A stretch of DNA of 42,925 nucleotides, from contig VGOB01000012.1 in the NCBI GenBank assembly GCA_016865935.1, forward strand, positions 1 through 42,925, written 5' to 3'. Made by a program: the position numbers and the translations under genes. Numbering within the stretch: position 1 is the stretch's first letter; each line of letters opens with the position of its first letter. The stretch comes from Chloroflexota bacterium. GTDB lineage: Bacteria; Chloroflexota; Anaerolineae; UBA4142. Positions 1 through 42,925 of this stretch are shown piece by piece. Under the pieces are notes generated by a model. It worked only from the letters and a program-made list of their open reading frames with translations. It searched no databases and had not been told where the DNA came from.

Positions 1-116
1 TGGAAGGCTTTCAGTTCTTTCAACAGATTCGCGACATCGCGCGGGGCGAGATTGAAACGCGGCGCCCTTGCTGAAGGTGGTGGTGTCGCTATCGAAACTC
101 GCGGGGGTAGGTTCAT
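1..116 (-). CDS. 5'-partial ORF, possibly the N-terminus of a transposase
   Basis: The first 38 codons of a gene that runs off the left edge. The ATG at 116 is preceded at a normal distance by a GGAG ribosome-binding site, and a TATAAT promoter lies further upstream (185-213), so initiation here is credible. The visible residues are proline-rich and then read APRFNLAPRDVANLLKELKAF. The end resembles, from memory, the start of IS701-type DDE transposases, where a similar helix precedes an FHxxF segment, but no catalytic residue is inside the window. It could equally be an unrelated helical protein. Existence of the gene is fairly sure; identity is a guess. Confidence 0.45.
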   Translation of the reverse strand, partial: MNLPPRVSIATPPPSARAPRFNLAPRDVANLLKELKAF

Positions 117-184
117 CGGTTGCTCCTATCGAAAGGATGGGGAGCATTCTACCACCGTTTCTGAGCGTGAAGTAACGTTGTAGT

Positions 185-213
185 ATTATACACGATGCAA
201 GAAAAAAGAACAA
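185..213 (-). promoter_or_regulatory. Sigma-70-type promoter for the left-edge ORF
   Basis: TTGTTC (208-213) and TATAAT (185-190, with an upstream TG giving an extended -10) are separated by 17 nt on the minus strand, about 70 nt before the ATG at 116. The -35 overlaps the T-rich tail of the dnaE terminator. Confidence 0.6.
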
Positions 214-232
214 AGGACGGGAAACCCGTCCT
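201..232 (-). terminator. Intrinsic terminator of dnaE
   Basis: On the minus strand an 8-bp stem (AGGACGGG / CCCGTCCT, arms 225-232 and 214-221, loop of three) is followed by a T-rich run (213 down to 201). It lies about 60 nt after the dnaE stop and before the next gene's -10. Confidence 0.75.
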
Positions 233-277
233 CTGAATACTGAATACTGAAAACTGCAACTGTTCACTGTTGACTTT
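231..277. repeat. Heptamer tract, unit like ACTGAAT
   Basis: Three to five degenerate 7-nt units (ACTGAAT, ACTGAAA and drifting copies such as CACTGTTGAC) just after dnaE. The same unit reappears at 27896-27963. Confidence 0.6.
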
Positions 278-291
278 GCGCTTTTGCCTTG

Positions 292-3200
292 TCACTGCAC
301 TTCCAATGTCCCCCACCCGCCTAGCATTTCATCCAGCGAACTTTGCACCTGCGCGTAACTCGTCGAGTGATTGGGAAAATCGAGTTGGACGACGCCTTGC
401 GGATTCGGCACGTAGAATGTAAAACGATCACGTCCGTCTGCGCTGGCTAACAGCGCGAGCAATTCGCGCATCCGGCGCAAATCCTCATCGTAATCGTTCG
501 AGCGCGCCAAAAAGATGCGCAGATGCCGCGCGGCTTGATATCGCGCCGCCGCTTCCATCACGCGCGCGGGCTCCGCAGGCGGCGCGTACATTACACCGTT
601 CCCGCCATTCCGACCGCCGACTGCCGACGGTTGACCGTTGACCGCTGATGGCTGATCGCTGACGGCTGACGGGGGATGGCTGACCGCTGATCGCTGATTG
701 CTGATCTCTGGCTCGAACGCATCTCCCGCAAACGGATCGATCTCCGCGAGTGCCGCTTCCGCTTCATCCGGCATCGCGTACTGCACAGCTGACGGCTGAC
801 CGCCGACGGCTGACCGCTGATCGCTGACCGCTGACGGCTGGGTCGCATCATCCGTCGGAATTTGATATTCCTCCGCTGAATCGCACAGCACCTGGATTTT
901 TCCGTCGCGCAATTCCACTTTGCCCTTGACGAGCAACAGCGCATCGTTGCGCCACAACTCGCGCGTCCGCTCGAACGTCTTGGGGAAGATCGTGATCTCG
1001 GTCGCGCCCGACGGATCTTCCAGCGAAACGAACGCCATCGGATCGCCTTTTTTCGTCGTGATGACGCGCACGCTCGTCACGACGCCTGCGAGCGTGATTG
1101 TTTGCCGCGCCAGCGACTCGTCGAGTTGATTCGCGAAATGCGTCACGCGATTGCTGGAATTTTTTGCCAGGCGCATCAACGGATTGTCGGAAAAATATGC
1201 GCCGGTCAATTCTTTTTCGTCCGCGAGTTTATCGCGATTCGGGACCTCGGGTTCATCCGGCAGCGTGCCAAACGTATCCGCGCCTCCCCACCCCAGCCCT
1301 CCCCCGCTTGCAGGGGAGGGAGCGGCGCCGAACATCGAAAGTTGACCGCGATCGCTCGCTTGATGCGCGGCTTGCGACGCCGCCATCATCCGATCCAACA
1401 CTTTCAACAGTTGCGACCGGCGTCCGAATTGATCCATCGCGCCGGCTTTGATCAGCGATTCGAGCGCGCGGCGATTGACCGAGCGCAGATCGACGCGGCG
1501 ACAAAAATCGTCGAGCGATTTGAACGCGCCGGCTTTTTGGCGCGCGTTGACGATCACTTCCACCGCGCCGACGCCGACATTTTTGATCGCGCTGAGCGCA
1601 AAATAAATCCCCTGGCTGTCCGGCGTGATCGTGAAATTCACGTCGCTCGCGTTCAGATTCGGCGGCAGAATTTCAATACCCTTCCGTCGCGTCTCGCTCA
1701 CGAGCTGTCCTACTTTTTCGACGTTGCCGAGTTCCGTCATCAACAACGCGGTCGTATATTCGAGCGGATAGTGCGCTTTGAGAAACGCGGTCTGGCAGGT
1801 CAACACGGCATAGTTCGCGGCATGCGCTTTGTTAAATCCATAACGCGCGAAAAATTCCACGTCATCAAAAATCTGTTCTGCGATTTCGCGCGTGATGATG
1901 CCATGTTTTTCCGCGCGCTCGACAAACCGGTCGCGCTCTTTGAGCAGTTTCTCTTTATCTTTCTTGCCGACTGCGCGGCGCAACAAGTCCGCCTCGGAAG
2001 CCGTGTACCCGGCGAGTTCCATCGCGATCTGAATGATCTGTTCCTGATACACCATGATCGCGTAGGTCTCTGCCAGAATCGGCTTGAGCGCGGGATGACG
2101 ATACTGCACTTTTTCGACGCCGTGCAGGCGGTTGATGTAGTTTGGAATGTACTCCATCGGGCCCGGACGATAGAGCGAAATCGTCGCGACGATGTGCTCG
2201 AAGCGCTGCGGCTTCATCCGAGTCAGGACTTGGCGCATCCCCGATCCTTCGACTTGGAACACGCCGGTCACGTCGCCGCGCGCCAAAAGATCGAACGCTT
2301 TCGGATCGTCCACCGGAATATTGCCCAAACCGAATTCGACGCCGTGCCGCGCTTTGATCAACTCGCACGCGCGGCGCATAATCGTCAGCGACGCGAGTCC
2401 GAGGTAATCCATTTTCAGCAAGCCGACGCGTTCGAGCCAGTTCATCTCGTACTGCACGATCGGAAAGCCGCCGGGGTTGTCGCCCTTGGTCGGACGATGC
2501 AACGGCGCGTACTCGACGATCGGTTTGTCCGCGACGACGACGCCCGCCGCGTGCGTGCCGGCATTCCGCGCCACGCCTTCGAGCAAGCGCGCGTGGTCAA
2601 TCAACTTGCGAACGTAATCGCTCTCTTCGTACGCCTGCTTGAAATCCGGAATCTTTTCGAGACAATCGTCCAGTTTGACATTCGGTCCCGTCGGCAACAG
2701 TTTGGCGACGCGATCCACTTCGCTCAACGGATAATCGAGCGCGCGTCCTACGTCGCGGATGGACGCCTTGGCTGCCAGCGTGCCAAACGTGACGATCTGC
2801 GCGACGTTATCCTTGCCGTATTTCTGAACCGTGTACTCGATCAACTCGGCGCGGCGATCATCTTGAAAGTCCAGATCGATGTCCGGCATCGAGATGCGCC
2901 CTGGGTTGAGAAAGCGTTCGAAGATCAACCGATGCTGGATCGGATCGAGGTTGGTGATCCCCGCGCAGTACGCCGCCATCGAACCGGCGGCGGAGCCGCG
3001 CACGTTGAACCAGATAGTGCGCTCGCGCGCGGCGCGCAACAAATCCCACACGATCAAAAAGTACGTGTCGAATCCCATCGCGTGAATGACGCCCAATTCA
3101 TAATCGAGTCGTTCGCGCGCGGCGGGATTGCCGTTCGGATAATATTTTCGGAATCCTTGTTCGCACAAATGCCGCAAGTACGTTTCGGCGTTGAATCCAT

Positions 3201-4065
3201 CCGGCACCGGGAACTTGGGGAGATGGTACTCTTTGAAATCGAGATCGACGTTGCAGCGTTCCGCGACGAGCAAGGTGTTCGAAAGCGCTTCGGGCACATC
3301 GCGCCATAGCGCGCGCATCTCATCGGACGATTTCAAATAATAATCGTTGCCGTCCATTCGCATCCGCTTGGAATCGGTGACGACGGTGTTGGTTTGGATG
3401 CAGAGCAAAATATCTTGCGCGCCCGCGTCTTCGGGGCGCAGATAATGCGCGTCGTTCGTCGCGACGAGCGGCAAGTTGAATTCGCGCGCGAGCGCGATCA
3501 GGTCTTTGTTGAGATTCGCAAATTCGCCGATGGCGTGTTCCTGCAATTCGACGTAGAACCGATCCTGGAACACATCGCGGAACCAGCCGAGCGCGCGCCG
3601 CGCGTCTTCGACGCGACCCTCGGCGAGGAGGCGCGGCACTTGCCCCGACGGGCAGCCGGTCGTGCAGATCAGCCCCGCGCTGTGTTGCGCGAGCAAATCG
3701 CGATCGACGCGCGGGTAATAGTAGAATCCTTCCAATTGCGCCGCCGACGCGAGTCTCAAAAGATTTTGATAGCCGACATTGTTTTCCGCAAGCAGGAGCA
3801 AGTGGTGCGAGTTGCGATCCTCTTTGGCATCGCGATCCTTCATCGAATGTTTCGCCAGGTACATTTCGACGCCGATGATCGGCTTGATTTTTTCTGCTTT
3901 GCACGCGTCGTAAAATTCGATCGCGGCGAAGAGCGCGCCGTGATCGGTGAGCGCGAGCGCGGGCTGCTGCAATTCTGCCGCGCGCTTGGCAAGGTCTTTG
4001 GGATGCGGCAACCCGTCGAGCAGACTGTATTCGCTGTGGACGTGGAGATGAACGAAATCGGACAT
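292..4065 (-). CDS. dnaE: DNA polymerase III subunit alpha
   Basis: Replicative polymerase catalytic subunit. The 1257-residue product has an N-terminal PHP domain (HLHVHSEYSLLDGL, residues 6-19), the palm with catalytic aspartates in PDIDLDFQDDRR (about 392-403) and in KMDYLGL (about 550), fingers and helix-hairpin-helix regions, a beta-clamp-binding-like motif QLSMFG near 908-913, and an OB fold (ITLAGVVTSV onward, about 1000-1075). Typical DnaE proteins are 1150-1180 residues; the excess comes from three in-frame repeat insertions after the clamp motif: a PSPASGGGLGWG segment (about 915-928) and two S/Q-rich heptad stretches (about 1075-1093 and 1117-1152). None touches the catalytic core. 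The ATG at 4065 lacks a Shine-Dalgarno; its leader is a repeat hairpin below an extended -10 promoter. Confidence 0.97.
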   Translation of the reverse strand: MSDFVHLHVHSEYSLLDGLPHPKDLAKRAAELQQPALALTDHGALFAAIEFYDACKAEKIKPIIGVEMYLAKHSMKDRDAKEDRNSHHLLLLAENNVGYQNLLRLASAAQLEGFYYYPRVDRDLLAQHSAGLICTTGCPSGQVPRLLAEGRVEDARRALGWFRDVFQDRFYVELQEHAIGEFANLNKDLIALAREFNLPLVATNDAHYLRPEDAGAQDILLCIQTNTVVTDSKRMRMDGNDYYLKSSDEMRALWRDVPEALSNTLLVAERCNVDLDFKEYHLPKFPVPDGFNAETYLRHLCEQGFRKYYPNGNPAARERLDYELGVIHAMGFDTYFLIVWDLLRAARERTIWFNVRGSAAGSMAAYCAGITNLDPIQHRLIFERFLNPGRISMPDIDLDFQDDRRAELIEYTVQKYGKDNVAQIVTFGTLAAKASIRDVGRALDYPLSEVDRVAKLLPTGPNVKLDDCLEKIPDFKQAYEESDYVRKLIDHARLLEGVARNAGTHAAGVVVADKPIVEYAPLHRPTKGDNPGGFPIVQYEMNWLERVGLLKMDYLGLASLTIMRRACELIKARHGVEFGLGNIPVDDPKAFDLLARGDVTGVFQVEGSGMRQVLTRMKPQRFEHIVATISLYRPGPMEYIPNYINRLHGVEKVQYRHPALKPILAETYAIMVYQEQIIQIAMELAGYTASEADLLRRAVGKKDKEKLLKERDRFVERAEKHGIITREIAEQIFDDVEFFARYGFNKAHAANYAVLTCQTAFLKAHYPLEYTTALLMTELGNVEKVGQLVSETRRKGIEILPPNLNASDVNFTITPDSQGIYFALSAIKNVGVGAVEVIVNARQKAGAFKSLDDFCRRVDLRSVNRRALESLIKAGAMDQFGRRSQLLKVLDRMMAASQAAHQASDRGQLSMFGAAPSPASGGGLGWGGADTFGTLPDEPEVPNRDKLADEKELTGAYFSDNPLMRLAKNSSNRVTHFANQLDESLARQTITLAGVVTSVRVITTKKGDPMAFVSLEDPSGATEITIFPKTFERTRELWRNDALLLVKGKVELRDGKIQVLCDSAEEYQIPTDDATQPSAVSDQRSAVGGQPSAVQYAMPDEAEAALAEIDPFAGDAFEPEISNQRSAVSHPPSAVSDQPSAVNGQPSAVGGRNGGNGVMYAPPAEPARVMEAAARYQAARHLRIFLARSNDYDEDLRRMRELLALLASADGRDRFTFYVPNPQGVVQLDFPNHSTSYAQVQSSLDEMLGGWGTLEVQ
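611..712. repeat. Heptamer tract inside dnaE, unit like CTGACCG / CTGATCG
   Basis: About a dozen degenerate 7-nt units in one orientation. Since 7 nt x 3 = 21 nt, the translated strand gives heptad peptides such as DQPSAVN and GQPSAVG. The frame is kept throughout. Confidence 0.85.
787..840. repeat. Second heptamer tract inside dnaE, unit CTGACGG / CTGACCG
   Basis: Seven or eight degenerate copies of the same unit family as 611-712, separated from it by about 75 nt of dnaE coding sequence. Translated as SAVSDQR / SAVGGQP-type heptads. Confidence 0.85.
1283..1320. repeat. REP-like GC-rich palindromic insertion in dnaE
   Basis: A C-rich arm (CCCTCCCCC) and a G-rich arm (GGGGAGGG) around a short GCTTGCA centre. 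In frame with dnaE it encodes SPASGGGLGWGG just after the clamp-binding motif. This C-rich/G-rich palindrome is a common interspersed repeat in many bacterial genomes. Confidence 0.7.
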
Positions 4066-4070
4066 AGGGC

Positions 4071-4150
4071 ATCAATGAGCCAATTATCCAATGTGCCAAT
4101 GAACCAAACTTTTCGTAAGAGTTTGGCTCATTGGTTCATTGACTCATTGC
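4071..4150. repeat. Hairpin-forming repeat tract in the dnaE leader
   Basis: Units of the form CAATGAGC/CCAATGTG run one way, then after TTTCGTAAG the reverse complement (AGTTTGGCTCATTGG) runs back. The two arms can pair into a long imperfect hairpin occupying almost all the space between the dnaE -10 and its start codon. Confidence 0.75.
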
Positions 4151-4152
4151 CG

Positions 4153-4161
4153 ATTATAGCA
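4153..4161 (-). promoter_or_regulatory. Extended -10 promoter for dnaE
   Basis: TGCTATAAT on the minus strand (TATAAT at 4158-4153). No good -35 is seen 17 nt upstream, as is usual for extended -10 promoters. The transcript would carry about 80 nt of repeat hairpin before the ATG. Confidence 0.55.
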
Positions 4162-4252
4162 CAGATATTCTCGCGTGGCGCGGCGAATTTGACGATGCGC
4201 CGAAATTTTAAGGGAGTGTATTTCGCGGTGAAAATCGAGCCGTCGGGCTGAC

Positions 4253-4283
4253 TTGGCGCAATCGGCGCGTCTTGTGGTATAAT
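4253..4283 (+). promoter_or_regulatory. Promoter for the HEAT-repeat gene
   Basis: A perfect TATAAT at 4278-4283 with a loose TTGGCG at 4253-4258 (19-nt spacer). The -10 overlaps the first in-frame ATG (4282), which therefore cannot be translated from this promoter; this decides the start at 4306. Confidence 0.6.
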
Positions 4284-4305
4284 GCGCGCAGGAGAACAAC
4301 GGAGA

Positions 4306-5256
4306 ATGGCTCGTCGAAAACGCGCGGTGGTGAATTTTCAAGACGCGCTGACGCATTTGCAAGCTGATCGAACGCTGCTGCCCAGCGCGCTCAGCGCGTT
4401 GTCCGGCGCGGACAAAGATCAAGCCACTGGATTCGCGCGCGTGTGGAACCGTTTGCCGGTCGAACGGCGGCGGCGCGCCGCGCAGGAACTGATCGATCTG
4501 GCGGAAAAAAACGTCGAACTGGATTTCAACGCGCTCTTTCGCCACTTGCTCGACGATCCAGACGCGCGCGTCCGCGCGAACGGCATCGAAGGTTTGTGGG
4601 AAGATGAAGACGGCGCGCTCGTCAAATCGTTCCTCGCGTTTCTGCGCGACGATCCGGACGCGGGTGTGCGCGCGGTGGCGGCGGACGCGGTGGGACGCTT
4701 TCTTTTGCTCGCGGAGTACGGTCGGCTGGCGAATCCGTCCGCCGAAACGCTGGGCGAAGTTTTGCTGGCGACCGCGCGCGATCTGGGCGAAGACCTGGAC
4801 GTGCGTTGTCACGCCGTCGAAGCGTTGGGATATTGGAGCGATGAAATCGTGCGTTCGATGATCGCGGCGGCGTATGACGATGCCGCGCCGGAATTGCGCG
4901 CGAGCGCGATCGCCGCGATGGGTCACAGCGCGGACAAGTATTGGCGCGAAACGGTCGCCAACGAATTGCAATCGCCGGACGCGCGAACGCGCTTTCACGC
5001 CGCGCGCGCCATCGGCGAACTGGAGCATCGCGACGCGACCGAAGCGTTGATCGAATTGCTGGACGATCCGGATCGCGAAGTGCAAGGCGCGGCGATCACC
5101 GCGCTGGGACAAGTTGGCGGCAAGTTGGCGCAGCGCGCGCTGGCGCACGCCGCCGAATCGGACGACGAAGTGTTGAGCGCGCTCGCCGACGACGCGCTCC
5201 AGGAATTGGAATTCAACGACAATTCGGAATTCTTGCTGTTCGATTTGAAGGAATAG
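4306..5256 (+). CDS. HEAT-repeat protein
   Basis: A 316-residue all-helical solenoid. After a basic N-terminus (MARRKRAVVNFQDAL) there are at least six degenerate HEAT units with the typical LLDDPDxxVRxxAxxALG pattern (for example LLDDPDARVRANGIEGL, LRDDPDAGVRAVAADAVG, LDDPDREVQGAAITALG). Very acidic C-terminus (EFNDNSEFLLFDLKE). Such proteins act as binding scaffolds; no partner can be read from the sequence. The start was set at 4306 because it follows GGAGA at proper spacing while an upstream ATG lies within the -10 box. It is divergent from dnaE and monocistronic, ending at a MITE-like element. Confidence 0.85.
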   Translation: MARRKRAVVNFQDALTHLQADRTLLPSALSALSGADKDQATGFARVWNRLPVERRRRAAQELIDLAEKNVELDFNALFRHLLDDPDARVRANGIEGLWEDEDGALVKSFLAFLRDDPDAGVRAVAADAVGRFLLLAEYGRLANPSAETLGEVLLATARDLGEDLDVRCHAVEALGYWSDEIVRSMIAAAYDDAAPELRASAIAAMGHSADKYWRETVANELQSPDARTRFHAARAIGELEHRDATEALIELLDDPDREVQGAAITALGQVGGKLAQRALAHAAESDDEVLSALADDALQELEFNDNSEFLLFDLKE

Positions 5257-5261
5257 TCACA

Positions 5262-5370
5262 GTAGATCACAATTCTGTCATGCTGAGCGAAGCGAAGCAT
5301 CTCGCTGGACGCAAATTGCGAGATTCTTCGGCGCGGAAACCGCGCCTCAGAATGACAATCTGTGATGTAC
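5262..5370. repeat. MITE-like palindromic repeat, copy 1
   Basis: Inner arms TGTCATGCTGAGCGAAGCGA and CCTCAGAATGACA, outer arms GTAGATCACA and TGTGATGTAC. About 109 bp, no transposase. Shares its outer arms with copy 3 (34257-34371), unlike copy 2, so copies 1 and 3 are close relatives. Confidence 0.85.
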
Positions 5371-5398
5371 CAAGTCAACCGGTCAATCATCCAACCCA

Positions 5399-6310
5399 AT
5401 GAACCTCGCCAACCTTGCCTCCATCCTGATCAACATCATCTCCCCGATCGTGTTGCTCGCGTTCACCGGATTTCTGCTCGCCCGAAAAATCGGCGTCGAA
5501 GCACGACCCTTATCGCGCACGATGTTGTATCTCTTCACGCCCGCGCTCGTTTTTTCGCTGACGTACAAAGCCCGGTTGGACGAAGAGTACGCGTCGATCG
5601 GTCTGTTCGTGGTGATCATCGCCGCGCTGATGCTGGCGCTGTGTTGGCTGCTTGCCACAATCCTGCGCTATGATCGCCTGACGACGAGCGCGTTTATGCT
5701 GGGCAGTCTGTTCGTCAACGCGGGCAATTACGGCTTGCCGCTTATGTTGTTTGCGTTTGGCGAAGAAGGATTGGTGCGCGCGGCGTTTTACTTTACGATC
5801 AACGCGATCCTCGTGCAAACGCTGGGCATTTTCGTCGCGGCGCGCGGCAAAGCGAACGCGCGCGCCGCGCTGATCAACACGCTCAAACTGCCGCTCGTCT
5901 ACGCGGTGACGCTGGGATTGATTTTCAACCTCGCGCAATTCCAGATGCCCGAGCCGTTGAGCAAGGCGATCGATCTGGCGGCGGACGCGGCGGTGCCGAC
6001 AATGCTGGTGATCCTGGGAATCGAGTTGGCGCGCGCCAAGATCGAAGATGATCGCGCGGTGATCGGGCTGGCGACGGTCGTGAAATTGATCGTCGCGCCG
6101 GTCTTGGCGTTTCTGCTCGCCGCGCTGATGGGCTTGGAAGGCGTGACGCGCGCGATTTGCATCGTCCAAGCGTCAATGCCGACGGCGGTGATGGCGACGA
6201 TTGTCGCGGTCGAATTCGACGCGCGTCCGAAATTGGTCACCGGCATCGTGTTCGCGTCCACGTTGGGAAGCATTCTCACGTTGACGATTCTGTTGGGGAT
6301 TTTGAAATGA
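5399..6310 (+). CDS. AEC (auxin efflux carrier) family transporter
   Basis: A 303-residue inner-membrane protein with about ten hydrophobic segments in two halves. Family-typical features are the N-terminal ISPIVLLAFTGFLLARKIG helix, the LFVNAGNYGLPL motif (about 102-113) in the first half and the QASMPTAVMATIVA motif (about 260-273) in the second. Bacterial AEC proteins move small organic anions such as malate or malonate; the substrate here cannot be told. The length is normal for the family. It is followed by a 4-nt ATGA overlap with an exonuclease gene, so the two are probably translationally coupled. No clear Shine-Dalgarno precedes the ATG, which lies about 28 nt after the repeat element. 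Confidence 0.85.
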   Translation: MNLANLASILINIISPIVLLAFTGFLLARKIGVEARPLSRTMLYLFTPALVFSLTYKARLDEEYASIGLFVVIIAALMLALCWLLATILRYDRLTTSAFMLGSLFVNAGNYGLPLMLFAFGEEGLVRAAFYFTINAILVQTLGIFVAARGKANARAALINTLKLPLVYAVTLGLIFNLAQFQMPEPLSKAIDLAADAAVPTMLVILGIELARAKIEDDRAVIGLATVVKLIVAPVLAFLLAALMGLEGVTRAICIVQASMPTAVMATIVAVEFDARPKLVTGIVFASTLGSILTLTILLGILK

Positions 6311-6840
6311 ACGACATTTTCTTCGATCTCGAAACGCAAAAATCGTTTCAGGAGGTGGGCGGGCGCGAGAACATCAAATTGTTGCGCGTTTCGGTCGCGG
6401 TCACATTTTCCACGGCGACGAACGCGTTCCAGTCGTACACCGAAAAAGAAGTTGCCGCGCTCGTCGCCGATTTGCAGGCGGCGGATCGCGTCATCGGTTT
6501 CAATCTGCTCAACTTCGATTATCAAGTGCTGAAAGCGTACACGGCGGAACGCTTGAACGATTTGAAAACGCTCGATCTGCTGGACGATCTGTACAACAAA
6601 CTCGGCTTTCGCGTCGGCTTGGATGCGCTGGCAAGCGCGACGCTGGGCGCGCAAAAATCGGCGGATGGACTCGCGGCGATTCGGTGGTTTCGCGAAGGCA
6701 AGCTCGAGCAACTTATCGCGTATTGCCGCGACGACGTGTCGCTCACCAAGCAGTTGTTCGAGTTCGGACGCGATAACGGGTACGTGATGTACCCGGATCG
6801 TTTCAGGCGGACGCAAAAAGTGAATGTGGCGTGGAAATAA
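6307..6840 (+). CDS. DEDDy-type 3'-5' exonuclease domain protein
   Basis: A 177-residue RNase H-fold nuclease. Exo I motif FFDLET (residues 5-10) holds the first D and E; Exo II is in VIGFNLLNFDYQVL (about 62-75, NxxxFD); Exo III is YCRDDVSLT (about 139-147), matching Y-x3-D, so all four acidic residues and the tyrosine are present. There is no polymerase or helicase domain; the whole protein is the nuclease fold, as in stand-alone PolB-like exonucleases. Expected to trim DNA or RNA 3' ends with two metal ions. The start overlaps the transporter stop (ATGA). The next gene begins a few bases downstream. Confidence 0.85.
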   Translation: MNDIFFDLETQKSFQEVGGRENIKLLRVSVAVTFSTATNAFQSYTEKEVAALVADLQAADRVIGFNLLNFDYQVLKAYTAERLNDLKTLDLLDDLYNKLGFRVGLDALASATLGAQKSADGLAAIRWFREGKLEQLIAYCRDDVSLTKQLFEFGRDNGYVMYPDRFRRTQKVNVAWK

Positions 6841-6844
6841 AGGG

Positions 6845-7792
6845 ATGCCAGAATCCACCGCCTTGCTCCCCCCCGCTTTTCTCGCCCGCCTCCCGCGCCT
6901 CGTCTCCACCGATCAACTCGACGCGGTGACGCGCGCGTTCACGCGCCGCCCCACGACGTTCCGCGTCAATCCGCTCAAGACGACGCGCGACGCGGTGCTG
7001 GCAGAATTGTCCGCGCGCGATTTTCAGGTTGACGCGGTGCCGTGGTACGCCGACGCGTTCATCCTCCGCAACAAAACCAAGCGCGAGTTGATCGACACGC
7101 CGCTGTACGCGCGCGGCGAAATCTACGTCCAGAGTCTATCGAGTATGTTGCCGCCGCTGATTCTTGATCCGCAACCGGGCGAGCGCGTGTGCGATCTCAC
7201 CGCCGCGCCCGGCGGCAAGACGACGCAAATCGCCGCGTTGATGCACAACACCGGCGAAATCGTCGCAAACGATCGCAGTAAAATCCGCCTGAGCAAGTTG
7301 GTCGCGAATTTGAAATTGCAGGGGATCGCGAACGTGCGAACGCGTCTATCGAACGGCGAGGATTTGTGGAAAAAATTTCCCGAATATTTTGATCGCGTCT
7401 TGGTGGACGCGCCGTGCAGTTTGGAGGGGCGATTCGAAGCGGGGAATCCAAAATCGTTTGGCGATTGGTCGCTCCGCAAGGTGGAATTCTTGAGCGCGAT
7501 CCAATCTCATCTCTTGCGCTCGGCGGTGACGATGACGCAACCCGGCGGCATTATCGTCTACTCGACCTGCACGCTATCGCCGGAAGAAAACGAGCGCGTC
7601 CTCGATTGGCTGTTGAAAAAAGAGCCCGACCTGGTTCAGGTCGAGCCGATTGATTTTCCGCTGGAAAATATTTTGCCGGGGATCACATCCTGGGAAGGCA
7701 AAGAATTTTCACCGCAAGCGCGAAATGCGATCCGCATTCTGCCCTCCGAATTGATGGAAGGATTTTTCGTCGCGAAACTTCGCAAACAATAA
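6845..7792 (+). CDS. RsmB/NSUN-family RNA (cytosine-5) methyltransferase
   Basis: A 315-residue SAM-dependent RNA m5C methyltransferase. It has an N-terminal substrate-recognition part (TTFRVNPLKTT), the SAM motif DLTAAPGGKTTQIA (about 120-133), motif IV DAPCSLEGRF (about 192-201) and motif VI YSTCTLSPEENE (about 240-251). Both family cysteines, in PCS and STC, are present, so it should be active. Bacterial members modify 16S rRNA (RsmB, RsmF); which base is not readable. The length fits RsmF-like core enzymes without the extra C-terminal PUA domain. The ATG at 6845 matches family N-termini best; an in-frame ATG at 6824 inside the exonuclease gene is the alternative. Confidence 0.9.
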   Translation: MPESTALLPPAFLARLPRLVSTDQLDAVTRAFTRRPTTFRVNPLKTTRDAVLAELSARDFQVDAVPWYADAFILRNKTKRELIDTPLYARGEIYVQSLSSMLPPLILDPQPGERVCDLTAAPGGKTTQIAALMHNTGEIVANDRSKIRLSKLVANLKLQGIANVRTRLSNGEDLWKKFPEYFDRVLVDAPCSLEGRFEAGNPKSFGDWSLRKVEFLSAIQSHLLRSAVTMTQPGGIIVYSTCTLSPEENERVLDWLLKKEPDLVQVEPIDFPLENILPGITSWEGKEFSPQARNAIRILPSELMEGFFVAKLRKQ

Positions 7793-7816
7793 TCGCCCCG
7801 CGCCTCGCGCTCCTCG

Positions 7817-9178
7817 CTAATGATGTTGCCGCGCCAAATTATTGATCCATTTGTTCGAAATCATGCGCCCCGTCGCCAGCGCGCACTTGGTTGCTTCGTC
7901 GCCGAGCGTCAGCAAATAGACCCAGGGCGCGGGCAAGCCAAACACGAACGCGCCAACCGCCGCGGCAGGAATTCCGATCAGCCACAACGGTCCCACATCA
8001 ATCAACGCGCTCGCGCGCACGTCGCCGCCCGCGCGCAAAACGCCGACGATGTAGATCATATTCGAGGTTTTGATCCAGAGTCCGCACGCCATCACCGTCA
8101 GAATCGCGCGCGCGTACTCGCGCGTCGCCGCGTCCACGTTGTACAGACCCAGGATCGTATCCGCGCTCACAAAAATCGCGATGCCGATCACCGCGCTGAG
8201 CATCCACCCGAGTTTCAAAATCCGCTTGGCGTACGCGAACGCTTTGGGTTCTTCCTCCGCGCCGATCGCGTGACCGATCATAATCGCGCCGCCGCTCGCC
8301 AAGCCGATGAACGGCACGAATGCAATCGTCTCGATCGCCATCGCGATATTCACCGCCGCCAGCGCTTGCGTCCCGATGTGACCGTAAATCGCGCTGTACG
8401 TCGAAATACCCAGCGACCACACGATTTCGTTGAGCGTCACCGGGAGCACCGCTTTGAGGATGTGCGCGAGAAATGCCGCGTCGAACGCGAACATTTCGCG
8501 CGGACGCGCCGCCGCGACCAAACCGCGCGCATACGTGATCGCGATCAGCAAGCCGCATTCCAGCCAGCGCACCAACGCCAGACCGATCGCGCTCCCTGGC
8601 GCGCCCAACTCCGGCAAACCGAACGCGCCAAAGATGAGCGCGTAATTGATCAGCGCGCCCAGCCCCAGCGCGAAAACGCTGATGCTGACCGGCAAGCGCA
8701 CGTTCCCGGTACTGCGCAACGCAATCGAGTAACTCGTCGTGATCGCAATCGGAATGTAACTCCATCCGGCGATCCGCAGATACTCGCCGCCCAGCGCGAT
8801 CACCGCGCGATCCCGCGAATAGATCGTCAGCGCGATTTCGGGAATGCCGAACGCAATCCAAGAAAAAACGCCCGCGCCGAGCAGACTCAAACCCAGACAC
8901 ACGCCCAGCACGCGGCGAATATTCTTAATGTCGCGCTTGCCCCAAAACTGCGCGATAAAAATCGCCGAGCCGCTTCCGACGCCGAACAACAACAACTGGA
9001 ACAAAAAAAGAATCTGATTCGCCAGACCGACGGCGGCAACTGCCGTCTCGCCCAGTTGCCCGATCATCGTCACGGTGGCGAACCCGAGCAGCGAAAAAAT
9101 CAGTTGTTGCAGCGCGATCGGAAACCAGAATTTGCCCAGCGTGGCGAAAAAAATCTTGTCGTCAAAAAATTCGCGCAC
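7817..9178 (-). CDS. MATE family efflux transporter
   Basis: A 453-residue protein with about twelve membrane helices in two six-helix halves. MATE features include the N-terminal LGKFWFPIALQQLIFSLLGF helix, the MIGQLGETAVAAVG segment (about 38-51), VGSGSAIFIAQFWGKRD (about 66-82) and in the second half ASGGAIMIGHAIGAEE (about 288-303). These exporters expel organic cations or drugs using Na+ or H+. The gene directly follows argH on the same strand, with only two bases between the argH stop and its start, so co-transcription is likely although the functions are unrelated. It converges with the methyltransferase gene without a recognisable terminator. Confidence 0.9.
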   Translation of the reverse strand: MREFFDDKIFFATLGKFWFPIALQQLIFSLLGFATVTMIGQLGETAVAAVGLANQILFLFQLLLFGVGSGSAIFIAQFWGKRDIKNIRRVLGVCLGLSLLGAGVFSWIAFGIPEIALTIYSRDRAVIALGGEYLRIAGWSYIPIAITTSYSIALRSTGNVRLPVSISVFALGLGALINYALIFGAFGLPELGAPGSAIGLALVRWLECGLLIAITYARGLVAAARPREMFAFDAAFLAHILKAVLPVTLNEIVWSLGISTYSAIYGHIGTQALAAVNIAMAIETIAFVPFIGLASGGAIMIGHAIGAEEEPKAFAYAKRILKLGWMLSAVIGIAIFVSADTILGLYNVDAATREYARAILTVMACGLWIKTSNMIYIVGVLRAGGDVRASALIDVGPLWLIGIPAAAVGAFVFGLPAPWVYLLTLGDEATKCALATGRMISNKWINNLARQHH

Positions 9179-9180
9179 GC

Positions 9181-10545
9181 TTATTCCTTGATGATTCCTT
9201 TCGCCCGCCCGATTTGCGCGCGCACCGCGCCGGGTCCCGTCCCGCCGACGGTTTCGCGCGCCGCGAGCGCACGCGCGAAATCGAAAACGTCTTTCAGCGC
9301 CGCGTCAAACTCCGGCGCGATCGTCTTGTACGCGTCGAGCGATAAATCCGCCAGCGCGATCCCGCGCGTCTCCGCCAGTTTCACCGCTTCGCCCACGCGA
9401 CGATGCGCGTCGCGGAACGGGACGCCGCGCCGCACCAGGTAATCGGCAAGATCGGTCGCCAGCATCGCTGCGTCGAGCGCGGCGCGCATTTTATCGGCGT
9501 GGACGCGCAGCGTGCGAATCACGCCCGCCACAACCGGCAACAACGCGTCCAGCGTGTCCACCGCGTCGAACAACGGCTCTTTGTCTTCCTGCAAATCCTT
9601 GTTGTACGATGACGGCAATCCTTTCAACACGACGAGCAACGACATCAGATCGCCGATCAGACGCCCGGCTTTGCCGCGCGCCAATTCCATCGCGTCCGGG
9701 TTTTTCTTTTGCGGCATCAAACTCGATCCGGTCGCGTACGCGTCGTCCAGCGTGACGAATCCAAATTCGGCGGAGGAGTACAGCACCAGGTCTTCGCCCA
9801 AGCGCGAGAGATGCGCGCCGATCAACGCGGCGGCGAACAAAAACTCGGCGATGAAATCGCGATCGCTCACCGCATCAATGCTGTTGTCGCTGACGCGCGC
9901 AAACCCCAGTTCGCGCGCGAGAAAGTCGCGATCAATCCCCAGCGCGTTCCCCGCGAGCGCGCCCGCGCCGAGCGGCAAAACCGAAACGCGGGTGGCGCAA
10001 TCGCGCAGGCGCGCGTGATCGCGTTCCAGCATCCAAAAGTACGCCATCAACCAATGCGAAAACAAAATCGGTTGCGCGCGTTGCAAATGCGTATAGCCGG
10101 GCATCAACACGTCAAGCTGTTGTTCGGATTTTTCCAGAATGGCGGATTGCAAATTGCGAATGGCAAATTGCAAATTGCGGATCGTGTCTAGAACGAAGAG
10201 GCGCGTGTCGGTGGCGACCTGATCGTTGCGACTGCGCCCGGTGTGCAACTTGCCCGCGACCGCGCCGACGAGTTCGCCCAGGCGGCGTTCGACGGCGGTG
10301 TGAATGTCTTCGTCACTGGGTTGCGCGGCAAAAGTGCCGGCGTCGAATTCCTGCTCGACGCGCGTCAAGCCGTCCACGAGCGCGTCGCGTTCCATTTCGC
10401 TAATCAGATGTGCGCGCGCGAGCGCGCGCGCGTACGCGCGACTGCCGCGAATGTCCGCGGCGTACAATCGCCAATCGAAACGCAACGACGCGTTGAGGTA
10501 CGCAAAGCGATCGTCCATTTGTTTTGAAAACCGTCCGCCCCACAT
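9181..10545 (-). CDS. argH: Argininosuccinate lyase
   Basis: Last step of arginine synthesis: argininosuccinate to arginine plus fumarate. The 454-residue product begins MWGGRFSKQMD, the usual ArgH N-terminus, and holds TGRSRNDQVATDTRLF (about 103-118), MPGYTHLQRAQP and the superfamily signature GSSLMPQKKNPD (about 273-284) with the catalytic serine loop. Odd feature: near residue 122-136 the helix reads RNLQFAIRNLQSAILEK, because a 7-nt repeat (10141-10183) runs in frame through the gene; most homologues have an unrelated helix here. GGAGGA precedes the ATG. No other arg genes are in view. Confidence 0.97.
   Translation of the reverse strand: MWGGRFSKQMDDRFAYLNASLRFDWRLYAADIRGSRAYARALARAHLISEMERDALVDGLTRVEQEFDAGTFAAQPSDEDIHTAVERRLGELVGAVAGKLHTGRSRNDQVATDTRLFVLDTIRNLQFAIRNLQSAILEKSEQQLDVLMPGYTHLQRAQPILFSHWLMAYFWMLERDHARLRDCATRVSVLPLGAGALAGNALGIDRDFLARELGFARVSDNSIDAVSDRDFIAEFLFAAALIGAHLSRLGEDLVLYSSAEFGFVTLDDAYATGSSLMPQKKNPDAMELARGKAGRLIGDLMSLLVVLKGLPSSYNKDLQEDKEPLFDAVDTLDALLPVVAGVIRTLRVHADKMRAALDAAMLATDLADYLVRRGVPFRDAHRRVGEAVKLAETRGIALADLSLDAYKTIAPEFDAALKDVFDFARALAARETVGGTGPGAVRAQIGRAKGIIKE
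10141..10183. repeat. Heptamer tract inside argH, unit like CAAATTG
   Basis: Five or six degenerate 7-nt units in a single orientation (GGATTGC, AAATTGC, GAATGGC, AAATTGC). In frame it gives the repeated peptide RNLQFAI / RNLQSAI. Confidence 0.8.
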
Positions 10546-10581
10546 CGGTCCTCCTGAAACCAGGTTGCGCGCGATCCCCCC

Positions 10582-10609
10582 TTGTCAAAGTTGAAAATTG
10601 TGTTATACT
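10582..10609 (+). promoter_or_regulatory. Promoter of the 59-residue protein gene
   Basis: TTGTCA (10582-10587) and TATACT (10604-10609), 16-nt spacer, about 20 nt before the ATG, with a near-perfect AAAGGAGGTG ribosome-binding site at 10617-10626. Confidence 0.8.
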
Positions 10610-10629
10610 TGCAAGCAAAGGAGGTGCTT

Positions 10630-10809
10630 ATGGCACAATTAACCCGCCACGGACAACCCTGGTCGAAAAAAGAAATCGCGTTGCTCAAGGAGCATTATCG
10701 CAAAGGCACGCTGCATCGCCTCATCGCCGCCAAGTTGAACCGCACGCTCGTCGCCGTCGAATCCAAAGCGATGGAACTCGGGTTGTCAAGCCAGCGCAAG
10801 AAAAAATAG
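10630..10809 (+). CDS. Small homeodomain/SANT-like helix-turn-helix protein
   Basis: A 59-residue basic protein. Residues about 11-51 (WSKKEIALLKEHYRKG, then LIAAKLNRTLVAVESKAMELGL) look like a Myb/SANT-type three-helix domain: a leading tryptophan, a glycine after helix one, IAxxLNRTxxAVxxKAxxLG as recognition unit, then a lysine-rich tail (SSQRKKK). The strong ribosome-binding site, a good promoter and an immediate terminator show a highly expressed monocistronic unit. Likely a DNA-binding protein, perhaps nucleoid-associated or an element-derived regulator; targets unknown. The start at 10630 was chosen over an upstream ATG at 10582 because that one lies in the -35 box. Confidence 0.8.
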   Translation: MAQLTRHGQPWSKKEIALLKEHYRKGTLHRLIAAKLNRTLVAVESKAMELGLSSQRKKK

Positions 10810-10815
10810 CGCGGC

Positions 10816-10856
10816 AAGACCTTCCAGGTTTTCAAAGACCCGGAAGGTCTTTTTTT
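10816..10856 (+). terminator. Intrinsic terminator
   Basis: Ten-bp perfect stem (AAGACCTTCC at 10816-10825, GGAAGGTCTT at 10842-10851) running into a T tract, directly after the small HTH gene. Confidence 0.9.
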
Positions 10857-10975
10857 GTAACTGCTCAGCCCATTGTCATGCTGAGCGAAGCGAAGCATCT
10901 CGCTAATCGCGAATTGCGAGACGCAAAGCGTTCGTCGCAAAAACCGCTCCTCAGAATGACAGCCTGAGCAGTTAC
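10857..10975. repeat. MITE-like palindromic repeat, copy 2
   Basis: Same inner core as copies 1 and 3 (TGTCATGCTGAGCGAAGCGA and CCTCAGAATGACA) but different outer arms: GTAACTGCTCAG at 10857-10868 and its perfect reverse complement at 10964-10975. It sits between a terminator and the stop of the next, convergent gene. Confidence 0.85.
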
Positions 10976-10982
10976 CTTTTTT

Positions 10983-12698
10983 TTACAAGTGCGGCACGAA
11001 ATCGGAGAGCACTGAACCGCCGATAAATTCGCGCAGGATCGAATCTTCCGGCACCAAACGCGCGTCGGCGGGCTTGAACCATTCCAGGAACGCGAGCAGG
11101 CGCCGCGCTTCGACGTACTCCGGCGTGCCGGGTTCGACCTGGCGCAGCAACGGTTCGGCGAGCGGCTTGAGCATCGCCAGTTCGTACACCAGCGCGGAAT
11201 TGAACATCAGGTCGGCTTGTTCCTGGTACGGAAAAATGTTGCGGTCTTCGCCGCGGCGCACGCTTTCCCAGCGCGCGATCGTTTCTTCGGCGGTATAGCC
11301 GCGCGCGCGCGCGTCGCGGACGATGCGGCGCAGCAAGCGCGTGTCGCTCGTCGCCACGCGGCTCAGCCGATCCAATTTGAGTTGCGTGAGCGCGGAAATG
11401 TAAATGCGAAAGATCCGATCTGCCGGAACCTGGGTGACCAGGTTCGGGTTCAAGCCGTGAATTCCTTCGATCAGCAGAACGTGATTGGGCGTCAACTGCA
11501 CAGTGACGCCTGGCTCGCGTTCGCCGGTCTGGAAATTGTAATGCGGTAACGTGACGCGTTCGCCGTTGATCAGCGCGACCAGTTGCTGATTGAACAATTC
11601 CAGATCGAGCGCGTGCAGATTCTCGTAATCGTACTGACCGTTCGCGTCGCGCGGCGTGTCTTCGCGCGCGAGGAAATAATCGTCCAAGCCGATTGGAAAC
11701 GGGCGCACGCCGTTCGCCAAAAGTTGGATCGTCAGGCGGCGCGCGAACGTCGTTTTGCCGGACGAGGAAGGTCCCGCAATCGTCACCAGGCGCACGCGCT
11801 CGCGCCGCGCCGCAATCGTGGAGGCGATTTCGGCGATGCGTTGCGCGTGCAACGCTTCCGCCACCAGCACGATTTCGCGCGCGTGTCCATTCAGGATCGC
11901 CTGGTTCAGCGCGCCGGCGTCGGAGATGCCGAGCCGCGCCAGCCAATCGCCGTACTCGCGAAAGACGGACGTGATCTTGGGTGAATGGCGAATCGGTTCG
12001 AGCGCGAGCGGGCGGTGGCGGCGCGGAAACTGCAACACAAAGCCCGGCGGATAACTCTGTACGCGGAATTGTTTGAGATAGCCGGTCGAAGGGACCATCA
12101 TCCGCCCGAGAAAATAATGTTTGATCCCGCGCAGGACATGGACGCGCGCCTCGGCGCGTTCCATTTGCGAGAGTAGCAGCACCTGCGCGTCGTCGTTATG
12201 CGCGCGCGCATTGTCCACTACCTCGCGCAGCGCCATCGTCTCGCGCGTGATCGGCACGTCTTCCGCGATCAGCACGCGCATCCGGTCTTCGATCTGCGCG
12301 AGTTCTTTTTCAGTAAAGGGCGCGCGTTCCAGCACGCGGCAAAACAGTCCGCCAAAGGTGAGCGAATGATCGACGGTGATGTGCGCCTGGAACAATTCGT
12401 GCGCGACGACTTCGAGCAACAAGGTGAGCGCGCGTTGGTACATTCGCATCCCGTCTTCCGTCGCCATCGAGATCGGTTCCACGTCCACGTCGGCGATCAG
12501 CGGCTCGCTCAATTCGGCGAGCCGCCCGTTGACGAGCGCGCCGACGATGGGCGCGGCTTGGGGGGTGGCGGCTTTTTTGACGAACGATTCCAGGCGCGTG
12601 CCGGCGGGCGCGCAAAAGACGCGTCCGTCGTGAAAGCGCACTTGGACGTCTTGACGATGTTCACATTCGCGAACGAGGTGATTGTTGTTTGCGGGCAT
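10983..12698 (-). CDS. TGS domain-uridine kinase-like nucleoside kinase
   Basis: A 571-residue fusion. The N-terminus (about 15-75, QVRFHDGRVFCAPAGTRLESF) is a TGS-like ubiquitin fold; about 80-220 is similar to the threonyl-tRNA synthetase second additional domain (HELFQAHITVDHSL); the C-terminal half is a P-loop kinase of the uridine kinase/phosphoribulokinase family with Walker A GPSSSGKTT (about 308-316), DDYFLAREDTPRD and LIEGIHGLNP. This architecture is a known family in Firmicutes, Thermotogae and Chloroflexi annotated as nucleoside kinase; the physiological substrate is not certain. The ATG at 12698 was preferred to a GTG at 12704; neither has a clear Shine-Dalgarno, and a 14-bp palindrome lies directly upstream. 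Confidence 0.88.
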   Translation of the reverse strand: MPANNNHLVRECEHRQDVQVRFHDGRVFCAPAGTRLESFVKKAATPQAAPIVGALVNGRLAELSEPLIADVDVEPISMATEDGMRMYQRALTLLLEVVAHELFQAHITVDHSLTFGGLFCRVLERAPFTEKELAQIEDRMRVLIAEDVPITRETMALREVVDNARAHNDDAQVLLLSQMERAEARVHVLRGIKHYFLGRMMVPSTGYLKQFRVQSYPPGFVLQFPRRHRPLALEPIRHSPKITSVFREYGDWLARLGISDAGALNQAILNGHAREIVLVAEALHAQRIAEIASTIAARRERVRLVTIAGPSSSGKTTFARRLTIQLLANGVRPFPIGLDDYFLAREDTPRDANGQYDYENLHALDLELFNQQLVALINGERVTLPHYNFQTGEREPGVTVQLTPNHVLLIEGIHGLNPNLVTQVPADRIFRIYISALTQLKLDRLSRVATSDTRLLRRIVRDARARGYTAEETIARWESVRRGEDRNIFPYQEQADLMFNSALVYELAMLKPLAEPLLRQVEPGTPEYVEARRLLAFLEWFKPADARLVPEDSILREFIGGSVLSDFVPHL

Positions 12699-12704
12699 AG
12701 GCAC

Positions 12705-12737
12705 AGAAACCAGGTTTCTGCAGGAAACCTGGTTTCT
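12705..12737. repeat. Perfect 14-bp inverted repeat before the kinase gene
   Basis: AGAAACCAGGTTTC (12705-12718) and its exact complement (12724-12737) around TGCAG. It occupies the whole gap between the V4R gene stop (12767) and the kinase start, so it is either an attenuator-like hairpin or an interspersed repeat. Confidence 0.8.
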
Positions 12738-12766
12738 TCCGTCCTCTCTGGTTCAACCGGCGCCGC

Positions 12767-13387
12767 TCATTGCGGCGTCTTGGGAACTCGAAAGCGGCAC
12801 GACTTGCCGCCGAGATTCAGGCACTCGATTTCTTGAATATTAAAGTTCTTGTCGGTGAGCCACTTCATCGCTTCGGACAAAATGCCGACGGTGATGTGGC
12901 AGGTGGGCGTTTCGTGTTTGGGGCGATACTCGCACATACAGGCGGGATAGACCAGATAAAACGCTTCGGCATCTTCTTCCAAATACACCGGTTGATTGAC
13001 GGTTTTATTCCCCGCCGCCGCCATTTGTTCCAGCAGCAATTTCATCTTGGCAGTCATCGGCACGGGCATCAGCCGGAGCGCGTGTCCCGCCAGTCCGAGG
13101 ACGGCGGATTGTTCTTTCATTCCATAGTTGAAGATCGCGCGCCCCACGCGCAAGAGCATCGCGCGCGCGCCGCGCAGACCGTAGAAATCTTCCACCGCTT
13201 GCGTTGCCGCGCCGTACTCTGCCATCGTCACGCCCAGTTCCAAATTCTTGGGCGGATAATTGTCCATGTACTTGTCCAGTTTGGCGCCGCGCAAGACCGC
13301 GCGCATTCCATCCTTGCCCATCACTTCTTCGATGGCAAGAAAGAATAGGCGCAAGGCATCGTTGGGCATCTTTCGATCTTCTGGCAT
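12767..13387 (-). CDS. V4R domain protein, third gene of a PATAN-GTPase-V4R operon
   Basis: A 206-residue protein. The N-terminal two thirds are helical with no recognised family; the C-terminal part carries the V4R (4-vinyl-reductase) signature: cysteines at about 150, 152 and 163, then 189 and 197, in YPACMCEYRP, TPTCHITVGIL and ECLNLGGKSCRF. V4R domains bind small hydrophobic molecules or metal and occur in regulators, in bacteriochlorophyll genes and as TRAPP/Bet3 relatives. Next to a Ras-like GTPase, a sensor or GTPase-partner role is likely (V4R and the GTPase-regulating TRAPP subunits share a fold). AAAGGAGAT precedes the ATG; 18 nt separate it from the GTPase stop. Confidence 0.8.
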   Translation of the reverse strand: MPEDRKMPNDALRLFFLAIEEVMGKDGMRAVLRGAKLDKYMDNYPPKNLELGVTMAEYGAATQAVEDFYGLRGARAMLLRVGRAIFNYGMKEQSAVLGLAGHALRLMPVPMTAKMKLLLEQMAAAGNKTVNQPVYLEEDAEAFYLVYPACMCEYRPKHETPTCHITVGILSEAMKWLTDKNFNIQEIECLNLGGKSCRFRVPKTPQ

Positions 13388-13405
13388 CGGTATCTCCTTT
13401 GCGAA

Positions 13406-13963
13406 CTATCTCTTGCGCGCGGGCACCGGTTGTTCTTCCGCGACGTTCTCCAAGATTCCGTAGAGCAGTTCGAGCAAAATCGCCTTGACGCTTTCTTTTC
13501 GCGTCGCGATGCACGGCAAGACGCGCATTCCTTGATCCAAGCCGAGCGCGATGCGGAGGTCTTCGGGGGGCCACGCGTCTTCATCGTCCTGTTTGTTGGC
13601 GGCGATCACGAACGGGGTATTGCTGTACGTGCGAAACGTATCGAGAATGCGCCGCGCCTCGCGGAATGTTTCCGGGCGCGCGCTGTCAATCAGCACGACG
13701 AATCCCAGCATCCCTTCGGACAGAATCTCCCACATAAAATCGAACCGCTTTTGCCCCGGCGTGCCAAAGAGATACAAGGACAAATCTTTATCAATCGTGA
13801 TCCGCCCGAAATCCATCGCGACGGTGGTTTGGTCTTTGACCGCGCGCGTGTTATCCGTGACGCGGCGTTCGGTACGCACGACCGGAATCTCGCTGACGCT
13901 CCCGATGAATGCAGTCTTGCCCGAATTGAACGGTCCGGTCACGACCATCTTGACAGTTTGCAT
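13406..13963 (-). CDS. Small Ras/MglA-like GTPase
   Basis: A 185-residue single-domain GTPase. G1 is GPFNSGKT (residues 10-17), switch I has the T/DNTRAVKDQTTVAMDFG segment, G3 is LFGTPGQKRF (aspartate of the usual DxxG missing, as in MglA-like and other prokaryotic Arf/Rab-like proteins), G4 is ANKQD (about 143-147) and G5 CIATRK. Such GTPases organise polarity or motility (MglA) or act in signalling operons with a Roadblock-type activator. No Roadblock/MglB gene is adjacent; the neighbours are a PATAN and a V4R protein, suggesting these are its effectors or regulators. C-terminus is basic (VPARKR), without a lipidation cysteine. Confidence 0.9.
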   Translation of the reverse strand: MQTVKMVVTGPFNSGKTAFIGSVSEIPVVRTERRVTDNTRAVKDQTTVAMDFGRITIDKDLSLYLFGTPGQKRFDFMWEILSEGMLGFVVLIDSARPETFREARRILDTFRTYSNTPFVIAANKQDDEDAWPPEDLRIALGLDQGMRVLPCIATRKESVKAILLELLYGILENVAEEQPVPARKR

Positions 13964-14017
13964 AATGACTAGAATTACCTGACGAACGAGATATCATGCA
14001 ACGCGCGCAGCGCGCGT

Positions 14018-14842
14018 CTAGATCTTGCGCAAGCGATCGATCACGCGCAACAAGACGCCGCGACCGACCGGCGGGGGCGCGGGCGGCGGCAACGGCACGG
14101 GCCCGCTCGCGCCGGGCGTGAGCGTGGAGGGCAACACATCCACCAAGCCCGCCGTCTGCAAGCCGTAGACGATGCGGCGAATTTGAAATTCATCCATCTT
14201 GAGAAAACTGGCGATCTGCCGGATCGTGTTGCGCGAGTTGATGAACGAAATCACTTTCCACTGTTCGACGCTGAGGTTGATGTTGCGAATGTTCACGTCG
14301 GGGCGTTCGGCGAATTTGAGCGGCACGTCGAGGTCGGGCAATTCATCGCGCAAGTGTTCCCACTCTTGCACGCGCCGACTGCCTTCGATGATCAAATGAT
14401 CGAGACTGACCGCGACGGTGATCCGCTCTTCCGCCGGCAGAACGTTCGGATCGAAGCGAAAGGTGCCGGTATGCCAGGTGAAAAGGGTGTAGACCGATTC
14501 GAGGAGATAATTCTTGACGCCCTGGATGATGTCGGCTTGATTCAGCACATTGTTTTGAATCATCAACAAGCCGAGTTCTTTATCGGTGTCCACCTTGGAA
14601 CGCGCGCGGATCGCTTTGGCTTGATCGGCGGTCAACTTGCCGACCTGCACCATAATATCGGTCAGGCGCGCGGTCTGACCATCCAGCGCGGTCTGAATCA
14701 GTTTGCCTTCTTTGAAGTACAACCGCGCCGCGACACTGCCGGCATCGCGGTGGATCGTCAACGCGCCGGTCTTGTGCGCCAAGTAGATGAGATTGAGCAG
14801 TTGGTTCAAGCCAACGTCTTTGAGGTTTCCTTTGAGCGCCAT
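14018..14842 (-). CDS. PATAN (DUF4388) domain protein
   Basis: A 274-residue protein. It begins with the classic DUF4388/PATAN pattern (LKGNLKDVGLNQLLNLIYLAHKTGALTIH, then ARLYFKEGKLIQT), continues through a region resembling GspE N-terminal-like segments (LLMIQNNVLNQADI, VYTLFTWHTGTFRFD), and ends in a winged-helix-like part (NTIRQIASFLKMDEFQIRRIVYGLQTAGLVDVL) followed by a proline-rich linker and a basic tail. PATAN domains are found in response regulators and motility/signalling proteins and are thought to bind partners. First gene of the operon, under its own strong promoter; the GTPase and V4R genes follow on the same strand. Confidence 0.88.
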   Translation of the reverse strand: MALKGNLKDVGLNQLLNLIYLAHKTGALTIHRDAGSVAARLYFKEGKLIQTALDGQTARLTDIMVQVGKLTADQAKAIRARSKVDTDKELGLLMIQNNVLNQADIIQGVKNYLLESVYTLFTWHTGTFRFDPNVLPAEERITVAVSLDHLIIEGSRRVQEWEHLRDELPDLDVPLKFAERPDVNIRNINLSVEQWKVISFINSRNTIRQIASFLKMDEFQIRRIVYGLQTAGLVDVLPSTLTPGASGPVPLPPPAPPPVGRGVLLRVIDRLRKI

Positions 14843-14869
14843 TTGATCAACCTGGAATTTTCAACCGAA

Positions 14870-14898
14870 ATTATACCCTTAATCGCGTCGCAAGTCAA
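14870..14898 (-). promoter_or_regulatory. Promoter of the PATAN-GTPase-V4R operon
   Basis: TTGACT (14898-14893) and TATAAT (14875-14870) with a 17-nt spacer on the minus strand, straddling the end of the upstream membrane-protein gene. The best consensus match in this part of the window, and it separates the signalling operon from the glycan genes. Confidence 0.8.
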
Positions 14899-15871
14899 TT
14901 GGCTCTTTGTCCTGCTGGGGCGCGAGCGTGCGTTCGCGCCACCACAAGACGCCGCCCGGCAAACTCGTCAGCACGACGATCAGGTGAAAGATCAACGACA
15001 TCGAGAGCGCGGCTTCGTTGGACATCCCGACCAAGCCGAAGAAGAAAACCGCCGTCGCTTCTTTGGGTCCCAAGCCGTTGAACGAAATCGGAATCAACAG
15101 GACGAACGCGATGAGCGGGTTGAAGAGAAAAAAGTAAAAGATCGACGTGGTCTCGCCGAGCGCGCGCGCGATGGTGTACCACACGAGCGTCGTGATGACG
15201 ACGATGCACGCGGAGAGCGCGACGTTGAGCGCGAGCGCGCGATAACTTTGCCGATACACTTGCAGCGCGTCGAACGCGCGCCGCGCCATCGGCTCGAGCG
15301 GACGCAAGCAGGGCAGCGCGAAGACGCCTTTGACGCGCTGGGAAAAGCGGCGGCTGAACAACAGCGCGGCGGCAAACACAAATAGCGTCGCCGCGACCAC
15401 CGTTGCAATTTCGAGTTGTTCCAATTCCGAGCCGCGCGCCAGCGTGAGCGTTGCCAGGAGCGCCATCACCACCGCCGCGCCGAAGAACGCGACCATTCCC
15501 ATCAAGCGATCCACCAGCACCGAAACCGCCGCGGCTTCCGCGCGCCCGCTCGCGCGCACCAGATCGTACGCGCGCACCACGTCGCCGCCGACGTTGCTGG
15601 GGAGCAGATTGCCGAAGAACAAGCCGACCAGATAGTACACGAGCAGACTGACGAACGGCGCGCGAATGCCTTGCGCGCGCACCAGGATTTCCCATTTGAG
15701 CGCGCTCAAACTGATCGCGCTAAAGTACAGCGCGAGCGCGAGCAACAACGCGATCCCGTTCGCGCGCGCGAGATGTTGCGCCATCGCGCTCAGATCGACG
15801 CGCGCAAAAAGAAACGCGATGATCGCCACCGTCACAGCGAGCTTGAGCAGGTTGAAGAGATGTGTTTTCAT
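14879..15871 (-). CDS. LPG synthase/UPF0104-family membrane protein (flippase-like)
   Basis: A 330-residue integral membrane protein with eight or nine helices. Family marks are RVDLSAMAQHL after the first helix, LKWEILVRAQG, the LFFGNLLPSNVGGDVVRAY motif (about 88-106), SVLVDRLMGM, and ISFNGLGPKEATAVFFF near the C-terminus (about 265-281). It has only the membrane part of lysylphosphatidylglycerol synthase, without the aminoacyl-transferase domain, so it is usually seen as a lipid or glycolipid translocase-like protein. Position beside GT2 and GT-C glycosyltransferase genes suggests a role in glycolipid or polysaccharide assembly. The start codon abuts a heptamer repeat tract, so its ribosome-binding region is repeat DNA. 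Confidence 0.85.
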   Translation of the reverse strand: MKTHLFNLLKLAVTVAIIAFLFARVDLSAMAQHLARANGIALLLALALYFSAISLSALKWEILVRAQGIRAPFVSLLVYYLVGLFFGNLLPSNVGGDVVRAYDLVRASGRAEAAAVSVLVDRLMGMVAFFGAAVVMALLATLTLARGSELEQLEIATVVAATLFVFAAALLFSRRFSQRVKGVFALPCLRPLEPMARRAFDALQVYRQSYRALALNVALSACIVVITTLVWYTIARALGETTSIFYFFLFNPLIAFVLLIPISFNGLGPKEATAVFFFGLVGMSNEAALSMSLIFHLIVVLTSLPGGVLWWRERTLAPQQDKEPIDLRRD

Positions 15872-15943
15872 GGTCAGTGGGTGGTAGTCAGTGGGTAGTG
15901 GTCAGAAAACTGTCCACTGTCCACCGATCACTGATCACTATTC
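15872..15943. repeat. Two-armed heptamer tract, unit like TGGTCAG
   Basis: Units TGGTCAG / TGGGTAG run one way, then the complementary arm ACTGTCCACTGTCCACC runs back. It fills the space from the membrane-protein ATG to the GT2 stop and reads into the GT2 C-terminus (ENSDQ). The same unit occurs at 37099-37165. Confidence 0.85.
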
Positions 15944-16824
15944 TCCACGCGCTTGGTCGTCCACGCGATATCCCAGACCACGTGCTTGTCGCCTTTGACA
16001 TAGTAATCGTACGCGCCGAGCGCGCGCGCGAGGGCTTCCACCGCCGCAAGCGAAAAGAGCGTGACGAGCAAGCGCAATGCTTTAGCAACTTCGTCCGCCG
16101 CGATCCGCAACACGCGTCCGGTCTCCAGACTCGACACGCGGTAACCGTACTTGCGAACCAGGTGCAAATGTCCGGCATAGTTGCGGCGACGCTGCATAAT
16201 AAATTCGCCGAGCGTTTCAGGTCCCATATTGTAGACGACCGCGTCGGGCGCGTAACGCACCTGCAGCCCGCGGCGAATGACCAACGCTTCGACAAACGCT
16301 TCGTCCATCGCGACATCGGGTGGCAAGCGGTCGAACACTTTGCGAAACGCGATCAATTCGCCCAAGCGCGGAATTTCCAAACAGAGTTGATGCTCCATCT
16401 GCAGACGCAAATGCGACATATAACCGACGACGTGCTCCGGCACGTTGACCGGAATTTTTTGCGCGCCCGTCATCCCGACCTTGGGGTCGTCGAACAATTT
16501 GACCAGATTCTCGATGCTGTCCGCGCGCGGCAACGTATCACCGCTTTCCAGGACGCAAATTTCTTCGCGCGCGTTTTGCAGAAACTGGTTGATCGCCGAC
16601 GTTTTGCCTTCGCGCTGTTCCTGCACGATCAATTTAATGCGCGAATCGCGCGCGGCGTACGCGTGAATGATCGGCACGGTGCGATCACAACAACCGCTGG
16701 CGACGACGATGATCTCGGTGATTTCAACCTGCTTCAATTCTTGCGCGAGCATCGCCGCGAGCAACTTGCCGATGTTCGCCTCTTCGTTATGCGCGGTAAT
16801 GCCCACACTGCAACGAATCGTCAT
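15928..16824 (-). CDS. Family 2 glycosyltransferase
   Basis: A 298-residue GT-A fold enzyme. It starts MTIRCSVGITAHNEEANIGKLL, the usual GT2 nucleotide-sugar entry, has EIIVVASGCCDRT where most have DDGSxDxT, ESGDTLPRADSI as a DxD-like region (about 93-104), a DEAFVEALVIRRGL acceptor-side acidic motif and a C-terminal membrane-proximal helix (RLLVTLFSLAAVEAL). Transfers a sugar to a lipid or polysaccharide acceptor at the membrane; donor unknown. Its stop codon and last residues lie within a heptamer tract, so the ancestral C-terminus has probably been altered. The GT-C gene's stop directly abuts this ATG. Confidence 0.88.
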   Translation of the reverse strand: MTIRCSVGITAHNEEANIGKLLAAMLAQELKQVEITEIIVVASGCCDRTVPIIHAYAARDSRIKLIVQEQREGKTSAINQFLQNAREEICVLESGDTLPRADSIENLVKLFDDPKVGMTGAQKIPVNVPEHVVGYMSHLRLQMEHQLCLEIPRLGELIAFRKVFDRLPPDVAMDEAFVEALVIRRGLQVRYAPDAVVYNMGPETLGEFIMQRRRNYAGHLHLVRKYGYRVSSLETGRVLRIAADEVAKALRLLVTLFSLAAVEALARALGAYDYYVKGDKHVVWDIAWTTKRVENSDQ

Positions 16825-18459
16825 TCAAACTCCCAGCCATTTTAGCGCGATTTCAAAAATCGCGGTAGATTCTTTCGTCAGAGTATAAACCGAAAAGAAC
16901 AAGGGCGCAAACACGAGCGCAAGCGCCAACGCACGCGCGTTCGTCTCGCGCGTTAGCGCGCGCACGCCCAACCACGCGACAACGATCAGCGCGAGCAACG
17001 CGCCAAACGCGATCAGCGCGTTCGTTTCCATTCCCGCCGCGATGATCGGCGCGCGAATCGGACTGCCAGTACTCGCGACGAGCGGCTGCAACCACGCGGC
17101 AGCCACCGCGAGCGCGAACAAACCAAGCGAAATTGCGACCGCCGACCGCTGACCGCTGACTGCTATTTCGGTCGTCGGTCGTCGGTCGTCGGTCAATTGC
17201 GCGAACAACCACACCCAAAACAAACTATTCGCCGTTCCCAAGATCGCGTACACCCACCAATGCGCGTGATTCGTCCATCCGGCGTAGTACGGCGCGAGCG
17301 CGATGTACGTCGTCGCGACGAGCGCAAGCGTCACTAGATCGAACCGGCGTTTGGGCAAAAGCGCGGCGAGCAAGAACGGGAACAGCATCACGTAATAATA
17401 GCCCATCACTTTTTTCGATGTGAGAAAAAACGCGATGGCGATCAGCGCCGCAGTCAGATACACACTCCAGCCGCGCCGCGCGCCGATGAACGCGAGCAGC
17501 GTCGCGGCAAGCATCGTCACGATCGTCGTGTGGCGCAGAAAGAAAAAATCGCTCGTCAGCGCGTTCGGTTCCGCGCGCGTCAAACCCAAGAGCGCGACGA
17601 GCCAGGACGCGGTTTGCACCGGCACGTTCTCGACGTACGTCAAATTCATAAACACGAAATCGTCGGAGTGCAATAGAAACGGCAAACAAACGATAGTGAC
17701 GACGAGACTGAAAAGAGTTAGGGCAAGAAGCAAGTTTGATAGTTTGATAGTTTGATAGTTTGGCGATTGGCTAGTTCGAGGCGATTTAACTATCCAACTA
17801 TGCAACCATCCAACGATCCAACTCACAAACATCGGAATTGCAAACAGAATCGCGATTTGCTTGAACAGCACCGCCAGCGCGAGCGCAAGCGCGGGCAGAG
17901 CAACGTGGCGCGCGTCTTCGAACGATGCATAGGCAAGCAGAACGAAGACGAGCCACGCGCTTTCAAAATGCCCTTGCACCGCCGTATCGTAGAACGTGAT
18001 CGGGTTGAAGAGCCACAACAGCGCCGCCGCGCGCGCGATCGTTTCGTCGTTCGCTTGGCGCGCGACGCTGCGGTATAACACAAGCGCGACGCCGATGTCC
18101 GCGAGAATCGCCGGCACGCGCGCCCAGGCGTAATCGGGCAAGGCGCGCGTCAGATCGCCGAGCAGCAGCGCGAGCGCGGCGGCGAACGCGTACAGCGGCG
18201 GATAGGCGTAGGGCCAGGTCTGCGCCGCGCGCGAACGCGCGTACAGATCGAACGGCGCGGCGTCGTCGAAAAAAGTGCGCGCGGCGTGAATGAACGTTTG
18301 CACGTCCCACGTTTGCGAAAAATACGGATGGAGCGTCAGGGTCGCGGAAACGATCGCGCCGGCATAGACCAGCGCGCTCGCAATGAAAAAGACCGCGCGG
18401 GAGGAACCCACCGCGCGGAGTGCGACATTCGATTGATCGTTTGGCGCGTGCGATGACAT
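16825..18459 (-). CDS. GT-C-fold membrane glycosyltransferase (GT87/mannosyltransferase-like)
   Basis: About 544 residues with ten or more membrane helices. The first lumenal loop has WDVQTFIHAARTFFDDAAPFDLYAR, typical of polyprenyl-phosphate-sugar-using GT-C enzymes with an acidic residue after helix one, followed by WPYAYPPLYAF and LLWLFNPITFYDTAVQGHFES (PY and NP motifs of the GT87 type). Two 7-nt repeat tracts pass through in frame, giving SQSPNYQTIKLSN (about 230-245) and a DDRRPTTEIAVSGQRSAV loop (about 425-442); both fall in loops between helices. The ATG at 18468 lies inside the TATAAT box, so ATG 18459 is used here; the transcript would then be nearly leaderless. Confidence 0.82.
   Translation of the reverse strand: MSSHAPNDQSNVALRAVGSSRAVFFIASALVYAGAIVSATLTLHPYFSQTWDVQTFIHAARTFFDDAAPFDLYARSRAAQTWPYAYPPLYAFAAALALLLGDLTRALPDYAWARVPAILADIGVALVLYRSVARQANDETIARAAALLWLFNPITFYDTAVQGHFESAWLVFVLLAYASFEDARHVALPALALALAVLFKQIAILFAIPMFVSWIVGWLHSWIVKSPRTSQSPNYQTIKLSNLLLALTLFSLVVTIVCLPFLLHSDDFVFMNLTYVENVPVQTASWLVALLGLTRAEPNALTSDFFFLRHTTIVTMLAATLLAFIGARRGWSVYLTAALIAIAFFLTSKKVMGYYYVMLFPFLLAALLPKRRFDLVTLALVATTYIALAPYYAGWTNHAHWWVYAILGTANSLFWVWLFAQLTDDRRPTTEIAVSGQRSAVAISLGLFALAVAAAWLQPLVASTGSPIRAPIIAAGMETNALIAFGALLALIVVAWLGVRALTRETNARALALALVFAPLFFSVYTLTKESTAIFEIALKWLGV
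17137..17194. repeat. Two-armed heptamer tract inside the GT-C gene, unit TCGGTCG
   Basis: One arm of GACCGCT/GACCGCC units and an opposite arm of four GGTCGTC units, in frame with the gene and placed in a cytoplasmic or periplasmic loop. Confidence 0.85.
17733..17826. repeat. Two-armed repeat tract inside the GT-C gene, unit TTTGATAG
   Basis: Three 8-nt TTTGATAG copies, a TTGGCGATTGG-type middle and an opposite arm of CTATCCAA / CCATCCAA copies. It is in frame and gives the HSWIVKSPRTSQSPNYQTIK loop. Confidence 0.8.
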
Positions 18460-18466
18460 CACCGGC

Positions 18467-18496
18467 ATTATAGCAGATTGTGGGGAAAACGCCCAA
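18467..18496 (-). promoter_or_regulatory. Extended -10 promoter of the GT-C/GT2 genes
   Basis: TGCTATAAT (TATAAT 18472-18467) with TTGGGC 18 nt upstream. The likely start of transcription falls on or next to the ATG at 18459. Confidence 0.6.
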
Positions 18497-18499
18497 GTT

Positions 18500-18564
18500 C
18501 TGACCGCCGACAGCAGATCGGTTCACAACAGAACCGCAGTCAACGGTCAGCCGTCGGCGGTCAG
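18500..18564. repeat. Hairpin repeat between GT-C and beta-helix genes
   Basis: Perfect 12-bp arms CTGACCGCCGAC (18500-18511) and GTCGGCGGTCAG (18553-18564), with an inner CGGTTC / GAACCG stem. Same unit family as the dnaE tracts. It may also act as a weak terminator for the beta-helix gene, though no T run follows. Confidence 0.8.
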
Positions 18565-18589
18565 CATTTTGGACCTAGTCCTGTCCGCC

Positions 18590-20098
18590 TCATTGTCCTT
18601 GAATCGTGTTGCCGTCCGTCTTGCCGTCGGTGGTGATGTTTTTGGCATTGTTGGCGAATCGGTTGTTGGTAATCTTGTTGAAGATCGCGCCGGACAAGCG
18701 AATTCCGGTGACCGCGTTGCCGTGAATGAAATTGCCGTCAATCAGGTTATCGCGCGTGGCGTACTTGTCCGGGCTGGGCGGCAGGAAAGCGAACTGTTTG
18801 GGTTCCCATTCGTCCCAGTACATATAGATTCCCACGCGACTGTTGGTGATCTCGTTGTTCGCGATCACACTGCCGCGACTATTCCAGGTGATGATGCCGT
18901 GATTTCGCATCTCGCGAATTGTGTTATCGCGAACTTCGGTGCCGTTCGTAAAGCCGAAATAGACCGCGTCGTACGATCCCGCCATTTCGTTACCGATGAT
19001 CTTGTTCCCTTTGCAGAACGACAATTCGACTGCGTTGTACAGCGCGCCGATGATCTTGTTGTTTTGAATGACGTTGTTGTCGCCGCACCGCATGCCGTGC
19101 GCCTTGATGAAAATGCCGTTCGCGTTATCGCCCAGCACCTGGTTATCTTTGACGACGACATTGCTGGAGCCGTCCTGTAAAATAATTCCCGCCGCGTCGC
19201 ACCCGCGCCCGACCGTGCCGCTGCCCCACCTGCAATAGCGCACGTTCTCGCGCGTCGTGTTGGCAGACACTTCGCTGTTCGACGTGTTGAGCAGGTTGAT
19301 CCCCCACGCCGAATTTTTGGACGCCGTGTTGTTGCGAATGACGACGCTGTCGCTGTTGCGCACGTCAATGCCGATCGCTTCGCTCTCGGTCGTATTGTTT
19401 TCGATGCGCGCGCCGCGCACGTCGTCGAGCCGGATGCCGCCGCCGTCCGTCAATCCCAAGAAGATGCCAAAGCCGGTGTGATCGATCGTGTTCAAGTTGT
19501 CGGAAAAAACATTATCGTGAATGTAAACGTTTCTGCCGCTTGTGACGTTCACGCCGAATTTGTGATAGCGCGCTTTGCAATTTTTGATTTCGACGTTCGC
19601 AGGCGATTCGAGCAGCGGGAAGTTGAACTTGCGAACCGTGATCGCGGCGTAGACGTATTGTTTGTCTTTGACGATCTTGGTATTGCCTTCAATCGTGCGA
19701 TTGTCGCAATCCAAGGTCACGTCGTGGCTCTGGATGATGATACAATCGCGCGTGCCGGGCGCGACGATGTCGTTCGTCAATTTGTAAACACCGGGCTGCC
19801 AAATTTCCGCGCACTGATTCACGCCGAAGGTTTGTAGCGGCGTCGGCGTCACGGTGGGCGTGGGTGTGATCGTGTGGGTCGGCGTCGTGGTGGGCGTGGT
19901 CGTGCGGGTTGCCGTCGCGTTGGGCATCGCCGTCTGCGCGCGTTCGGCGGTCGGCGTGCTGGCTGGATTCGCAGTCGTCGCGCGCGCCTGCGTCGGCGCG
20001 GGCGCAAGTGTCGGCGTCGGCGCGACCGTCGCTTCCGCGCACGCGGAGGCGTACAAAATCGCGCTGAGCGCGATCAGCAGAAAGATCAATCGTCGCAT
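18590..20098 (-). CDS. Right-handed parallel beta-helix lipoprotein (NosD/PbH1 type)
   Basis: A 502-residue exported protein. Signal peptide MRRLIFLLIALSAILYASAC with a lipobox-like end (cysteine 20; alanine at -3 is unusual), then a 65-residue Thr/Pro/Ala linker with TPTPT-type repeats, then a beta-helix of about ten PbH1 coils full of N/D ladders (ARIENNTTESEAIGI, VVIRNNTASKNSAWG, NVIQNNKIIGALYNA, SVIANNEITNSRVGI). Six or more cysteines may form disulphides. Families of this fold bind or cut polysaccharides; no pectate-lyase active site is visible. Placed between GT-C and proC within a glycan region. A promoter at 20330-20358 gives it an unusually long leader of about 225 nt. Confidence 0.85.
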   Translation of the reverse strand: MRRLIFLLIALSAILYASACAEATVAPTPTLAPAPTQARATTANPASTPTAERAQTAMPNATATRTTTPTTTPTHTITPTPTVTPTPLQTFGVNQCAEIWQPGVYKLTNDIVAPGTRDCIIIQSHDVTLDCDNRTIEGNTKIVKDKQYVYAAITVRKFNFPLLESPANVEIKNCKARYHKFGVNVTSGRNVYIHDNVFSDNLNTIDHTGFGIFLGLTDGGGIRLDDVRGARIENNTTESEAIGIDVRNSDSVVIRNNTASKNSAWGINLLNTSNSEVSANTTRENVRYCRWGSGTVGRGCDAAGIILQDGSSNVVVKDNQVLGDNANGIFIKAHGMRCGDNNVIQNNKIIGALYNAVELSFCKGNKIIGNEMAGSYDAVYFGFTNGTEVRDNTIREMRNHGIITWNSRGSVIANNEITNSRVGIYMYWDEWEPKQFAFLPPSPDKYATRDNLIDGNFIHGNAVTGIRLSGAIFNKITNNRFANNAKNITTDGKTDGNTIQGQ

Positions 20099-20329
20099 TT
20101 CGTTTGACTCTCACAAAAAGAATTTGGCAACCCTACCCTGGGCGCAGCGCTAACGCGATTTCGTCGGCTTTACGTCCGGCGGGCGCGATAAAATCTTCAA
20201 CCGCCTCCAGTTCGTCGCGTAGGTTCGTCGGCGCGCTTTTTCAAATCCTGTCTGGGCGAAGGTTCTCCATATCCGTAGGCGCGCCGCAGTACTCCTCGAA
20301 CGCAACGGCTCGCCGTCTTCAACCCCTCA
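20099..20329 (-). other. Long GC-rich leader of the beta-helix gene, unassigned
   Basis: Transcribed from the promoter at 20330-20358 this would be a 5' leader of about 225 nt with several potential stems (CGGCGAGCCG, GGCGGTTGAAG repeated as GGGTTGAAG, CTGCGCCCAG near the end). It contains short open frames but none with a ribosome-binding site. I recognise no riboswitch. It could be a structured leader, an interspersed repeat or a decayed gene. Confidence 0.35.
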
Positions 20330-20358
20330 AGTATACCATACAAAAATCAATCTCACAA
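20330..20358 (-). promoter_or_regulatory. Promoter upstream of the beta-helix gene
   Basis: TTGTGA (20358-20353) and TATACT (20335-20330), 17-nt spacer, on the minus strand just after the proC stop. Confidence 0.65.
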
Positions 20359-20372
20359 TTTGGGCTTGAGGT

Positions 20373-21218
20373 TCACGCGTCCACCGGCTTGCGCTGCTCC
20401 GTCTTCCCCACCGTCTCGCCGAGCAAGCGCGATTTTTGGTACGCCGCCCACACTGCTTTCGAAAACACCGTGCGCAACGATCCTTTTTCCATTTGATAGA
20501 TCGCTTCCGCCGAGGTGCCGCCCGGCGACGTGACCATATTCCGCAATTCCGCCGGATGCTTGCCGGTTTTGTCCGCGTACGAAATCGATCCGCGCATCGT
20601 TTCGATCACGATCTCGCGCGCCACCTCGCGCGAAAAACCCAGATGCACCGCCGCGTCGATCAACGCTTCCAGCACGAGAAAGACATACGTCGGTCCCGTG
20701 CCGCTGACCGCCGTCGCCATATCGAGATATTTTTCGTCGTCCACCCAAACTTGTTTGCCGAGCGACTGGAAAATCGCGCGCGCGCTGTCGCGTTGCGCGT
20801 CGGTCACGCTCGGCGTCGTCGTCCACACCGTCAACCCCTCGCCGATTTGCGCGGGCGTGTTCGGCATCGCGCGAATGATCGCGTGGTGTGCAAGCCCCTC
20901 GCGCAACGTCGCCAGCCGCCCGCCCGCGATGATCGAGATGACGAGTTGCTCGGCGCGCAGCGCGCCTTTGAGTTCCGGCAAGACGCGCGCCAGCACTTGC
21001 GGTTTGATCGCCAAGACGATGATTTCACCCGCGCGCGCCGCCGCGCGATTATCGTTGGTCGCGCGAACGCGATGCCGCGCGGCAAGTTCGGCGCGGCGTT
21101 TCTCCGTCGGCTCGCTGACCGTGATCTTTTCCGGCGCGACGATCTGGCGATTGAGCAAGCCGCCGATCATCGCTTCTGCCATCACGCCGCCGCCGATAAA
21201 TGAAATTGAATCGAGCAT
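20373..21218 (-). CDS. proC: Pyrroline-5-carboxylate reductase
   Basis: Last step of proline synthesis, reducing pyrroline-5-carboxylate with NAD(P)H. The 281-residue protein has the Rossmann start SISFIGGGVMAEAMIGGL (residues 4-21), IIVLAIKPQVL, RAMPNTPAQIGEG (about 115-127) and the C-terminal dimerisation/active region with AVSGTGPTYVFLVLEAL (about 165-181) and MVTSPGGTSAEAI (about 229-241), which matches the P5CR signature. The usual length is 260-280 residues. The ATG at 21218 follows GGGAG at five bases; an upstream TTG at 21233 is rejected. It follows the toxin gene by 65 nt and may share its transcript. Confidence 0.96.
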   Translation of the reverse strand: MLDSISFIGGGVMAEAMIGGLLNRQIVAPEKITVSEPTEKRRAELAARHRVRATNDNRAAARAGEIIVLAIKPQVLARVLPELKGALRAEQLVISIIAGGRLATLREGLAHHAIIRAMPNTPAQIGEGLTVWTTTPSVTDAQRDSARAIFQSLGKQVWVDDEKYLDMATAVSGTGPTYVFLVLEALIDAAVHLGFSREVAREIVIETMRGSISYADKTGKHPAELRNMVTSPGGTSAEAIYQMEKGSLRTVFSKAVWAAYQKSRLLGETVGKTEQRKPVDA

Positions 21219-21283
21219 TGTTCTCCCAAACAAAAAAGCGGACTTTTCAGCCCGCGACTTTGCGATGCCTAAACAAACGAATC

Positions 21284-21737
21284 CTACTCTCTGTCGGGTT
21301 TGTTCTGTCCAATGAGATTGAGCATTGCTTCAATCTCGTGAATCAAGAATGGAAGATTGGGTTGCGTAAAACTCAGAGCTGGCGCAGGGACACGGTTGTG
21401 TTTGATGTCCGGAGGAATATGCTTGTGATGCGGATGCGTGCTTTTTAGCCCAGGATCGTCTGGATGCGGCTGTGCATCATACCAATAGAATTTTTTCGCT
21501 GCCGCGCCAAACTTCGTAGCCGTAATCGTCAATGAGCGCCGGTAAACGATGATACAGGATCCGTTGGCGCACGACCAGGCGGATATCCTGCGCGAAGTAC
21601 AATTCGCCTGTGACGCGCGCCAACGTCGCGCCCAGCCGAATGAAACGTAGCGTGGAATGTCGAACGATCGGAAATCGTTCAGCAAGCGAATAGATCAGCC
21701 ATTCATAATCGTTCGGGGTACGCAACGCGTTGGTCAT
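21284..21737 (-). pseudogene. TumE-family (DUF6516) toxin gene with a homopolymer frameshift
   Basis: Two overlapping frames together make one DUF6516/TumE toxin of about 150 residues. The first, from ATG 21737, reads [20 protein letters not shown] and ends [10 protein letters not shown]; the second continues [12 protein letters not shown], then [15 protein letters not shown] and ends [16 protein letters not shown]. The HPHHKH core and the aromatic YWYDxxPHP motif are typical of the family. The join lies in a run of six A on the coding strand (21491-21496); five would restore the frame. It may be an assembly error, phase-variable slippage or real inactivation. The start overlaps the antitoxin stop by four bases, the usual type II layout. 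Confidence 0.75.
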
Positions 21738-22003
21738 ACAGCCACTCGGACGAGTCCGGCTAACGACGGGGCATTGGGTTGAAGTTGTTGAACCAGATCG
21801 CGGTAGGCGGCTTGACGCGCCAACCAGGTTCGATAAACGCTTGCCCATTCACCGAAATCAAGCACCCAGTGATCGTCCTGCGGTTCTTCGCCGCTGACAA
21901 ACGCCGCGTAGAATGTTTCCGAACGCACGCCGTATTTTCGTTCGAATGCAATGAGGTCTTGTTCTAACGCGTGAATATCAGATAGAATATCTTGGAGTGT
22001 CAT
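21734..22003 (-). CDS. Antitoxin-like partner of the TumE toxin
   Basis: An 89-residue acidic, helical protein (MTLQDILSDIHALEQDLIAFERKYGVRSETFYAAF, then a GEWASVYRTWLARQ segment). The pattern of a coiled N-terminal helix, KYGxxSExFYxAFxSGE and W/Y-rich end matches small proteins that are regularly encoded directly upstream of DUF6516 toxins. It has no obvious DNA-binding domain in itself. AGGAGGGT precedes the ATG and a good promoter (22021-22049) serves the pair. Intact while its toxin is frameshifted. Confidence 0.7.
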   Translation of the reverse strand: MTLQDILSDIHALEQDLIAFERKYGVRSETFYAAFVSGEEPQDDHWVLDFGEWASVYRTWLARQAAYRDLVQQLQPNAPSLAGLVRVAV

Positions 22004-22020
22004 CTTACCCTCCTGTGCGA

Positions 22021-22049
22021 ATTATACCCGATCACTTGCGAAACTCCAA
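22021..22049 (-). promoter_or_regulatory. Promoter of the TumE/antitoxin pair
   Basis: TTGGAG (22049-22044), 17 nt, TATAAT (22026-22021) on the minus strand, lying over the 3' end of the glycosyltransferase gene. Confidence 0.7.
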
Positions 22050-23024
22050 CCCATACAGCGCGATCAGTCCCGCCGCCGCGGCGATTGTCAGCACCGCGTA
22101 ATTCGTCAGCAGATTTCCTTGCGCGCAAATCGCCGCGGCAAGCCCGCACGCGCTCGCAACACCGTACAACGCCAGCACCGCGCCGCGCTGCGACCAGCCG
22201 CGCGCGACCAACCGATGCGACGTGTGATCGGTGCCCGGCGTCGTCAGCGGATTCACCCCGCGCCGCCAACGCGAAACGAACACGAGCGTCGTGTCGAAGA
22301 TCGGCAGACCAAGCACGAGAAGCGGAATGAACCAGGTCGTGGTCACCGGCAAATTCACAAAACGCAGTTTGATGCCAACGGCGGCAAGCAAAAAGCCGAT
22401 GAACAAAGTCCCCGCATCGCCCATAAAAATTCGCGCCGGATTGAAATTGTAAATCAAGAAACCGATTGCCGCGCCAAGCAGCGCCGCGCTCAGCGCGCCG
22501 ACCAAGTATTGCCCGTTCAGCGCGGCGATCAATAAAAAGAACGCCGCCGCAATCGCCGCGACGCCGCCGGACAAGCCGTCCATATTGTCGAGCAGGTTCA
22601 GCGCGTTCGTGATGCCGACCACCCACAGCACCGTGATTGCCGCGTTCACCAACGGGATCGGGACAAGTTCGACCGAGACGCCGGCGATCACCAGGATCAG
22701 CGCGCCGCCGATCTGCCCGATCAATTTCAGCCCCGCCGATAATCCGACGCGATCATCCCACAAGCCGAGAAACGAAACCCAGGTCGCGCCGATCACGATG
22801 CCGATCATTTGCGGCACGTAAAATCGATCAGCGAACAAAACCAGCGCGACGATGAACGCGCCGTACATCGCGACGCCGCCCAAACGCGGAATCGGCGCGG
22901 TGTGAATTTTGCGCGCGCTCGGCTGATCGAGAAAACCCGCGCGCAATGCAATCTGACGCGCCAGCGGCACCGCGCCAATCGCAAAGACGAGCGCGGTGGC
23001 GAAGATCAAAATAAGCGTGGACAT
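22032..23024 (-). CDS. WecA/MraY-like glycosyltransferase family 4 protein
   Basis: A 330-residue polytopic enzyme of the polyprenyl-phosphate N-acetylhexosamine-1-phosphate transferase family, which starts lipid-linked glycan synthesis by moving sugar-1-P from a UDP-sugar to undecaprenyl phosphate. Motifs: KIHTAPIPRLGGVAMY (about 39-54), NALNLLDNMDGLSGG (about 140-154), FNPARIFMGDAGTLFIG (about 193-209) and a cytoplasmic HTSHRLV (about 268-274) histidine motif. More like WecA/TagO than MraY given the HxSHRL loop and the absence of other murein genes. The start ATG at 23024 replaces a longer frame whose first residues come from repeat DNA. Neighbour of the O-antigen-ligase-like gene. Confidence 0.9.
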   Translation of the reverse strand: MSTLILIFATALVFAIGAVPLARQIALRAGFLDQPSARKIHTAPIPRLGGVAMYGAFIVALVLFADRFYVPQMIGIVIGATWVSFLGLWDDRVGLSAGLKLIGQIGGALILVIAGVSVELVPIPLVNAAITVLWVVGITNALNLLDNMDGLSGGVAAIAAAFFLLIAALNGQYLVGALSAALLGAAIGFLIYNFNPARIFMGDAGTLFIGFLLAAVGIKLRFVNLPVTTTWFIPLLVLGLPIFDTTLVFVSRWRRGVNPLTTPGTDHTSHRLVARGWSQRGAVLALYGVASACGLAAAICAQGNLLTNYAVLTIAAAAGLIALYGLEFRK

Positions 23025-23027
23025 AGT

Positions 23028-23116
23028 TGGCGGATGGCAGATAGCAGATGGCAAATAGCGTATGGCACGTAATTTGTCATTCGCAATCTGCTAGTCGCAA
23101 TTCGCGATACGCTATT
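23028..23116. repeat. Two-armed heptamer tract, unit like GCAGATG / GCAAATA
   Basis: Units GGCAGATA, GCAGATG, GCAAATA, GCGTATG in one arm and TCGCAATC, TCGCAATT, CGATACGCTA in the other. It fills the gap between two glycan genes and supplies the TAG stop of the 1260-aa gene. Confidence 0.8.
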
Positions 23117-26100
23117 TCCCCAGCGCGCTCACCCACGCCTGCAGCGCGGCTTTGTCCGCGTCCGGCGCCAGCGCGAGCGCGGCTTGCGCGGCTTGGCGCG
23201 CCGCGTCGAGTTGATTCGTCTTCTGCGCGTTGAGCGCGACCTGGATATTCTGCCACATCCCTTTTTCGTTTTCCGGCGCAAGCGCAACCGCGCTGACGAG
23301 CGCGCGCTGCGCGTCCTCCGGATGATTCGTCTGCAAACTCAACAGCGCGGCATTTTTCTGCGCGTCGTAATCGTTCGGCGCGAGACGCGCGAGGGCTTGA
23401 TATTCCGGCAGCGCGAATTGCGGCTGACCGCGCGCCTTCCACGTTTGCGCGAGCGCGCGCCGCGCGGCAACGTCGTTCGGCGCGTTTTTGACCGCGTCGA
23501 TCTGTTTCTGGAGATTTTGCAACTGATTGTAAAACTCTTGAAAGCGTTGATAGTCCGGCGTGCGTTGCGGCGAAAGCGTCGCCAGCAAGCGCGCCATCGC
23601 CGTAACCGCCGCGTCGATCTGTCCCGTCTCCGACAAAAAGTTGACGAGCGTGAGCCGCGCCATCAGATCGCCCGGCGCGATTTCGACGGCGCGTTCCAGT
23701 TCTTGCCGCGCCAGCTCGAACTGATTGCCGCGCCGATACAGCTCGGCGAGCGCGATGTGCGGGAAAAGCGCGTGCGGATTTTTCTGGATCGCCGCGCGGA
23801 ACGCTTGCGCCGCGCGCGCGATCTGATCGGACGACGCCAGCACGCTCAGCGCGCCGGACGACGGCGTGCCGTCCGGTTCCGCCAACGGACCGGGATCGAG
23901 GGCAATCGTCTTGAGGTAATAATCGGCGGCGCGCGCCGGGTCGCCCTTGGTGCGATAATATTCGCCGAGCAAAAAGTACGTCTGCGCGTATTGATCGTCA
24001 ATCGTCAGCGATTTTTCCAACGCCGCGCGCGCCTTTTCCGGATCGCCGCTTTGCGTGTAGGTTTGGCTCCACTCGTTGTACAGATACGCCGTGTACGGAC
24101 TGAGGCGCACGGCGGCTTGATAGTACTCGGACGATTTGGCATAGCGCGCGTTTTTCTCGCTGGCGCTGCCGGGAAACCCGGCGACGATGCGATTCATCCG
24201 CGCGAGATTCGCGGTGTGATCGGTGTTGAGCGGATTGAGGCGCTGCGCGTGTTGCAAGATTTTTTCGCTCGTCGCCACGAACGCCGCGCGCCGCGCCGGG
24301 TCGGACGTGCCGCGGCTGGCTTCCAGGTTCGCGCGTCCCAAAAAGAGCGCGTAAAAATCCTGGGTCGGCTGCAACGCGAACGCGCGTTGATACGCTTCGA
24401 TACTCTTGTCCCACGCGCCAGCCGCATCGTAATTGAGCCCGGCTTTGTAATGAATGTCGGCGGCGACGCTGGAGTAATTCGTCAGGTAGATCAGCGCCGG
24501 CAACGCAAACAACAAAATCGGCGCGACGATCCAGTTGAGCGGCGCACGCCACCACGCCGCCGGACGCGGCGTCACGTCCGACCACAAACCGAACGCGACC
24601 ACGGCGACGAACAGGAAGAGCGCGAGGTAATACAAGCCCAGCAGATTGATCAGCGCGTTGGTCAGATCGCCGGATTGCGTCAGCCCGCGCGTTTGCAACA
24701 GCACGAACCACAGCCACGCCGTAAACGACAGGACGACGAACAACGCGATTTCGTATCCCAGGATTTCGCGCGAGACGCGCGGCGAATATTCTTCGCCCAA
24801 GCCGATAATTCCGGCGATCAACCAGGTCAGCCCGAACAAGAGCGCGACGCCGTACGACGCTTCGTTCCCCTTGGTCAAGAGCGCGGCAAAAACAAGGTCG
24901 AGCGAATTGGGCGTGCCGATCTGATTCGTGACGAACTCGAATGCGAGCGTCACGCCGATCAGCGTCGTGATCGCCGTCCACGCGATCACCGGCACCGGCG
25001 ACGCTTCGACCGGCTTGGCGCGCGCGGTTTCCGCGCTATGACGACGCGCCCTGCGGCGCACTGTGGAATCTGCGCGGGGCGATGGCTGACTGTTGACTTT
25101 TTCCGGCGCGGGCGTCGCGACGAGTTTGTTCATTCCCAGGATCACTAACAGCGCAACGTAAAACCAAAAGTACGTGCGCGTCGAAACAATCGCGATCCCA
25201 AAGTGAATTTCGATAAAGTGCCCGATCAGCGCGGCGAGCAGCGCGCTCAACCAGAGCGCCCGCGGCGGATCGGCGGCGCGCGCGTCCGCGTCGTAATGCC
25301 GGAGCGCGTGCGCGCTCAAGTAGACGAACAAGCCGATGATCATTCCAAACGGCAACGCGACGCCGATATAGTGCCAGCCGCGCCACACGCCAAAAACGAG
25401 CGACGCGAGCAGACCACTCGCCAGCCACAGCGCGACGAACGCGTTGCGTTCGCCGGGCGAGCGCACAAACCCCAGCCACTTGAGCCCAAAGTAAAACACC
25501 GAAACGAACAACAAAATGTACGCGCCAAAACCCAGCAAGCCGGTCATCACGAGCGCGTCGAACGTTTCGTTGTGCGAACGATCCGGCGACGCGTTGCGCG
25601 CTTCCAGGCGTCCCAGTTCGGGCGGATAGAACGGATTGAACGCGACGTACATCGCTTCGGGTCCGTAACCGACGAGCGGGCGAATGACGTTGAACGGATC
25701 ATCGCCGGTCGTCGGCGACCACAAAGGCGCGTGCGGCAGAAAGAGCGGCAGCGCGCCTTGCCAGATCAACTCGCGCACGCGCCCCGTGCCGCCTTCGGTT
25801 TCCAGGATGCGCCCTAGTCGTCCGACGTATGGCACCTGCTTGAGCGCATCGAATGGCGAGGCGGGCAAATTGAACACGGCGAGGAACGCGCTCGCGACCA
25901 GCGCTACGCCGATCGCGAGCAGCATCACCTGGCGCGCGCCGCGCGCCAGCGCGTACACGACGACGAACGCGAACAAGCCGCCCGCCAGACCCAGCCAGGG
26001 ACCGCGACTCTGCGTGAAAAAGATCGCGACGAACAGAACGGCTAACAAAATCGTATACGTCCCGGCGAGCAGCGCATCGCGAAAATTCTTTTTGGCGATC

Positions 26101-26894
26101 AACGCGAACGCACACACAGATACGAGTCCACCCAACGCGAGCGCAGTGCCGGTGGTGAAATCTATCAGCCACGCCAACGTCAATGCCATCAGCGCGAGCG
26201 CGCCGCCGCCCAGCGGAAGCGCGCGCGCCGTCGCGTGACGCGTCGCGCGCGCGAGCGTCTCCAGCCAGCGCGCCAGCGCAAGCGGCAGCGCCATAATCAG
26301 GTACGCCGCGACGAAAATCGAATTGCCCATATTCGCGGCGATGCGCTCGACGGTGTCGCCGCCCCAGGGCAGCGGATCGAGTCGAAAGTGCTGGAGCAGT
26401 CCGTAGAACGCAATCGGAAAACTGACGACGAGGATCGTGTTGATCGCGCGATCCAGTTGCGCGCGCGTGCGTAACGCGCTCGCGGCGATCACCGAAATCG
26501 CGATGTACGAAAACGTAGAGTACGTGCCTTGCAAGCGCTGGTACGAGCCCCAGAGACTGACGCTGGGCACGACGGAGAAAATCGTCGCGATGCTGTAGGC
26601 GACGATGATGGCGAAGACCGGCAGCGCGAACGGATTGTCGCGCGGCAACGCGCGCAAGGCGCGGGCAAGCGACGCGCGCGACGCGCTTTCGCTTCCGGCG
26701 CGCCACGCGAGTTCCAGATGTTTGACGATCCACGCGCCGATCATCACGAGCGCGAGCGAGCGGATCAACATCGCCTTGTCCGGCTCGAAGACGCGGCTGG
26801 AATAGATGTTGAAAAAGAGTGGCGCGACAACGAGCGCGGCGAGCCATCCGGCTTCCAATAATTTGTCGCAGTAGACCGAGAGTCGAGTTGTCAT
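23112..26894 (-). CDS. O-antigen ligase/polymerase-like membrane protein with C-terminal TPR repeats
   Basis: A 1260-residue fusion. The first half has a dozen or more membrane helices and a large loop containing SHNETFDALVMTG (about 440-452), the histidine-bearing motif of the Wzy/WaaL family, preceded by GYGPEAMYVAF. A second set of helices (about 560-790) follows, then about eight TPR-like units (YKAGLNYDAAGAWDKSIEAYQRAFAL, YFLLGEYYRTKGDPARAADYYLKTI, HIALAELYRRGNQFELARQELERAV). Wzy/WaaL proteins polymerise or ligate lipid-linked glycans outside the membrane; TPRs presumably bind partners there. The promoter -10 ends eight bases before the ATG, so the message seems leaderless. The TAG stop is inside a repeat tract. 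Confidence 0.88.
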   Translation of the reverse strand: MTTRLSVYCDKLLEAGWLAALVVAPLFFNIYSSRVFEPDKAMLIRSLALVMIGAWIVKHLELAWRAGSESASRASLARALRALPRDNPFALPVFAIIVAYSIATIFSVVPSVSLWGSYQRLQGTYSTFSYIAISVIAASALRTRAQLDRAINTILVVSFPIAFYGLLQHFRLDPLPWGGDTVERIAANMGNSIFVAAYLIMALPLALARWLETLARATRHATARALPLGGGALALMALTLAWLIDFTTGTALALGGLVSVCAFALIAKKNFRDALLAGTYTILLAVLFVAIFFTQSRGPWLGLAGGLFAFVVVYALARGARQVMLLAIGVALVASAFLAVFNLPASPFDALKQVPYVGRLGRILETEGGTGRVRELIWQGALPLFLPHAPLWSPTTGDDPFNVIRPLVGYGPEAMYVAFNPFYPPELGRLEARNASPDRSHNETFDALVMTGLLGFGAYILLFVSVFYFGLKWLGFVRSPGERNAFVALWLASGLLASLVFGVWRGWHYIGVALPFGMIIGLFVYLSAHALRHYDADARAADPPRALWLSALLAALIGHFIEIHFGIAIVSTRTYFWFYVALLVILGMNKLVATPAPEKVNSQPSPRADSTVRRRARRHSAETARAKPVEASPVPVIAWTAITTLIGVTLAFEFVTNQIGTPNSLDLVFAALLTKGNEASYGVALLFGLTWLIAGIIGLGEEYSPRVSREILGYEIALFVVLSFTAWLWFVLLQTRGLTQSGDLTNALINLLGLYYLALFLFVAVVAFGLWSDVTPRPAAWWRAPLNWIVAPILLFALPALIYLTNYSSVAADIHYKAGLNYDAAGAWDKSIEAYQRAFALQPTQDFYALFLGRANLEASRGTSDPARRAAFVATSEKILQHAQRLNPLNTDHTANLARMNRIVAGFPGSASEKNARYAKSSEYYQAAVRLSPYTAYLYNEWSQTYTQSGDPEKARAALEKSLTIDDQYAQTYFLLGEYYRTKGDPARAADYYLKTIALDPGPLAEPDGTPSSGALSVLASSDQIARAAQAFRAAIQKNPHALFPHIALAELYRRGNQFELARQELERAVEIAPGDLMARLTLVNFLSETGQIDAAVTAMARLLATLSPQRTPDYQRFQEFYNQLQNLQKQIDAVKNAPNDVAARRALAQTWKARGQPQFALPEYQALARLAPNDYDAQKNAALLSLQTNHPEDAQRALVSAVALAPENEKGMWQNIQVALNAQKTNQLDAARQAAQAALALAPDADKAALQAWVSALGK

Positions 26895-26902
26895 CGCGGC
26901 GC

Positions 26903-26931
26903 ATCATACCTTAACTAGGGACAAAAATCAA
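26903..26931 (-). promoter_or_regulatory. Promoter of the O-antigen-ligase-like gene
   Basis: TTGATT (26931-26926), 17 nt, TATGAT (26908-26903) on the minus strand. The -10 is only eight bases from the ATG at 26894, implying a leaderless transcript. Confidence 0.65.
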
Positions 26932-26941
26932 ATCGAATCGT

Positions 26942-26970
26942 TTGCGTCCGCGCGCGACCTATGCTAAAAT
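26942..26970 (+). promoter_or_regulatory. Divergent promoter of the methyltransferase gene
   Basis: TTGCGT (26942-26947), 17 nt, TAAAAT (26965-26970) with an upstream TGC. The ATG at 26980 is nine bases after the -10, again implying a leaderless or near-leaderless message. Confidence 0.6.
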
Positions 26971-26979
26971 CCGGAAACG

Positions 26980-27876
26980 ATGTCATCCAACATCCAGCCC
27001 AAACCTCCCATTTGCTCCTACGAAAATTCGCGCTGGCGCACCGAGTTTTGGCGCGGACGGGATTATGAAGATCGCGCGGAACAGATCGCGCTGGCGCGGC
27101 TGTTGCCGCCGCGCGGCGCGCGCCTGTGCGAAATCGGCGCGGGGTTTGGGCGCCTGGCGGATTTTTACACCGGCTATGCGCGTGTCATCCTGCTCGATTA
27201 CGCGCACACGATGTTGCGCGACGCAGTCGCGCGCGGGCGCGGCGATCCGCGCTTTGTTTGCGTCGCCGCCGATCTGTACAATTTGCCGCTCGCCGACGAC
27301 GCGCTCGACATCGCGCTGACGGTGCGCGTGCTACATCACGTCGCGGATATTCCGCGCGCGTTCGCGGAAATCGCGCGCGTCGTCCGTCCGCAGGGCACGT
27401 ACCTTGCCGAGTTTGCGAACAAGCGGCATCTCAAAGCGATTTTGCGCTACGGCTTGACGCGCCGCGCGCCCAATCCGTTCGCGCGCGAACCGTATGAATT
27501 CGTCCAACTCAATTTCGACTTTCATCCGCGTTATATCGAAGAGAATTTGCGCGCGGTTGATTTCGTCATCAAAGACAAACGCGCGGTTTCGATGTTTCGC
27601 GTTGCGCGGTTAAAGCGGATCGTTCCCGCAAAAATTCTCGCCGCGCTCGATGGAATTCTCCAATCTCCAATCTCCAATCTCGATCTCTCGCCCAGCATTT
27701 TCTTGCGCGCCGAATCGCACAAGTCCGGCGCGCCGCGCCTCCACGAATCGCTGTGGCGTTGTCCCGTCTGCCATTCGACCGCCATCGTCGAAGCGCGCGA
27801 CGCGCTCACCTGCCGCGCCTGCGCGCGCGTCTATCCGATTGTGGATGGCATAATTGATTTCAAATCGCAAATGTAG
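26980..27876 (+). CDS. Class I SAM methyltransferase with C-terminal zinc ribbon
   Basis: A 298-residue protein. The SAM-binding core has CEIGAGFGRLADFY (motif I, about 50-63), VILLDYAHTML, AADLYNLPLADDALDIALTVRVLHHV and a REP-style EFANKRHLKAIL segment; type-11 methyltransferase fold. The C-terminal 40 residues form a Trm112-like zinc ribbon, CPVCHSTAIV and LTCRACARVYPIVDGIIDF. Fusions of a methyltransferase with this ribbon occur in sugar and lipid modification proteins; the substrate is unknown. A heptamer tract (27656-27688) runs in frame just before the ribbon, giving LQSPISNLDLSPS. The dnaN promoter lies in its last codons. Confidence 0.8.
   Translation: MSSNIQPKPPICSYENSRWRTEFWRGRDYEDRAEQIALARLLPPRGARLCEIGAGFGRLADFYTGYARVILLDYAHTMLRDAVARGRGDPRFVCVAADLYNLPLADDALDIALTVRVLHHVADIPRAFAEIARVVRPQGTYLAEFANKRHLKAILRYGLTRRAPNPFAREPYEFVQLNFDFHPRYIEENLRAVDFVIKDKRAVSMFRVARLKRIVPAKILAALDGILQSPISNLDLSPSIFLRAESHKSGAPRLHESLWRCPVCHSTAIVEARDALTCRACARVYPIVDGIIDFKSQM
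27656..27688. repeat. Heptamer tract inside the methyltransferase gene, unit CCAATCT
   Basis: Three perfect CCAATCT units and degenerate neighbours, single orientation, in frame at the linker between catalytic core and zinc ribbon. Confidence 0.8.
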
Positions 27877-27882
27877 TATACT
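27854..27882 (+). promoter_or_regulatory. dnaN: Promoter of dnaN
   Basis: TTGATT (27854-27859), 17 nt, TATACT (27877-27882), overlapping the methyltransferase stop codon. The leader contains the 27896-27963 hairpin tract before a GGAGG site. Confidence 0.75.
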
Positions 27883-27895
27883 ATCGCACAGAAAA

Positions 27896-27963
27896 GTATT
27901 CAGCGAGCAGTATTCAGACCGCCTCATCACTGAATACTGAATACTGAATATTGAACACTGATC
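27896..27963. repeat. Two-armed heptamer tract in the dnaN leader, unit ACTGAAT
   Basis: AGTATTCAG units in the first arm and CTGAATACTGAATACTGAAT in the second can pair into a hairpin about 15 bases before the dnaN ribosome-binding site. Same unit as 231-277. Confidence 0.85.
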
Positions 27964-27980
27964 CCACGCGGAGGTTCGCA

Positions 27981-29114
27981 ATGAAACTATCGTGTATGCA
28001 AGACAATCTTGCCAAAGGTCTTTCGATTGTTAGCCGCGCCGTCGCGTCGCGTTCGACGTTGCCGGTGCTGGGAAACGTTTTGCTTGCGACGGAACAAGGT
28101 CGCCTGAAACTCGCTGCGACGAATCTGGAAATGGCGGTCACCTGCTGGATCGGCGCAAAGGTGGAAGAGGAGGGCGCGACGACTTTGCCGGCGCGCGTCC
28201 TCGGCGATTTCGTCAACTCGCTGCCGCCGGATCGCATCGAAATGGAACTGAACGTCAAGACGCAAACGACGCACTTGAAATGTGCGCGCTATGACGCGAA
28301 CATCAAAGGGATCGACGCGCAAGAATTTCCAATCATCCCCACACTCGGCGACGGCAAACGCATCGCCATCGAGCCGGACGCGTTGCGCGAGATGATCGAG
28401 CAGACGACGTTTGCCGCGGCGACGGACGAATCGCGTCCGGTGTTGACCGGCGTGCTCGTCAAGTTCGAAAAGGACAAGGCGACGCTTGCGGCGGCGGACG
28501 GGTTCCGGCTGTCCGTGCGCCACACGACGTTGAGCGAGCCGGTGGAACAACCGATCAGCGCGATCATTCCGGCGAAAGCGTTGCAAGAAGTGGCGCGCGT
28601 GACCGGCGATCAGGAAGACCCGATTGTGATCGCCGTCACCGAAAACAAATCCCAAGTGTTGTTCAAATTGACGAACACGGAAATCGTTTCGCAGTTGATT
28701 GACGGACAGTTTCCGGATTTCACGCGGATCATTCCGACCTCGCATCAGACGCGCACGACCGTCACAACGTCCGAGTTGCAGAACGCGGTCAAGGCATCGT
28801 CCGTGTTTGCGCGCGAGGCGATGAACACGGTGCGCTTGCAAATCGCGCCCGCCAACGAAATGGGCGGCGGCAAAGTGACGATCACCGCGACGAGCGCAGA
28901 GTCCGGCGATAACGTCGGCGACATTGATGCGACGGTGGACGGCGAGCCGGTGGAGATCGCGTTCAACGCGCGCTATCTGGCGGAGGTGCTGAACATTTTG
29001 CGCGCGCCCCAAGTCGCGCTGGAAACGGCGAGCAGCGCGAGCCCCGGCGTCTTCCGCCTCGTCGGGCGCGATGATTTCGTCCACGTGATTATGCCGATGC
29101 ACATTGGCAAATAA
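27981..29114 (+). CDS. dnaN: DNA polymerase III sliding clamp (beta)
   Basis: The 377-residue processivity clamp that tethers polymerase III to DNA. Three repeated clamp domains are visible: LSIVSRAVASRSTLPVLGNVLL (about 14-35), EMIEQTTFAAATDESRPVLTGVLV (about 141-164) and ELQNAVKASSVFAREAMNTVRL (about 268-289), ending with VHVIMPMHIGK where most clamps have the VxMPMR end. Length is normal (365-380). GGAGG lies seven bases before the ATG at 27981; an upstream in-frame ATG at 27951 is in repeat DNA and rejected. It is not next to dnaA or recF and no DnaA boxes were seen, so here the gene is away from the classical origin cluster. Confidence 0.97.
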   Translation: MKLSCMQDNLAKGLSIVSRAVASRSTLPVLGNVLLATEQGRLKLAATNLEMAVTCWIGAKVEEEGATTLPARVLGDFVNSLPPDRIEMELNVKTQTTHLKCARYDANIKGIDAQEFPIIPTLGDGKRIAIEPDALREMIEQTTFAAATDESRPVLTGVLVKFEKDKATLAAADGFRLSVRHTTLSEPVEQPISAIIPAKALQEVARVTGDQEDPIVIAVTENKSQVLFKLTNTEIVSQLIDGQFPDFTRIIPTSHQTRTTVTTSELQNAVKASSVFAREAMNTVRLQIAPANEMGGGKVTITATSAESGDNVGDIDATVDGEPVEIAFNARYLAEVLNILRAPQVALETASSASPGVFRLVGRDDFVHVIMPMHIGK

Positions 29115-29116
29115 AC

Positions 29117-29158
29117 CGAAACGGCTCACTTTTTGAATGGGAGTGAGCCGTTTCGATT
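29117..29158 (+). terminator. Intrinsic terminator of dnaN
   Basis: Perfect 14-bp stem CGAAACGGCTCACT (29117-29130) / AGTGAGCCGTTTCG (29142-29155), starting three bases after the stop, then ATTTA; the T run is short. Confidence 0.8.
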
Positions 29159-29456
29159 TACGTGCTGTAGCATTTTTTCCATCATCTTCGCGTGTGGAAA
29201 TATGTCCACCCGATCCTTCCGCGCTCAAATGCGTTGCGATTTCAGAAACACCGCAGATCATGTTGGTGGTGTGGCGGGCGTCGTCTCTTCGCGCGCGCCA
29301 ATATAGTATTCCGCTACAAAAACCATCACAACCGCGAGGATTTTTTGGACACAGCTGAACACAGACAACCACAGATAAAAAAATCAGTGTTCTTCAGTGC
29401 GCCGCGAAAAACAAAACCCGTGCGCCCGCAAAATTCAATGCACGTTGGTCTCCCCG
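29159..29456. other. Intergenic region between convergent dnaN and crp-like genes
   Basis: About 300 bp without a credible gene. It holds a short two-armed tract at 29349-29399 (CTGAACACAGA against TCAGTGTTCTTCAG). Otherwise nothing recognised. Confidence 0.5.
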
Positions 29457-30161
29457 TTACAGAGACACGACCCCTTTTTCCACCTGCGCGAATTTCTCCA
29501 GCGTCGCGGGTTGATTGACCGTGATCGTCGCGCGCGTGCACGTAATATCGCCGTTCTTGCGAAAGACCTGGAGCGAACGGCTCACCGCTTCGGGAACGGT
29601 CGAAATGCGCGCCGCGAGATCCGCGTTGGGATACTCTTGGCGCTGAATCGGCTGCGCGCCGCGCGCGCTCAAATCGAGCAGGAGTTTGGCGGTCCGCGCG
29701 AGGACGGAACGAAAGGAAACGTCTTCGTACTGCGCCATCAAGTTTCGCATCCGCGCCGCAAGCACGCGCAACAACCCCAGCCCAATCGTCGGATCGCGTT
29801 GCAACAGCGCTTGGAAAGCGGCGGGCTGAATGTTCCACGTCACGCACGCTTGCACCGCGATCGCGGTCGTCAGATTCGCGCCGCCGTCCAGCACCGTCAC
29901 TTCGTTGAACATGATGATCGGATCGAATTCGGCGACGATCGATTGTTGCCCTTGCGGTCCGAGTTTCAGCAGGTGGACGTGACCAGAGAGGAGGACGAAC
30001 ATTCCCGCCGCGCTTTCGCCTTCGCGATAGATGGTCGCGCCGGCGGAAAAGGCGCGCACTTGTCCGGCGTTGACAATCGCGACGCGATCCGCTTCCAGCA
30101 GGCGCTTGAAATGCTCGACGCGACCGAGCAGTTCGACGAGGTTGAAAGACGGCGGCTTCAT
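29457..30161 (-). CDS. Crp/Fnr-family transcription regulator
   Basis: A 234-residue regulator. The N-terminal cyclic-nucleotide-binding beta roll spans about 10-125 (GATIYREGESAAGMFVLLSGHVHLLKLG, MFNEVTVLDGGANLTTA); the dimer helix follows (LLRVLAARMRNLMAQYEDVSF) and the winged HTH is at about 175-225 (NADLAARISTVPEAVSRSLQVFRKNGDI). There is no cluster of N-terminal cysteines, so it is not an FNR-type iron-sulphur sensor, and the cAMP-contacting RxS segment is not conserved; the effector is unknown. Gene lies 20 bases after the tatC stop on the same strand, so it is probably in the tat transcript. Confidence 0.9.
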   Translation of the reverse strand: MKPPSFNLVELLGRVEHFKRLLEADRVAIVNAGQVRAFSAGATIYREGESAAGMFVLLSGHVHLLKLGPQGQQSIVAEFDPIIMFNEVTVLDGGANLTTAIAVQACVTWNIQPAAFQALLQRDPTIGLGLLRVLAARMRNLMAQYEDVSFRSVLARTAKLLLDLSARGAQPIQRQEYPNADLAARISTVPEAVSRSLQVFRKNGDITCTRATITVNQPATLEKFAQVEKGVVSL

Positions 30162-30181
30162 TGCATCTCCGCGCTTTGGCG

Positions 30182-30934
30182 TCAGGCGGTTTTGACTTCG
30201 GACGGAGCGCGCGCCGATTTGGGCGCGGCGTTGCGCGAGAAGAAGAGCGCGAATTCAAAGAGCAAGATCATCGGGATCATCACCAGCGTCGGCGCGACGA
30301 TCGGATCGGCAACCGGCGTGATCAATTGCGCGATGACGAAGATGATGAACCACGCGATTTTGCGCCGCTTGCGGAGGGCTTCGGGCGAGACGATGCCCAG
30401 TTTGATCAGGACGAAGATGACAATCGGCAATTCAAAACCCAAGCCGGTGGCGAGCATAAAATACGTGACGAAAGAGATGTACGGATCGGCGGCGGAAAAA
30501 TATTCGATCGGGCTTTCGCCCGGCGTGCCGAACATTCCGGTCAACGGCTCGAACATATTCAAGAGCATCAAATAGCCAAAGACGTTGCCCAACAGAAACA
30601 AGACGACCATCGCGAGCGTGCCTGGGAAGAGAAAGCGTTTTTCGCTGGGGAGCAACGCCGGCTCGATGTAGCGCATCAATTGAAAGATCCACACCGGCGC
30701 GGCGAGGAAGATGCCGCCGTACAACGCGACGCGAAAGCGGATCATAAACCCGTCGAGCGGGCTGAATGCTTTGAGCGTCAAGCCCCCGGCGGGCGCGCGC
30801 AACAAATTCAGAATCGCGTCCGAAAAGGTGTACGCAAGCAGCGTCGTCACCAGAATCGCGATCAGCGCGATGATCAGGCGGCTGCGTAATTCGTCGAGGT
30901 GCTCCAGCACCCCCATTCGTTTTTCGTCTGGCAT
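30182..30934 (-). CDS. tatC: Twin-arginine translocase subunit TatC
   Basis: A 250-residue core subunit of the Tat export system for folded proteins. N-terminal cytoplasmic signature MGVLEHLDELRSRLI (about 7-21), a first periplasmic loop with SPLDGFMIRFRVALYGGIFLAAPVWIFQLMRYIEPAL (typical SPxExF-like region), the FxxxFGYLM helix and DPYISFVTYFMLATGLGFELPIVIF (about 155-179); six membrane helices. The start ATG 30934 gives the standard N-terminus; an upstream frame adds twelve atypical residues. It lies downstream of two tatA genes, and the gap contains an 8-bp hairpin (30961-30983). Confidence 0.95.
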   Translation of the reverse strand: MPDEKRMGVLEHLDELRSRLIIALIAILVTTLLAYTFSDAILNLLRAPAGGLTLKAFSPLDGFMIRFRVALYGGIFLAAPVWIFQLMRYIEPALLPSEKRFLFPGTLAMVVLFLLGNVFGYLMLLNMFEPLTGMFGTPGESPIEYFSAADPYISFVTYFMLATGLGFELPIVIFVLIKLGIVSPEALRKRRKIAWFIIFVIAQLITPVADPIVAPTLVMIPMILLFEFALFFSRNAAPKSARAPSEVKTA

Positions 30935-30960
30935 ACCGATTTTACTTTGCGCAAACAGAA

Positions 30961-30983
30961 GGGATGCCACACCGCGGCATCCC
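30961..30983. repeat. Short hairpin between tatA and tatC
   Basis: GGGATGCC (30961-30968) and GGCATCCC (30976-30983). No T run; perhaps an mRNA stability or attenuation element, or a repeat relic. Confidence 0.5.
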
Positions 30984-31018
30984 CGGGATGACGCTCACAT
31001 TCCAGCGCGCGTCTGGCT

Positions 31019-31288
31019 TCACGTTTGCGCCGCGCCACACGCGACGCAGAACTTGGCGCCAGCCGTCAGCGGTTTGCCGCACGATTTGCACGCCGGCGGG
31101 GCTTCCGTCTTGGCGGTATCCGTTTTGGCTTCTTCGCTAAAGCCCTGGGTCGCTTCTTTGATGCCGGTCTGAAATTCGCGAATCGTCTTGCCCAGCGCCT
31201 TGCCGATCTCCGGCAACTTGCTGGGACCAAAGATCAAGAGCGCGACGATCACGATGATCAACAGGTCTTGAGGTTGTAACCCGAACAT
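31019..31288 (-). CDS. tatA: TatA/E-family protein with C-terminal zinc ribbon (second copy)
   Basis: An 89-residue Tat pore subunit. It has the standard short N-terminus, membrane helix LLIIVIVALLIFGPSKLPEIG with the FGP hinge, and an amphipathic helix KALGKTIREFQTGIKEA. The odd feature is the C-terminus: instead of a disordered acidic tail it ends with a four-cysteine ribbon, CKSCGKPLTAGAKFCVACG (about 68-86), built as two CxxC knuckles. It is the downstream member of a tandem pair with 31331-31603; the two are nearly identical in DNA across the helix region, so the duplication is recent or kept by conversion. Likely co-transcribed with tatC. Confidence 0.92.
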   Translation of the reverse strand: MFGLQPQDLLIIVIVALLIFGPSKLPEIGKALGKTIREFQTGIKEATQGFSEEAKTDTAKTEAPPACKSCGKPLTAGAKFCVACGAAQT

Positions 31289-31330
31289 TCATCACTCCTC
31301 AGGAATGCAATAGCGCGGATTGCGCGGCGT

Positions 31331-31603
31331 TCACGTTTGCGCCGCGCCGCATTCCGCGCAGAACTTGGCGTCGGCGGCGGCAAGCGGCTTGCCGCACGAT
31401 TTACACGCGGACGGGGCTGGGGTCTTGGCGGCATCCGTTTTGACCTCGTCGCTAAAGCCCTGGGTCGCTTCTTTGATGCCGGTTTGAAATTCGCGGATCG
31501 TCTTGCCCATCGCCTTGCCGATCTCCGGCAACTTGCTGGGTCCAAAGAGCAAGAGCGCGACGACGAGAATAATAATCAAGTGGGTGGGTTGCAGTCCAAA
31601 CAT
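31331..31603 (-). CDS. tatA: TatA/E-family protein with C-terminal zinc ribbon (first copy)
   Basis: A 90-residue paralogue of the next gene: MFGLQPTHLIIILVVALLLF, FGPSKLPEIG hinge, amphipathic KAMGKTIREFQTGIKEATQG, a short linker and the zinc ribbon CKSCGKPLAAADAKFCAECG. AAAGGAGT precedes the ATG at 31603; a longer frame adds eleven residues without support. A promoter at 31655-31683 drives the group tatA-tatA-tatC. The paired copies could be TatA and TatB equivalents, but both have the FGP hinge and the same length, so no TatB-like divergence is visible. Confidence 0.92.
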   Translation of the reverse strand: MFGLQPTHLIIILVVALLLFGPSKLPEIGKAMGKTIREFQTGIKEATQGFSDEVKTDAAKTPAPSACKSCGKPLAAADAKFCAECGAAQT

Positions 31604-31654
31604 ACGGTACTCCTTTCGGTCAAGCCGTCGGCGTCGAGTCAACCGACGCGCCGG

Positions 31655-31683
31655 ATTGTATCACAGAATCGAGCGGCGCGCAA
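31655..31683 (-). promoter_or_regulatory. Promoter of the tat genes
   Basis: TTGCGC (31683-31678), 17 nt, TACAAT (31660-31655) on the minus strand, about 50 nt before the first tatA ATG. Confidence 0.6.
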
Positions 31684-31704
31684 ATTCACTGCCGTTTTTT
31701 TCGT

Positions 31705-31957
31705 AGGGCTTTGTCAAAGTCGAGCCCCCGTGTCATTTCGAGACGCTTCGCGCATACCGCCGCGCGCGCGCAGCGTGTTTGCAGTCAGAAACGCGCGCGC
31801 GTGTTCGTAGTGGGCGATTCATCGCCGCCCCTCTTGCGCTGAAGCGCATACTACGAACCTCAAGTTTCTGGGTAGCGGAGCGAGAAATCTCCGCGCGGGC
31901 AGCCGAGATTTCTCGTCGGCACCAATCGCCTCCTCGAAATGACAACGACAAAACCCT
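31705..31957. repeat. Composite nested MITE-like element
   Basis: Outer ends AGGGCTTTGTC (31705-31715) and GACAAAACCCT (31947-31957) are near-perfect inverted repeats, with inner GTGTCATTTCGAG / CTCGAAATGACA arms. Inside, a second element at 31803-31858 has ends GTTCGTAGT and ACTACGAAC and a GGGCGATTCATCGCC hairpin. No ORF. One element has apparently inserted into another. Confidence 0.75.
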
Positions 31958-31976
31958 AGTTTCTTCGGCACCCCTG

Positions 31977-32006
31977 TTGACAAATCGGGGCAATTCGTGG
32001 TATCTT
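31977..32006 (+). promoter_or_regulatory. Promoter of the acyl-CoA ligase gene
   Basis: A perfect TTGACA (31977-31982), 18 nt, TATCTT (32001-32006); AAGGAGGGAG lies just before the ATG at 32056. Confidence 0.7.
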
Positions 32007-32055
32007 TACATTGCACAGTTTCCACAGGCACAATAATTTCTGCAAGGAGGGAGAA

Positions 32056-33744
32056 ATGAACAAGCCGTGGCTCGCACATTACGCCCAAGGTGTTCGAGCG
32101 AACTTGGAGTACCCTGCGGTGCCGATGCATCACTTTTTGGAGCAATCGGTAACGCAGTACCCGGACCGCCCGGTCACGATTTTCGGCAACGGGAGCAAGC
32201 TGGACAAAAAATTGACGTTTCGCGAACTGAACGAGCACGTCAATCGGCTGGCGAACGCGCTCACCGCGATGGGCGTCAAGAAAGGCGATCGCGTCGCGCT
32301 CTATTTGCCGAACTGCCCCCAGTACGTGATCGGGTATTATGCGACGTTGAAATTAGGCGCGATCGTCGCACCGAACAACCCCCTGTACGTCGCCCGCGAA
32401 CTTGAATTTCAGGTGAACGATTCCGGCGCGGAAACGATCATCTGCCTCTCGCGCTTTTACCCCAACGTGCAAAAAATCCGCGCCAACACCAAACTCAAGA
32501 ACGTCATCGTCGCCAACATCAAAGAGTATTTTTCGCCGATCCTCAAATTGCTCTTCACGCTGGCAAAGGAGAAAAAGGAAGGGCATCACGTGACGCTCGA
32601 CCCCGGCGATCACTGGTTCCCCGATGTGCTGGCGAGCGCGCCGGCGACCACGCCCAAAGTCCAGGTGCGCCCTGAAGACACCGCCGTCTTGCTCTACACC
32701 GGCGGCACGACCGGTGTCCCCAAAGCCGCCGAGATCACGCACAGGAACATCGTCGCGAACACCCTGCAGTGCAAAGAGTGGGTGCCGGGAATGCGCGAGG
32801 GACAAGAAGTGACTCTCACCGCGCTTCCTCTGTATCACTCGTACGCGATGACAACGTGTATGAATTTTGCGATCCTGATGGGCGGCGCGATGGTCTTGAT
32901 TCCCAACCCGCGCGAACTCGTCAGCGTCCTCAAAGCGATCGATCTGCACAAGCCCACGCTCTTCCCCGGCGTGCCGACGATGTACAACGCGATCAACAAT
33001 CGCACCGACTTGGCGAAATACGATCTCAAATCCATCAAAGTCTGCATCAGCGGCGCGGCGGGCTTGCCGGTCGAAGTGCAAAAGAAATTCCAAGACCTCA
33101 CCGGCGCGAGTTTGGTCGAAGGGTACGGCTTGAGCGAGTCCAGCCCGGTGTTGGTTGCCAATCCCGTATCCAAGGACAATCGCATCGGCACGATTGGCAT
33201 CCCGTGGCCCGACACGGAAGTGAAAATTATGGACGTGGACACCGGCGTCAAAGAAATGTCAGTCGGCGAAGTGGGTGAACTGGTGGCGCGCGGTCCGCAA
33301 GTGATGAAGGGCTATTGGAATCGCCCGGACGAAACGGCGAAGACCTTGCGCGACGGGTGGCTCTACACCGGCGACATCGCGAAGATGGATCCGGACGGCT
33401 ATTTTGCGATCGTCGATCGCAAAAAAGATATGATCATCGTCGGCGGGTTCAACGTCTATCCGCGCGATGTGGAAGAAGTGCTGTACCAACATCCCAAGGT
33501 GTTGGAAGCCGTCGTCGCCGGAATTCCCGATCCCAAGAGCGGCGAGCGCGTCAAGGCGTACATCGTGCTGAAACCCGGTCAGACCGCCACGGTGGACGAA
33601 ATCATGGCGTACTGTAAAGAAAATTTGACCGGCTACAAGCGTCCGCACGACATCGAATTCCGCGATTCGTTGCCCAAGACGATGATCGGCAAGATTCTGC
33701 GGCGCGAGTTGGTCGAAGAAGAAAAGAAGAAAATGGGCCGATGA
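32056..33744 (+). CDS. fadD: Long-chain fatty-acid-CoA ligase (ANL superfamily)
   Basis: A 562-residue adenylating enzyme that activates a carboxylate with ATP and couples it to CoA. Motifs: P-loop-like YTGGTTGVPKAAEITHRN (about 214-231), LPLYHSYAMTTCMN, VEGYGLSESSPV (motif for adenylate binding, about 354-365), GWLYTGDIAKMDPDGYF (about 434-450, with the ATP-ribose aspartate), DRKKDMIIVGGFNVYPRDVEE hinge and the C-terminal lysine in PKTMIGKILRRELVEE (about 539-554). Best match is to FadD-like long-chain ligases, though chain length cannot be read. Monocistronic with a strong promoter and Shine-Dalgarno, facing the MOSC gene across a perfect palindrome. Confidence 0.92.
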   Translation: MNKPWLAHYAQGVRANLEYPAVPMHHFLEQSVTQYPDRPVTIFGNGSKLDKKLTFRELNEHVNRLANALTAMGVKKGDRVALYLPNCPQYVIGYYATLKLGAIVAPNNPLYVARELEFQVNDSGAETIICLSRFYPNVQKIRANTKLKNVIVANIKEYFSPILKLLFTLAKEKKEGHHVTLDPGDHWFPDVLASAPATTPKVQVRPEDTAVLLYTGGTTGVPKAAEITHRNIVANTLQCKEWVPGMREGQEVTLTALPLYHSYAMTTCMNFAILMGGAMVLIPNPRELVSVLKAIDLHKPTLFPGVPTMYNAINNRTDLAKYDLKSIKVCISGAAGLPVEVQKKFQDLTGASLVEGYGLSESSPVLVANPVSKDNRIGTIGIPWPDTEVKIMDVDTGVKEMSVGEVGELVARGPQVMKGYWNRPDETAKTLRDGWLYTGDIAKMDPDGYFAIVDRKKDMIIVGGFNVYPRDVEEVLYQHPKVLEAVVAGIPDPKSGERVKAYIVLKPGQTATVDEIMAYCKENLTGYKRPHDIEFRDSLPKTMIGKILRRELVEEEKKKMGR

Positions 33745-33752
33745 TGAAATGC

Positions 33753-33779
33753 GTAGGGGCGGGGTAACCCCGCCCCTAC
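33753..33779. terminator. Perfect palindrome between convergent genes
   Basis: GTAGGGGCGGGGT (33753-33765) and ACCCCGCCCCTAC (33767-33779), 13-bp arms, nine bases after the fadD stop and six before the MOSC stop. Likely serves as a two-way terminator; the same GC-rich palindrome is a widespread interspersed repeat. Confidence 0.6.
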
Positions 33780-33784
33780 ACGCG

Positions 33785-34219
33785 TCATCCGCTCACGATT
33801 TCGATCACATCCCCCACGCGCACTTCCCCGCCGACGATCACGCGCACGAACATCCCGCGCTGTCCTTGCATTTGCGCGCGCAACCCCGGACGAATGTCCT
33901 CGATCATTTTGCACGGATCGCACGCTTGCGTGATTTCGAACGCCGCGCCGCCCGCGCGCAAGCGCGTCCCCGGCGCGAGCGTTTTCAATTCGATGCCGCG
34001 CGTCGTGATGTTCTCGCGCACTTGTCCTGCTTGCAAGCCAAACGCGTTCAGCGTCTCCTCGTCCATCAAAAGCACTTGCCGCTTGCCGCCGGGCTTGTTG
34101 TGAATGTCGCCTTCCAATCCCAGGTCGGCAATCGCACGCGCGACTTGCGGGTGTTCCATCGGCGCGCGGTGCGCGGTGGCGATGTGCAGACTTGCGATAG
34201 TGCCTTTTGTATTTGACAT
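33785..34219 (-). CDS. MOSC domain protein
   Basis: A 144-residue single-domain MOSC protein. The sulphur/molybdenum-cofactor-binding barrel shows LGLEGDIHNKPGGKRQVLLMDEETL (about 33-57), ENITTRGIEL (about 69-78), the sulphur-carrying cysteine region TQACDPCKMI (about 97-106) and GMFVRVIVGGEVRVGD at the end. Stand-alone MOSC proteins of this size are thought to transfer sulphur or bind molybdopterin; in some genomes they accompany moaB-like genes. Here it is the last gene of the long minus series after ubiE, separated by repeat DNA, so a link to quinone synthesis is not implied. Confidence 0.88.
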   Translation of the reverse strand: MSNTKGTIASLHIATAHRAPMEHPQVARAIADLGLEGDIHNKPGGKRQVLLMDEETLNAFGLQAGQVRENITTRGIELKTLAPGTRLRAGGAAFEITQACDPCKMIEDIRPGLRAQMQGQRGMFVRVIVGGEVRVGDVIEIVSG

Positions 34220-34245
34220 TGCAGAAACCTCCCCTCAAGATTGAC

Positions 34246-34440
34246 AAGGAGACACAGTAGATCACAATTTTGTCATGCTGAGCGAAGCGAAGCATCTCGC
34301 TAATTGCAAATTGCGGGACGCAAAGCGTTCGGCGCAAAAAGCGCGCCTCAGAATGACAATCTGTGATGTACTGAGACACGGAGACATGGAGAACCGCTCC
34401 TTGTCTCCTTGTCTCCGTGTCTCCATTTCGCCTTGTCTCA
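34246..34440. repeat. GGAGACA-type tract split by a MITE-like element
   Basis: Units like GGAGACA/GAGACAC at 34246-34256 and again at 34372-34440, the latter with an opposite arm (TTGTCTCCTTGTCTCC). The 115-bp element 34257-34371 lies between, so it seems to have inserted in an existing tract. The ubiE stop falls within the tract end. Confidence 0.75.
34257..34371. repeat. MITE-like palindromic repeat, copy 3
   Basis: Same core as copies 1 and 2, and the same outer arms as copy 1 (GTAGATCACA / TGTGATGTAC). Embedded in the GGAGACA tract. Confidence 0.85.
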
Positions 34441-35129
34441 TTTTGTTCCGACGTACACCGCCATCGAGCCGAGCGCCCAACGACGAAAGTACGCGCCACG
34501 AAGTCACGAAAACCAACTGCGCGCATCAACTCGATCACTTGCTCCGGCGCGAGGAAATCGCGCACCGATTGCGGCAGGTACCGATACGCGTCGGGATTGC
34601 CGCTGAGCCACCCGCCGATGTGCGGCATCACGTGATCGAAATACAGTCCGAAAATATTTTTCCAGATCGGCGCGCGCGGCGAAGTGATTTCCAAACTGAC
34701 CGCACGTCCACCGGGTTTGAGCACGCGGTACATTTCCGCGAACGCGGCGCGCACGTCGGTCACATTCCGCAGCACAAAGCCGTTGACCGCGCAATCGAAG
34801 GTGTCATCGAGCAGCGGCAAGCCCAGCATATCGCCTGCCGCAAACGCGACGCGCGCGGCATACTTGGTTTGCCCCAGCCGCATCATCTCCAACGCGAAAT
34901 CAGTCCCGACGACGCGGCAGGTCGGCTCAACTTCGCGCAGCGCGGCGGCAAAATCGCCCGTGCCGGTCGCAAGATCGAGCGCGAGACCCGCACGCGGCGG
35001 TTGCGCCAATCGCGCGGCGGCGCGGCGACATCGTTGATGCTGTCCGAGCGTCATCACCGCGTTCATCAAATCGTAGCGCGGCGCGATGCGGTCGAACATT
35101 GAGCGGACGTAGGCGGCTTTGTCGGTCAT
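34438..35129 (-). pseudogene. ubiE: UbiE/MenG C-methyltransferase, frameshifted near the 3' end
   Basis: Demethylmenaquinone (or ubiquinone-path) C-methyltransferase. From ATG 35129 the frame shows VRSMFDRIAPRYDLMNAVMTLGQ (family start), SAM motif LALDLATGTGDFAAAL (about 50-65), GTDFALEMMRLGQ, NGFVLRNVTDVRAAFAEMYRVLKPGG and HIGGWLSGNPDAYRYLPQSVRDF. The normal family end appears in another frame: YFRRWALGSMAVYVGTK then TGA at 34438-34440. One missing base near 34488-34493 (VAR-YFRR) explains the break; corrected length is 230 residues, the family norm. In the unshifted frame the protein would continue into repeat sequence (MITE copy 3) and antisense of MOSC. Sequencing error is possible. Confidence 0.85.
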
Positions 35130-35138
35130 AGCGATTGA

Positions 35139-35216
35139 CGATTGAGAGGGAGACAGGGAGAGAGGGCGAGGGGGAGAAACTTTCTCCCTCTCGCCCGCGC
35201 TCCCCCTCTCCCACTC
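35139..35216. repeat. Two-armed purine/pyrimidine tract before ubiE
   Basis: GAGAGGGAGACAGGGAGAGAGG-like arm and its complement TTTCTCCCTCTCGCCC, filling the gap between the permease stop and the ubiE start; able to form a long hairpin. Period 7-8. Confidence 0.8.
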
Positions 35217-35955
35217 ATTTTACGAAAAGGTAGGGGCAGAGAATCCGTTCCAAGTAATCCACGACAAAGTACAAAACGAGACCCAGGACGCTCATCGCGA
35301 CGACACCGGCGTACATTTCTGGAAACGCGATGCGCTGGAAGGTGTCCACGATGACGTAATAGCCCAAGCCCGCGTTCGTCGCGAACGATTCGGTGAAAAA
35401 CAAAACAGCAATCGCGGTGCCGATGCTGACGCGGATCGCGGTGAGCACGGCGGGCAACGTCGCGGGCAGATAGACGAAACGCAAGAGCGCGCGCCGCCCC
35501 GCGCCAAGAGATTCGACTGAATAGAGCAGTTCCGGACGCAGCGCGGCGCTCGCGTCGCGGACGACGACGAGGACTTGGAAAAACAAAATCAAAAAGATGA
35601 TCGCGATTTTCGACGCGTCGCCGATGCCGAGAAACAAAATCACAATCGGCAGCAAAACGATTTTGGGGATCGGGTACGTCAGGTAAATCAGCGGCGCGAA
35701 AAAGCGATTGACGCGCGGGTATTGCCCCAGCACCAAGCCCGCAGGTGTCGCGAGCGCGACCGACAGCGCGATACTCGCGACGACGCGCCACGCGCTGACG
35801 ACGAAATGCCAACCCAATCCGCGCGGCAGTTGCGCGACGAACGCGACGAGCACATCGGTCGGCGCGGGCAGAATCTCGCGGTTCAGAATCAGCGCGGCGA
35901 TTTCCCACGCGATAAAGAGCGCGAGCGCGGCGAGGAGGATGTCACGGTTACGCAT
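35215..35955 (-). CDS. ABC transporter permease (SsuC/TauC-like)
   Basis: A 246-residue inner-membrane permease with about six helices. The conserved cytoplasmic EAA-type loop is ESLGAGRRALLRFVYLPATLPAVLTAIRVS (about 146-175, read as two shorter stretches), with STSR-like RVSIGTAIAVLFFTESFATNAGLGYYV following, a pattern typical of nitrate/sulphonate/taurine/pyrimidine-type importers. PTDVLVAF and YLTYPIPKIVLLPIVILFLG also match. It works with the ATPase at 36317 and the binding protein at 37163. ASCH gene lies between it and the ATPase. No sign of damage. Confidence 0.9.
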   Translation of the reverse strand: MRNRDILLAALALFIAWEIAALILNREILPAPTDVLVAFVAQLPRGLGWHFVVSAWRVVASIALSVALATPAGLVLGQYPRVNRFFAPLIYLTYPIPKIVLLPIVILFLGIGDASKIAIIFLILFFQVLVVVRDASAALRPELLYSVESLGAGRRALLRFVYLPATLPAVLTAIRVSIGTAIAVLFFTESFATNAGLGYYVIVDTFQRIAFPEMYAGVVAMSVLGLVLYFVVDYLERILCPYLFVK

Positions 35956-35976
35956 GTCAGTCGTCAGTAGACAGTA

Positions 35977-36309
35977 TCAATCGAATGGATGGAACCAAAC
36001 AGGTTGCGGTTGATGTCTGGGCTTGAGGAGTTTCGCCAACCGTCGTGGGCGCGCCAGGTGCCAATGATATTCCCCATTACGCAATCGGCAATCCACAATC
36101 TCAACCGTGCCGATCAATACACCTGTCGCAAATTTCTCTCGTTCGGCTTTCGCATCAAACCGCGCGCGTTTTTTGCTCGCGTAAATGTAGACACGCTCGC
36201 GAATCTTTGTTGGAATACTGCGATATTCAATCTTTTTCGTGCCGCGCAAGATTTGTTCTGCATAGGGCTGACGTACACTCAGCGCTCGAACAACCTTCTT
36301 CAAGTTCAT
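35977..36309 (-). CDS. ASCH-domain protein
   Basis: A 110-residue small protein. The N-terminal VVRALSVRQPYAEQILRGTKKIEYRS (about 6-31) is the ASCH/PUA-like signature, with the E-K-x-E/R-type surface (KKIEYRS), followed by RVYIYASKKR and GVLIGTVEIVDCR. ASCH domains bind RNA or modified nucleotides and a few are ribonucleases. Its place inside an ABC importer operon, seven bases after the ATPase stop, is unexpected and may be accidental. The last residues (VWFHPFD) reach repeat-like DNA at 35957-35980. Confidence 0.78.
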   Translation of the reverse strand: MNLKKVVRALSVRQPYAEQILRGTKKIEYRSIPTKIRERVYIYASKKRARFDAKAEREKFATGVLIGTVEIVDCRLRNGEYHWHLARPRRLAKLLKPRHQPQPVWFHPFD

Positions 36310-36316
36310 TCACTCC

Positions 36317-37096
<780 letters not shown>

Positions 37097-37098
37097 TC

Positions 37099-37165
37099 TT
37101 CAGTGGTCAGTGGTCGGTGAGTAGTGGTCAGTTTCTGTCCACTGACCACTACCCACTGTCCACTA
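37099..37165. repeat. Two-armed heptamer tract, unit CAGTGGT
   Basis: CAGTGGTCAGTGGTCGG arm and CTGTCCACTGACCACTAC arm, filling exactly the gap between the binding-protein stop and the ATPase ATG. It therefore provides the ribosome-binding region of the ATPase gene. Confidence 0.85.
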
Positions 37166-38116
37166 TTTGAAATTCGCGTCCACCGCCGACTCGTACGTCA
37201 CGGGCGCGGTAATCAACTTGCGATCCAATGCCCATTTCACAACATCGTCCCATTGCGCTTGCGTTGGAACGCTGGGATTGGGGAAGGGCGGGAATTGGTA
37301 CTTGTCTTTCAATTGCTCGGGCACACGTCCCTTTTCGATCAAGACGTTGCGGAATTGATCGGGCTTGCTACGAATGTCGCTAATCGCTTGATCGTACGCG
37401 GCGAGGAACTTTTTCACGTCGCCCGCGCGCTTGGCCAGAATGTCGGTGCGAAACGTGATGACGCTCATCGAGTACTCAGGATATTTTGTATCGTCCACGA
37501 GGACGCGCGCGCCGCCCAAGATCGCGAGCGACGCGAATGGATCGGGCAGCGTTGCGGCGGCAACCTGGTTTTGCTGGACGAGTTGCAAGCGCGTCGGAAT
37601 TGCAGGCACGCTCGTCGTCTTGATGTCGGCGGGTGCGAGTCCTTCGCGTTCCAACATCCGCTGCGTGATGTACTCGATCACCGAATTTTGCGAGATCGCG
37701 ATTTCCTTGCCCTTCAAATCTTGCGCCGATTTGATCGCGCTCTCTTTGGGTGTGACGATCCAAAAGTTCGGCGACTTGGGCGCGGGCGACATCGCGATGC
37801 GGACGACTTTGAGTTTGGGCGATTTCGCGTTGAACAACACGGTCGCGACGAGATCGCTCACTTGCCCGTCAATTTGCTCGGTGAGCATCATTTGATCGCG
37901 CTCTGCCGCGCTCGATGCAGGCACGAGTTCGATGTTCAGTCCTTGCTTCAGAAAATAACCTTGTTGCTCCGCGATGTAAAACGGCACGACATCCGTAATC
38001 GGCAGCACACCGATTCGCATCAGCACGGGCGGCGGCAACGTTGGCGTCGCAGGCGTGGCGCACGCGGCGAGCAGCGCGATCGCAAATGTGTAGATGATTA
38101 GTTTACGAGCAGACAT
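37163..38116 (-). CDS. ABC transporter substrate-binding lipoprotein (NMT1/SsuA-like)
   Basis: A 317-residue solute-binding protein. The lipoprotein signal is KLIIYTFAIALLAAC with lipobox L16-A17-A18-C19, then a proline/threonine linker. The type-2 periplasmic fold shows RIGVLPITDVVPFYIAEQQGYF (NMT1/THI5-like start), LNIELVPASSAAERDQMML, LKGKEIAISQNSVIEYI and ATLPDPFASLAILGG. Relatives bind sulphonates, nitrate, pyrimidine precursors or riboflavin-like rings. MqnA/MqnD of the futalosine pathway have a similar fold, but those lack a signal peptide. GGGAGGAAAG precedes the ATG at 38116. First of the ABC genes after ubiA. Confidence 0.88.
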   Translation of the reverse strand: MSARKLIIYTFAIALLAACATPATPTLPPPVLMRIGVLPITDVVPFYIAEQQGYFLKQGLNIELVPASSAAERDQMMLTEQIDGQVSDLVATVLFNAKSPKLKVVRIAMSPAPKSPNFWIVTPKESAIKSAQDLKGKEIAISQNSVIEYITQRMLEREGLAPADIKTTSVPAIPTRLQLVQQNQVAAATLPDPFASLAILGGARVLVDDTKYPEYSMSVITFRTDILAKRAGDVKKFLAAYDQAISDIRSKPDQFRNVLIEKGRVPEQLKDKYQFPPFPNPSVPTQAQWDDVVKWALDRKLITAPVTYESAVDANFK

Positions 38117-38126
38117 CTTTCCTCCC

Positions 38127-38195
38127 AATTTTCGATTTTTGATTGCCGATTTTCGATTCGTCCAAATCGAAAATCGAAAATTCAAAATCAGAAAT
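38127..38195. repeat. Two-armed repeat tract, unit like CGATTTT
   Basis: TTCGATTTTTGATTGCCGATTT-like arm and AAATCGAAAATCG arm, between the binding-protein start and the ubiA stop, overlapping the ubiA 3' end. Confidence 0.8.
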
Positions 38196-39030
38196 ACATT
38201 CCAAGCAGTGCGCTCACAAACACGATGACGCTAATATATCCGTTCACGTTGAAGAACGCAAGATTCAGGCGCGAGAGATCATTCGGCTTGACGATGGCGT
38301 TTTCGTACGCGAGCAGCAGCGCGACGATCACGAGTCCGATCCAGAACGCGATCCCCAGTTGCGCGACGACGCCGACGACGGCGAGCGCGATTACCGTGAG
38401 CGCGTGACAGACGCGCGCAAGCGTCAGCGCGGTCGCGATGCCAAAGCGCGCCGGCACCGATTGCAAACCCTCGCGGCGATCCACCTCAACATCCTGGCAC
38501 GCGTAGATCAAATCGAATCCCGCGATCCAAACGGTGACGGCGAACCACAGCAACAGCGCGAGCGGATCGAAGGACGCGCGCACGGCGATCCAGCCGCCTA
38601 CCGCCGCGATGCCGTCGGTGAAGCCGAGAACCCAATGGCACAGCCACGTAAAGCGCTTGGTGTAGTGATAGCCGATGAGAAAAATCAGCGCGAGCGGCGA
38701 GAGCGCAAAGCAGAGCCAGTTCAATTGCCACGCGGCAAACTCGAACAGCGCGAACGCGACAATCGAAATGGCAATCACCGCGCGCGCGGAAATCGTTCCG
38801 CGCGGCAGCGGACGATGCATCGTGCGCGGATTGCGCGCGTCCAGTTCGCGGTCAATCAAGCGATTGAGCGACATCGCGAGTGTGCGCGCGGACGCCATCG
38901 CCACCGTGATCCAGATGAACTGCTCCAGCGTCGGCAGACCGCGCGCGGCAAGCACCATTCCCAGGTACGCGAACGGCAGCGCGAAGATCGTGTGTTCGAA
39001 GCGGATGTTGTCGAGTAAAATTCTAAACAT
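38188..39030 (-). CDS. ubiA: UbiA-family polyprenyltransferase (MqnP/UbiA-like)
   Basis: A 280-residue membrane prenyltransferase with about eight helices. First Asp-rich motif SLNRLIDRELDARNPRT (N-x-x-x-D-x-x-x-D, about 68-84), then RPLPRGTIS; second motif YACQDVEVDRREGLQSVPARFG (about 180-201). Both metal-binding motifs are complete. It transfers a polyprenyl chain to an aromatic acid; with UbiD and UbiE homologues near, this is most like MqnP of the futalosine menaquinone route. The ATG at 39030 is set at the family start MFRILLDNIRFEHTIFALP; a longer frame adds 28 residues from repeat DNA (HVWHLWHVW). The leader is a repeat hairpin with no Shine-Dalgarno. Confidence 0.92.
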   Translation of the reverse strand: MFRILLDNIRFEHTIFALPFAYLGMVLAARGLPTLEQFIWITVAMASARTLAMSLNRLIDRELDARNPRTMHRPLPRGTISARAVIAISIVAFALFEFAAWQLNWLCFALSPLALIFLIGYHYTKRFTWLCHWVLGFTDGIAAVGGWIAVRASFDPLALLLWFAVTVWIAGFDLIYACQDVEVDRREGLQSVPARFGIATALTLARVCHALTVIALAVVGVVAQLGIAFWIGLVIVALLLAYENAIVKPNDLSRLNLAFFNVNGYISVIVFVSALLGMYF

Positions 39031-39124
39031 GCCAAATGTGCCAAAAAGCCAAACGTGCCAAAGATGCCAAACGTGCCAAGAATTTTTTTGGCAAATTTGG
39101 CTTGTTTGGCTCATTTGGCAAATT
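39031..39124. repeat. Two-armed repeat tract, unit GCCAAACGT
   Basis: GCCAAATGTGCCAAAAAGCC-type arm (8-9-nt period) and an opposite TTTGGCAAATTTGGC arm. Together with 39497-39556 it brackets the four-helix-bundle gene. Confidence 0.85.
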
Positions 39125-39491
39125 TGCTTCGGGTTGTGTTCGTGATGATCGTGTTGAGAATTTTGATCAACTCATTGATTTCTTGAAGCAACGAATCAAC
39201 TTCTTTGTCAAAAAGTAGCTCGGACTCGCGAATATTTCTCAGCCAGAATCGTGTTTCTTGCGCTTCTTTGAGCGCGATCTTTAATTTGTGCAGAAAATCA
39301 TCAGTGGATTCTGCGGCGTCCGCTTCTTCGGTATTCGCGCCAACTGACGTGCCTGATCGTAATACCTGCCTGCCAATCTCGTACCCTGCTACATCGCGCG
39401 GCAATCGTCGAACCAGTTTAGTTACTCGTACACCAAACTTGAACGTGCGCTCACACAGATCGGGTCCCTTGGTTGAATGCAATCGCCTCAT
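39111..39491 (-). CDS. Four-helix-bundle protein (23S rRNA intervening-sequence family)
   Basis: A 126-residue protein of the TIGR02436-type family. Pattern: FKFGVRVTKLVRRLP, EIGRQVLRSGTSVGANTEEADAAES (about 45-69, with the conserved SGTSVGANxxEA), FLHKLKIALKEAQETRFWLR (about 73-92) and a final LLQEINELIKILNTII helix. Members assemble as pentamers; the name stems from copies inside 23S rRNA, but many stand alone, and their function is unknown. Here it lies between ubiD and ubiA and is flanked on both sides by GCCAAA/TTTGGC repeats, with its last residues (TRSKFAK) encoded in the repeat. This bracket suggests it arrived as a cassette. Confidence 0.92.
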   Translation of the reverse strand: MRRLHSTKGPDLCERTFKFGVRVTKLVRRLPRDVAGYEIGRQVLRSGTSVGANTEEADAAESTDDFLHKLKIALKEAQETRFWLRNIRESELLFDKEVDSLLQEINELIKILNTIITNTTRSKFAK

Positions 39492-39496
39492 CTCGC

Positions 39497-39556
39497 CTCC
39501 TTTGGCGTATTTGTTTTTGGCACCTTTGGCACGTTTGGCTTATTTGGCACATTTCA
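39497..39556. repeat. Repeat tract, unit TTTGGCAC
   Basis: TTTGGCACCTTTGGCACG-type units in one orientation, matching the second arm of 39031-39124. Overlaps the 3' end of ubiD. Confidence 0.8.
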
Positions 39557-41020
39557 TTGCAAGCCGTATTCCTTCCAGCGCGAATCAACCAGCGCGCGAA
39601 TGTCACTACTCATCTCGATCTCCTGGGGCCATTTCTGATGCGGACCTGGGTCGCGCTCGGTTTTGCGCGTCGCGTCGATCCCCAGCTTGCCGCCGAAATT
39701 CTTTTCGAGTGACGCGTGATCGAGATCGTCGGTGGGACCGGAAACGATCTGCACGTCGCGGAGCGGATCGTAATTCGCGAGCACCTCGAACGCGACTTGG
39801 GACAAGTTATGTACGTTCACGTCTTCGTCCACGACGACGATCGTTTTCGTCAGCATCATCAAGCCCATCCCCCACAAACCGTACATCACTTTGCGCGGTT
39901 GACCTGGGTAGCGTTTCTTGATGCTCACGATGACGAGATTGTGAAACGCGCCTTCGGGCGGCATATTGATGTCAACGACTTCGCTCTGGAACATTTTGAT
40001 TAGCGGCAAAAACAATCGCTCGGTCGCCTTGCCCATCCACGCGTCTTCCATCGGCGGCTTGCCGACAATCGTCGTTGGATAAATCGCGTCGCGGCGATGC
40101 GTGATCGCGGTGACGTGCATCACGGGATAGTAATCCGCGTTCGAATAATAGCCCGTATGATCGCCAAACGGTCCTTCGAGTTTTTGTTCGCGCGGATCAA
40201 CATAGCCCTCGATGACGATTTCCGCGTCGGCGGGCACTTCAATCGGTTGCGAAACGCATTTCACCAAGTCAACCGATTTGCCGCGCAGCCAGCCTGCGAG
40301 CATCATCTCGTCAATGTCGGGCGGCAGCGGCGCAGAGCCAGCCCAGATGATCGCGGGATCGCCGCCGAGTGCAACCGCGACGGGAATTTTTGGCGAAGCC
40401 GCGCCGACGTCTTGCGCGACGCGCTGATGTTCCGCGCCGCCCTTGTGCCTCTGCCAGTGCATTCCAAGCGTTTGCTCATCGAAAACTTGGAGGCGGTACA
40501 TTCCGACGTTGCGCTTGCCCGTTTTCGGATCGCGGCTGAACACCGACGGCAGCGTGATGTAGCGGCCGCCGTCGTGTTGCCAGCATTTCAAAATCGGCAG
40601 CGCGTTCAGGTTGGGCGGGTCCATCACGATTTCTTGGCACGCGCCGCGCGTGACATAGCGCGGTTCGGTGTGGCGCAAGCCGTTCAGCATTTCCAAACCG
40701 CGTTGCGCTTTTTCGAGCAGACCGCGCGGCATATCCATCGAAATGAACTCGGACAATTTCGTGTTGAGATCGTCCAGCTGGTCCACGCCGAGCGCCCACG
40801 CCATTCGTTCTTCCGTGCCGAACAAGCCGATGACGACGGGCAGCGTTTGCTCACGCACGTTTTCAAAGAGGAGTGCGACGTTTTGATTCGTTGTCCCTTT
40901 CATCACGCGGTCGGCGATTTCAGTGATTTCCAAATCCTGACTGACGGGCGCGGTGATGCGTACGAGTCGTTTATTTTTTTCGAGGCGCGCGATAAATTCG
41001 CGCAGGTCGCGGTAAGCCAT
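39554..41020 (-). CDS. ubiD: UbiD-family decarboxylase
   Basis: A 488-residue prenylated-FMN-dependent decarboxylase. Typical stretches are MAYRDLREFIARLEKNKRLVRI at the start, LPILKCWQHDGGRYITLPSVFSRD (about 148-171), NVGMYRLQVFDEQTLGMHWQRHKGG (cofactor site, about 177-201), KLEGPFGDHTGYYS (about 277-290, active-site glutamate) and VVVDEDVNVHNLSQVAFEV. The UbiD R-E-E system appears complete. No ubiX partner is in the window, so the cofactor must be made elsewhere. With ubiA and ubiE it fits the late menaquinone steps (MqnL-like). The ATG at 41020 has GGAGG in front; promoter at 41051-41079. Confidence 0.93.
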   Translation of the reverse strand: MAYRDLREFIARLEKNKRLVRITAPVSQDLEITEIADRVMKGTTNQNVALLFENVREQTLPVVIGLFGTEERMAWALGVDQLDDLNTKLSEFISMDMPRGLLEKAQRGLEMLNGLRHTEPRYVTRGACQEIVMDPPNLNALPILKCWQHDGGRYITLPSVFSRDPKTGKRNVGMYRLQVFDEQTLGMHWQRHKGGAEHQRVAQDVGAASPKIPVAVALGGDPAIIWAGSAPLPPDIDEMMLAGWLRGKSVDLVKCVSQPIEVPADAEIVIEGYVDPREQKLEGPFGDHTGYYSNADYYPVMHVTAITHRRDAIYPTTIVGKPPMEDAWMGKATERLFLPLIKMFQSEVVDINMPPEGAFHNLVIVSIKKRYPGQPRKVMYGLWGMGLMMLTKTIVVVDEDVNVHNLSQVAFEVLANYDPLRDVQIVSGPTDDLDHASLEKNFGGKLGIDATRKTERDPGPHQKWPQEIEMSSDIRALVDSRWKEYGLQ

Positions 41021-41050
41021 CTTTTCCTCCAAGTTCAGCAAGCGGAGCGC

Positions 41051-41079
41051 ATCATAGCATCAAACGGGGTGATTGGCAA
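41051..41079 (-). promoter_or_regulatory. Promoter of the ubiD series
   Basis: TTGCCA (41079-41074), 17 nt, TATGAT (41056-41051) on the minus strand, about 30 nt before ATG 41020. Confidence 0.7.
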
Positions 41080-41083
41080 GCGA

Positions 41084-41115
41084 AAAAGATGCGCTCTGCT
41101 TTTCGCAGAGCGCAT
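41084..41115 (-). terminator. Intrinsic terminator after the DUF4926 gene
   Basis: Eleven-bp perfect stem ATGCGCTCTGC / GCAGAGCGCAT (41115-41105 and 41099-41089, loop of five), followed on the minus strand by CTTTTTCG. It closes the RHH-HNH-DUF4926 transcript before the ubiD promoter. Confidence 0.85.
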
Positions 41116-41140
41116 TCAGCCACAATCAAACCGCGCGTAT

Positions 41141-41383
41141 TTACGCTGCCATCACAAGCGAGCGCGTGGTGATGACATCGTTTGGATCGAGTTGCCGTAC
41201 TTGGTCTGGCGTCAATGTCAGCAGCGCGCGTGTCGTTCCATCTGGATTGACGAACTCGACTTCGTAGGCAAGGTGCGGACGCGTGTAGATTTCGACAATC
41301 GTGCCGAGGTCGCCTGTCAACACTTGGTCTTGCGGGAAATTGGTTGTGGTAATGATCGTGTCGAGTAACGTCAGCGGTTTCAT
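41141..41383 (-). CDS. DUF4926 protein
   Basis: An 80-residue beta-rich protein. MKPLTLLDTIITTTNFPQDQ, then GDLGTIVEIYTRPHLAYEVEF and TRALLTLTPDQVRQL match DUF4926 (L-x-D-x-V-x-L, G-x-x-GTIVEIY, xVEFxxxxGxTxALLTLxxxQ). The fold resembles a small SH3-like barrel. The biochemical role is unknown; it is often seen in toxin-antitoxin-like accessory clusters. It lies ten bases after the HNH gene and shares its transcript, ending at a strong terminator. Confidence 0.8.
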   Translation of the reverse strand: MKPLTLLDTIITTTNFPQDQVLTGDLGTIVEIYTRPHLAYEVEFVNPDGTTRALLTLTPDQVRQLDPNDVITTRSLVMAA

Positions 41384-41393
41384 TTGCCTCGCG

Positions 41394-41816
41394 CTAATCT
41401 TCGGGCGGATGCCAACCCGCCGAAATCCAGTTGCGGCGTACAGTCACCGCAACCAGGTTGTTCAAATTGAGTGCGACAACCGTCGCGCGCCCGCAAGCCG
41501 TTAGCCCGACAATCAGTTCGCCATTCTCGCTCCAAGCGAAATGTCGTTGCCACGCTTGGCTGCGCGGGTTGAACAATCGAACCATCCGTCCCGTTGATGG
41601 ATCGCGCCCGTGGGTCTGATCGCTTTTGAAAAGATTGCAAGAGTGACAAGCGAGCCAGAGGTTTGCTTCGTCGTCCGATCCGCCTTGGGATTGGGGCACG
41701 ATGTGTTCGATCTCCAGCGACCACGGCACGTACTCTTGGCGGGCGAGACAATAGCCGCAGCGATTGCGCGCCTGCGCGCGCACGCGTTCGCGCAGAGCAA
41801 CAGCAATCGGCGTCAT
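41394..41816 (-). CDS. HNH endonuclease family protein
   Basis: A 140-residue HNH nuclease. The zinc-knuckle CGYC (about 20-23) and CHSC (about 58-61) flank the catalytic LEIEHIVPQSQGGSDDEANLWLAC (about 34-57), giving a complete H-N-H metal finger with the general-base histidine in EHI. The C-terminal part (RLFNPRSQAWQRHFAWSENG, GRATVVALNLNN) is a conserved extension in this subfamily. The ATG overlaps the stop of the RHH-like gene by four bases, so expression is coupled. DNA is the likely substrate; whether it is a toxin, homing or repair-type enzyme cannot be told. Confidence 0.9.
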   Translation of the reverse strand: MTPIAVALRERVRAQARNRCGYCLARQEYVPWSLEIEHIVPQSQGGSDDEANLWLACHSCNLFKSDQTHGRDPSTGRMVRLFNPRSQAWQRHFAWSENGELIVGLTACGRATVVALNLNNLVAVTVRRNWISAGWHPPED

Positions 41817-42199
41817 GATTCGAGCGGCTGGCGTAATCCTCGGCGCACTGCTTCTGCCAACGCTTCGGATTGTCGAATCCAGAGTTGATTGTAGGTTTGC
41901 ATCAAGGCAAGCAGTTCGCGGCGTCCCTTTTCACTGAGCGTTCCTTCGCGCTGTTTGCTCAACAATTCGGTCAAGCGCCGACCCTGGCTTGGTTTCAGTT
42001 GCGCCTGACACAATGCGAGAATTTGACGCTCAGAAAGTGTTGCGATTGGCTTTTCCAACACGGGCGGAGACATTGGATTCAAGACGAGCGCGAGCGCATC
42101 GGCAAGTGTCTCGGAAAGATCGCGGCGGGTCAGCGTTGCCCAACGTTTGGCGTGTTCATACAGTTCGCTTGGCAGTGTGACGGTCACTTGGGTATGCAT
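41813..42199 (-). CDS. Ribbon-helix-helix-like protein coupled to the HNH gene
   Basis: A 128-residue protein. The N-terminus MHTQVTVTLPSELYEHAKRWATLTRRDLSETLADALALVL (read as MHTQVTVTLP then a two-helix unit) has the beta-strand/helix/helix look of CopG/Arc-type RHH. The remainder (TLSERQILALCQAQLKPSQG, RLTELLSKQREGTLS, SEALAEAVRRGLRQPL) is helical. The same pair, RHH-like gene followed with overlap by HNH, is recalled as common in cyanobacteria. The ATG at 42199 has GAGGTGG before it and a promoter at 42221-42249; the longer frame is rejected. Likely an autoregulator or antitoxin-type partner for the HNH protein. Confidence 0.7.
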   Translation of the reverse strand: MHTQVTVTLPSELYEHAKRWATLTRRDLSETLADALALVLNPMSPPVLEKPIATLSERQILALCQAQLKPSQGRRLTELLSKQREGTLSEKGRRELLALMQTYNQLWIRQSEALAEAVRRGLRQPLES

Positions 42200-42220
42200 A
42201 GTCCATCCACCTCTACGGTG

Positions 42221-42249
42221 ATTATAGCATGGCGGGGAATTGTGTGCAA
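42221..42249 (-). promoter_or_regulatory. Promoter of the RHH-HNH-DUF4926 genes
   Basis: TTGCAC (42249-42244), 17 nt, TATAAT (42226-42221) with TGC giving an extended -10, on the minus strand. Confidence 0.75.
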
Positions 42250-42257
42250 CTGCCTGC

Positions 42258-42614
42258 TCATTTCGCCGATTGAGAAAAGTAACGAGCCAATTCAATCAGC
42301 ACAGGTACAAGTTTCGCGGCGACATCAACAACCCGCTGAATCCACATCCAGACAACTTCCCTGCGATCCCCTTTGTCTCGTTCTCTTGACCTTCCGCGTT
42401 TTTGGTTCATACGGCTTTCACTTGAATTGGCCAATCCTTTTTTGTTCTTGGTGCTGCGTCTAATGGTCGTATCGGCGTTCAATTGTTTTGCTGCCGCACG
42501 GATGAGAAAACGTTTTGCGTCGGATTGCGAACACTCCAGCTGGGCAGCCAAAGCCGCAAGTTTGCGCCGTTCGGCTTCGCCACAGGGGGAAGTGAATCGC
42601 TCGAATTTCGCCAT
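42258..42614 (-). CDS. Second RHH-like small protein
   Basis: A 118-residue basic protein. Residues 4-45 (ERFTSPCGEAERRKLAALAA, then CSQSDAKRFLIRAAAKQL) fit the helix-turn-helix half of a CopG/RHH repressor, with the SxSDAxRxLIR pattern. A charged linker (RSTKNKKG, KRGRSRERDKGDRRE) follows, then a hydrophobic helix (VVWMWIQRVVDVAAKLVPVLIELARYF) that could be membrane-associated or a dimer helix. Start ATG 42614 follows GGGGAG; a longer frame reads through the operator. An 11-bp inverted repeat overlaps its -10, in line with autoregulation. No partner gene is identified with confidence. Confidence 0.6.
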   Translation of the reverse strand: MAKFERFTSPCGEAERRKLAALAAQLECSQSDAKRFLIRAAAKQLNADTTIRRSTKNKKGLANSSESRMNQKRGRSRERDKGDRREVVWMWIQRVVDVAAKLVPVLIELARYFSQSAK

Positions 42615-42619
42615 AAATG

Positions 42620-42660
42620 ATACTCCCCTTAGAATCACGATTCGATTCCAAGGGGAGTAT
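42620..42660. promoter_or_regulatory. Palindromic operator over the RHH-like gene promoter
   Basis: ATACTCCCCTT (42620-42630) and AAGGGGAGTAT (42650-42660) are perfect 11-bp arms, with an inner GAATC / GATTC pair. One arm covers the -10 (42656-42661) and the other the Shine-Dalgarno, so it may work as a protein operator or as an mRNA hairpin hiding the ribosome site. Confidence 0.7.
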
Positions 42661-42684
42661 AAATGGTTGCGCTTGACTTTGCAA
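42656..42684 (-). promoter_or_regulatory. Promoter of the second RHH-like gene
   Basis: TTGCAA (42684-42679), 17 nt, TATACT (42661-42656) on the minus strand; the -10 is inside the palindrome 42620-42660. Confidence 0.75.
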
Positions 42685-42686
42685 TG

Positions 42687-42707
42687 AAAAAACGTGTCAC
42701 GTTTTTT
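42687..42707. promoter_or_regulatory. Perfect A6/T6 palindrome upstream of the -35
   Basis: AAAAAACGTG and CACGTTTTTT with one central base, immediately upstream of the RHH-like gene's -35. Could be a protein-binding site or a compact two-way terminator for a gene beyond the right edge. Confidence 0.6.
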
Positions 42708-42734
42708 GACGCTTATTTTTCCTCCGCCATTCCC

Positions 42735-42810
42735 TAACTGTCGTGTTCCATAACATCGTACTCATTTTTTTGATCTCGTTAACTTGGTGGAGTCCCACGA
42801 CATCGTACAC
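42735..42810. repeat. Pair of related direct repeats
   Basis: On the minus strand GTACGATGTCGTGGGAC...AGTTA (42810-42780) and GTACGATGTTATGGAAC...AGTTA (42763-42735), about 47 bp apart, share roughly three quarters of their positions. Such paired sites fit a transposase-end or regulator binding region. Confidence 0.5.
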
Positions 42811-42925
42811 ACTTTGCGACGGCGATGCGAACGGCGAAACTCGGGGCGTAATGGGCACACCGGTTCCGCGATTTCATAGCGAAAGGTCTTGAGCCATCGC
42901 AAGGGTTGTTGTGCTGAACGCTGAT
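42762..42925 (-). CDS. Right-edge partial open frame, unidentified
   Basis: A frame entering from the right edge and ending at TGA 42762-42764. It reads RSAQQPLRWLKTFRYEIAEP and then a very basic stretch (RRSHRRRK) to KLTRSKK. It could be the C-terminus of an element-borne gene, since the direct repeats lie at its end, but no family is recognised and it may be non-coding. Confidence 0.22.
   Translation of the reverse strand, partial: QRSAQQPLRWLKTFRYEIAEPVCPLRPEFRRSHRRRKVCTMSWDSTKLTRSKK

Follow-up and report, generated by a model that had tools for sequence, protein, structure and literature searches.

Dispersed heptanucleotide repeats and a REP-like palindrome inside the reading frame of dnaE in a Chloroflexota genome

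The window, that is, the whole stretch of 42,925 nt that was analysed, comes from an uncultured Chloroflexota bacterium and carries on its minus strand an intact open reading frame (292-4065) encoding a DnaE protein of 1257 aa. Pfam domains were found in the order PHP, DNA_pol3_alpha, finger, HHH_6 and OB, and the best structural matches were solved Pol III alpha subunits. The elements that characterize DnaE1 (Pol III alpha), namely PHP, catalytic palm/finger, HHH, clamp motif, OB and C-terminal domain (CTD), are all present, ordered, in this single ORF. From the N to the C terminus, the clamp motif is followed by a palindrome, the OB fold, two heptamer tracts and the CTD, which begins at about aa 1181:

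292-4065, minus strand: dnaE, DNA polymerase III alpha subunit, 1257 aa, the sole DnaE1 of the genome (Pfam, structure matches, dN/dS)
1330-1347, minus strand: clamp-binding-type motif GQLSMF, aa 907-912, conserved among family members
1283-1322, minus strand: REP-like C-rich/G-rich palindrome translated as PSPASGGGLGWGG, aa 915-928, with a 10-bp perfect stem; missing at the homologous site in relatives (family alignment)
868-1101, minus strand: OB-fold domain (Pfam PF01336), aa 989-1066, between the insertion sites; pLDDT about 90
788-840, minus strand: heptamer tract 1, 7.6 units of CAGCNRT, aa 1076-1093, QPSAVSDQRSAVGGQPSAV, in the linker after the OB fold (TRF; synonymous-recoding test; low-pLDDT stretch)
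611-705, minus strand: heptamer tract 2, aa 1121-1152, ISNQRSAVSHPPSAVSDQPSAVNGQPSAVGG, in the same linker as tract 1 and closer to the CTD (TRF, 632-705; in-frame test over 611-705)
295-525, minus strand: conserved C-terminal domain past the tracts, aa 1181-1257 (pLDDT about 90; family conservation; dN/dS about 0.10)

This arrangement agrees with the original prediction, which had placed three separate in-frame repeat segments in the gene (two heptamer tracts and one C-rich/G-rich palindrome), all past the clamp motif, C-terminal and outside the catalytic core. A second intact dnaE, which by the same prediction would have marked this copy as decaying, was not found: the genome holds no other DnaE1, and the sole other match is a divergent DnaE2-like gene, a class found in relatives too. 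That match consists of two partial hits of 34-35% identity (query 5-633 and 594-1051), both ending at contig ends, which together look like one such gene split over the two ends.

Comparison of dnaE with that of the sister species G002 (NG86) gave dN/dS values of about 0.16 for the core (0.095/0.582), 0.36 for the linker (0.401/1.105) and 0.10 for the CTD (0.092/0.881). These ratios indicate strongly purifying selection on either side of the tracts. The decaying-duplicate hypothesis is not supported, given the single DnaE1 and the dN/dS of 0.10-0.16. Since the CTD is conserved across the family and has so low a ratio, it must be translated in frame beyond the tracts and be constrained.

Tract 2 is made up of about 13 degenerate units, CAGCNRT followed by CAACNGT/CGGCNGT, one of which is defective. 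The 17-base pattern CAGYNRTCAGYNRTCAG, with one mismatch allowed, matched 20 times in the window and never in 100 shuffles, which excludes a chance origin of the dnaE heptamers. Period-7 identity was 0.82 for tract 1 and 0.77 for tract 2, against maxima of 0.75 and 0.65 among synonymous recodings of the same peptides (0/5000 each); the periodicity therefore belongs to the DNA and not to the peptide. Both tracts thus consist of head-to-tail 7-nt units above chance, as do the short tandemly repeated repetitive (STRR) and long heptanucleotide repeats. No significant RNA folding of the tracts was detected (z -0.75 to -1.70). The predicted tryptic peptides spanning the DnaE tracts are SAVGGQPSAVQYAMPDEAEAALAEIDPFAGDAFEPEISNQR and SAVSHPPSAVSDQPSAVNGQPSAVGGR.

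Genes are expected to exclude long simple repeats with a unit length not divisible by three. A heptamer is 1 mod 3, so that all phases are read within 21 nt and three frames give the same cyclic heptapeptide; as the original prediction had reasoned from 3 x 7 = 21, (CAGCGGT)n yields QRSAVSG in all three frames. The CAGCGGT strand is free of stops in every frame and its complement has TGA in all three. By deduction from the sequence and the genetic code, it is consequently the orientation of an inserted tract, not its phase, that decides whether a gene is closed, and total tract length sets the frame downstream.

The original prediction had put the protein at about 80-100 residues above the usual length. 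Within the same family, complete DnaE proteins range from 1233 to 1296 aa, so that 1257 aa is ordinary here; the figure probably came from comparison with the 1160-aa E. coli DnaE, which is shorter by about 97 aa, a difference shared by relatives that lack these particular repeats. Judged from the family alignment, the net gain over relatives is about 7-8 aa for the palindrome and 5-10 aa for tract 1, with none for tract 2. The OB-CTD linker, with boundaries set by script, is about 94-130 aa long in most family members, with or without heptamers, and longer in G013, where the value takes in some OB sequence.

In the alignment with near relatives, which the original prediction had proposed as a check, heptamer tracts are present at the second-linker position in seven of 12 family members (this genome, G000, together with G002, G004, G007, G009, G012 and G013) and absent there from the other five (G003, G006, G008, G010 and G011), so that it is not simply the case that relatives hold the same residues without DNA repeats. 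The units are CAGC in this genome and chiefly CAGT in the other carriers. In a core tree a single pair of non-carriers separates the carriers into two groups, support being low (0.53-0.62) within one carrier group; both one old gain followed by loss and two gains are possible. G002 has an additional insertion at the tract 1 site, and in G013 a different short repeat, CTCGCCACCAAAGGTGGCGCG, occurs twice near tract 2, from which the linker appears to accept repeats of several kinds.

CAGC units are used by G000 and G001 and are lacking in G002; in G000 and G002 the dnaE tracts match this usage. A species 'dialect' of tract units is only suggestive on these sequences, because G000 also has many intergenic CAGT tracts and the samples of other relatives are small.

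The insertions occupy two linkers that are variable throughout the family, one joining the clamp motif to the OB fold and the other the OB fold to the CTD. For aa 840-1257, an AlphaFold2 model built from an alignment of 18 sequences had pLDDT below 50 at aa 908-942, 1071-1104 and 1106-1176, the stretches that hold the three insertion sites, and about 90 over the OB fold and CTD. The low confidence fits disordered linkers at these sites, although the shallow alignment could also cause it. Foldseek with the C-terminal model ranked Pol III alpha first with poor superposition, owing to the loose linkers.

The homologous tract position in two family groups, and the retention of a long linker with or without heptamers, could mean that selection on the protein maintains the tract residues within the DnaE linker, where they would serve spacing or partner binding. 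We regard this as unlikely: sequence, unit type and length vary between sister species, the five family members named above have no heptamer there, the DNA periodicity exceeds the needs of the peptide, and unrelated proteins of this genome share these peptides.

A repeat with a non-triplet unit that lies in a coding frame, ahead of a domain which would be lost on frameshifting, is also reminiscent of simple sequence repeat (SSR) contingency loci. Adding or removing one or two units would shift the frame and switch off the DnaE CTD, giving reversible replicase variation; the 7-nt unit, the peptide identical in all frames and the conserved CTD directly downstream would suit such a switch. In one relative (G007; L221, G007:C41, about 2820-2910) the dnaE frame is indeed broken between heptamer tract and CTD, a break that may be real or an assembly error. 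This is, however, a single case in a draft MAG that is 88% complete, and the other relatives with a complete locus are in frame. Unlike SSR contingency loci, compared here by one genome per species, the units in dnaE are degenerate, with several CAGC types mixed, so that slippage should be rare, and the gene is a housekeeping one. Its CTD is under strong purifying selection, and losing replisome contact would be costly. Such a switch is accordingly improbable.

A contig of G001 (L219, G001:C21, about 2250-2480) fuses the start of a glycosyltransferase-like gene to a DnaE CTD through heptamer tracts. The junction is probably a chimeric assembly, or else a rearrangement at the repeats, and it serves as a warning that contigs can be falsely linked through heptamer tracts when metagenomes are assembled. 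That the dnaE tracts were themselves wrongly joined or expanded during assembly is very improbable all the same: at 53 and 95 nt they are below ordinary read length, the two flanks are parts of a single DnaE read in one frame and each is homologous to relatives, and independent MAGs have tracts at the same place.

Two further observations were made on the relatives. In G004 (L041, G004:C278, about 4090-5324) a large insertion at DnaE residue 760 or so leaves the frame open, giving a 1768-aa ORF; it looks like an intein. Gaps around query aa 745-815 were also seen in the DnaE of G016, G023 and G028. G016, which belongs to the same order, matched two CAG-type heptamer patterns 885 and 1403 times, well above all other genomes searched. 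The hypothesis of a slippery polymerase, by which heptamers in dnaE would be tied to the heptamer load of the genome, was rejected, since G016, the richest in both patterns, has no clear tract in the dnaE linker and the core is under purifying selection.

The palindrome at 1283-1322 belongs, by its sequence and distribution, to a dispersed REP-like element. Its half GGGGGAGGGNTGGGGTGGGG, with one mismatch allowed, occurs in 10 copies in this genome and its reversed control in none; among the 40 genomes searched the half is present in 19, in up to 37 copies, and the reversed control is almost absent. It is thus a short palindrome dispersed in the genome and resembles REP elements in size (20-40 bp) and in its conserved half. 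The exact stem occurs only twice in this genome, in dnaE and in the glycosyltransferase-like gene L138, and both copies, unlike REP elements, lie within coding frames.

The distribution of heptamers across the genome was assessed in 98 stretches (1.98 Mb, 41% of the genome), a few of which were picked for holding hits and most by contig order; genes were called with a simple home-made codon-usage caller. Clean tandem tracts numbered 382 for period 7; the counts for periods 6, 8 and 9 were 4, 99 and 31, and a Markov control had no period-7 excess. Extrapolation from this sample gives about 900 period-7 tracts in the whole genome. Three consecutive CAGYNRT units matched 183 times in this genome and the reversed pattern 9 times, so that many dispersed tracts of one unit family are present, as in STRR and long heptanucleotide repeats.

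The 382 tracts comprise 149 intergenic ones, 132 at gene edges and 101 lying more than 60 nt inside genes, in 65 genes. The original prediction had singled out dnaE as an exceptional case; it is one of about 65 tract-bearing genes in the portion sampled. Among 314 heptamer tracts there were 88 unit classes. In the CAGCGGT class 21 of 26 tracts are intragenic, as expected from the coding fraction. The CAGTATT and CAGTGTT classes had 0 of 13 tracts inside genes, all being outside them or at their edges (L119-L198 and the window).

The stop-free strand is the sense strand in 53 of 58 asymmetric intragenic tracts and the antisense strand in 5, whereas intergenic tracts divide 44:43. The bias is partly expected, because genes are called only as open frames. 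Repeat-tract peptides of DnaE recur in unrelated proteins of this genome, and in 22 of 28 tract-bearing proteins scanned (counted by reading) domain or homologue matches resume in the same frame past the tract. These proteins include SecA, with the tract before the SEC-C motif, ParB, with the tract between the HTH and dimerisation domains, Mfd, TrmD, NuoL, HflX, threonine synthase, two xanthine-dehydrogenase-like proteins (XDH), UxaC, a YjeF protein and an ABC ATPase, among others. Some tracts interrupt domains, which shows that they are tolerated in loops and not in linkers alone.

More intragenic heptamer tracts were seen in the window at 10137-10179, 17168-17194, 27657-27681 and 36728-36758; one lies between methyltransferase and Trm112p domains (gene at 26980-27876) and one within an ABC ATPase domain (36317-37096).

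Long heptanucleotide repeats have been described as GGGGA(C/T)T in Nostoc and GGGAATC in Xanthomonas (PMC4692102), and TAACTGA heptamers in Beggiatoaceae and cyanobacteria (PMC4679880). In the latter source, Mrazek is cited for heptamers being the most abundant longer simple-repeat category in most genomes. Chloroflexus aurantiacus is listed as satellite-rich (PMC6749651). The present tracts are like cyanobacterial STRR in being short, with 7-nt units, dispersed in scores to hundreds per genome and of a repertoire that varies among related genomes. Published heptamer families are mostly intergenic, 68% in Nostoc, with just 7-11% intragenic in Xanthomonas (PMC4692102, PMC4679880). Unlike these, the present tracts are not mainly intergenic: 101 of 382 lie well inside genes, including those of core replication, secretion and repair, and many unit types coexist in one genome.

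Rickettsia palindromic elements (RPE) lie in frame in unrelated genes, including metabolic ones, with the protein apparently still working (PMC10969869). The present repeats are likewise dispersed in frame within unrelated working genes, but RPE are palindromes of about 150 bp with a conserved peptide, whereas here the repeats are mainly non-palindromic heptamer tracts of about 25-95 bp. The dnaE tracts, of 53-95 nt and with no significant fold, are not RPE; only the dnaE hairpin, of about 40 nt, resembles a short RPE or REP in kind. No publication on heptamers in coding genes of Chloroflexota was found in a literature search, for which most subscription journals were outside the scope. What is new is the genome-wide scale and the core genes affected, more than dnaE itself.

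Taken together, these results make it quite probable that dnaE holds pieces of two dispersed repeat kinds, degenerate CAGCNRT heptamers of the STRR or long simple sequence repeat (LSSR) type and a single REP-like palindrome, both tolerated where they are in frame, stop-free and in a flexible part of the protein. A tract would survive in a gene when its sense strand is free of stops in any frame, when the insertion adds a net length divisible by three and when it contributes a hydrophilic peptide within a flexible linker. The repeats in dnaE would then reflect the genome-wide load and not a role specific to the polymerase; the tracts would be tolerated passengers rather than functional parts, with lengths changing by slippage or by recombination between tracts. 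Local slippage alone fails to explain why a small set of unit types turns up repeatedly at scores of unrelated sites.

Two findings weigh against regarding the tracts as passengers. Their occurrence at the same linker position in seven of the 12 family members could reflect retention for a linker function, and the CAGC type is found in genes at the level expected from the coding fraction, which is unusual for a mere burden. A bolder reading, possible though doubtful, is that this family has an active process by which degenerate heptamers are written or homogenised throughout the genome, with species-specific units, in coding and intergenic DNA alike, and that genes are shielded only by the strand-and-frame filter. 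Dozens of conserved proteins, the replicase included, would then be in the course of being lengthened, and tracts would land repeatedly in the dnaE linker and be rewritten there to the unit type of each species.

Heptamers lie inside about 20 conserved proteins of the 28 scanned, and survival there would follow the rule of a stop-free sense strand, a net in-frame length and a flexible site. The family is a good natural system for studying the spread of heptanucleotide repeats, a question that dates from the description of STRR, and is also suited to asking how non-coding repeats become new protein linkers.

Two minor observations concern the repeat units themselves. Period 8 was the second commonest tract class in the 1.98 Mb. 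A GA/TC step was present in 96% of the 314 heptamer tracts (L119-L198 and the window), the commonest units, among them GAAGGAT, GACCGCT, GAATTGC, GAAAATC and GAACCTT, mostly reading (Y)GA(M)NNN; the published heptamers TAACTGA and GGGAATC also contain this step.
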